From positions 1 to 38,532 of the forward strand of contig NZ_QAAA01000022.1 of the NCBI RefSeq assembly GCF_003046545.1: 38,532 nt of DNA. The letters are read 5' to 3'. Below, one piece after another: positions 1 to 38,532 of this stretch. Position numbers and translations under genes: made by a program. The stretch comes from Rhodovulum imhoffii. Its GTDB lineage: Bacteria > Pseudomonadota > Alphaproteobacteria > Rhodobacterales > Rhodobacteraceae. Below the pieces are notes generated by a model, which saw only the letters and a list, made by a program, of their open reading frames with translations, did no database searches and had not been told where the DNA came from. Every line of letters starts with the position of its first letter. Within the stretch, counting starts at the first letter, position 1.

Positions 1-129
1 GAACCCCTCAGGATCCTCAACAGAAAAACGGTACATCTCAGAATAACGAGGCGCATCAATGTGCGAACTCAAAGCAAAATCCGCCAAAGGCGGGTGAATT
101 GCTGCGGCTTCCGCTTTGGTCTCGGGCAT
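1..129 (-). CDS. acs: Acetyl-CoA synthetase, N-terminal 43 residues (partial)
   Basis: Only the first 43 codons are in the window; the gene continues past base 1. The product starts MPETKAEAAAIHPP and contains the HIDAPRYSEMY stretch (residues 23-33), which matches the N-terminal acetyl-CoA synthetase segment (family consensus roughly HID..KY..MY) ahead of the AMP-binding domain. By family, the enzyme makes acetyl-CoA from acetate, ATP and CoA in the cytoplasm. The ATG at 127-129 is preceded on the minus strand by a strong AGGAGG-like ribosome site, which fixes the start. No catalytic motif is visible because the rest is missing, so the assignment rests on this short stretch alone. Confidence 0.75.
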   Translation of the reverse strand, partial: MPETKAEAAAIHPPLADFALSSHIDAPRYSEMYRFSVEDPEGF

Positions 130-462
130 GGTCTCCTCCTGGGCTTTGTCGCGCGGCGTTATCCGCCTGTACTTTGCAAGCTGCCCAGAAATTGACACAT
201 TCTTGTAAAAAATGAACTTCCTATTTGTTTTTGGTGATAAATTTGGTCAATTTCATGACTGAATCCAGAAAAAATTGTAAATTGATTGACTCCCGCGCGC
301 CCTGAAGCTTCGCAAAGTTAGAGTCAAATCCTGCGCAATTTTCCTTTGAAGACGGGGTCCGCATCGCATAGCCTGACTTCGCCAGTCAGGATGATGGCCC
401 TTCATAAAGTTTCACGCCTGGTGCGCGTGGGGTGATGGGGTGCGGCACAGGCCGGCCCCCCA
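130..462. other. Intergenic region upstream of acs
   Basis: This 333-bp stretch has no convincing gene. Bases about 190-290 are clearly A/T-rich compared with the neighbours and probably hold the acs promoter on the minus strand; TTGACC-like hexamers are present but no well-spaced -10 stands out. A small hairpin (CCTGAC 372-377 pairing with GTCAGG 385-390) lies between acs and the EVE gene and lacks a T-run on either strand. Confidence 0.5.
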
Positions 463-464
463 TC
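434..464 (-). terminator. Possible stem-loop at the 3' end of the EVE gene
   Basis: GATGGGG (434-440) can pair with CCCCATC (458-464), with further G/C pairing inside the loop. The stem overlaps the stop codon of the EVE gene. There is no T-run after it, so it may be an RNA-end stabiliser or a Rho-assisted stop, or chance pairing in G/C-rich DNA. Confidence 0.25.
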
Positions 465-873
465 AATCGCCCATTTCACAGATGATGCGCCACTCGGCCT
501 CGGTCACCGGCTGGACCGACAGGCGGGAGTTGTTGACCAGAACCATATCGGCAAGGCGCGGATCCGCCTTGCACATCTCCAGCGTCACCGCCCGGCGCAA
601 GGGGCGTATGGCTTTAACGTCAACGCACTCCCAGCGCGGGTCGTCGGTCGTCGAATCGGGATGCGCGGTGGCAATGACCTCAACGATACCCACGATCGCC
701 TTTTCCTTGAGGGAATGATAAAAGAACCCCAGATCGCCCAGCTTCATGGCGCGCATGTTGTTTCGGGCCTGGTAATTGCGCACCCCGTCCCATTCCTCAC
801 CCAAATCGCCCCTTGCAACCTGATCCTCCCAGCCCCAGGTGTCCGGTTCGGACTTGAACAGCCAGCAGGCCAT
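463..873 (-). CDS. EVE domain protein (thymocyte nuclear protein 1-like)
   Basis: A 136-aa protein that is essentially one EVE domain, a PUA-like fold. Family members bind modified bases in DNA or RNA, but no substrate can be read from this sequence. Characteristic pieces are WLFKSEPDTWGW near the N-terminus, WDGVRNYQARNNM (about residues 29-41), GDLGFFYHS, and WECVDVKAI in the centre. The start is taken at the Met of MACWLF, because its ATG (871-873) overlaps the stop of the upstream YciI-like gene by one base (TGATG). An in-frame ATG 7 codons earlier lies inside that gene and is less likely. It is the last gene of the tsaD-gpsA-yciI-EVE run and is probably translationally coupled to the gene before it. 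Confidence 0.9.
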   Translation of the reverse strand: MACWLFKSEPDTWGWEDQVARGDLGEEWDGVRNYQARNNMRAMKLGDLGFFYHSLKEKAIVGIVEVIATAHPDSTTDDPRWECVDVKAIRPLRRAVTLEMCKADPRLADMVLVNNSRLSVQPVTEAEWRIICEMGD

Positions 874-1148
874 CAGCCCACCACCTTCTTCCATCCCTGG
901 ATGGTAACGCTTTCGAACATCTCCGCCCGCGCGTAAGGATCATGCGCCGCCCAGGCCTCGGCGGCGCCCCTGTCCGCAACGTCCAGCACCACAAGCGACC
1001 CGCACATCTCTCCCGCATCATCCAGGAACGGCCCCGCCTGAACCACCACGCCGGTATCGCGGATATAGGCCAGATGGGCGTCCCGGTTCGTCTTGCGAAT
1101 CCCGAGACAACCGGGCTTGTCCTTGCAGACCAAAGCAAAAAGCGGCAT
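873..1148 (-). CDS. YciI-like protein
   Basis: A 91-aa YciI-family protein (dimeric alpha-beta barrel, related to muconolactone isomerase). The family's His/Asp pairs are visible: NRDAHLAYI (about residues 22-30) and AHDPYARAEMF (about 68-78). GPFLDDAGEMCGSLVVLD forms the central strand region. The length is normal for a single-domain member. The biochemical role of the family is mostly unknown. It lies one base after gpsA and overlaps the EVE gene by one base, so the four genes from tsaD on are very probably one transcript. The pairing of yciI with an EVE gene after gpsA is, as far as I recall, common in Rhodobacterales. Confidence 0.88.
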   Translation of the reverse strand: MPLFALVCKDKPGCLGIRKTNRDAHLAYIRDTGVVVQAGPFLDDAGEMCGSLVVLDVADRGAAEAWAAHDPYARAEMFESVTIQGWKKVVG

Positions 1149-1149
1149 G

Positions 1150-2112
1150 TCATTCCTCCTTCAGAGGCCGGCTGAGAAGAGCTTTCACAGCTTCGGCAAT
1201 GCTGCGGCGCCCGTCAATCACATGGGCAACGCTCGCGGTCACCGGCATGTCGATGCCCTGCGCCTGTGCAAGCGCCGCAACCGCACGGGCAGTAGCAGCG
1301 CCTTCCACGGTAATCCGCGGATCGAAATACGCCCCCTGCCCCAGCGCACGCCCATAGCGAAAGTTGCGCGACTGTTCGGACGTACAGGTCAGCACGAGAT
1401 CCCCGAACCCGGACAAACCGGCCAGTGTCTCGGCTTCCGCACCACGGGCGCGGGCAAAGCGCAGCATTTCAGCGAAGCCACGGGTAATCAGCGCCGCGCG
1501 CGCACTTTCGCCCAGCCCCGCCCCCATGACGATCCCCGACGCAATCGCCATCACGTTCTTCAGCGCCCCGCCCAGCTCCGTCCCTGTGGTGTCGGTACTG
1601 CGATACAGACGCAGCACAGGGGTGGAGAGCTGTTCCTGAAGCGCGGGCCCAACAGGATCGGCACAGGCCAGCGTCAGCGCGGTGGGCAACCCCTGCGCAA
1701 TGTCGGTGGCAAAGCTCGGCCCGGTCAGGACCGCAGGGGTGGCGGCAGGACAGTTTCGCGCAATGATCGCCGTAGGACCAAGCCCGGAGGCCAGGTCCAC
1801 CCCTTTGCAGCAGGCCACCAGCGGGCGACCGTCCAGAACCGCGCCATGCTCCTGCAAAAACCCGGACAGCGCCTGCATCGGCACCGCCAGCAAGACCACC
1901 GCACCACCGGCCAAGGCCGCAGCCTCGGTCGTAAGCGTCACGTTCTCGGGCAACAGCACGCCGGGCAGGCGCGGGTTTTCACGGGTTTCACGCATCTGCG
2001 CCACCTGCGCCGGATCCCGCGCCCAGAGGGTAACCTTGCGCCCCGCCTGCGCCAGCGCCACAGCCAGCGCCGCCCCGAAAGCACCCGCTCCTGCGATCGA
2101 GATGCTGCTCAT
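1150..2112 (-). CDS. gpsA: Glycerol-3-phosphate dehydrogenase [NAD(P)+]
   Basis: GpsA reduces dihydroxyacetone phosphate to sn-glycerol 3-phosphate with NAD(P)H in the cytoplasm, supplying the backbone for phospholipids. The 320-aa protein opens with the Rossmann motif [10 protein letters not shown] (residues 8-17). It carries CCKGVDL (101-107), GPSFATDIA (131-139) and [13 protein letters not shown] with the expected catalytic Lys at residue 185. The start at 2112 was chosen because its ATG overlaps the tsaD stop (ATGA, 2109-2112) and places the Rossmann glycines at the usual distance; a longer in-frame extension would lie inside tsaD. The tsaD-gpsA order is common in alphaproteobacteria. Confidence 0.96.
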
Positions 2113-3206
2113 GCTTTTGCCCCTTTCTTTCCGGTGCCCAGCATGGCCGGGCTGACCGTATCCAAGGGCCAACGCGGGCGGGCGGCAAGTGTCATGTCAT
2201 CGCAGTGCCCGGCTCGAAAACGCTCAATCCCGGCCCAGGCGATCATCGCGGCATTGTCCGTGCACAGGCGCAGCGGCGGCGCAACGAACCGCAGCCCGGC
2301 CTCCTCCGCCAGCACCCGAAGGGCGGCACGCAGGCTGGCATTGGCCGCAACCCCCCCGGCGACGGCAATCGCGGGGCTGTCAGGACCCTCTTGCAGGTAG
2401 AGCGTGATTGCACGGCGGGACTTTTCAACCAGCACATCGCGGACAGCCGCCTGAAACCCTGCGCACAGATCGGCACGGTCGGCACGGGTCAAGCCGCCCT
2501 TTTCCGCAATCAGGGCGTCGCGGGCACGCAACAGCGCGGTTTTCAGCCCGGAAAAGGACAGGTCACACCCCGGCCGGTCCAACAGAGGGCGCGGAAAGGT
2601 GAACCTTGCCGGATCCCCCGCCGCCGCCTCGGCCTCGACCGCCGGGCCGCCGGGCTGGGGCAAGGCCAGCAACCTGGCCGTCTTGTCGAAAGCTTCTCCG
2701 GGAGCGTCGTCGATCGTGCCGCCAAGGCGGGTGAAATCTTCCGCCCCACGCACCATAAGGAACTGGCAGTGCCCGCCGGACACCAGAAGTATCAGGTAAG
2801 GAAACGCCAGCCCATCGGTCAGGCGCGGGGTCAACGCATGCCCGGCAAGATGATTGATCCCGACCAGAGGCAATCCGCTGGCCGCCGCCAGCCCCTTGGC
2901 ACACATCACCCCCGACAGGACACCGCCAATCAGCCCCGGCCCGGCCGTCACGGCAATGGCATCCAGCGCCGCCAGGCCAACGCCCGCCTCCGCCAGCGCG
3001 GCCTCGACACAGATATCCACCTTTTCGGCATGGGCACGGGCGGCGATTTCAGGAACGACCCCCCCGAACGGCGCATGCAGATCCGTCTGGCCCGCCACCA
3101 CGGAAGAAAGAATTTCCGGGCGCGCGCCGGAGGCGTGCCGAACCACCGCCGCAGCGGTATCGTCGCAGCTGCTCTCCAGCCCGATGAGGGTCAGTGTCGC
3201 GCCCAT
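2109..3206 (-). CDS. tsaD: tRNA N6-adenosine threonylcarbamoyltransferase
   Basis: TsaD (YgjD/Kae1 family) transfers the threonylcarbamoyl group onto A37 of ANN-decoding tRNAs, working with TsaB, TsaE and TsaC. The 365-aa protein begins [13 protein letters not shown] (residues 9-21). It has the metal-binding pair in NHLAGHAL (His119 and His123), the SGGHCQF segment, and a late [10 protein letters not shown] segment typical of the ASKHA fold. The start at 3206 gives the normal N-terminus; the reading frame stays open another 50 codons upstream, into hemD, and that part does not look like protein. It is divergent from hemD with a 74-bp gap that must hold both promoters. It heads the tsaD-gpsA-yciI-EVE run. 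Confidence 0.97.
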
Positions 3207-3280
3207 GGTCTTTCCGTTGCGTGGCCTCGATATGGCAGGTAACACCGGCGCAGGTTCCGCACAATCCCGACAGGTAGCAT

Positions 3281-4003
3281 ATGTCTTCCCCGCGCATAAC
3301 CCTGATCCTGACCCGGCCCAAGGCGCAATCGGCCCGCTTTGCCAGCCAGTTCGCAATGCGTTTCGGAGACGCCATCCCGGCCGCGATTTTCCCGGTGATG
3401 GAAATCGTGCCGACCGACGCTCCGATCTCAGTAGATGGAATCGCCGGGCTGATCTTCAGTTCGGAAAACGGCGTGGCCGCATTTACCCGGTCCTGCGGCG
3501 CCCGCGACCTGCCCGCCTGGTGCGTAGGCGCGCGCACCGCCGCAGCCGCCCGCCGCGCCGGCATGGAAACAAGAACCGGGCAGGGCAATGCCGAAGATCT
3601 GATCGCCCGCATTACCGCCAACCCGCCGGAGGGGCGGCTTCTGCATGTTCATGGCGTCCACTCACGCGGCGCCATTGCCCCGCGACTGACCGCTGCCGGC
3701 ATCCCGACCGGAGAGGTCGTCGTCTACGATCAGATCGCCCGCCCCCTGCCCCCCGAGGGCCGCGCGACACTGGAAGCGGCGGAGATCGCGCTTTTGCCGC
3801 TTTTTTCCCCGCGCAGCGCGGCGCTGGTTTCCAAGGGCCTGGCGGGCAGCGATGCGCACCCATGGGTCGCCACGATGAGCGCCGCCGTGACCGATCGCTG
3901 GGCCGGCCCCGTCCCCGCACGGCTGGAACAGGCAAAGAACCCCTCTGCCGCCTCGATGATGGATGCCCTGGCGAACCTGATTGACGCAGCCCGTGCGGGT
4001 TGA
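3281..4003 (+). CDS. hemD: Uroporphyrinogen-III synthase
   Basis: HemD cyclises hydroxymethylbilane to uroporphyrinogen III, the branch-point tetrapyrrole for heme, siroheme and, where present, bacteriochlorophyll. The 240-aa product matches the two-lobe HemD fold: it starts [16 protein letters not shown], has [12 protein letters not shown] (about residues 57-68), [21 protein letters not shown] in the second lobe, and the late segment [11 protein letters not shown]. The family is poorly conserved, so identity rests on these segments plus context. It is divergent from tsaD and followed by a mitofilin-like gene and hemY, a recurrent alphaproteobacterial order. Confidence 0.92.
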
Positions 4004-4087
4004 GGGAACGCCTGCGTCAAGCTAAGCTGCCCGCGACGTCGCGACGCGTCGTGTGGACAGTGTATTCAAATCGAAAGGCGGGTAGCC

Positions 4088-5224
4088 GTGGAGAACTCCG
4101 ACAAAGAGACAGAAGCCGAAGGCGTAACGTCGCCCGAAACCGGGTCCGAAACCCCGGCAGCACCGGAGGACGCGCGCATCGAGGAGGCCGAGATCGTCGA
4201 AGCCGCGCCAGAAGAAGACATGGCACAATCACCCGCCGAAGATCCCGCCCCGACCACGGCCGAACCGGCGCCGCAGAAACGCTCCGGCGGACTTCTCGGC
4301 GGTGTGATCGGCGGTTTGCTGGCCGCTGCCATCGGCTATGGTGCCGCTCAATACATCAAGCCGGAGGGCTGGCCCTTTCCCGGCACCGGCACAACCGGCT
4401 CCGAGATGAACGCCAGTGCCGACAAACTCGCCGCACTGGAGGCACAGGTCGCCAGCCTGGCCAATACCCCGGCCCCCGAAGCCGCACCGGACCTGTCCGG
4501 CGATCTCGCGGCGCTGGGCGCGCGGCTGGACGCGCTGGAGGCGCGGGTCGAGGACCTGATCGTCACAGGTGGAAATGACGAGGCTGCCGCCGCGCTGGCC
4601 GCTTACGAACAGGAAATCACCGCCATGCGCGAGGAACTTGCTGCGCAGCAAGCCCGCAACGCGGAACTCGCCGCTTCGGTTTCAACGACCTCCGACGAGG
4701 CAGAGGCCCTGATTGAAGAAGCCCGCAAAACCGCCGAAGCCCAGAAGGCCCGTGCGGCAATGCTGCGCATCGCGGCCGCGCTGGACAGCGGGGAAAGCTT
4801 CGACGATGCGCTCACCGATCTTGGCAATACCGAAATCCCCGAGGCATTGTCCGGGGTTGCCCAGGACGGGGCCCCCAGTCTGGCAGACCTGCGCAGCACC
4901 TTCCCCTCCGCCGCGCGGGCAGCCTTGGCTGAATCTCTCAGGGAAACCGCCGAGACCGAACCCGCGGGCAGGTTCACGGCCTTTCTGCGCAGCCAGCTTG
5001 GCGCGCGCTCCCTCGCCCCGCGTGAGGGTGACGACCCGGACGCGGTCCTCTCCCGCGCCGAGGCGGCGGTCGATTCGGGCGATCTCGACCAGGCGATCGG
5101 CGAACTTGCCACGCTGCCACAGGCCGGCCAGGATGCGATGGCCGACTGGGTGGCTGCGGCCTCCGCGCGGATCGAGGCCCTGGCCGCGGCCCGTTCCCTC
5201 TATGAAAGCCTGAACAGCAACTGA
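4088..5224 (+). CDS. Mitofilin-family inner-membrane protein
   Basis: A 378-aa protein with an acidic, Ala/Pro/Glu-rich cytoplasmic N-terminus (residues 1-62), one membrane segment (about 68-90, GGVIGGLLAAAIGYG) and a long periplasmic Ala/Glu-rich coiled-coil (about 108-250). A helical C-terminal domain resembling the conserved end of mitofilin/Mic60 follows (COG4223-type). By family it is proposed to shape or organise the inner membrane; in related bacteria it may help organise intracytoplasmic membranes. The start is a GTG at 4088 that gives a complete protein; there is no nearby in-frame ATG before the membrane segment except at about codon 45. Located between hemD and hemY, 11 bases before hemY, so it is probably co-transcribed with heme genes. 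Confidence 0.85.
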   Translation: MENSDKETEAEGVTSPETGSETPAAPEDARIEEAEIVEAAPEEDMAQSPAEDPAPTTAEPAPQKRSGGLLGGVIGGLLAAAIGYGAAQYIKPEGWPFPGTGTTGSEMNASADKLAALEAQVASLANTPAPEAAPDLSGDLAALGARLDALEARVEDLIVTGGNDEAAAALAAYEQEITAMREELAAQQARNAELAASVSTTSDEAEALIEEARKTAEAQKARAAMLRIAAALDSGESFDDALTDLGNTEIPEALSGVAQDGAPSLADLRSTFPSAARAALAESLRETAETEPAGRFTAFLRSQLGARSLAPREGDDPDAVLSRAEAAVDSGDLDQAIGELATLPQAGQDAMADWVAAASARIEALAAARSLYESLNSN

Positions 5225-5235
5225 GGACGCGAAAC

Positions 5236-6675
5236 ATGCTTTGGTCTCTTATCAAGATCCTTTTCTTCGTCGTCCTGGTCGCAGGACTGACCTATGGCGC
5301 CGGACTGCTGATGGAAACCGGCCCCGGCATCCGCGTGGCCATAGGCGACATGGAGTTCACCTTCGGCCCCCTTCAGGCGGTCATTCTGGCGCTGCTTCTG
5401 GTGCTGTGTGTGTGGGTGTTGCTGAAAGTCGCCGGGTTTCTGGTGGCGCTGCTGCGGTTCGTCAACGGGGATGAAACCGCAATCAGCCGCTATTTCAACC
5501 GCTCTCGCGAACGGCGTGGATTTCAGGCGCTGGCTGACGGCATGACGGCGCTGGCCGCAGGCGAGGGTCGCCTTGCCATGTCCAATGCCGCCAAGGCCGA
5601 ACGCTTTCTCCGGCGCCCGGAACTGACCAACCTGCTGACCGCCTACGCCGCCGAAATGACCGGCGACAAACGCAAGGCCACCACGGTTTACAAGAAACTG
5701 GTAAGCGATGAGCGGACCCGCTTTATCGGGGTGCGTGGCCTGATGAAGCAAAAACTGGACGAAGGCGACACAGACACCGCGCTGAAACTGGCGGAGAAGG
5801 CCTTTGCCCTCAAACCCCGGCATGAGGAAACGCAAGATACGCTGCTTCAGCTTCAGGCCGGCCACGAGGACTGGAAGGGCGCGCGCCAGACCCTGAATGC
5901 AAAGCTGCGCCATGGCAACCTGCCCCGTGATGTGCACCGCCGCCGCGATGCGGTACTGGCCCTGCAAGAGGCCCGCGATGCACAGGCCGATGGCGAAACC
6001 GCCCGGGCCCAGGAAGCTGCAATCGAAGCAAATCGCCTGTCGCCGGACCTCGTGCCCGCGGCGATCATGGCCGCCCGCAGCTACGTGGAACAGGACAAAC
6101 CCCGCTTTGCGGCCAAGGTTCTCAAAAAGACATGGGAAACCCAGCCGCACCCCGAACTGGCGGCCGCTTTTGCCGAAATCGCACCCGATGAAACCCCCGA
6201 AGAACGCGTGAGGCGCTTTGGAGAGCTGACATCGGCCCGTTCCGATCACCCGGAAACGCGGATGCTCAAGGCGGAGCTTTACCTTGCTGCAGAGGACTTC
6301 CCTGCTGCGCGCAAGGCGCTGGGCGATCTGGTAGAAACCGCGCCAAGTCAGCGTGCCCTGACACTGATGGCCGCGATCGAGCGCGGCATGGGCGCCGAGG
6401 AAGCCGTGGTGCGCGGCTGGCTGGCACGGGCGGTGAACGCCCCGCGTGGGGCCCAGTGGACCTGCGACAGCTGCGGAACCGCCCATGCAACATGGGCCGC
6501 GGTCTGCCCCAGTTGCAAGGCCTTCGACACGATGAGCTGGAAAGAACCGCCCGAAGGCGAACTGGCCCAGCCCGGTTCTGCCGGGATGCTGCCACTGATC
6601 GTCGGAACGCTTCCGGCGGCGGAGGAAGGGGGCGACGCCGGGGCCGGAGAGGCTGAAAAAGCCGCTGCGAACTGA
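5236..6675 (+). CDS. hemY: HemY-family membrane TPR protein with C-terminal zinc ribbon
   Basis: A 479-aa protein with two N-terminal membrane helices (about residues 5-26 and 45-72), the HemY_N region, then TPR-like helical repeats (about 100-390). The C-terminus holds two CxxC pairs (C410/C413 and C424/C427), a rubredoxin-like zinc ribbon of the type seen in LapB. HemY here is the TPR-type heme-associated protein, not the protoporphyrinogen oxidase of Bacillus. Its exact role is unresolved, and the name comes from its place in hem operons. The start ATG lies 11 bases after the mitofilin gene with a GAGGA-type ribosome site. An Ala/Glu/Gly-rich tail of about 45 residues follows the zinc ribbon. 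Confidence 0.9.
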   Translation: MLWSLIKILFFVVLVAGLTYGAGLLMETGPGIRVAIGDMEFTFGPLQAVILALLLVLCVWVLLKVAGFLVALLRFVNGDETAISRYFNRSRERRGFQALADGMTALAAGEGRLAMSNAAKAERFLRRPELTNLLTAYAAEMTGDKRKATTVYKKLVSDERTRFIGVRGLMKQKLDEGDTDTALKLAEKAFALKPRHEETQDTLLQLQAGHEDWKGARQTLNAKLRHGNLPRDVHRRRDAVLALQEARDAQADGETARAQEAAIEANRLSPDLVPAAIMAARSYVEQDKPRFAAKVLKKTWETQPHPELAAAFAEIAPDETPEERVRRFGELTSARSDHPETRMLKAELYLAAEDFPAARKALGDLVETAPSQRALTLMAAIERGMGAEEAVVRGWLARAVNAPRGAQWTCDSCGTAHATWAAVCPSCKAFDTMSWKEPPEGELAQPGSAGMLPLIVGTLPAAEEGGDAGAGEAEKAAAN

Positions 6676-6685
6676 ACCCGGCATT

Positions 6686-6717
6686 CCGATCCACCCTCTG
6701 CCACCGGGGTGGATCGG
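6686..6717 (+). terminator. Stem-loop after hemY
   Basis: An 11-bp perfect stem (6686-6696 pairing with 6707-6717) with a 10-nt loop begins 10 bases after the hemY stop. No T-run follows, so it is not a classical intrinsic terminator; it may be Rho-assisted or a 3'-end protector of the hemD-mitofilin-hemY transcript. Confidence 0.5.
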
Positions 6718-7165
6718 ACGCGACCGGGGCTTATCGCCCACGGGGACGCGACCTGTCTGGGGCATGCGGGAATTTATACATCCTGAAATCGCGCACGCTT
6801 CGTTTTCGCCCCTTGGCTGGGGTGAGGCGACGCGCCGCCGGAGGGTACATTTTTGGCGGATATCCGGGAACAGGACAGATACAAACTTCATTCGGCAGAG
6901 CCCGGGAATTTCGTTTTCACCGGAACACCGGATTGCCCGCAAGCATGGGCTGCCTTGCGGTGGAGCCTTTTGAAATCATACGGCCTCACCGCTTTCGGGC
7001 GTTGAAATTACAGCTAGTCCAGCGATAACCGTTGCGCGGACCCGGTGCGTGCAAAAGGGCCGGGCAAATTTCCGGGCGCTCTCTCTCCCGCAAAAGCCCG
7101 AGGCTGCGCAGGGCGCTTCTCCGTCGATCCGCAACTCGGATCTGTGGCTTTGACACCCCGCGTCT

Positions 7166-7185
7166 TTTCGGCACCGGTGCCGAAA
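7166..7185. repeat. Perfect 20-bp palindrome
   Basis: TTTCGGCACCGGTGCCGAAA reads identically on both strands. It lies in gene-free DNA and is not followed by a T-run on either strand, so it is more like a protein-binding dyad than a terminator. Nothing else identifies its function. Confidence 0.5.
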
Positions 7186-7462
7186 TTGGGCGTGGGCAGT
7201 CCTGCCCTCTTCCCCGAATTCCGATGGGAACCGGCGTGATTCGAATCACTGGGTCACATCAACCGCGTTTCGCCATGTCGACAAGAAACCGGCCCCGCAT
7301 ACCGCCCAGACCACATCGTCATGATATTGCAAGGGGGGATATTCGCCCTCTTCTCCCTTGACGCGATGCGGGTGCTGGGGGCCGGGCGAAATCTGGAAAC
7401 CACGGATTCATTAAATTTTTCGCCAAATTCATTATCTTTTTTGACGCGCCTATGAACATTTC

Positions 7463-7759
7463 ATGTGGGAGGCGCCTGCAATCATTAGAAAAGAAATCGA
7501 GCATCCTTTTTGGAAAAGGCCTGCGCAAGACAAGCAGGGGAAAAGAAGACAGCATCACAAGCTTACAGAGATTCCTATGAGGTTCGACCCAAAAGATTCA
7601 AATCATACTCGGATTAAAATTGCCTTGGAGGGTGAGGGTCTAAAGCAACCCGAATTAAATTCAGGATACGTGTTTGCACATTTTGATAGCCTTAGGAGAC
7701 GTTTCGGCAGGCGCTCACCGGCTTCAATGGGGATATATGTAAAATCGGTTGTTCGCTGA
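7463..7759 (+). CDS. Doubtful 98-aa hypothetical ORF
   Basis: An open frame of 98 codons starting MWEAPAIIRKEIEHPFW. I do not recognise it. Its codons (AGA, AGG, ATA, TTA, AAA) are unlike those of the surrounding genes and the base composition is A/T-rich, which fits either recently acquired DNA or non-coding DNA open by chance. No clear ribosome site precedes the ATG. It ends 36 bases before the first Hint gene and could be the remnant of an acquired gene. Confidence 0.2.
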   Translation: MWEAPAIIRKEIEHPFWKRPAQDKQGKRRQHHKLTEIPMRFDPKDSNHTRIKIALEGEGLKQPELNSGYVFAHFDSLRRRFGRRSPASMGIYVKSVVR

Positions 7760-7772
7760 ACATGAATTGTTC
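7758..7772. promoter_or_regulatory. Inverted repeat just upstream of the first Hint gene
   Basis: GAACA and TGTTC arms separated by TGAAT, 10 bases upstream of the ACGGAG ribosome site and 24 bases before the ATG at 7796. A shorter overlapping dyad (GTTC-GCT-GAAC, 7751-7761) shares an arm. The placement suits an operator or an RNA hairpin that controls translation, but no regulator can be named. Confidence 0.3.
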
Positions 7773-7795
7773 ACACAACTTAACGGAGTATAACG

Positions 7796-9352
7796 ATGGC
7801 CGATCATGACAGTATCTACCGGGAGGTTCTGGGCGACGCGGACGCTTCGACGGTCGGTCGCGTGAAAACGGTCGCTGGCTTCATTTACAGCATCTCCACG
7901 GCAACCGATATCACCCGCTCCGGGGGAGACGGGAGAGCCCCCGAGGGCAGCGACGATTTGCGGAACGATCCGTTCGGCGCAGCCGGTCGACAGGACATCG
8001 AAGATCAGGTCGTAAGCGGCAAAGCCTGTGACGGCATGCTCCAGACCACGAGGTCCCGCGCATTTGTTCACGATTTGGGCGGTAATCTCGTCGGCAAGGG
8101 ATGCGAACTCGTTCTCGAGATGGCCGGAGATGGGATTGCCGACCGGCCGGGTGAGATCGTCGGGTATTTCCTGACCGGGGGACCAGGGGAGGAGGATGTC
8201 GCCACCCCCTCTACAATCCCCCATGAAAGGCCTGAATCCGCCGCGCTCTATGACGATATCGCCGCGCCATGCCTTACACGGGAAACGCCCATCCGGGCCG
8301 ATACCGGCTCCCGGAGGGTCGAGACGCTTCGCCCCGGCGTCCGGATCGTGACACTGAACCGTGGGGAACACCCCATTCGCCGGGTCGGGTCAGGCAAGAA
8401 GGCCGGGGCCAATCCGGAGGCCCGCCCCAAACCCCGCCCCACTCACATTTCAGCGGGGGTATCGGGTAACGGGTTGGCAGGCCGTGATCTTCTGGCATCC
8501 CGCCAGCACAGGAAGATGGTGGCCTCCCACATTGCCGCAAGTCTGCCGGGCACGCACGAATGTCCGGTTGCCGCGAGCAAGCTGGCCGGGCGGCCGGGGG
8601 TTTTCGTCGATGAGACCGTCGATGAGGTGAAATATTTCCATCTGATGTTAGACCGACAGGCGATCCGTTTTGCCGAAGATGCCCTGACCGAAAACCTGGG
8701 CCTGGACCAAAAGGCACGCGAGACCATTCCACCCGAGTCGCGCGAGGAGGAGACCCTGCCGCTGTTCCCGGCGATGGCCGATCAGGACATCCCCATGACC
8801 AGAACCCGGCCAATCCCGGGGAGCCCGCAGCAAAAGCGGCTGGTGGCAGAACTGGCAGCGGCCGCACAGCACCCCGCAAGAGCGCGAAACGCCGCCCATG
8901 CGAAGAATAATCCCATGAGTTCGCCTGACGGGAAGCAGGACACTCGTCAGGCCACCCCGCCGTGCCCCGAAAGCAGGCCCCAGCACGGCGGGGACGAATT
9001 TGCCCGCTCCAACCAGGGCACCCCTCCCACAGATGACGGGCCGCACCATCCAACCGGAAATTGCGGTCCCGCATCTGACAGATTTCGCCACCTGCGCAAA
9101 CCCGGGCCATCGCGTCCCGCATACCCATCCGATGAAAGGCATGCCGAAAAGTATACAAACCGCCACATTCTCTTTCTTGCAAATCCAGCTTGTGTTTCGC
9201 CACACCGGCACCGCACCCCTTGTGGCAGAAAACCCGACACTCTAGCACTCAATACGAAAGCTTCGTTTCGGTGTACGGCTTCTGACCTTCGGGTCCAGAG
9301 CGTCCGCAAGGACGTTCCGGGACCGTCCAGTGCAAACACAAAGCAACCATAA
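7796..9352 (+). CDS. Hint_2 (hedgehog/intein-type) protein, divergent, possibly degraded at the C-terminus
   Basis: A 518-codon frame. Residues about 157-325 form a divergent Hint_2 domain. Cys159 starts it (CLTRETPI), followed by RRVETLRPGVRIVTLNRGEHPIRRVG, DLLASRQHR with the conserved His238, VKYFHLMLDRQAIRFAEDA and LPLFP; each aligns in order with the neighbouring intact Hint protein. Differences suggest divergence or decay: the usual Gly four residues after Cys159 is Glu, and SPQH is SRQH. The first 158 residues resemble nothing I know. From about residue 355 (base 8860) the frame is Pro/His/Arg-rich without family resemblance, as if the true stop had been lost or a frameshift had occurred. 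The ATG has an ACGGAG ribosome site 8 bases upstream. Hint domains of this class cleave themselves through a thioester at the Cys; activity here is uncertain. Confidence 0.6.
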   Translation: MADHDSIYREVLGDADASTVGRVKTVAGFIYSISTATDITRSGGDGRAPEGSDDLRNDPFGAAGRQDIEDQVVSGKACDGMLQTTRSRAFVHDLGGNLVGKGCELVLEMAGDGIADRPGEIVGYFLTGGPGEEDVATPSTIPHERPESAALYDDIAAPCLTRETPIRADTGSRRVETLRPGVRIVTLNRGEHPIRRVGSGKKAGANPEARPKPRPTHISAGVSGNGLAGRDLLASRQHRKMVASHIAASLPGTHECPVAASKLAGRPGVFVDETVDEVKYFHLMLDRQAIRFAEDALTENLGLDQKARETIPPESREEETLPLFPAMADQDIPMTRTRPIPGSPQQKRLVAELAAAAQHPARARNAAHAKNNPMSSPDGKQDTRQATPPCPESRPQHGGDEFARSNQGTPPTDDGPHHPTGNCGPASDRFRHLRKPGPSRPAYPSDERHAEKYTNRHILFLANPACVSPHRHRTPCGRKPDTLALNTKASFRCTASDLRVQSVRKDVPGPSSANTKQP

Positions 9353-9451
9353 GGTTAACAAAAAATTTGACCGCACCCAAAAGAGTATTAGTCTGCAACT
9401 ATAGGACCAGGCGCGACATAACGATTCAAGGTTGATACGGAGTAAGCCGGC

Positions 9452-10528
9452 ATGCCGACCTACAATTGGAACATCGACCCATCTCTCACGACCAACGACC
9501 CTCCCGGTGACGGGATCTATATGAATTGGGCCGGGCTTCCCGATGCCTCAAGCACAAGCACCTCTGCGGATACTTACAGGATCACCATTCTCGATACGGC
9601 CCCCACGCTGTATCTCAAGAAAGGCGGGACAAGGACCTTCAACTCATCCGAAACGACATCGGGCTACGGCTCGGCCGACGATGTGGTTGCCCTGGACATC
9701 CAGGCAACCGATTTCGGCGGCACGAAAAAAAACAAAGGCGTGGTCACCTACACCCTGAGATGGGGGAACGCTGACGGCAACGATTCCCTTCGGCTCAAGC
9801 TCAATGACAGCATCACTTACTCCCTGACCATCACCGGCCCGGAAAGCGCCACGCTGCGCCTTTTCGACGCCAGCGGTGACGAACTCCGGTTCAGCCTTAT
9901 CGGTTTTGCCAGTGTGAGTATCGTCTGTTTTACCGAAGGCACGAAAATCCTGACCCCCGAAGGCGAAAAACGGATTGAATCCCTGCAAATCGGCGACCTG
10001 GTGGAAACAGCCGACCACGGCCCCCGGCCCATCCGCTGGATCGGCAAGCGCACCTACTACAAGTCCGACCTTCGCCTGCATCCCGAATACCGCCCCGTAA
10101 AATTCCGCAAGAATACCTTGGGCAATACACGCGCCCTGTCGGTCTCTCCGCAGCATCGCGTGTTTGTCGACGGCCCGCTGGTGGAGGCGCTGACCGGCGA
10201 AAGTCAGGGCGCGCTGGTTCCGGCAAAGCACCTGGTGAACGACAAGTCCGTCATTGTCGACACCAAGGTGGAGGAGGTCAGTTACTATCACATGTTCTTC
10301 GACCAGCATGAGATGGTCTGGGCCAATGGCGCACTGGCGGAATCCCTGTATCCCGGCAAGATGTCGCTGCGGTCTCTGGCTGCGGATTCTCGCCGCGAGA
10401 TCCTGACAATGTTCCCCGAACTGGATCGCACGCCGGGCGAGGTCACCGCCTCCTACGGACCGAAAGCGCGGCGGGTTCTTAAAGCCCGCGAAGCCAGGGA
10501 AATCAGCGTCATCCCTGCTGGCGGCTAG
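9452..10528 (+). CDS. Hint_2 (hedgehog/intein-type) domain protein
   Basis: A 358-aa protein. The first 158 residues are rich in Thr/Ser/Asp and beta-strand-like, without a signal peptide (secretion, if any, would need another route). Residues 159-325 are a typical Hint_2 domain: Cys159 in VCFTEGTKILTP, KRIESLQIGDLVET, GPRPIRWIGKR, SPQHRVF with His235, VSYYHMFFDQHEMV (His280, His286), ALAESLYPG and EILTMFPEL. It ends with the family's usual YGPKARRVLKAREARE tail. There is no intein-type C-terminal His-Asn plus Cys/Ser/Thr, so protein splicing is not expected; thioester formation, hydrolysis or attachment of a nucleophile to the N-terminal fragment is the more likely chemistry. The ribosome site is ACGGAG. 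It ends 105 bases before the sulfotransferase gene on the same strand. Confidence 0.9.
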   Translation: MPTYNWNIDPSLTTNDPPGDGIYMNWAGLPDASSTSTSADTYRITILDTAPTLYLKKGGTRTFNSSETTSGYGSADDVVALDIQATDFGGTKKNKGVVTYTLRWGNADGNDSLRLKLNDSITYSLTITGPESATLRLFDASGDELRFSLIGFASVSIVCFTEGTKILTPEGEKRIESLQIGDLVETADHGPRPIRWIGKRTYYKSDLRLHPEYRPVKFRKNTLGNTRALSVSPQHRVFVDGPLVEALTGESQGALVPAKHLVNDKSVIVDTKVEEVSYYHMFFDQHEMVWANGALAESLYPGKMSLRSLAADSRREILTMFPELDRTPGEVTASYGPKARRVLKAREAREISVIPAGG

Positions 10529-10633
10529 AAACCTTGCCCGGCAGATGCGCCACGACATCCCGCAGGATGGGTCCGGGCATACGCCTTGATTTGAAAGGGT
10601 CATTGGAGAAAGCTTTGCGCATGGGGTATCTGT

Positions 10634-11524
10634 ATGGGTAAGACATTTCATTTCATTACCGGCCTGCCCCGATCGGGGTCGACCTTGCTGTCGGCCATTT
10701 TGCGGCAAAATCCACGAATATCCGCCGAAATGACAAGCCCGGTCGGCTCGCTGACCCAGCACCTTCTGACGCTTTGTTCCAGCAATGTCGAACTGTCGAG
10801 CTTCTTCACCTCGCCAGCCAGAGCCCGCCTGATGCGTGCGGTCTTCAGCGCGTATTACGCCGAAAAAGCGGATGATATGGTGATTTTCGACACCAACCGC
10901 GCCTGGGCCGGCCGAATTGCGGAAGTCCTGCATATCTTCCCCGACGCCCGCTTCATCGCCTGCGTCCGCGACCCGTCCATGATTCTGGATTCGGTCGAAA
11001 GGGTTCTTGAACGCGATCCCATGCGCCTGTCCAGCCTTACCGCCCCCGGTGAGAACATCGCCCAGCGCGCCCGGCGGATGATTTCTCCGGGGGGCTTCAT
11101 CGGGGATCCCCTGGCCAACCTCAAGAAAGCGGTGTTCGGGCCCCATTCCGAACGTGTGATGATCCTCGAATACGATGCGCTTTGCTTCGATCCGGGTACG
11201 GCGATCGACGCGGTTTACCGGTTCGTGAATCTGCCCGCATATGACCATGATTTCGAAAATGTTCGCTACACCGCCGAACGCTTTGACGAACACCTCAACA
11301 CGCCCGGCCTGCACACCGTCCACGGTCCGGTTCGCTGGCAAGAACGCGAACCGATGCTCCCGTCCGAGATCGTCGAAGACCTCTCGGCACAGCAGTTCTG
11401 GAACGCCCCCATGCGCAGCCGCTGCGCACGGGTGCTTTTGGGGGCGAAGGAACAAGGAAACACAAAGCACGATACGGATCACGAGGTTCCGACGGACGAA
11501 ACCAGGAAGATCGCCCATGCCTGA
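10634..11524 (+). CDS. PAPS-type sulfotransferase
   Basis: A 296-aa sulfotransferase-family protein (Sulfotransfer_3-like). The 5'-phosphosulfate loop is GLPRSGSTLL at residues 10-19. The 3'-phosphate site is RDPSMILDS, with Arg112 and Ser120 in the RxxxxxxxS spacing. By family it moves a sulfuryl group from PAPS to an alcohol, sugar hydroxyl or tyrosine; the acceptor here is unknown. It starts the tight four-gene unit: its last 8 bases (11517-11524) overlap the start of the ligase gene. The ATG at 10634 was chosen because an in-frame-looking ATG just upstream (10621) terminates at once. The Arg/Thr/His-rich C-terminal 30 residues look non-conserved. Confidence 0.9.
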   Translation: MGKTFHFITGLPRSGSTLLSAILRQNPRISAEMTSPVGSLTQHLLTLCSSNVELSSFFTSPARARLMRAVFSAYYAEKADDMVIFDTNRAWAGRIAEVLHIFPDARFIACVRDPSMILDSVERVLERDPMRLSSLTAPGENIAQRARRMISPGGFIGDPLANLKKAVFGPHSERVMILEYDALCFDPGTAIDAVYRFVNLPAYDHDFENVRYTAERFDEHLNTPGLHTVHGPVRWQEREPMLPSEIVEDLSAQQFWNAPMRSRCARVLLGAKEQGNTKHDTDHEVPTDETRKIAHA

Positions 11525-12953
11525 AACGTTATCATCCCCGCTGGCCGAATTCTGGCACTACTGTGCCCCGTCCGAGCTTGTCGACCTCCAGTCGGGGGAG
11601 CGGATCGCCGCAGAGGCATTCGAGATTGCCGTATCGAGACTTGCCGGAAAACTTCCGCCACCTCCCGGCCGCATCCTCATCCGCGCCCGGTCGCCCATTC
11701 GGATTCTGACTGCAATCTTCGCTGTCTGGCGCAGTGGAAATACCGCCGTCATCGCCGATTACAGCTACCCGGAGGCGACGGTTGCAAGGTTTTGCGACCG
11801 GCTCTGCGTCGCCGCCATCATCACTGACAACGCCATTCAGCAATACGCGGCCCCCCCTGACAGGAACCTGATGGGCTGCGAAACGCCCCCCGCTCTGCTG
11901 TTGGCCACATCCGGAACGTCCGGAGCACCGAAATGGGTCGCATTGACCCATACCGGTCTTTCCGCACGGATCGAGGCAAATATTGCCTTCATCGGGCACG
12001 CGGCCCTGGACACGGTTTTCGTTCCTCTGCCGCTGTCCTTCGGACACGGCCTGATCGGCAACGCACTGACGGCAATCGCGGCCGGGGGCCGGCTTGTCTT
12101 CGACCCCTGCGCCGCCCGGATGCCCATGCGGCTTGGAGAAACGCTGGAGGCACAATCCATCAGTTTCATGAGTTCGGTTCCCAGCCTTTGGGAAACGGCG
12201 ACACGGTTGAGCCCCTCGCCCAGGCTGTCCACGCCCTTGCGGGTTCATGTGGGCTCTGCCCCGCTGACCACGAGCCTGGTCACCCGCATCCGGAAATGGG
12301 CTGGCCCGACGGTGTCGCTTTACAACTGCTATGGCATCACGGAATGTTCGAACTGGATCGCGGCAGCGGCTGTAGATCAGAATTACCAACCGGGCGATGT
12401 GGGATACCCTTTTGGTGCCCAACTGGCAATCCGCGCCGACAACGGCGCCATCATGAACAGCGGAGAGGGTGAGATCCTCGTCTCAGGGCCATCGGTAATG
12501 GCCGGCTACGTGGATGCCCCTTCGGAAAGCGGCATGGCCCTCGACCGCGGCTGGTTCCACACCGGCGACAGGGGCAGCCTGGACGGCGACGGGCGGCTGC
12601 GCCTCGGCCCCCGGATCAAGGACCTGATCAATGTCGGCGGGATCAAGGTGGATCCTTCGGAAATCGAAAGTGCGCTGGCCAGCTGCCCGGAAGTGGCCAC
12701 TGCGGTCGCCTTCGCGGTCGCGGACGAAATCACCGGGGAGGCGGTCGCGGTTTGCGTCGTCCCCGAGCACGGCTGCCGCCCACCGATCGCCGATCTGCGG
12801 GCGCACCTGCAAAAATACACCAGGCGGCCTGCCTGGCCGATCCGAATCGAGATTGCCAACTCCATACCCCTGACCGCCCGCGGCAAGATCAGCCGGACGC
12901 TGCTGCGTGAGCGGGCGCTTGAACGTGAAAAGGAAAGGGACAGCCATGACTGA
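11517..12953 (+). CDS. AMP-forming acyl/aminoacyl ligase (ANL superfamily)
   Basis: A 478-aa adenylating enzyme, shorter than typical acyl-CoA synthetases (about 520-560) in its N-terminal part. Core motifs are intact: ATSGTSGAPKW (A3, residues 130-140), YGITE (A5, 272-276), GWFHTGD (A7, 345-351), RIKDLINVGGIKVDPSEIE (A8, 366-384) and TARGKISR with the A10 Lys at 457. It should activate a carboxylic acid as acyl-AMP and load it onto CoA or, given the carrier-protein gene two genes downstream, onto that carrier. The carboxylic acid cannot be read from the motifs; DltA-like, aryl-acid and fatty-acid ligases are all possible. The ATG at 11517 overlaps the sulfotransferase end by 8 bases; the frame stays open upstream but that part is shadow. 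The stop overlaps the GNAT start by 8 bases. Confidence 0.92.
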   Translation: MPETLSSPLAEFWHYCAPSELVDLQSGERIAAEAFEIAVSRLAGKLPPPPGRILIRARSPIRILTAIFAVWRSGNTAVIADYSYPEATVARFCDRLCVAAIITDNAIQQYAAPPDRNLMGCETPPALLLATSGTSGAPKWVALTHTGLSARIEANIAFIGHAALDTVFVPLPLSFGHGLIGNALTAIAAGGRLVFDPCAARMPMRLGETLEAQSISFMSSVPSLWETATRLSPSPRLSTPLRVHVGSAPLTTSLVTRIRKWAGPTVSLYNCYGITECSNWIAAAAVDQNYQPGDVGYPFGAQLAIRADNGAIMNSGEGEILVSGPSVMAGYVDAPSESGMALDRGWFHTGDRGSLDGDGRLRLGPRIKDLINVGGIKVDPSEIESALASCPEVATAVAFAVADEITGEAVAVCVVPEHGCRPPIADLRAHLQKYTRRPAWPIRIEIANSIPLTARGKISRTLLRERALEREKERDSHD

Positions 12954-13587
12954 CGATGCCGTGGACAAGTCCCCTTTGCCGGGGGGCGGTCCCGCCGCAC
13001 CGGCGCTTCACCGGCCCAAGCGCATCGAGATCGAAACCGAGCGGTTCCTCATCCGTGGCGTCCGCACGACCGACATCGACCAGACATGGGTGGACTGGGC
13101 AGCCGATCGCGAGGCAATGCTGATGTATAATCAGAAGATCGACCCGGAAATTGCACACGCCCATTTCGTGCGCATGGCGCTGGACGTCAATGGCGTACGG
13201 ACATTCATGCCGGGAATCTTCGACAAGTCCGGGACACCGATTGGGTATTTCCTGATCTCCAGGCGTCCGGGTGCAGGTGTTGCAAGCTTTGAATATTTTC
13301 TTGGGGATCGGGCCTGGTGGGGCAAGAACGTGATCCTTGAAACGCGCGCCGCACTGCTGGATTATTTTTTCGAGACGCATGACCTCGTGAAGGCAATGGG
13401 CTATCCGTTTGCAAGAAATTTCGCGTCGGTCTTCAATTACAAGGCCCAGGGGTGGATACAGGAGGGCACCCTGATGTCCCATACGGTTTCCGTCGCGGAC
13501 CCCGATACCCGCCTCGACATGCTTGTATTTCGTCTCTTCAAAGAGGAATGGGATGAGATCCGCAACACCCGGACCACCGCATCATGA
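12946..13587 (+). CDS. GNAT-family acyltransferase
   Basis: A 213-aa protein of the RimJ/RimL-like GNAT group (Acetyltransf_3). TERFLIRGVRTTDIDQTWVDW (residues 31-51) is the standard first strand and helix. FEYFLGDRAWWGKN (115-128) is the acyl-CoA binding motif A region. ARNFASVFNYKAQGW (156-170) is the usual final helix-strand, in the place of the common N..S...EK.GF. The second Gly of the usual GxG pyrophosphate loop is Asn128, so CoA binding may be altered. The start at 12946 overlaps the ligase stop (ATGACTGA). The stop overlaps the carrier-protein start (ATGA). It presumably transfers an acyl group, possibly the one activated by the upstream ligase, to an amine. The substrate is unknown. 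Confidence 0.88.
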   Translation: MTDDAVDKSPLPGGGPAAPALHRPKRIEIETERFLIRGVRTTDIDQTWVDWAADREAMLMYNQKIDPEIAHAHFVRMALDVNGVRTFMPGIFDKSGTPIGYFLISRRPGAGVASFEYFLGDRAWWGKNVILETRAALLDYFFETHDLVKAMGYPFARNFASVFNYKAQGWIQEGTLMSHTVSVADPDTRLDMLVFRLFKEEWDEIRNTRTTAS

Positions 13588-13805
13588 AGGCCCGGTATCG
13601 CAAGCTGATCGCCGAGGCGCTGGGCGTCGCCCCGCAAGGACTCCCGGATGCGGTCCGTATCGGAGAGACGGAAGGCTGGGACAGCATTGGCCATATCCGG
13701 CTCATCCTCATGATCGAGAAACAGCTGCGCCGGCAGTTGAGCGCGGAGGAAATATCCTCCGTCGTGGATTTCGACACAATTTGCACTCTTTTGGATTCGG
13801 CCTGA
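13584..13805 (+). CDS. Stand-alone acyl/peptidyl carrier protein
   Basis: A 73-aa carrier protein. The GWDSIGH motif places the phosphopantetheine-accepting Ser at residue 34. The four-helix pattern is visible: LIAEALGV at the start, IRLILMIEKQLRRQLSAEE in the middle, and VVDFDTICTLLDSA at the end. Size and motif are like DltC or the small ACPs found in sugar- and side-chain-modifying clusters rather than the fatty-acid ACP. Its ATG overlaps the GNAT stop by 4 bases. It is the last gene of the unit, and no phosphopantetheinyl transferase gene lies in this window. Confidence 0.92.
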   Translation: MKARYRKLIAEALGVAPQGLPDAVRIGETEGWDSIGHIRLILMIEKQLRRQLSAEEISSVVDFDTICTLLDSA

Positions 13806-13968
13806 CCCTGTCCGCAGACCCCGGAACACCGTGAACTCCCGCTTGCGAAGGGGGTTCTGGGAGAGTTGCCGAACCCGCGCCTTCACGCTGCCTTTCGCTG
13901 GGGAATTTCCCCCGTGTCAGTGCCTTTCCGGGCGACCGCCAGGCATGCGCGACCAGAACCGCGACACG

Positions 13969-13993
13969 AAAAGCCGGGCGCCGGGACGCCCGG
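13969..13993 (-). terminator. ilvE: Intrinsic terminator after ilvE
   Basis: On the minus strand a 7-bp G/C stem (13987-13993 pairing with 13974-13980, 6-nt loop) is followed after one base by TTTT. It lies 45-70 bases beyond the ilvE stop. The surrounding G/C-rich DNA can form other stems, for example a GGGGGCG/CGCCCC pairing closer to ilvE. Confidence 0.55.
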
Positions 13994-14037
13994 ACCCGGG
14001 GCGCGGCGCCCCCGGTTCCGGGAGGCGCGCCCCGACC

Positions 14038-14904
14038 TCAGGCGCGCACCAGCTTCTCATAGGTTTGGGCGATGTCACGGGTCAGCGCACCGACCTCGAA
14101 GCTGTACGCCCCGATCTGGCCGACCGGGGTAACCTCGGCTGCGGTGCCGGTCAGCCAGCACTGCTCAAAAGCTTCAAGCTCACCGGGTTCGATATGACGC
14201 TCATGGACGGCAATGCCCTTTTCCTTGAGCAGCCCGATCACCGTCTGCCGGGTGATCCCGTTCAGGAAACAATCCGCCAGCGGGGTGTGGACCTCTCCAT
14301 CCCTGACGAAAAAGATGTTGGCGCCGGTCGCTTCGGCCACATAGCCGCGATAATCGAACATCATCGCGTCAGAACAACCCTTGGCTTCCGCAGCATGCTT
14401 GGACATGGTGCAGATCATGTAAAGGCCCGCGGCCTTCGCCTGGCTGGGGGCCGTGGCCGGGTCGGGACGTTTCCAACGGGAGATGTCCAGTTTCGCGCCC
14501 TTCATCTTGGCCTCGCCGTAATAGGCGCCCCACTCCCACGCCGCGACCGCCAGGCGCACCGGGTTGCGGGCGCTGGCCACGCCCATGTCTTCCCCCGAAC
14601 CGCGCCACGCCACCGCCCGAACATAGGCATCTTTCAGGCCGCTGGCGTCCAGGATCCGGGCCTTGGCGTCTTCGATCTGCTGGACGGTCCAGGGGATTTC
14701 GAAGTCGATCATGCTGGCAGATCGCCTGAGACGCTCGGAATGCTCGAGCGACTTGAAGATCTTTCCATTATAGGCCCGCTCCCCCTCGAATACGGAGGAG
14801 GCATAGTGCAACGCGTGTGTCAGAAGGTGCACCCTGGCATCCCGCCAGGGGACAAGTGCGCCATCCATCCAGATCACGCCGTCACGGTTATCATAGCCTG
14901 ACAT
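14038..14904 (-). CDS. ilvE: Branched-chain amino acid aminotransferase
   Basis: IlvE makes leucine, isoleucine and valine from their 2-oxo acids with glutamate as amino donor, using PLP. The 288-aa product is a complete fold-type IV enzyme. It has THALHYASSVFEGERAY (residues 29-45), AVAWRGSGEDMG (98-108), the PLP Lys expected at 157 in QAKAAGLYM, YVAEATGANIFF (about 187-198), and FLNGITRQTVIGLL in the C-terminal half. The ribosome site is GGAAAGGAAA before the ATG. It is divergent from petP with 177 bp between, a pairing usual in Rhodobacterales. D-amino-acid aminotransferases and aminodeoxychorismate lyases share the fold, but the length and motifs fit IlvE best. Confidence 0.95.
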   Translation of the reverse strand: MSGYDNRDGVIWMDGALVPWRDARVHLLTHALHYASSVFEGERAYNGKIFKSLEHSERLRRSASMIDFEIPWTVQQIEDAKARILDASGLKDAYVRAVAWRGSGEDMGVASARNPVRLAVAAWEWGAYYGEAKMKGAKLDISRWKRPDPATAPSQAKAAGLYMICTMSKHAAEAKGCSDAMMFDYRGYVAEATGANIFFVRDGEVHTPLADCFLNGITRQTVIGLLKEKGIAVHERHIEPGELEAFEQCWLTGTAAEVTPVGQIGAYSFEVGALTRDIAQTYEKLVRA

Positions 14905-15015
14905 TTTCCTTTCCTTTCGGCTGCTGTCCGGTTCGGAAATTTCAAAAATTGCGAAAATTTAGCCCGATCCGGACATAAAATTTCCTGAAATCCCCTGACC
15001 GCTAACAATTGATTC

Positions 15016-15044
15016 TTGGAAAGTCAACAACGCTGACTTAAACT
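15016..15044 (+). promoter_or_regulatory. petP: Candidate petP promoter
   Basis: TTGGAA (15016-15021), a 17-bp spacer and TAAACT (15039-15044) form a sigma-70-like promoter 38 bases upstream of the petP ATG. Each hexamer matches 4 of 6 consensus bases. The spacer holds the inverted repeat listed next. Inferred from sequence only. Confidence 0.4.
15021..15039. promoter_or_regulatory. Inverted repeat in the petP promoter, candidate MarR-type operator
   Basis: AAGTCA (15021-15026) and TGACTT (15034-15039) are perfect 6-bp arms around a 7-bp centre, a 19-bp site typical in size for MarR-family dimers. It fills the space between the candidate -35 and -10 of petP and lies in the shared ilvE/petP intergenic region, so PetP may repress itself and possibly ilvE. 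Confidence 0.45.
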
Positions 15045-15081
15045 CGCTGAACTTTACCATTGATCCATTCAGGGGGCCACG

Positions 15082-15594
15082 ATGGCGGACAGCGTTACAT
15101 CCATGACACCCGGAAAAGAAAACCTGCTTTTTCTGACAGATGAGCAATTGCGCAAAGGCATCGAGGCGATGTTCTTCGCCTATCGGGGCTTCACCGCCGA
15201 TCCGGATCGCATCCTTGAAAAACACGGTTACGGGCGGGCACACCACCGGGCAATTCACTTCATCCACCGTTGTCCGGGAACGACGGTGAACAATCTCCTG
15301 GCCATTCTCGGCGTCACGAAACAGTCGCTCAACCGGGTTCTGCGGACGCTGATCGCCGATGGCCTGGTCGAAAGCCGCGTCGGCACACGCGACAAGCGCG
15401 AACGCCACCTCTACCTGACCCGTAGCGGCGACGCGCTGGAGCAGGACCTCTCCAACGCCCAGCGCGTGCGGATGCGCGCCGCCTACCGCACAGTGGGGCC
15501 CGAGGCCGTCGCCGGCTTCCGGCAGGTGCTGGAGGCGATGATGGACCCTGAAATGCAGCACCACTTCAACCGTCTGCGGGGGAATCGCCCATGA
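15082..15594 (+). CDS. petP: MarR-family regulator PetP
   Basis: A 170-aa MarR-type winged-helix protein. The helix-turn-helix is LLAILGVTKQSLNRVLRTL (about residues 73-91), followed by the wing VESRVGTRDKRERHLYLT (about 96-113). The N-terminal dimerisation helices include LRKGIEAMFFAYRGFTADPD. Together with the overlapping petR it matches the petP-petR pair first described in Rhodobacter capsulatus upstream of the cytochrome bc1 genes; the bc1 genes are not in this window. The start has a strong GGGGG-type ribosome site. Its stop overlaps the petR start (ATGA, 15591-15594). A MarR-type inverted repeat lies in its own promoter region. Confidence 0.9.
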   Translation: MADSVTSMTPGKENLLFLTDEQLRKGIEAMFFAYRGFTADPDRILEKHGYGRAHHRAIHFIHRCPGTTVNNLLAILGVTKQSLNRVLRTLIADGLVESRVGTRDKRERHLYLTRSGDALEQDLSNAQRVRMRAAYRTVGPEAVAGFRQVLEAMMDPEMQHHFNRLRGNRP

Positions 15595-16289
15595 CACCCG
15601 CATCCCACCTTCTTGTCGTAGACGACGATTCCCGCATCCGGGAATTGCTTCAGAAATTCCTGGTGCGCCATGGGTTTTGGGTCAGCGCGGCACGCGATGC
15701 GCCCCATGCCCGCCGCCTGCTGGCCGGGCTGGAGTTCGACCTGATCGTGCTGGACGTGATGATGCCGGGCGAAGACGGCATCTCCCTGACCCAGGCCCTG
15801 CGCGAAGATATTTCCACCCCGATCCTGCTGCTGACCGCGCGGGGTGAAACCGAAGACCGGATTCGCGGACTGGAAGCCGGGGCCGACGACTACCTGCCCA
15901 AACCCTTCGAGCCCAAGGAACTGCTTTTGCGTATCAACGCCATCCTGCGCCGCCAGCCCCAGCCCGCCCCCGAAGACACCGCCCCGAAGGTTCTGCATCT
16001 GGGCCGCGTCCGCTACGACGTCACGCGGGGCGAACTTTGGCACGGCAGCGACCTGATCCGCCTGACCGCAACCGAAATGCAGCTGATGCGGATTTTCTCC
16101 GCAGCCCCCAACACGCCGGTCAACCGCACCCGGCTGGTAGAGGACCTGGGCCGCGATGGCGGACAGGCCCAGGAACGCGCGGTGGATGTCCAGATCACCC
16201 GCCTGCGCCGCAAGATCGAGGCCGATCCTAAACAGCCGCGCTACCTGCAAACCGTGCGCGGCGCAGGCTACATGCTGGCCCCCGACTGA
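15591..16289 (+). CDS. petR: OmpR-family response regulator PetR
   Basis: A 232-aa response regulator. The receiver domain has the acidic pocket VVDDDSRIRELL (Asp11-13), the phosphoacceptor Asp55 in VLDVMMPGEDG, Thr82 and Lys104 (LPKPFEP). The DNA-binding winged helix follows (about residues 135-230), with LTATEMQLMRIF, VDVQITRLRRKIE and YLQTVRGAGYML. No histidine kinase gene is near it, so it is an orphan regulator in this locus. Coupled to petP by a 4-base overlap. In R. capsulatus the homologue was reported as important for bc1 function and growth; targets here are unknown. Confidence 0.94.
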   Translation: MTPASHLLVVDDDSRIRELLQKFLVRHGFWVSAARDAPHARRLLAGLEFDLIVLDVMMPGEDGISLTQALREDISTPILLLTARGETEDRIRGLEAGADDYLPKPFEPKELLLRINAILRRQPQPAPEDTAPKVLHLGRVRYDVTRGELWHGSDLIRLTATEMQLMRIFSAAPNTPVNRTRLVEDLGRDGGQAQERAVDVQITRLRRKIEADPKQPRYLQTVRGAGYMLAPD

Positions 16290-16372
16290 GTGCGACAATT
16301 CCCCTGCCGGTTGGTCTCGACACCGGGGGCGGGATATGGTGTTGATGCACGGAACTGCCGATGGAGCAACGC

Positions 16373-16615
16373 ATGAGCGACAAGCCGATCGCGGAAATGA
16401 CCTTCGAAGAGGCCATGAAGGCGCTGGAACAGGTTGTGGGCCAGCTTGAACGCGGCGACGTGCCGCTTGCCGATTCGATCACCCTGTACGAACAGGGCGC
16501 CAACCTGAAGAAACATTGCGAAGCCAAGCTGAAAGAAGCCGAGGAACGGGTCTCCGCGATCACGCTGGATGACAAGGGCACACCAACCGGCACCAAGCCC
16601 GCCGACGAGGTCTGA
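16373..16615 (+). CDS. xseB: Exodeoxyribonuclease VII small subunit
   Basis: XseB joins XseA to form exonuclease VII, which degrades single-stranded DNA to oligonucleotides. The 80-aa product is a two-helix protein with the family signature: MTFEEAMKALEQVVGQLERGD (residues 9-29), then LADSITLYEQGANLKKHCEAKL. The start at 16373 is preferred over an ATG four codons earlier because GGAG sits about 6 bases upstream. The gene is two bases from ispA. The xseB-ispA-dxs order is common in proteobacteria. Confidence 0.94.
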   Translation: MSDKPIAEMTFEEAMKALEQVVGQLERGDVPLADSITLYEQGANLKKHCEAKLKEAEERVSAITLDDKGTPTGTKPADEV

Positions 16616-16617
16616 CC

Positions 16618-17487
16618 ATGCTCCGGACACAGCTCCGCTCCGCCGCCGGGCGGATCGAGGAACGTTTGCTCACCGCCCTTGCCGCCGCCGGGGACCAGCC
16701 CGTGACCCACGCGATGCGCTATGCTGTGCGGGGGGGCAAGCGCCTGCGCGGTTTTCTGGTCATGGAAAGTGCGGCGCTTTACGGTTTGGGGGTGGAGCAG
16801 TCCGTCACCGCTGCCGCCGCCATCGAATCCGTGCATGCCTACTCCCTGGTTCATGACGATCTGCCCTGCATGGATGACGACGATCTGCGCCGCGGCCAGC
16901 CCACCATCCATGTCAAATGGGATGAAGGAACCGCCGTTCTGGTCGGCGACGCGCTGCAAACGCTGGCCTTCGACCTGCTCGCCAGCCCGGCCGCACACCC
17001 GGAAGCGGCCGTGCGTGTGGACCTTATCGCATCGCTCGCCCACGCCTCGGGGATTGCGGGTATGGTCCTTGGACAGGCACAGGACATCGCGGCCGAAACC
17101 GCCGGGCGGGCCCTGACCCTGGATGAAATCACCGAGCTTCAGGCCAACAAGACCGGTGCGCTGATCCGCTGGTCCGCCGAGGCCGGGGCACGGCTGGCCA
17201 AGGCTGATCCCGCACCGCTTTCCGCGTATGCCACGGCGCTTGGGCTGGCCTTCCAGATCGCCGACGACATTCTCGATGTGGAGGGCGACACCGCCAGAAC
17301 CGGAAAGCGCGTACGCAAGGACGCCGAGGCCGGAAAGGCAACATTCGTGTCGCTGCTGGGGCTGGACGGAGCGAAGGCCCGCGCCCGTACCCTCATCGAA
17401 GAGGCGGAAGACGCGCTTGCGCCATTTGGCCCCCGGGCCGATATCTTGCGGCAGACGGCCCGCTTCGTTATTGCACGTGACACGTGA
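16618..17487 (+). CDS. ispA: Polyprenyl (farnesyl/geranylgeranyl-type) diphosphate synthase
   Basis: IspA condenses IPP with DMAPP and GPP to farnesyl diphosphate, feeding quinone tails and undecaprenyl phosphate. The 289-aa protein has GGKRLRGFL (39-47, IPP binding), the first Asp-rich motif [14 protein letters not shown] (80-93) and the second, IADDILD (about 214-220). The two residues inserted in the first motif (DDxxxxD) are the bacterial short-chain type. Product length (C15 against C20) cannot be proven from sequence; context with dxs favours farnesyl diphosphate synthase. Two bases after xseB and 22 before dxs. Confidence 0.93.
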
Positions 17488-17496
17488 ACAGGCCCC

Positions 17497-17502
17497 GGAG
17501 GG
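17497..17502 (+). promoter_or_regulatory. dxs: Ribosome-binding site that decides the dxs TTG start
   Basis: GGAGGG lies 7 bases upstream of the TTG at 17510-17512. No ATG lies in frame at a suitable distance: the next in-frame ATG is 18 codons further in and has no comparable site. Confidence 0.7.
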
Positions 17503-17509
17503 CAATGAC

Positions 17510-19441
17510 TTGACCAACCGCCCCTACACCCCGCTGCTGGACCGGGTCTCCTGCCCGGCGGACATGAAGCAATTCTCGGATACCGAACTTGCCCGCCTCG
17601 CAGAGGAGGTTCGGGCCGAGACGATCTCGGCCGTATCCGAAACCGGCGGGCATCTTGGCGCCGGGCTGGGGGTCGTGGAACTGACCGTGGCGCTGCACGC
17701 GGTGTTCGACACCCCGCGCGATCGCCTGATCTGGGACGTCAGCCACCAGTGCTACCCGCACAAGATCCTGACCGGGCGCCGGGACCGCATCCGCACCCTG
17801 CGCCAGAAGGGGGGTCTTTCGGGGTTCTGCAAGCGCAGCGAGAGCGACTACGATCCGTTTGGCGCGGGGCACAGTTCCACATCGATCTCTGCGGCACTGG
17901 GCTTTGCCGCCGCACGGGATCTGGGCTCCGCCCCCGAGGCCAATGTCGGCGACGCCATCGCCGTGATCGGGGATGGCGCCATGAGCGCAGGCATGGCTTT
18001 CGAGGCGATGAACCATGCCGGGCACCTGGATAAGCGGTTGATCGTAATCCTAAACGACAACGAGATGTCCATTGCACCTCCGGTGGGGGCGCTGTCATCT
18101 TACCTGAACCGGCTTTACACCGGCGCGCCGTTCCAGGAATTCAAGGCGATCGCCAAGGGCGCTGTCAGCTACCTGCCACAAGCGTTTCAGGACGGGGCAA
18201 AACGTGCAAAGGACCTGATCAAGACCCTGACCATCGGCGGAACCCTGTTCCAGGAACTTGGCTTTTCCTATGTCGGCCCCATCGACGGGCACGACATGGA
18301 TCAGCTTCTGGCGGTCATGCGCACGGTGAAAGCCCGCGCGACGGGGCCCATGCTGATCCATGTCATCACCGAAAAAGGCAAGGGCTACGCCCCTGCGGAA
18401 AATGCGGCCGACCGTTGCCACGGCGTGTCGAAATTCGACATCGAGACCGGCGAGCAGAAAAAAACCCCGGCCAACGCACCCAGTTACACCAAGGTTTTTG
18501 CACAATCCCTGATTGCGGAGGCAAAGGACGACAAGAAAGTCGTCGCCGTCACCGCCGCAATGCCCGATGGAACCGGGCTGAACCTGTTCGCCACGCAATT
18601 CCCGGAGCGTTGCTTTGACGTCGGTATCGCCGAACAGCACGCGGTTACATTTTCGGCCGGTCTGGCCGCCGGTGGACAGAAACCCTTCTGTGCGATTTAC
18701 TCGACCTTCCTGCAGCGGGGCTATGACCAAATCGTCCATGACGTGGCGATTCAGAAGCTTCCCGTGCGCTTTGCCATAGACCGCGCCGGGCTTGTGGGCG
18801 CCGACGGGGCGACCCATGCGGGGGCTTTCGATGTAAGCTTCCTTGCCAACCTGCCGGGCTTCGTGGTGATGGCCGCCGCAGATGAGGCCGAATTGGTGCA
18901 TATGGTCGCCACCGCCGTGGCCTACGAGGACGGCCCCTGTTCTTTCCGCTTCCCGCGCGGGGAAGGGGTGGGCGTTGACCTCCCCGCACGCGGCGTGCCG
19001 CTGGAAATCGGCAAGGGCCGGGTGATTGCGGAAGGGGCGCGCGTGGCGTTGCTGAATTTCGGCGCCCGCCTCAAAGACGTGCGCGAAGCCGCCACCGCCC
19101 TTTCCGCAAAGGGCATCGCGCCTACCATCGCCGATGCCAGATTTGCCAAACCTCTGGACGAGGATCTCATCCTGAGGCTGGCGCGCGACCATGAGGCGCT
19201 GATCACCATCGAGGAAGGCGCCGTGGGAGGTTTTGGCAGCCATGTTGCCCATCTTCTGGCCGAGGCCGGCGTTTTCGACACCGGGCTGAAATACCGCTCC
19301 ATGGTTCTGCCGGATGTGTTCCTCGACCATTCCAGCCCCTCGGACATGTATGCCACGGCAGGGCTGAACGCCATAAACATCGAGACCAGAGTAATGGAGG
19401 TTCTGGGGGCCGCAAAAGAGGCCCGCGCGGCTTCAGCCTGA
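17510..19441 (+). CDS. dxs: 1-deoxy-D-xylulose-5-phosphate synthase
   Basis: Dxs joins pyruvate and glyceraldehyde 3-phosphate with thiamine diphosphate, the first step of the MEP isoprenoid pathway. The 643-aa product is full length. It has [13 protein letters not shown] (residues 47-59), the thiamine-diphosphate [18 protein letters not shown] region (from 154), GPIDGHD, the central [16 protein letters not shown] segment with the catalytic Glu, and a transketolase-type C-terminal domain ending [16 protein letters not shown]. The start is TTG at 17510, read as Met: it gives the usual [13 protein letters not shown]-terminus and has a strong GGAGGG site. The frame is open further upstream into ispA but is not coding there. 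Follows ispA by 22 bases; the likely last gene of xseB-ispA-dxs. Confidence 0.97.
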
Positions 19442-19453
19442 CACCGCAACAGG

Positions 19454-19479
19454 AAAGGCCCGCCGATCGGCGGGCCTTT
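19454..19479. terminator. Shared hairpin terminator between dxs and secA
   Basis: A perfect 26-bp palindrome forms a G/C-rich hairpin ending in TTTT on the plus strand and in TTT on the minus strand. It lies 12 bases after the dxs stop and 16 beyond the secA stop, so it can stop transcription from both convergent operons. Confidence 0.85.
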
Positions 19480-19495
19480 TCATCTGCGGGTCAGT

Positions 19496-22186
19496 TCACA
19501 GTTGACCGTGGCAGTGCTTGAACTTCTTTCCTGACCCGCAGGGGCAGGGTTCATTCCGGCCGGGGTTGCCCCAGGTTTCAGGCCGGGTTTCATCAAACCC
19601 TTCCACCAAGGGCGCCGGTCCATCCACTCCGGCGGGCTTGGCGGCGGCTTGCATCTGCTGGCTTTGTTCCATGAACTGGCGCATCAGTTCGGCCTGTTCA
19701 TCCTCGCTCAACGGGCGAATCTGGGCCAGTTTTTGGGTCACATCCTCACGCAGGGAATTAAGCATGGATTCGAACAGTGTGAAACTCTCGGTCTTGTATT
19801 CATTCAGCGGATCACGCTGCGCGTAACCGCGGAACCCGACGACCGATCGCAGGTGCTCCAGCTTCAGCAAATGCTCACGCCACTTGCCGTCGATAGTTTG
19901 CAGCAGCACCTGTTTTTCGATGTTGCGCATGTTGTCAGCGCCGAACTGGACAGCCTTTGCCGCCATGTATTCGTCGGCCAGATCGCACAGGCGATCCCGA
20001 ATGTCCTCATCGTCGACGCCTTCTTCCTCAGCCCACCGCGGCACAGGGGCGTCAACGTTCAGGGCTTCCGCTGCCGTACGGCGCAAACCCTCGACATCCC
20101 ACTGATCGTGGTAGGATTTTGGCGGAATATGAGCATCGACGAGATCGTCGATCACCTGATGGCGCATGTCCTGCGCGATTTCGGAAAGATCCTCTGCCTC
20201 CATGATTTCCCGACGTTGGCCAAAGATGGCCTTGCGCTGGTCGTTCATCACATCGTCGAACTTCAGAAGCTGCTTTCGAATGTCGAAATTGCGGCCTTCC
20301 ACCTTCGCCTGCGCCTTTTCGAGGCTCTTGTTCACCCAAGGATGCACGATGGCCTCACCCTCCTGCATGCCAAGACGGGACAGGACCTTGTCCAGCCGGT
20401 CAGAGCCGAAAATCCGCATCAGGTCATCTTCGAGGGACAGGAAAAAGGCGGAGCGACCCGCATCCCCCTGACGACCGGAACGACCCCGAAGCTGGTTGTC
20501 GATCCGACGGGATTCGTGACGCTCCGTCGCAAGGACGAACAGGCCGCCGGCCTCCAGTACCTTCTGTTTTTCGTCGGCGTGCTCCGCCTCGATCCTGGTT
20601 CGCAAATCTTCGGGCTTCGCATCCGGATCTGCGGCGAGCGCCTCCATCACCTTCAGGTCCACGTTGCCGCCCAACTGGATGTCGGTGCCGCGTCCGGCCA
20701 TGTTGGTGGCAATGGTGACCGCGCCCAGCCGCCCGGCCTCAGCGACGATTTTGGCCTCCTGTTCGTGGTGGCGGGCATTCAGAACGTTGTGGGGGATCTT
20801 CTCTTTCCTGAGCAACTCCGAAAGCATCTCGGACTTCTCGATCGAGGTTGTCCCCACCAGGACCGGTTGCTCACGCTCATGGGCCTCCCGGATGGAGGCG
20901 ACGATGGCCTCGTATTTCTCGCGCCCGGTACGGTAGACCTTGTCATGTTCGTCCACCCGTGCGACGGGGCGGTTGGTCGGGACCTCGACCACGCCCAACC
21001 CATAGATCTGGCCGAATTCCTCGGCCTCGGTCATGGCGGTTCCGGTCATCCCCGAAAGCTTTTCGTAAAGGCGGAAGTAATTCTGGAACGTCACACTGGC
21101 GAGCGTCACGTTTTCGGGTTGGATCGCCACGCCTTCCTTGGCTTCGATGGCCTGATGCAACCCTTCGGACAGGCGGCGGCCCGGCATCATCCGGCCGGTG
21201 TGTTCGTCGATCAGAACGACCTCCCCATTGCGGACGATATAATCCTTGTCCTTGCGAAACAGCTTGTGGGCACGCAGGGCCTGGGTGGCATGGTGCACGA
21301 TGGTGGTGCTTTCGGGGTCGTAAAGCGACTGATCCTCCGGCAACAGGCCTGCCTGATGCAGGCGCTCCTCGATGAACTCGTTGCCCTCGTCGGTGAAGGT
21401 GACGTTGCGCGTTTTTTCATCCAGCTTGTAATGCTCTTCGATGACCTCCGGGATGACCGCGTCGACACTCTGATAAAGCTCAGAGCGATCCTGGCTGGGT
21501 CCGGAGATGATCAGCGGCGTGCGTGCCTCGTCGATCAGGATACTGTCCACCTCGTCGACGATGGCAAAATAGTGGCCACGCTGCGCCATATCCTCAAGAT
21601 TGGATTTCATGTTGTCGCGCAGGTAGTCGAAGCCAAGCTCATTGTTGGTGCCGTAGGTAATGTCGGCACGATAGGCGGCGCGTTTTTCGTCCTCCGGCTG
21701 CATGGAATAGATAACGCCCGTGGTCATCCCCAGGGCGCCATAGACCTTGCCCATCCATTCCGCGTCCCGCCGGGCGAGGTAGTCGTTGACCGTGACAATA
21801 TGCACGCCCTTGCCGGTCAGCGCGTTCAGATAGGCGGGGAAGGTGGCGACAAGGGTCTTGCCCTCGCCGGTTTTCATTTCCGCGATGTTGCCCTGATGCA
21901 GGAAAATCCCACCGACAAGCTGCACGTCAAAGGCACGCAGGCCAAGGGCGCGGCGCGCGGCCTCCCGGCAGTTGGCAAAGGCCTCGGGCAACAGGTCGTC
22001 CAGACTTTCGCCATTCTGCGCGCGCGCGGCCAGTTCTTCGGTTTTGCGCTTCAGCCCGTCGTCATCGAGCGCCTCGAACTCGGGCTCCAGCTCGTTGATA
22101 CAGGCCACCAGCTTGCGGGTGGATTTGACCTTGCGGTCGTTCGGGGTGCCAAAAACCTTTTTGGCGAGCGTTCCAAGGCCCAGCAT
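19496..22186 (-). CDS. secA: Protein translocase ATPase SecA
   Basis: SecA drives preproteins through SecYEG using ATP. The 896-aa protein is complete. It has Walker [10 protein letters not shown] (residues 104-112), the [19 protein letters not shown]-like segment (about 210-224), the preprotein cross-linking domain, the second nucleotide domain with [15 protein letters not shown] and [17 protein letters not shown], the helical scaffold, and the C-terminal zinc-binding tail [17 protein letters not shown] that binds SecB and ribosomes. The start has a CGGAGAGAAC ribosome site. Transcribed alone here, convergent with dxs and divergent from the parvulin gene, itself an exported-protein factor. 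Confidence 0.98.
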
Positions 22187-22368
22187 GTTCTCTCCGCTTG
22201 GTGTCCGCCTGACGGGATATTGATAAGAAGCGGCCCTTGCCCGCCCTGAACGGCACGCCTAGAAGTAGGCAAACGGGCGACCGGACCCTTCCGGACCCTT
22301 GCGATGTAAGGGGCTGCCCAATATCTGTCAACGTGCCCCCGGCGCGCATCCAACAAGGAGTTGCCCTG

Positions 22369-23214
22369 ATGCCCAAAGCCTCTACCGCCCTGGCCCTGGT
22401 TCTTGCAGTGGGCCTGGCCACGCCCGTGCTGTCGCAAACACCCGTTACGGCCGACACGGTTGTCGCCACGGTTGAAGGCACCGATATCACGCTGGGGCAC
22501 ATGATCGTTCTGCGTGCGCAGCTTCCGGCGGAATATCAGAACCTGCCCGACGATATGCTGTACGAGGCCGTGCTTGACCAACTGGTCCGCCAGACCGCCG
22601 TGGCCGCAAGCGCCGAGGATGCGCTTTCGAAAGGGGCGGAACTGGCCCTGGAGAATGAGCGCCGTTCCTATATCGCGGGTGAGGCGCTTTCCCGCGTGGC
22701 GGAGACCGCGGTCACCGACGAGGCCCTTCAGGCCGCCTATGACAAGGCGTTCAAGGAAGCCGATCCGACCACCGAGTATCACGCCGCCCACATCCTCGTG
22801 CAAACCGAGGAAGAGGCCGCCAAACTGAAAGAGGCGCTGGATGGCGGCGCCGATTTCGCCGACCTTGCCAGGGAACATTCCACCGGCCCGTCCGGTCCCG
22901 GCGGCGGAGACCTGGGTTGGTTCGAGGCGGGAACGATGGTCAAACCGTTCGAGGATGCCGTCATGGCGCTGGAACCCGGTCAGATTTCCGCCCCGGTGGA
23001 AACGCAGTTCGGCTGGCACGTCGTGAAGCTTGCAGAAACCCGCCAAAAGGACGCCCCCGCGCTTGAAGAAGTGCGGGACGAACTGACCGCGGACCTCCAG
23101 ACCGAAGCCATCGCCGCCGAAATGGAGCGCCTGACCGAAGCCGCCGAGATCACCCATGCCGACGTGGAAATCGACCCCGCCCTGCTGCGCAACCGCGACC
23201 TCCTGAACAACTGA
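22369..23214 (+). CDS. Periplasmic parvulin-type peptidyl-prolyl isomerase
   Basis: A 281-aa protein with a cleavable signal peptide (residues 1-22, hydrophobic ALALVLAVGLATPV, likely cut after the LSQ region). A helical chaperone-like region (30-130) follows, then one parvulin domain (about 135-225) with HAAHILVQTEEEA, FADLAREHSTGPSGPGGGDLG and FGWHVVKL. It should catalyse proline isomerisation and help fold exported proteins in the periplasm. The start at 22369 is fixed by AAGGAG 8 bases upstream and by the signal peptide; the frame is open upstream but not coding. Divergent from secA, 7 bases before argJ. Confidence 0.92.
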   Translation: MPKASTALALVLAVGLATPVLSQTPVTADTVVATVEGTDITLGHMIVLRAQLPAEYQNLPDDMLYEAVLDQLVRQTAVAASAEDALSKGAELALENERRSYIAGEALSRVAETAVTDEALQAAYDKAFKEADPTTEYHAAHILVQTEEEAAKLKEALDGGADFADLAREHSTGPSGPGGGDLGWFEAGTMVKPFEDAVMALEPGQISAPVETQFGWHVVKLAETRQKDAPALEEVRDELTADLQTEAIAAEMERLTEAAEITHADVEIDPALLRNRDLLNN

Positions 23215-23221
23215 GACACCG

Positions 23222-24583
23222 ATGGCCAAGAAATCCAGGGACAACGCGAAGGCGGCAAAGAAAGCAAAGGCCGTCAAACCGCTGAAGAAAAAGATCAAAA
23301 AGCTTGAAAAGGCACTGGCCGAATCACAGGCCAGAACCGCCGCGCCACGGGTATCCCCGCTGGCGCCGACACGGTTTCCCGACCTGCCGGAAATCGCCGG
23401 GGTCGCATTCGCGGCCACGGCAGCCGGCGTACGCTACAAGGGCCGGACAGACGTGATGCTGGCCCGTCTCGCACCAGGCACGCATATCGCCGGCGCGTTC
23501 ACCCGCTCCTCCACCCGGGCGGCCCCGGTGCTGGATTGCGAGACCAAGATCGGGCGCAAGACCGGCCCTGAAGAAGGCGCTGCAATTCTTGTCAACTCAG
23601 GCAACGCGAATGCCTTTACCGGAAAGGCCGGACAAGAGGCCGTAGAGGCCATTGCCAGCAGCGTCGCCAGGGCCGTGGGCGTGCCACAGGCACGGGTGTT
23701 CACGTCTTCCACCGGTGTGATCGGCGAACCGCTGCCCCACGCACGCGTCACCGCCGTGATGGATGACCTGACAGCACAATTGTCCCCCACCGGGATGGAA
23801 GACGCCGCGCGCGCCATCATGACAACCGATACTTTCCCAAAAGGCGCCATGGCTGAAATAGAGATCGGCGGCCATCCGGTGCGGATCGCGGGAATCGCCA
23901 AGGGGTCCGGGATGGTCGCGCCGGACATGGCGACGATGCTGGTCTACATTTTTACCGACGCGAAAGTGGCACAGCCGCTGCTGCAAAAGCTCCTGTCGGA
24001 GCTGATCGACGAGACCTTCAATTGCATCACCGTTGACGGAGACACCTCGACCTCGGACACCCTGCTTCTGGCCGCCACCGGGCAAAGCCCTGCTCCCGAG
24101 ATCAGGACCCGCCGCGCCAAGACCACGCAGGTCTTTGCCGACGCCCTGCGTGGAGTGATGCTGGATCTCGCGCATCAGGTCGTAAAGGATGGCGAGGGCG
24201 CAACGAAATTTGTCGAGGTCGGGGTGACCGGCGCGGAAACCGTAGAAGATGCGCGCAAGGTTGCCATGGCCATCGCCAACTCCCCGCTGGTCAAGACTGC
24301 CATCGCCGGGGAGGATCCGAACTGGGGCCGGATTGTCATGGCGGTAGGCAAGTCCGGCGCCAGAGCCGACCGGGATCGCCTTGCCATCCGGTTCGGCGAC
24401 ACCGTCGTCGCCGAAAACGGCTGGGTCTCTCCTGGTTACGACGAGGCCACTGTCGCCGCCTACATGACACGCCCGGAATTGATGATCGGTGTCGATCTGG
24501 GGTTGGGAGATGCCGCCGCCAAAGCCTGGACCTGCGATCTGACCCACCGCTATATTGATATCAACGCCGACTACCGCTCATGA
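23222..24583 (+). CDS. argJ: Bifunctional glutamate N-acetyltransferase/N-acetylglutamate synthase ArgJ, with a basic N-terminal extension
   Basis: ArgJ moves the acetyl group from N-acetylornithine to glutamate in arginine synthesis. It is made as a precursor that cuts itself before a Thr. The 453-aa product has NSGNANAFTG (125-134), SSTGVIGEPL (162-171) and KGSGMVAPDMATML with the expected nucleophile Thr238. It ends HRYIDINADYRS. Unusually, about 42 Lys/Ala-rich residues (MAKKSRDNAKAAKKAKAVKP then a short coiled-coil) precede the normal SPLAPTRFPDLP start; no alternative start codon could remove them. The ATG follows the parvulin stop by 7 bases; the stop overlaps mutT (ATGA). Confidence 0.95.
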   Translation: MAKKSRDNAKAAKKAKAVKPLKKKIKKLEKALAESQARTAAPRVSPLAPTRFPDLPEIAGVAFAATAAGVRYKGRTDVMLARLAPGTHIAGAFTRSSTRAAPVLDCETKIGRKTGPEEGAAILVNSGNANAFTGKAGQEAVEAIASSVARAVGVPQARVFTSSTGVIGEPLPHARVTAVMDDLTAQLSPTGMEDAARAIMTTDTFPKGAMAEIEIGGHPVRIAGIAKGSGMVAPDMATMLVYIFTDAKVAQPLLQKLLSELIDETFNCITVDGDTSTSDTLLLAATGQSPAPEIRTRRAKTTQVFADALRGVMLDLAHQVVKDGEGATKFVEVGVTGAETVEDARKVAMAIANSPLVKTAIAGEDPNWGRIVMAVGKSGARADRDRLAIRFGDTVVAENGWVSPGYDEATVAAYMTRPELMIGVDLGLGDAAAKAWTCDLTHRYIDINADYRS

Positions 24584-24978
24584 AGACGGTGCTGGTTTCG
24601 GCCGTCGCGCTGATCGATGCCGACGGCCGCGTGCTTCTGGCCCAGCGCCCTGCGGGAAAGCCCATGGCAGGGCTTTGGGAATTCCCCGGCGGCAAGGTGG
24701 AGCCGGGTGAAACCCCGGAGGCGGCCTTGATTCGCGAATTGCAGGAAGAGCTGGGCATCGACACCAGGGCGAGTTGTCTCGCGCCGCTGAGCTTTGCCAG
24801 CCACAGCTATGCCGATTTTCACCTTCTCATGCCTCTATTTGCCTGTCGCCGCTGGACCGGAACGCCGGCCCCGCGCGAGGGACAGGCGATGAAGTGGGTC
24901 CGGGCCAACCGCCTGCGCGACTATCCGATGCCAGAGGCGGATTTGCCCCTGATTCCCGTACTGCGGGACTGGCTATAA
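24580..24978 (+). CDS. mutT: MutT-type Nudix hydrolase (8-oxo-dGTP diphosphatase)
   Basis: MutT removes 8-oxo-dGTP from the nucleotide pool and so prevents A:T to C:G changes. The 132-aa protein has a perfect Nudix box from Gly38 to Ile60 (GX5EX7REUXEEXGU, with Glu44, Arg52, Glu53, Glu56 and Glu57). Upstream is the MutT-like MAGLWEFPGGK segment and downstream the MKWVRANRLRDYPMPEAD tail typical of MutT. It overlaps argJ by 4 bases, the usual argJ-mutT pairing in alphaproteobacteria. Other Nudix substrates cannot be excluded from sequence alone. Confidence 0.92.
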   Translation: MKTVLVSAVALIDADGRVLLAQRPAGKPMAGLWEFPGGKVEPGETPEAALIRELQEELGIDTRASCLAPLSFASHSYADFHLLMPLFACRRWTGTPAPREGQAMKWVRANRLRDYPMPEADLPLIPVLRDWL

Positions 24979-25028
24979 GGACAGGTTTTTAAGGAAAAGT
25001 CTTTTTTTATCAAATTCCTGGCGCTTTA

Positions 25029-25062
25029 TTGCGCGACTGCGCAACTTTCTTTACTTTTTATT
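25029..25062 (+). terminator. Candidate terminator of parvulin-argJ-mutT
   Basis: TTGCGC-GACT-GCGCAA (25029-25044) is a perfect 6-bp stem with a 4-nt loop, followed by an interrupted T-rich run. It lies 50 bases after the mutT stop. The same dyad could instead be an operator for the promoter that overlaps its T-rich flank. Confidence 0.45.
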
Positions 25063-25078
25063 GGTTTCTCTCTAAAGT
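25050..25078 (+). promoter_or_regulatory. Possible promoter of the 51-aa ORF
   Basis: TTTACT (25050-25055), 17 bp, TAAAGT (25073-25078): each hexamer matches 4 of 6 consensus bases. It would start transcription about 45 bases ahead of the ATG at 25130. Weak on its own. Confidence 0.3.
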
Positions 25079-25129
25079 AGAAGCGTTCTGCTGCACTACC
25101 AACAGGACCTCAACGGTTAGAGTTCTGCC

Positions 25130-25285
25130 ATGATATGTACCATTGTAATAGGAAGCTGTGTGTTCGTGCGCGGAACCTTCGTTCGAAAAGAACCGGACGG
25201 ACGGACGGTCGTCCGGTCAGGCGGAGAGCTTTATATTGGCACACTGATAAGTCCCGAACAGGAAACCGAAAAACGCTCCGCATGA
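25130..25285 (+). CDS. Small 51-aa hypothetical protein
   Basis: A short frame beginning MICTIVIGSCVFVRGTFVRK and ending EQETEKRSA. I do not recognise a named family. The pattern is protein-like: a hydrophobic start with Cys3 and Cys10, alternating strand-like residues (TFVRKEPDGRTVVRSGGELY), and a charged C-terminus. G/C third positions dominate from about codon 12 on. A small beta-barrel or cytoplasmic small protein is possible. It has a weak ribosome site, lies alone in an A/T-rich gap with its own possible promoter, and stops 3 bases before the infB terminator stem. It could also be a chance frame. Confidence 0.45.
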   Translation: MICTIVIGSCVFVRGTFVRKEPDGRTVVRSGGELYIGTLISPEQETEKRSA

Positions 25286-25308
25286 AAAGGGTGACCCTAA
25301 GGTCACCC
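25285..25308 (-). terminator. Intrinsic terminator of rimP-nusA-ylxR-infB
   Basis: On the minus strand GGGTGACC (25308-25301) pairs with GGTCACCC (25296-25289) around a 4-nt loop, an 8-bp perfect stem followed directly by TTTT (25288-25285). It starts 15 bases beyond the infB stop. Confidence 0.85.
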
Positions 25309-25322
25309 CGTGAGGACGGTCG

Positions 25323-27803
25323 TCAGTCCAGAGAGCGTTCGACCTCCTGTCGCTCGAATATCTCGATGACGTCGCCCGGTCGGATATCGTCATAGTTTTC
25401 GAATGCCATACCACATTCCTGCCCGGACTGCACTTCCGATACCTCATCCTTGAAACGCTTGAGCGTCTTGAGCGTCCCCTCGTGGACCACGACATCGTCA
25501 CGCAGCAACCGCACCCCGGCAGAGCGACGGGCAACACCTTCGGTCACAAGACACCCTGCGACCTTGCCCACGCCCGAGACCTTGAAGACCTCCTTGATCT
25601 CCGCATAGCCGATGAAGTTTTCGCGAATTTCCGCGCTCAAAAGACCGGAGGCCGCTTTTTTAACATCGTCGACAAGATCGTAGATCACGCTGTAATAGCG
25701 CAGCTCCACACCCTTCTGGTTCGCGGCATTCCTGGCCGGCGCATTCGCACGCACGTTGAAGCCTATAACGGGGGCGCCGGACGCTTCGGCCAGCCCGATA
25801 TCGGTCTCGGTGATGGCCCCCACACCGGCATGGAGAACACGCACCCGAACCTCATCGTTGCCGATCTTTTCCATCGCCTGCAAAATCGCCTCGGCAGACC
25901 CTTGCACATCGGTCTTCACCAGGATCGGCAGCTCAGCGACATTGGCATCCTCCTTGGCCTTGGCCAGAAGCTGATCCAGCGTCGTGGCCGCCCCGGCGGC
26001 GGCGCGCTTGTCCTTGGCGGCCTGTTCGCGATACTCGGCGATTTCACGCGCCTGCGCCTCGGTCTCGACCACGTTCAGAACGTCGCCCGCCTCAGGCGTA
26101 CCGTGCAGGCCCAGAACCTCAACCGGAACCGACGGCCCCGCCGCATCCACGCGATCTCCCTTGTCATTGATCAGCGCACGAACCTTGCCCCACTGCTCCC
26201 CGGCAACGAAAATATCGCCGCGGCGCAGGGTGCCGTGCTGAACCAGGACAGTGGCGACCGGGCCACGGCCGACGTCAAGCTGGGCCTCGATGACCGCGCC
26301 CTGGGCGGCCCGTTCGGGGTTGGCCTTCAGCTCAAGAATTTCGGCCTGAAGCGCGATGGCTTCCAGCAGCTCGTCCAGCCCCTTTCCGGTTTTTGCGGAA
26401 ACCTCCACATCCTGAACATCGCCCGACATCTTCTCGACCACGACTTCGTGCTGAAGAAGGGCGGTGCGCACCTTTTCAGGGTTCGCTTCGGGTTTGTCGC
26501 ACTTGTTGATGGCGACAATCATCGGCACGCCTGCGGCTTTGGCGTGGCTGATGGCCTCCACCGTCTGGGGCATGACCGCGTCATCGGCGGCCACAACCAG
26601 CACGACGATGTCGGTCACCTGCGCACCGCGCGCCCGCATCGAGGTAAAGGCCGCGTGGCCCGGCGTGTCGAGAAAGCTCAGCGTGGCTCCACTGTCGGTT
26701 TTGACCTGATAGGCGCCGATATGCTGCGTGATGCCCCCCGCCTCACCGGCAACGACCTTGGCGTTGCGGATCGCATCCAGCAAAGAGGTCTTCCCGTGAT
26801 CCACGTGCCCCATGATGGTAATGACCGGCGGGCGCGGCCTGAGATCCTCGGGCTTGTCCTCCACCGTATCGATCACGTCTTCCACGTCGGCATCCGAAAC
26901 GCGCACGACCTTGTGGCCGAACTCCTCAACGATGAGCTCCGCCGTGTCCTGGTCGATCGACTGATTCTGTGTGACCATCATGCCCATTTTCATGAGAGCC
27001 TTGACCACATCGGCAACACGCTCGGCCATACGGTTGGCCAATTCCTGCACCACGATGGTTTCGGGCACCTGCACATCGCGGACAATCTTCTCACGCATAT
27101 CCGCGCCGCCCAACGCCTTCTGCCGGGCCCGCTCCTGCTTGCGCTTCATTGCCGCCAGCGACCGGTGCCGCCCCCCGTCGCCCGAAAGCGCCTGACTAAC
27201 GGTCAGCTTGCCCGAACGGCGGTTATCCCCCTTGCCCTTTCCGCGGGCCGGGCGATCGTCGCGGGCATCCCGCTCCCGCTCCTTGCGCGGCGCGGCCTTG
27301 GGTGCGGCGGGCGCCGCGGACGCGGCGGGCGCATCGGCTTTGGCCGCAGGCTCAACGGGCTGTGCTTCGGCGCGTTTGCGGGCCTCGGCCTCTTCCTTGC
27401 GGACCTTTTCGTCCTCTTCGGCCTTGCGGCGGGCAGCTTCTTCCTGTTCGCGCTGTTCGCGTTCCTTGGCCTCGGCCTCTTCCCGGCGACGCTGGCGCTC
27501 TTCCTCGCGACGCTGTTCTTCCTCTTCGCGGGCACGGATCTCATCGGCCTCGCGAGCCTTGGCCGCCTGCAATGCCTTCAGACGACGCTCCATCTCCGCA
27601 TCGGAAATACCCGCCGGGCGCCTTGAAGGATCCCCTCCAGCCGCACCGCCCTTGCCACCGCCAGACTTGGGCACGACGACGCGCTTGCGTTTGGTTTCCA
27701 CCACGACGTTCTTGGTGCGCCCGTGGCTGAAGCTCTGCTTCACCTGTCCGGACCGCGGCCCGCCGCGCAAACCCAAAGTCTTTTTGCCGTCACTATCGCT
27801 CAT
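25323..27803 (-). CDS. infB: Translation initiation factor IF-2
   Basis: IF-2 is the GTPase that places initiator fMet-tRNA on the ribosome. The 826-aa protein has a short N-terminal SKTLGLRGG-like segment and a very highly charged Arg/Glu/Lys-rich helix (about 80-147). An Ala/Pro linker, the IF2 N2 region (about 240-320), the G domain with GHVDHGKTS (332-340), DTPGHAAF and NKCD, and the C-terminal domains that bind fMet-tRNA follow. The ATG overlaps the end of ylxR by 11 bases. It is the last gene of the operon; rbfA and truB, which often follow, are not here, and a terminator lies just downstream. Confidence 0.98.
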
Positions 27804-28434
27804 TCGGTCTTCGTACCCTTTCCGGGGGCCGTTCGCCCCCGCCAGTCATCCGCACGCCCGCCAGTCTGGACGCATCCTTTACTACACGTTCCGCGAGTCC
27901 GCCAGCCGCAAGCGCGCCATGTATCACATGTTCCCGCCCGAAAGCCAAACCCATTTCCCGGGCGCTCAGGCAGTCGATATAGGCGTTTTTTCCTTGCGGG
28001 GGCCGCAGCTTCGTCTTGCCGCGACCAGACCCGTCGCTGGCCTGTATCAGGATCGCGGCCTCGCCAGTGGTCAGCCAGCCCTTCACCTTTTCAAACCCGG
28101 CCACCGCCAGCCCCGCCTTGCGGGCCAGGGACAGCCCTTCGACAACCCGGCGCAGCAATGTCGCCTCGACCTGCTCCAACAGGTCTGCGGACACCTGCAC
28201 CGTGCGCTTCGCGCCACGGGCAAACATCCGCCGCCGGATCGCCGCTTCAAGCGCCGGACGATCCGCCGAAACCCAGATGCCCCGCCCCGGCAGCTTTTCA
28301 GCCACGTCGGGCACGATCACATCCCCCGGCCCGACGACGAAACGGATCAGCCCCGCCTTGGGCTGGACTTCGCCGGTGGCGATGCACCGCCGCTCCGGCG
28401 CTTCGGCCCGGAGCCCGCTTCCGCCGCGCCCCAT
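27793..28434 (-). CDS. ylxR: YlxR-family RNA-binding protein with L7Ae-like domain
   Basis: A 213-aa protein with two parts. Residues about 10-90 form the YlxR (DUF448) domain with [19 protein letters not shown] and [12 protein letters not shown]. Residues about 95-195 resemble an L7Ae/L30e-type RNA-binding fold with [21 protein letters not shown] and GKTKLRPPQ. The family, found between nusA and infB in most bacteria, is thought to act in RNA binding and in control of transcription or RNase P; its role in alphaproteobacteria is not settled. It lies 8 bases after nusA and overlaps infB by 11 bases, so it is translationally coupled. The Arg/Pro-rich C-terminal tail is probably disordered. Confidence 0.92.
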
Positions 28435-28442
28435 GGCGGGCC

Positions 28443-30050
28443 TCAGGCCTCAGCCTCTCCGGCGCCCGCCCCATCTTCGCCGGAAATCAGTTCCTCGGGA
28501 TCGACCCAGCCAAGCTGCACCCGCGCCGTCATGATGAGGTTCTGCGCTTCTTCAAGGGAAACGTCAAACTTTTCAAGAAGCCCTTCGTCCTTGACCCGCT
28601 CTCCGTCGACGGTGGTCCAGCCACCGGCCAGCTCCCAATCCGCGCAAGTGGCAAAATCCTCAAGCGTCTTCACACCGTCTTCCGCCAGCACCTCAATCAT
28701 CTGCGGGGTCAGACCGTCGAAATCGACAAGGCTGTCCTCCACGCCCAGATCGCGCGCATGCTCCAAAGCCTTGCGACTCTGGGCCTCAAGAAAATCGCGC
28801 GCGCGGGCCTGAAGCTCATCCGCCGTGCTCTCATCGACGCCGTCGATGGACAGCAACTCATCCTGTTCGACATAGGCGACCTCCTCGAGCGAGGTGAAGC
28901 CTTCCGATACCAGAAGCTGCGCGAAGAACTCATCCAGGTCGAGCGTTTCCATGAACAACCCGGTGCGTTCCTCGAACTCCGCCTGACGGCGCTGGCTTTC
29001 CTCGGCCTCGGTCATGATGTCGATATCCAGACCGGTCAGCTGGCTGGCCAGGCGCACGTTCTGACCGCGCCGCCCGATGGCCAGGGAAAGTTGTTCATCC
29101 GGGACAACGACATCGATTTTCCCGGCCTCCTCATCGATCACGACCTTGGACACCTCGGCCGGTTGCAGCGCATTCACAAGGAAGGTGGCCTGATCTTCGT
29201 TCCAGGGAATGATGTCGATCTTTTCGCCCTGAAGCTCATTCACCACGGCCTGCACGCGGGAGCCGCGCATGCCGACACAGGCCCCGACCGGATCAATTCC
29301 GCTGTCATAGGAAATGACGGCGATCTTCGCGCGAGATCCCGGATCGCGGGCGACGGCCTTGATCTCGATGATCCCGTCGTAGATTTCCGGCACCTCCATC
29401 TTGAAGAGTTCGGCCATGAATTCCGGCGCCGTGCGCGACAGGAAGATCTGCGGGCCGCGCACCTCACGGCGGACATCCTTGATATAACAGCGGATGCGAT
29501 CGTTCGGGCGGTAGCTTTCGCGGCCGATCTTTTCGTTGCGCCGCAGGATACCTTCGCCCCGACCGATATCGACGATGACGTTCCCGTACTCTTCCCGCTT
29601 GACGATGCCGTTGATGATGGTGCCCGCGCGATCCTTGAATTCCTCGTACTGGCGGTCACGCTCGGCCTCGCGCACCTTTTGCAGAATCACCTGCTTGGCG
29701 CTCTGTGCCGCGATACGACCCAGTTCCACCGGGGGAACCTCATCGCACAACTCATCGCCCACCTTGGGGTCGGCCATGTACTGGCGGGCCTGTTCGACCG
29801 TCAGTTCCGCCTGATAGTTTTCCAGCGCGTCGTCTTCGACCACCGTGCGCACGCGGGTAAAGGTGGCCTTGCCGGTCTTGCGATCGATCGCCACACGGAT
29901 ATCCATCTCCGCGCCGTAACGCGACTTCGCCGCCCGGGCGAGGGATTCCTCCATTGCCTGCACGACAAGATCCGGGTCGATCATTTTCTCGCGGGCCACG
30001 GCCTCGGCGGTTTGCAGCAACTCAAGCTGATTGGCAGAGGTAATCGCCAT
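28443..30050 (-). CDS. nusA: Transcription termination/antitermination factor NusA
   Basis: NusA binds RNA polymerase and nascent RNA and influences pausing, termination and antitermination. The 535-aa protein has the N-terminal polymerase-binding domain (1-130), S1 domain with VDIGRGEGILRRNEKI (about 150-200), KH1 and KH2 (about 205-345; GACVGMRGSRVQAV, AIGRRGQNVRLA), and two C-terminal helical repeats with EFFAQLLVSEGFTSLEEVA and MIEVLAEDGVKTLEDFA. It ends with an acidic GEDGAGAGEAEA tail. Two bases after rimP. It is a plausible regulator of its own operon, given the leader terminator found upstream of rimP. Confidence 0.98.
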   Translation of the reverse strand: MAITSANQLELLQTAEAVAREKMIDPDLVVQAMEESLARAAKSRYGAEMDIRVAIDRKTGKATFTRVRTVVEDDALENYQAELTVEQARQYMADPKVGDELCDEVPPVELGRIAAQSAKQVILQKVREAERDRQYEEFKDRAGTIINGIVKREEYGNVIVDIGRGEGILRRNEKIGRESYRPNDRIRCYIKDVRREVRGPQIFLSRTAPEFMAELFKMEVPEIYDGIIEIKAVARDPGSRAKIAVISYDSGIDPVGACVGMRGSRVQAVVNELQGEKIDIIPWNEDQATFLVNALQPAEVSKVVIDEEAGKIDVVVPDEQLSLAIGRRGQNVRLASQLTGLDIDIMTEAEESQRRQAEFEERTGLFMETLDLDEFFAQLLVSEGFTSLEEVAYVEQDELLSIDGVDESTADELQARARDFLEAQSRKALEHARDLGVEDSLVDFDGLTPQMIEVLAEDGVKTLEDFATCADWELAGGWTTVDGERVKDEGLLEKFDVSLEEAQNLIMTARVQLGWVDPEELISGEDGAGAGEAEA

Positions 30051-30052
30051 TG

Positions 30053-30631
30053 TCAGTCCTCCTCGGTGGCGGGGGCGCCATCGGTTTCAATCTCATCAAA
30101 ATCGGCTTCGTCGACGATGCCGGCCTCCTTGCGCGCCTTCAGCATGTCGCGAATCAGGTCATCGGTCAGCACCAGCTTGGCGTCCGACAGCCAGTCGAAT
30201 TTCAGGCCCACGGTGCCCTCCCGGATGGCCAGCAGGACCTCGTCCCCCTCGGTTCCGGCCAGCAAACCCCTGAAGCGGCGGCGCCCGTCGATCAGCTCGG
30301 TGGTTTCGATCTTGGCGTCGTAGCCCTCCCAGATGTCGAAATCTTTCAGCCGGGTCAGGGGCCGGTCGATTCCGGGGGACGACACCTCAAGTGTGTACGC
30401 GTCCTCGAGCGGGTCCTCGACATCCAGCACGGCGGAAATGGCGGTAGAGATTTTCGCGCAGTCTTCCACCTCTATCCCGCCCTCGGGGCGCTCGGCCATG
30501 ATCTGAAGCGTCCTGGTGTTGCCCCCCATCAGCCGTATGCGCACCAGATCAAACCCCATCCCCTCGATCACGGGGGCAAGGATCGCGGCCAGACGGCGGT
30601 CGATGGCGGTTTTTGCGATGAGGTCGCTCAT
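30053..30631 (-). CDS. rimP: Ribosome maturation factor RimP
   Basis: RimP is needed for assembly of the 30S subunit. The 192-aa protein has both domains: the N-terminal alpha-beta domain with [12 protein letters not shown] (about 26-37) and [16 protein letters not shown], the hallmark [14 protein letters not shown] (about 79-92), and an SH3-like C-terminal domain. It closes with an acidic tail. First gene of rimP-nusA-ylxR-infB. The ribosome site is weak (GGA only), and a hairpin with a T-run lies 15 bases ahead of the ATG, so expression is probably controlled in the leader. Confidence 0.96.
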
Positions 30632-30646
30632 GGGTCGTCCAGATAC

Positions 30647-30669
30647 AAAAAAACGGGCGCGCGGCCCGT
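30647..30669 (-). terminator. Intrinsic terminator in the rimP leader (attenuator candidate)
   Basis: On the minus strand ACGGGC (30669-30664) pairs with GCCCGT (30658-30653) over a 5-nt loop and is followed by seven Ts (30653-30647). It lies after the candidate promoter and before the rimP ATG, where an unconditional terminator would shut off the operon. A second stem, GTTCGG/CCGAAC, can form earlier in the same leader. Confidence 0.65.
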
Positions 30670-30725
30670 GTATATTTCACCGGTGGAAGTTCGGGGATGG
30701 AAGCCGAACCGCCGCTGTTGGCCTT

Positions 30726-30754
30726 CATATAGGACCGTTGGTCCGAGTCTGCAA
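30726..30754 (-). promoter_or_regulatory. Promoter of rimP-nusA-ylxR-infB
   Basis: On the minus strand TTGCAG (30754-30749), a 17-bp spacer and TATATG (30731-30726) make a good sigma-70-like promoter. It would start RNA at about 30719 and give a leader of about 88 nt. The spacer contains the dyad GGACC-N3-GGTCC (30732-30744), a possible operator. Confidence 0.65.
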
Positions 30755-30763
30755 GCGAAAGCT

Positions 30764-30793
30764 TTGACGCGCCCCGGTGTCGCAGGTTCATAA
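30764..30793 (+). promoter_or_regulatory. trpB: Candidate trpB promoter
   Basis: TTGACG (30764-30769), 18 bp, TCATAA (30788-30793), with the TSS expected about 60 bases before the trpB ATG. It lies back-to-back with the rimP promoter, about 10 bp from its -35. Confidence 0.4.
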
Positions 30794-30861
30794 GCCGGTG
30801 GCGCCATGTCGGAGCGTGCTCTAACATCGCCGCCGCGCAAGATACCGAACGAGGGCCCAGG

Positions 30862-32070
30862 ATGACGACACACCCCCACACACACCCGCTGCTGACCCCG
30901 ACCCCCGGCGGCTTTTTCGGCGAGTACGGCGGCCCGATCAGCGACCCGAAGATCGCCGCCCTGATGACCGAAATCGGGCAGGCCCTGGACGAAGCCCTCG
31001 CCGACCCGACATTCGAGACCCAGATGGCAGACCTGCGTGCCAACTATGTCGGACGCCCCAGCCCGGTCTACCATGCCGGGAACCTGTCCCCCAAAGGCGG
31101 GGCGCAGATCTGGCTCAAGCGTGAAGATCTCAATCACACCGGCGCGCACAAGATCAACCATTGCATCGGGCAGGTCTTGCTGGCCAGGCGCATGGGGAAA
31201 AAGCGCGTTCTGGCCGAAACCGGCGCCGGGCAGCACGGCGTTGCGCTGGCGACGGCCTGTGCGCTTTTGGGGGTGGCGTGTGAAATCCACATGGGTGTGG
31301 TCGATATCGCCAAGGAGCACCCCAACGTGTCGCGCATGAAAATCCTCGGCTGCAAGCTGGTCCCCGTGTCGATGGGCACCGGCACGCTGAAAGACGCCGT
31401 GGACAGCGCCTTCATGGCTTATCTGCAAGACCCCGAGGACACGATGTTCGCCATCGGCTCCATCTGCGGGCCGGACCCTTACCCGCGCATGGTACAGGCG
31501 TTCCAGTCGATCGTCGGGCGTGAGGCGCGGCAGCAGTTCCTGGAACGGACCGGCGCGCTGCCAACCGAAGTGGCGGCCTGCGTCGGCGGCGGCTCCAACG
31601 CGATCGGGCTGTTCAGCGGATTCATGGACGACGAAGACGTCACTCTCGTGGGCGTAGAGCCCGCCGGCAAGGGGCTGGACACCAGGGACCACGCCGCCAC
31701 ACTGACCCTGGGCAAACCGGGGGAGATGCACGGCTTCCGCTGCTATTACCTGCAAGACGAGAATGGCGCACCCGCACCGGTGCATTCCGTCGCCTCGGGG
31801 CTGGATTATCCCGGCGTCGGCCCGCAGCATTGCAACCTCAAGGATCTGGGGCGCGCCCGGTACGAAAGCGCCACAGACAAGGAATGCTTTGACGCCTTCC
31901 TCGCCCTGTCGCGCAGCGAGGGGATCATCCCCGCCCTCGAAAGCGCCCACGCGGTGGCCTATGCCATGCGCCGCGCCCCACAGATGCCGCCGGATCAGAC
32001 GATCCTGGTGAATCTCAGCGGGCGGGGAGACAAGGACATCGATTTCGCGATCGAACAGCTGGGGCTTTGA
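30862..32070 (+). CDS. trpB: Tryptophan synthase beta chain
   Basis: TrpB joins indole and serine to tryptophan with PLP. The 402-aa protein is the standard TrpB1 type. It has GGFFGEYGG (16-24), [12 protein letters not shown] (65-76), [15 protein letters not shown] with the PLP Lys at residue 97, [28 protein letters not shown] (phosphate loop) and [11 protein letters not shown]. The start has AGG-type spacing and a His-rich N-terminus (MTTHPHTHP). It is single here: neither trpF nor trpA is adjacent, the downstream gene being convergent pip 3 bases away. The alpha subunit it needs must be encoded elsewhere. Confidence 0.97.
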
Positions 32071-32073
32071 CGC

Positions 32074-33060
32074 TCAGGCGTCCGCTCCGATCAGGCGCGC
32101 CACCTCCTGCGTGGCGCGCACCAGCTCCGCGGCGATTCCGGGCTCTGACAAGGCATGGCCGGCCAAAGAAATCATGCGCAGTTGCCCTCTGTCCCAACCC
32201 TGCGACAAGCGCCAGGCCGAAGCCGGTGGACACACCATGTCATAACGCCCCTGTATGATAATACCCGGCACCGTGCTGAGGCGCGGCAGGTTATGCAGGA
32301 TCTGATCGTCGCGCTCCAGAAAGCCGCCATTGTGGAAATAATGGTTCTCCAGCCGGGCAAACGCGCGGGCGTAATCGGCAGGTGGGCTGCCTGCCTCCGC
32401 AGGAGAGTTGAGCGACGCCAGCGCATTTTCCCACATCGTCCAGGCACGGGCGAAGCGAACCTCCTGCACGCTATCCCCGGAAAACAGCCGCCGGTGATAA
32501 GCGGCAATCATGTCGCCCCGCTCATCCTCGGGAACAAGCGCGGTGAAGCGGCGCCACTGGTCGGGAAAAAACCGCGCCGCGCCCCCCCCGTAGAACCAGT
32601 CCAGCTCGGCGCGGGTCATAAGGAACACCCCGCGCAAGATCAGCCACGCGGCACGTTCGGGGCAGGCCTGGGCGTAAAGCAACGCCAGAGTCGCGCCCCA
32701 ACTGCCCCCGAACACCACCCAGCGCGAGATGCCCAACGCCCCGCGAATGGTTTCGATATCGCGCACAAGGTGCCACGTCGTGTTGGCCGATACGCTGGCA
32801 TGCGGGCGCGAACGCCCGCAGCCGCGCTGATCGAACAGAACGATGCGATAAACCTCTGGGTCGAAAAACCGCCGCATCGCCGGGCTGCACCCCCCGCCGG
32901 GCCCGCCATGCAACACCACCACCGGCAGGCCGCCGGGGTTGCCGCATTGCTCCACGTAAAGAACATGCCCCTCGCCAACCTCAAGCATCCGCTGGTCAAA
33001 CGGGTTCGTCGGCGGATAAAGAATGTGCGATGCGCGCTTTTGGCCTGCGGATTTGTCCAT
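32074..33060 (-). CDS. pip: Prolyl iminopeptidase (alpha/beta hydrolase, S33)
   Basis: Releases N-terminal proline from peptides in the cytoplasm. The 328-aa product shows [10 protein letters not shown] (oxyanion region, 51-60), FDQRGCGRS (76-84), the nucleophile Ser120 in [10 protein letters not shown], the acid in [10 protein letters not shown] and the His in [10 protein letters not shown]. It has the Trp/Glu-rich cap typical of the family ([24 protein letters not shown] region, where the substrate amino group is bound). Full length. Convergent with trpB (3-base gap) and divergent from ubiG. A TATATA box (33069-33074) lies only 8 bases before the ATG, so a very short leader is possible. Confidence 0.95.
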
Positions 33061-33132
33061 CTGGCGCCTATATACCTCTTTTTACCGCCCCGTCAGGGGG
33101 CGTGCGACCAAAAAACAGGAACGGAGCCCCCG

Positions 33133-33876
33133 ATGCAAGCTGCCCAGACCACTGTCGACCAGTCCGAGGTTGCCAAGTTCGAAGCCATGGCCGCCGAGTG
33201 GTGGGATCCTGACGGCAAGTTCAAGCCGCTGCACATGCTCAACCCCTGTCGGCTGGACTATATCACCAGTCAAATAGCGGCGGAATTCGGTCGTGACCTG
33301 TCGGCGGAAAAACCGTTCACGGGGCTGCGCCTGCTCGATATCGGCTGCGGCGGCGGGTTGTTGTCGGAACCGATGGCACGGCTGGGGGCCAGCGTCGTGG
33401 GGGCCGATGCCGCGGAACGCAACATTCCCGTGGCCCGGATCCATGCCGAACAATCGGGCCTGGAGATCGACTACCGTCACACCACCGCAGAGGCCCTGGC
33501 CGAAGCCGGCGAGCAATTCGATATCGTCCTTAACATGGAAGTGGTGGAGCACGTTGCCGATCCGCTGGCTTACCTGACCGCCTGCCGGCAATTGCTCAAA
33601 CCTGACGGGCTGCACCTGTGTTCAACAATCAACCGAAACCCCAAAGCGTTCATGATGGCGATTTTCGGGGCCGAATACGTGATGCGCTGGCTGCCCAAAG
33701 GCACCCATGAATATGGCAAGTTCATCACCCCCGACGAACTGTTTTCCCTGATCGAACAGGCCGGCCTGACCCCGGTTGACCGCAAGGGGTTCGTGTTCAA
33801 CCCGATTTCGTGGCGCTGGACGGTCTCCGGACGTGATCTGAGCGTGAATTACGTCACCGCTTCGATCAAACGTTAA
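33133..33876 (+). CDS. ubiG: Ubiquinone biosynthesis O-methyltransferase
   Basis: UbiG performs both O-methylations of ubiquinone synthesis with S-adenosylmethionine. The 247-aa protein has the N-terminal [19 protein letters not shown] (16-34), motif [10 protein letters not shown] (67-75), [22 protein letters not shown] (motif around the catalytic acid), [12 protein letters not shown] and the C-terminal FNPISWRW membrane-binding type segment. The start ATG at 33133 has GGAG 6 bases upstream; the longer open frame before it lies antisense to pip. Its stop TAA shares the TTAA at 33873-33876 with the stop of the convergent marR gene. Confidence 0.96.
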
Positions 33877-34349
33877 GGACTCCCTTCCAGCTTCTGGCGC
33901 AAAAGCCGCAGCACCGGCAGCGCCGCGCGCAGGCGATCGTGCCCGATATCGGCCACGGCCTCCGCCAGCACCGGGGCGATGGCCTGAAGCGCGGCATCGC
34001 GCGCCGCCCGCCCCGAGGGGCTGATTGCCACCATCTTGCGACGGGCATCGTCCCAGTCCGGGCGGATATGCACATGCCCGGCCCATTCCAGCTTGTTCAG
34101 GGTATTGGTCATTGCCCCCCGCGTCACATGAAACACCTGCGCCAATTGCGCCGGGCTGCGCTCCTCCCCGATATTGGCAAGGTGGTTGAGCACTGAGAAA
34201 TGGCTCAGCTCCATGCCGCGCGGCAGCACCCGTGACAGACGGTTGCGCGCCAGCTGATCGGCCATGAAGATTTCGCTGAACAGCGCAACGGCAAGCACAT
34301 CATTTCCGTCACGTGGAGGGAATGGTGGGGGGGGTGAAGGGTCTGTCAT
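33873..34349 (-). CDS. MarR-family transcriptional regulator
   Basis: A 158-aa winged-helix regulator. The dimer helix holds [20 protein letters not shown] (about 23-42). The DNA-binding helix-turn-helix is [24 protein letters not shown], and the wing has [18 protein letters not shown]. The Met at 34349 was chosen over one six codons earlier because it gives the MTDPSPPPP-type N-terminus seen in relatives, but neither has a clear ribosome site. In either case the gene overlaps the end of the nitrilase gene (41 bases), so it is coupled to the grxC-nitrilase run. The ligand is unknown. Confidence 0.9.
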
Positions 34350-35154
34350 GAGACAAGGATGGCACACGCGCGCGGGCTTTTTCTACCTCAGCCATATCCA
34401 GATCTGCATAAATGACGCCGGGATTTTTGCCCCCATCGGCCAGAACCTCACCCCAGGGGGAAACCACGAGGCTGTGCCCATGGCTGCTCCGCGCCCCCCC
34501 CCGCGAGGCCCGATGCGCCCCACACTGCGCCGGGGCCAGCACGTAACACCCGGTTTCTATGGCCCGGGCCTGCAAAAGCGGCCGCCAGTGGGCCACACCG
34601 GTGGTCGGAGAAAACGCCGCCGGAACCGTCAGCACCTGTGCCCCGGCCTGCGCAAGACTGCGATAAAGCGCCGCAAAGCGCAGATCGTAGCAAATACTCA
34701 ACCCCAAAACGGCGAATGGTGTCCGGGCCACCACAGCGCGCGTTCCGGGGCGGTAGCCCTCCGATTCGCGGAATCTTTCCTGCGCGGAGATATCCACATC
34801 GAACATGTGGATCTTGTCATAGCGCGCCGCCACCGCACCATCCGGCCCGATCAGGAGAGACCGGTTGGCAAATCGCCCCGACGAATCGTCGCTTTTCACT
34901 GCCAGCGACCCGATCAGCAGCCATAACCCGAGACGGGCGGCTTCTTCCCGCAGGGCTGCGAGGGTCGGATCGCTGCATTCGGGATGCAGGACCTCACCCT
35001 GGCGGTGGCGGCTGGTGGAAATGCAGTTCGTCACTTCCGGCGTCAGGGCAAACTCCGCCCCCCCCTGCGCGGCCACGGCCAGTGCCCGGCATACCGCAGT
35101 CAGGTTTTCCGCCGGGTCGTCGCTGCCATTCATCTGGATGAGAGCTGCGCGCAT
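34309..35154 (-). CDS. Carbon-nitrogen hydrolase (nitrilase family, Nit-type)
   Basis: A 281-aa nitrilase-superfamily amidase. The Glu-Lys-Cys triad is visible: Glu40 in FALTPEVTNC, Lys114 in YDKIHMFDVDI, and Cys155 in LGLSICYDLRFAALY. RPLLQARAIETGCYVLAPAQCG and HGHSLVVSPWGEVLADGG follow as expected. The KIHMFDVDI and YDLRF signature places it with Nit1/Nit2-like enzymes that hydrolyse deaminated glutathione or omega-amidates. The neighbouring glutaredoxin gene (2-base gap) fits a glutathione-repair role. The gene overlaps marR by 41 bases. The exact substrate is an inference. Confidence 0.93.
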   Translation of the reverse strand: MRAALIQMNGSDDPAENLTAVCRALAVAAQGGAEFALTPEVTNCISTSRHRQGEVLHPECSDPTLAALREEAARLGLWLLIGSLAVKSDDSSGRFANRSLLIGPDGAVAARYDKIHMFDVDISAQERFRESEGYRPGTRAVVARTPFAVLGLSICYDLRFAALYRSLAQAGAQVLTVPAAFSPTTGVAHWRPLLQARAIETGCYVLAPAQCGAHRASRGGARSSHGHSLVVSPWGEVLADGGKNPGVIYADLDMAEVEKARARVPSLSHDRPFTPPTIPST

Positions 35155-35156
35155 CG

Positions 35157-35411
35157 TCAGCCTTCCAGAAGAGGGGCCAGCTTGCCGGCACGGTCGAGCG
35201 CGTAGAGGTCATCGCAACCGCCGACATGGACCCCGCCAATGAAGATCTGCGGCACCGTATGGCGCCCATTGGCGCGCGCCATCATCTGTTTGCGCCTTTG
35301 GGGGCGGTCAACCTCGATTTCCGTGCAGGCAACGCCTTTCGCCGCCAACAGTCGCTTGGCCGCGTGACAAAACCCGCAAGCAGGCGTGGTATAAATCTCG
35401 ACAGACTGCAT
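35157..35411 (-). CDS. grxC: Glutaredoxin 3
   Basis: A dithiol glutaredoxin of 84 residues using glutathione to reduce disulfides in the cytoplasm. The thioredoxin-fold active site is CGFC (residues 12-15) after VEIYTTPA. TVPQIFIGG with the cis-Pro follows, then VGGCDDLYALDRAGKL. The usual Tyr of CPYC is Phe and the first Pro is Gly, a variant common in alphaproteobacteria. The start at MQSVEIY was chosen by the family's normal N-terminus; the frame continues upstream without protein-like sequence. It lies between comF and the nitrilase gene in a minus-strand run. Confidence 0.94.
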   Translation of the reverse strand: MQSVEIYTTPACGFCHAAKRLLAAKGVACTEIEVDRPQRRKQMMARANGRHTVPQIFIGGVHVGGCDDLYALDRAGKLAPLLEG

Positions 35412-35445
35412 CTGGCGATCCTTTCTGATCGTGGATGGTAGAGAT

Positions 35446-36153
35446 TTACGGCAGCTTGGCAACGCGCGCCAGAGCCAGAACCGAAACCGGACCGGAGCCA
35501 GCGCCCCGGCAGGCAACGGCACAGGCCGCCAGCGTCGCACCCGAAGTCATCACATCGTCGACCAGGAGAACCGGCCGGCCGTCGACACTTCGCCTTGGGT
35601 GCACCTCTATCGCGCCAGCGATATTCGCAGCCCGTGCCGCCACGCCCAGACCCTCCTGCACCGCTGTCGCACGGCGGCGGACAAGCAGGTCGGGGCAATA
35701 CGCCAACCCCAACGCCCGCGCCACTCCTTCCCCCAGCAGAGCCGCCTGATTATAGCGCCGACGCAACAGCCGCAGCCGGTGCAAAGGCACCGGCACCACG
35801 ACCATACCCGGTTGCACCAGCGGTGCCGCAACCCGCGCCAGCCAATGCGCCATAGGCCGGGCGAGATCCGTCCGATCGCCATGTTTGAGCGCCAGAACCA
35901 GATCGCGGGCACGTCCTTCGTACAACACCGCAGACCGGCCCCGGTCCCACGGACGCGGTTTATACAGGCAATCATCGCAAATCAGCGGTTCGCCACACAG
36001 TCCAGGCAGAGGGGCCCCGCAAAGATCGCAAACCGCCCCAAGGATGAACGGCATCTGCCCCCAGCACGACGGGCAAAGGGCAAAATCGGTTTCCACACCC
36101 TCGCCGCAGGCCACGCAGCGGGGCGGATAGATCAGGTGCAGGATGGTTTTCAT
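35446..36153 (-). CDS. comF: ComF family protein (double zinc finger plus phosphoribosyltransferase domain)
   Basis: A 235-aa protein with an N-terminal zinc-binding region: CVAC (13-16), CPSC (27-30), CDLC (42-45), then CDDC (about 59-62). A phosphoribosyltransferase fold follows (80-235) with ALKHGDRTDLARPMAHWLAR, PVPLHRLRLLRRRYNQA and the PRPP-binding loop VLLVDDVMTSGAT. In naturally competent bacteria ComF/GntX is needed for DNA uptake; in others its role is not clear. No other competence gene is in the window. Divergent from the methyltransferase-like gene with only 38 bp between; grxC follows 34 bases downstream. Confidence 0.93.
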   Translation of the reverse strand: MKTILHLIYPPRCVACGEGVETDFALCPSCWGQMPFILGAVCDLCGAPLPGLCGEPLICDDCLYKPRPWDRGRSAVLYEGRARDLVLALKHGDRTDLARPMAHWLARVAAPLVQPGMVVVPVPLHRLRLLRRRYNQAALLGEGVARALGLAYCPDLLVRRRATAVQEGLGVAARAANIAGAIEVHPRRSVDGRPVLLVDDVMTSGATLAACAVACRGAGSGPVSVLALARVAKLP

Positions 36154-36191
36154 TCGCGGGAAACCCCTGTAGACAAACGCCCGGAGGCCCC

Positions 36192-37019
36192 ATGACCCGA
36201 CCGCCAGACCTGATCGACCGAGCCGCTTTGAACGCGCATCGTACCCGCGCCCGCCGCGATGCGCTTTTTCTGCACGAGATCACCATGATCGAGGTGCAGG
36301 AGAGGCTGAAAGAGGTTAACAGAACCTTTACCGCCCCCGCGGTCGTGACTCCGTTCCCCGATATCTGGCAATCCGCCCTGCCCGGTATGAAAATCGTTCC
36401 CGACACCGAGATCCTCGGGCTTGAACCGGGGGCGCACGACCTTGTGATCCACGGGCTTTGCCTGCACTGGGCGAATGATCCGGTCGGGCAACTGGTACAG
36501 TGCCGTCGCGCCCTGCGTCCCGACGGGCTGCTGATCGCGGCCACCTTCGGCGGTCGTACCCTGCACGAGTTGCGCGCCAGTCTCGCGCAGGCCGAAGCCC
36601 GCATCACCGGCGGGCTGTCGCCACGGGTGTTGCCGATGGGAGAAATCCGCGATCTTGGCGCGGTGTTGCAGCGCACCGGGCTGGCCCTGCCCGTGGCCGA
36701 TGGCTTTACAAGAACCGTCAGCTATGAAACGCCGCTTCACCTGATGCGCGACCTGCGCGCCATGGGCGAGTCGAATGCACTGACCCAGCGCAACCGCACC
36801 CCGGCCCGTCGCGCCCTTTTCGCTGCCATGGCGCAGATCTATACGGCGGCTCACGCCAGCGCCGATGGCCGCGTTCGGGCCACATTCGAAATGATTTTCC
36901 TCACCGGCTGGGCTCCGGATTCGAGTCAGCCAAGGCCCCTGCGCCCCGGCAGCGCCACCGCCCGGCTTGCCGATGCGCTGGGGGCAAACGAATACGACCT
37001 GAACGGACCTCAAGATTGA
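36192..37019 (+). CDS. NDUFAF5/BioC-like methyltransferase-fold protein without motif I
   Basis: A 275-aa protein with RRDALFLHEITMIEVQERL (21-39), the NRTFTAPAVVTPFPDIWQ segment, PGAHDLVIHGLCLHWANDPVG (80-101) and RALRPDGLLIAATFGG (105-120). Next are LSPRVLPMGEIRDLG and GWAPDSSQPRPLRPGS. This is the pattern of NDUFAF5 (C20orf7), a complex I assembly factor that modifies a subunit. The glycine-rich SAM motif I found in true methyltransferases is missing: the place is taken by VVTPFPDIW. SAM binding is therefore doubtful. The start has a GGAGG ribosome site. It lies 64 bases before hemH. Confidence 0.85.
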   Translation: MTRPPDLIDRAALNAHRTRARRDALFLHEITMIEVQERLKEVNRTFTAPAVVTPFPDIWQSALPGMKIVPDTEILGLEPGAHDLVIHGLCLHWANDPVGQLVQCRRALRPDGLLIAATFGGRTLHELRASLAQAEARITGGLSPRVLPMGEIRDLGAVLQRTGLALPVADGFTRTVSYETPLHLMRDLRAMGESNALTQRNRTPARRALFAAMAQIYTAAHASADGRVRATFEMIFLTGWAPDSSQPRPLRPGSATARLADALGANEYDLNGPQD

Positions 37020-37083
37020 CGATCCGGAAAAAGTCTTTATTTCCCCACCAGAAGCCTGAATGCGCCAGCGGACTGGAAAAGTC

Positions 37084-38178
37084 ATGATGTTCGATTCGAA
37101 TCCCGACGGGGCGACCCAGGCCAAGACGCCTCACATGCCCGACGACCACCCCCATGTCCGGCGGGAAAAAGTCGGCGTACTTCTGGCCAACCTTGGCACG
37201 CCGGACGGATATGACTACTGGTCCATGCGCCGGTATCTGAACGAATTTCTCTCCGACAAGCGGGTGATTGATTACTCGCCCTGGGTATGGCAACCGCTGT
37301 TGCAGGTGGTCATCCTGAGCAAGCGGCCGTTTTCTTCCGGCGAAGCGTACAAATCAATCTGGAATGAGGAAAAGGGTGAAAGCCCTCTGATGACGATCAC
37401 GAGATCACAGACCGCGAAGATCCGCGCGCTGCTCAAAGATCGGTTCGGCGATGCCATAGAGGTCGATTTCTGCATGCGCTACGGCAGCCCCTCGACCAAG
37501 GCCAAAGTACGGAAAATGTCCGAACTGGGTTGCCGCCGGATCGTGTTTTTCCCCCTTTACCCGCAATATTCCGGTGCCACCACCGCGACCGCGAACGACC
37601 ATTTCTTCCGCGCCCTGATGGAAGAAAAGTGGCAGCCGCCCGCGCGCACCGTACCCGCCTATTTCGACCGGCCCAGCTATATCGACGCACTGGCCAAATC
37701 GGTGGAACGTGCCTACGCCGCGCTTGAAAACACGCCCGATATTCTGGTCTGCTCCTACCACGGCGTGCCCCAGCGATATCTGAACGAGGGCGACCCCTAT
37801 CACTGCCACTGCCTGAAGACGACACGCCTGCTGAAAGAACGTCTGGGCTGGGAGGACAGCCAAATCACCTCCACCTTTCAGTCGCGCTTTGGCCCGGAGG
37901 AATGGCTTCGCCCTTACACCGTGGAGGAGGTTGCCCGCCTCGCGAAGAACGGCAAAAAGCGTATTGCCGTGATCGCCCCCGCGTTCTCTGCCGATTGCAT
38001 CGAAACGCTTGAGGAAATCAACGAGGAAATCCGCGAAAGTTTCGAGGACGCCGGGGGACAAGAGTTCACCTACATCCCTTGCCTCAACGATGACGACGCG
38101 CACATGTCCGCCCTGACTGAGGCAATCGTTGAAAACCTCGGCGGCTGGCTGGACGCGGGGACGCGCCCCGGCCTCTGA
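37084..38178 (+). CDS. hemH: Ferrochelatase
   Basis: HemH inserts Fe2+ into protoporphyrin IX, the last step of heme synthesis. The 364-aa protein has KVGVLLANLGTPDGYDYWSMRRYL (about 28-51) and GESPLMTITRSQ (about 100-111). The conserved FPLYPQYSGATTAT and the active-site CSYHGVPQRYLNEGDPYHCHC with catalytic His and metal-side residues follow. The C-terminal FSADCIETLEEINEE completes it. Two adjacent ATGs (37084 and 37087) and one 8 codons earlier (37060) are possible starts; 37084 has the better ribosome site (GGAAAA). It follows the NDUFAF5-like gene; the hemD and hemY genes lie elsewhere in this window. Confidence 0.96.
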   Translation: MMFDSNPDGATQAKTPHMPDDHPHVRREKVGVLLANLGTPDGYDYWSMRRYLNEFLSDKRVIDYSPWVWQPLLQVVILSKRPFSSGEAYKSIWNEEKGESPLMTITRSQTAKIRALLKDRFGDAIEVDFCMRYGSPSTKAKVRKMSELGCRRIVFFPLYPQYSGATTATANDHFFRALMEEKWQPPARTVPAYFDRPSYIDALAKSVERAYAALENTPDILVCSYHGVPQRYLNEGDPYHCHCLKTTRLLKERLGWEDSQITSTFQSRFGPEEWLRPYTVEEVARLAKNGKKRIAVIAPAFSADCIETLEEINEEIRESFEDAGGQEFTYIPCLNDDDAHMSALTEAIVENLGGWLDAGTRPGL

Positions 38179-38369
38179 CAGACGGGGCTTGATATGTTCC
38201 GGGTGGGGTGCGGAGCAAAAAGGGCAGGCTACCCTCGCCCGCTTCAGGCTCGGTCTTCCGGCTCTCGCATGCAGCCGCCGGTGCGGCCCTCACCCGTTCA
38301 CAACCCCGCCCGGCCAGCCCGGCAGCCACAAGGCTCTTTACGTTTGAGGGTGACCGCGCGACCGAGCTA
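38179..38369. other. Gene-free stretch between hemH and the IS element
   Basis: About 190 bp without a gene I can support. The G/C-rich left half gives only non-protein-like frames. The right end borders the IS630 terminal sequence. Confidence 0.5.
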
Positions 38370-38532
38370 CGAATGCCTAAATCGCTTTGCATTTAATCTG
38401 AGGCATATCCGGCAGTTTTGAGGAAGTTCCAGCACTCTTGCGGGTCGAACATCTCGCGGATGTCTCCGAGGGCCCGGAACAAGGCATCGAAGGGTCTGGC
38501 ACCCATGCGTCTCAGGTGGGCCTTGAGCTTCG
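38370..38532 (-). mobile_element. IS630-family insertion sequence, right end only
   Basis: The transposase C-terminus reads out of the window and the non-coding end lies at about 38370-38392. A TA dinucleotide at 38368-38369 precedes CGAATGCC, matching the TA target preference of IS630/Tc1-type elements. The exact end cannot be fixed without the other terminal repeat. Confidence 0.65.
38393..38532 (-). CDS. IS630-family transposase, C-terminal 46 residues (partial)
   Basis: On the minus strand the visible end reads KLKAHLRRMGARPFDALFRA, then GDIREMFDPQECWNFLKTAGYASD and stop TAA at 38395-38393. This is the conserved C-terminus of IS630-type transposases (LKAHLRRIGAR... ECWNFF.AAGYASD). The catalytic DDE part lies outside the window. 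It is adjacent to hemH, so the element inserted right after the hemH transcript. Copy number and activity are unknown. Confidence 0.85.
   Translation of the reverse strand, partial: KLKAHLRRMGARPFDALFRALGDIREMFDPQECWNFLKTAGYASD

Follow-up and report, generated by a model that had tools for sequence, protein, structure and literature searches.

The question raised by positions 10,634 to 13,805 of a 38,532-nucleotide stretch of DNA from Rhodovulum imhoffii (the window) is whether four overlapping plus-strand genes form one pathway with a product both acylated and sulfated, as the first-pass annotation had proposed. The genes encode a sulfotransferase with a fold like that of the tyrosylprotein sulfotransferases, TPSTs (10634..11524, 296 aa; PF13469, E 1.5e-17), an AMP-forming acyl ligase of the ANL type (11517..12953, 478 aa; PF00501, 9e-40, and PF13193, 2.6e-13), a GNAT N-acyltransferase of RimJ/RimL-type fold (12946..13587, 213 aa; PF13302, 1.6e-12) and a small carrier protein (13584..13805, 73 aa). 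The four reading frames and their overlaps were confirmed, with 8 bases shared by sulfotransferase and ligase (ATGCCTGA at 11517), 8 by ligase and GNAT (ATGACTGA at 12946) and 4 by GNAT and carrier (ATGA at 13584). Upstream on the plus strand lie a Hint_2 protein of 358 aa (9452..10528), 105 nt before the sulfotransferase, and an open frame of uncertain true start (7796..9352) with a second Hint_2 domain (8267-8698). On the right border, alignment to six sibling genomes (six of the 15 that have ilvE) starts at 14036-14045, the end of ilvE. Promoter matches numbered 1 against a shuffled mean of 1.2, and terminator matches 6 against a shuffled mean of 4.2, which is within one standard deviation. 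The four genes are two modules, a triad of ligase, GNAT and carrier and a separate sulfotransferase; each enzyme is of a known kind, and the joining of sulfotransferase to triad in the window is not usual for the triad.

The core motifs attributed to the four proteins were upheld, namely the ligase loop and Lys457, the GNAT fold (in the model), the PAPS loops and Ser34 of the carrier. The ligase keeps the TSGTSG..PK loop; the Thr131-Ser132-Gly133-Thr134 column, Lys139 and Lys457 are invariant in six sequences, residue 135 of the window protein is Ser, and its two Pfam domains, P-loop and C-terminal lysine place it among the ANL acyl ligases. The carrier scored 19.2 bits against PF00550, below the family cut-off of 20.8, and was absent from the listing of a whole-genome PF00550 search; its D33-S34 attachment site does not vary among six sequences, that of the window being one of them, and Ser34 stands as the predicted phosphopantetheine site by conservation and context. 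An ACP synthase family gene is present elsewhere in the host genome. The GNAT was modelled with a mean pLDDT of 93, and its best 50 structure matches are RimJ/RimL-type GNATs, with the lasso-peptide acetyltransferase 9iy3 at rank 18; PF13302, its sole Pfam match at E <= 0.1, and the GNAT fold together assign it to the RimJ/RimL type. The loop residue that follows GK, as a rule Gly or Ala in CoA-using GNATs, was one of these two in 34 of 74 GNATs of the triad family, a count that neither proves nor excludes an acyl-CoA donor.

Conservation of the triad was assessed in 80 loci for which the ligase was the sole basis of selection, with 69 further ligase relatives outside the set. The GNAT was found next to the ligase in 73 of the 80, the carrier in 72 and both in 69 (65 of 76 when four seed loci were left out). 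The ligase-GNAT-carrier order recurs beyond chance, in 65 of the 80 ligase-selected loci and in 61 of the 76 without seeds, and all four loci new to the set in a second draw carry the triad; its three genes are one conserved unit. By the search used, 11 of the 80 loci were without GNAT, carrier or both, some being cut by locus ends; L051, L069, L078 and L081 were without both, three of them with pseudaminic-type genes, and at L017 a GNAT of the triad family stands without ligase or carrier of the triad families. Of 394 Rhodobacteraceae genomes at least 4 carry the ligase, and of 16 genomes of the genus 1 does, the window's own counted in each; at most four ligase and six sulfotransferase candidates were scored per genome, so the tallies for family and class are minimum values. 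Ligase loci are spread over the Alphaproteobacteria, a small number of records bearing the label Gammaproteobacteria, Geobacteraceae, Planctomycetota or Legionellales, and a role limited to Rhodobacterales was rejected on this ground. Every match in a tblastn search of plasmids was below 60% (27-32% among the 20 matches listed). The branch leading to the window ligase is very long (3.86, the median being 0.5), and its substrate may therefore not be that of the other ligases. The triad is thus a small, scattered yet conserved enzyme set, which probably joins an acid to an amine; among the papers listed in a literature survey, none describes it by title and opening of the abstract, which does not prove that no such paper exists.

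Two gene contexts recur around the triad. At least one of four lasso-type markers (kinase, NTP_transf_5, PqqD and B2) was present in 17 of the 80 loci, all four together in 14, and at least one pseudaminic-type marker in 11, leaving 52 loci with neither context. Neither set of markers was found in 17 control stretches, which were drawn from the same family around sulfotransferase or ilvE genes and are unmatched to the triad loci in taxa. The window itself belongs to neither context, as PseB, PseC, PseG and NeuB were not found within it, nor were PqqD, B2, kinase, nucleotidyltransferase or precursor. At L089 the order is PseB-PseC-ligase-GNAT-carrier, with PseB and PseC above NCBIfam cut-offs, and the GNAT therefore occupies the place of PseH. 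PseH is likewise a GNAT, described as acylating the amino sugar in pseudaminic acid biosynthesis (PMC4964394); it uses acetyl-CoA, whereas the triad GNAT has a ligase and a carrier beside it, and 69 of the 80 triad loci have no pseudaminic-type marker. No PseH structure was found in the PDB at E <= 1 in a search with the GNAT profile. A ligase and carrier within a pseudaminic gene island have a parallel, by description only, in the group II flagellin glycosylation islands of Aeromonas, for which an ACP and an AMP-dependent synthetase are reported (PMC7874193); unlike the triad loci these carry 3-oxoacyl-ACP reductase, luxC and luxE, and the description names no triad.

These results point to the triad as a portable N-acylation cassette whose acceptor is set by context, joined in the window to a separate sulfotransferase of TPST-like family (probability about 0.6). 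This reading is based on gene content, gene order, conservation, folds and contexts, from which we infer every chemical step, the acceptors and whatever connects sulfation with acylation. The ligase would adenylate a carboxylic acid with ATP and load the acyl group on the carrier, at the phosphopantetheine arm of Ser34, and the GNAT would move it from there to a primary amine, on an acceptor determined by the genes with which the cassette lies. In pseudaminic-type genomes the acceptor would be a 4-amino sugar nucleotide en route to pseudaminic-type acids, and in others a short ribosomal peptide. The earlier suggestion of an acid that is activated, tethered and then passed to an amine fits each part and the two separate contexts. 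Counted for the cassette were the triad order, the invariant ligase and carrier residues, L089, the marker contexts, the RimJ/RimL-type matches with 9iy3 among them, the described GNATs that acylate ribosomal peptides or the amino sugar, the Aeromonas islands, the ACP synthase gene and an APS kinase in the host genome; counted against it were the long ligase branch, the 11 incomplete loci, the lone GNAT of L017, the 52 loci of neither context, the scarcity of Hint proteins near the triad and L117, the nearest relative of the sulfotransferase (52%), which has no Hint or RTX neighbour. A triad recurring with different acceptor pathways would mark hidden acylated peptides and sugars, and could serve to couple acids of choice to amines.

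A more specific reading, which we hold to be doubtful, is that in cyclase-less, lasso-like alphaproteobacterial clusters B2 cleaves a short ribosomal peptide and the triad then caps its free amine, yielding N-acylated, perhaps phosphorylated, linear peptides, with the same chemistry acting in the window on a sulfated secreted protein or peptide. GNATs that acylate amines of ribosomal peptides are described (PMC9505594), among them PhaN of the alphaproteobacterial selidamide (phaeornamide); that system is of proteusin/lanthipeptide type, with neither ligase nor carrier in the cluster as given in that paper, and it is hydroxyornithine that is acylated. Lasso peptides are reported to be tailored by enzymes of the PadeK/PsmK kinase and PsmN nucleotidyltransferase type (PMC9266682), and PqqD (B1), B2, kinase and nucleotidyltransferase stand together near the triad in the 14 loci noted above; the triad clusters differ in that no clear lasso cyclase was found in the 18 lasso-type stretches examined, one of which has AsnB-like kin that scores as asparagine synthase, and in that the window has no such genes. 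Precursor-like peptides were matched by a tighter pattern in 10 of the 18 lasso-type loci (16 matches), and in none of 63 other triad loci, the 17 controls or the window, a specificity that is fitted because the pattern was written after the matches of a looser one had been seen (19 in 296 kb of lasso-type DNA, the 18 stretches together, and 9 in the 305 kb of the 17 controls). Lasso-like loci with such precursors include L097 (Oricola indica) and L064 (Chelativorans sp.). Such lasso-like clusters, if confirmed, would be a route to ribosomal N-acyl peptides. A small lipoprotein-like frame upstream of L022-L025, L029 and L030 was considered as a shared acceptor and rejected, since it looks like local synteny of six related loci.

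The originally proposed four-gene pathway, in which one product, be it a small molecule, lipid, sugar or protein, receives both an acyl and a sulfate group, is unlikely. All four reading frames do overlap, and in another lineage (L099, the same DNA as L157) a TPR-type sulfotransferase immediately precedes the triad in the same orientation; sulfotransferases of the TPR type are common in the Alphaproteobacteria, so this may be chance. At L123 a ligase-like frame, a Hint protein and a sulfotransferase of the window's family stand in a row on one strand, but the ligase-like frame scores 174 bits (87 at L118) against at least 473 for the best of each of the 80 loci. The close family of the sulfotransferase adjoins the triad in none of the 80 loci, 75 of which include 1.5 kb or more of upstream DNA, and a GNAT or carrier of the triad families is absent from all 11 of the longer stretches around sulfotransferase relatives. 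A hand-written sulfotransferase motif search missed the known one in L099, and its negative result was left unused. Among the loci surveyed, the window alone showed all four genes in this order with a sulfotransferase of this family, and the three-gene order is widespread; of the earlier proposal, the conserved acyl-transfer triad was retained and the sulfotransferase as part of the same conserved pathway was not supported.

It is quite improbable that the product of the triad is a lipid-like or signal molecule, such as an N-acyl amino acid or a homoserine-lactone-like compound, apart from peptides and sugars. In N-acyl amino acid synthases an enzyme of GNAT fold works together with an ACP, and the 52 loci of neither context would agree with such a product, but the Pfam and structure matches of the GNAT are to the RimJ/RimL type and the two defined contexts point to other acceptors. 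The poorest candidate is an ordinary acetyl-CoA acetyltransferase with ligase and carrier supplying an acyl-thioester to another enzyme, with which the RimJ/RimL fold and a partly kept G-K-x-V loop agree, but the GNAT stays with both partners in 69 of the 80 loci and no other acyl-consuming family was recognised among the listed neighbour families that recur in four or more loci and were named by eye.

Under the cassette reading, the sulfotransferase of the window is a neighbouring module. It keeps GLPRSGST, with Arg112 and Ser120 invariant in 13 sequences, and has PAPS loops of the tyrosylprotein sulfotransferase type; TPSTs (TPST1/2) are its best PDB matches by sequence and by fold, with a TM-score of about 0.5. 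In the GEET segment of the human enzyme the second Glu, which we take to be the catalytic base, aligns to Thr/Ser of the sulfotransferase, a difference that sets it apart from the TPSTs proper. RaxST, described as sulfating a secreted peptide (PMC6637879), is set beside it by description and not by sequence. The likeliest role in the window is sulfation of a surface or secreted molecule, for which the upstream Hint protein would be the nearest candidate, with acylation on that molecule itself or on another one. Hint or RTX proteins adjoin 6 of 19 sulfotransferase relatives, as in the window; near the triad a Hint protein was found at L086, 1 of the 80 loci, and about 6.5 kb away at L021, and it is therefore no general acceptor of the triad. 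Class IV aminotransferases adjoin the sulfotransferase in 2 of the 19 relatives (L117 and L118).

The four plus-strand genes, a sulfotransferase (10634-11524), an AMP ligase (11517-12953), a GNAT (12946-13587) and a carrier (13584-13805), are laid out as described in the first-pass annotation, with the overlaps of 8, 8 and 4 bases confirmed. The window ligase was aligned with five relatives, after which a ligase scan of 84,980 species genomes matched 199 stretches, 149 of which encode relatives. The best 80 of these 149 loci, selected by the ligase only and including four seed loci (L038, L057, L083 and L091), were kept. A GNAT of the window's family adjoins the ligase in 73 of the 80 loci, the carrier in 72 and both in 69, ordered ligase-GNAT-carrier in 65, ligase-carrier-GNAT in 3 and GNAT-ligase-carrier in 1; with the seeds removed, GNAT and carrier are both present in 65/76 and the order ligase-GNAT-carrier is found in 61/76. 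The ligase was detected in at least 14 genomes of a class draw of 385 (E 1e-55) and in at least 4 of a family scan of 394 (E 1e-50), window included in each, both tallies being lower bounds with at most four candidates scored per genome. The GNAT adjoins the ligase in 10 of the 13 class-draw ligase genomes besides the window; nine of these 13 loci are DNA already among the 80, and all four new ones carry the triad of ligase, GNAT and carrier.

Triad loci fall partly into two genomic contexts, whose marker families were named from example loci. One or more of four lasso-type markers (kinase, NTP_transf_5, PqqD and B2) are present in 17 of the 80 loci and in the additional locus L021; all four occur in 14 of the 17 and in L021, while L035 has three, L093 two and L048 one. 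At least one PseB-, PseC-, PseG- or NeuB-like gene (phmmer E 1e-4) occurs in 11/80 loci, and two or more in 8 of the 11. Single loci include L089 (PseB and PseC, both over the cut-off), L069 (a PseG match under the cut-off), L060 (a NeuB match), L062 (lasso B2 over the cut-off) and L064 (PqqD, NTP_transf_5 and, weakly, an HprK-like kinase). Lasso-type and pseudaminic-type markers never occur together in one locus (80 loci and L021), and no marker of either context was found in the window and 17 control stretches (344 kb in total), the controls being sulfotransferase and ilvE loci of unmatched taxon composition. Context labels are clustered on the ligase tree (12 changes versus a shuffled mean of 27.4), where the window, on a long branch, groups with L036 and L039 (support 87); these two loci have neither context, nor do the 15 loci nearest by the window GNAT.

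Ten of the 18 lasso-like loci (L028, L046, L055, L062, L064, L070, L073, L093, L095 and L097) contain short open frames for precursor-like peptides that begin with a lasso-type leader, 16 in total and up to four per locus; the search pattern was fitted once initial matches had been inspected. The leader has a Tyr-x-x-Pro-x-hydrophobic segment, followed in many by Leu-Ser-x-x-Thr-Ala, and for four of five precursors tried the NCBIfam lasso models were the only matches, all sub-threshold. These ten loci also carry genes of the PqqD/B2/kinase/nucleotidyltransferase set, without a clear lasso cyclase. The sole AsnB-like protein in the 18 loci (L062) is classed by score as an asparagine synthase, not a lasso cyclase, and a cyclase thus seems to be absent from the flanks examined. 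In one odd precursor (L028, 11330-11731), a Peptidase_S74 (endosialidase chaperone) domain comes after the lasso-type leader.

From the established chemistry of the three families, the ligase would make an acyl-AMP from an acid and ATP, the acyl group would shift from the ligase to the carrier arm, and the GNAT would transfer it from the carrier to an amine. The acceptor in pseudaminic-type loci would be the amine of a 4-amino sugar nucleotide, on which the PseH step acts (PMC4964394); for lasso-like loci, a peptide amine is a possible acceptor. Among the matches of the GNAT structure model is RimL, which its PDB title calls an N-terminal acetyltransferase, and such an activity would suit capping of a freed N-terminus. 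Neither a lasso-type precursor nor a context marker was found in the window. In L080, L085 and L035 the ligase is surrounded by extra copies of the GNAT (four, three and two, respectively), an arrangement that looks suited to several acceptor sites.

The proposal that all four genes form one pathway was not borne out by gene order, the arrangement with the window's sulfotransferase family being seen only in the window's genome among the genomes examined. This family adjoins the triad in 0/80 loci; the only other sulfotransferase-triad pair among the 80 is in L099, where a TPR-type sulfotransferase (5945-7639) lies directly upstream of the triad (L157 is identical DNA). No GNAT or carrier of the triad families was found in 11 longer stretches around sulfotransferase relatives. 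Other ligase-like frames occur in two sulfotransferase stretches, L118 (87 bits), which also has an ACP-looking frame as judged by eye, and L123 (174 bits), whose frame is followed on one strand by a Hint_2 protein and then by a window-family sulfotransferase (6508-10283 in all), without a triad-family GNAT or carrier.

In the window, 105 nt separate the sulfotransferase from the end of an upstream Hint_2 protein (9452-10528). Further to the left come a second Hint_2 frame (7796-9352) and then a small open frame (7463-7759; 45 % G+C versus 63 % for the window), the latter possibly a foreign remnant; the host genome has 11 Hint_2 domains. Hint proteins accompany the triad in 1/80 loci and are not general triad partners, so the window Hint protein is a candidate target of the sulfotransferase more than an acceptor for the GNAT. 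Right of the carrier, sibling-genome alignment starts only at the ilvE end (14036-14045) in all six siblings examined (of 15), which places the block at a synteny breakpoint. Between 7000 and 13500, G+C is 52-58 % in six 500-base bins and 61-68 % in the remaining seven, compared with 63 % for the whole window. No match to the ligase (E 1e-50) or the sulfotransferase (E 1e-25) was obtained in the 15 remaining genus genomes. Breakpoint, low-G+C bins and absence from the genus together suggest horizontal acquisition of the block.

Sulfotransferase relatives were found in at least 15/394 family genomes and 6/385 class genomes, the window counted in both (14 and 5 without it). In profile and fold comparisons alike, the top matches are protein-tyrosine sulfotransferases (E 3e-11; TM about 0.5). 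The enzyme was not filed as a tyrosylprotein sulfotransferase because the catalytic glutamate of that group is aligned to Thr/Ser. An RTX protein directly adjoins 3 of the 14 family relatives and a Hint_2 protein 3 (three of the 14 stretches are short); the five class relatives have neither neighbour within about 1.4 kb on each side. The closest relative, L117 (52 %), also has neither, and is adjoined by a class IV aminotransferase. Two of the 19 relatives, L117 and L118, have such an aminotransferase next to the sulfotransferase and in the same orientation.
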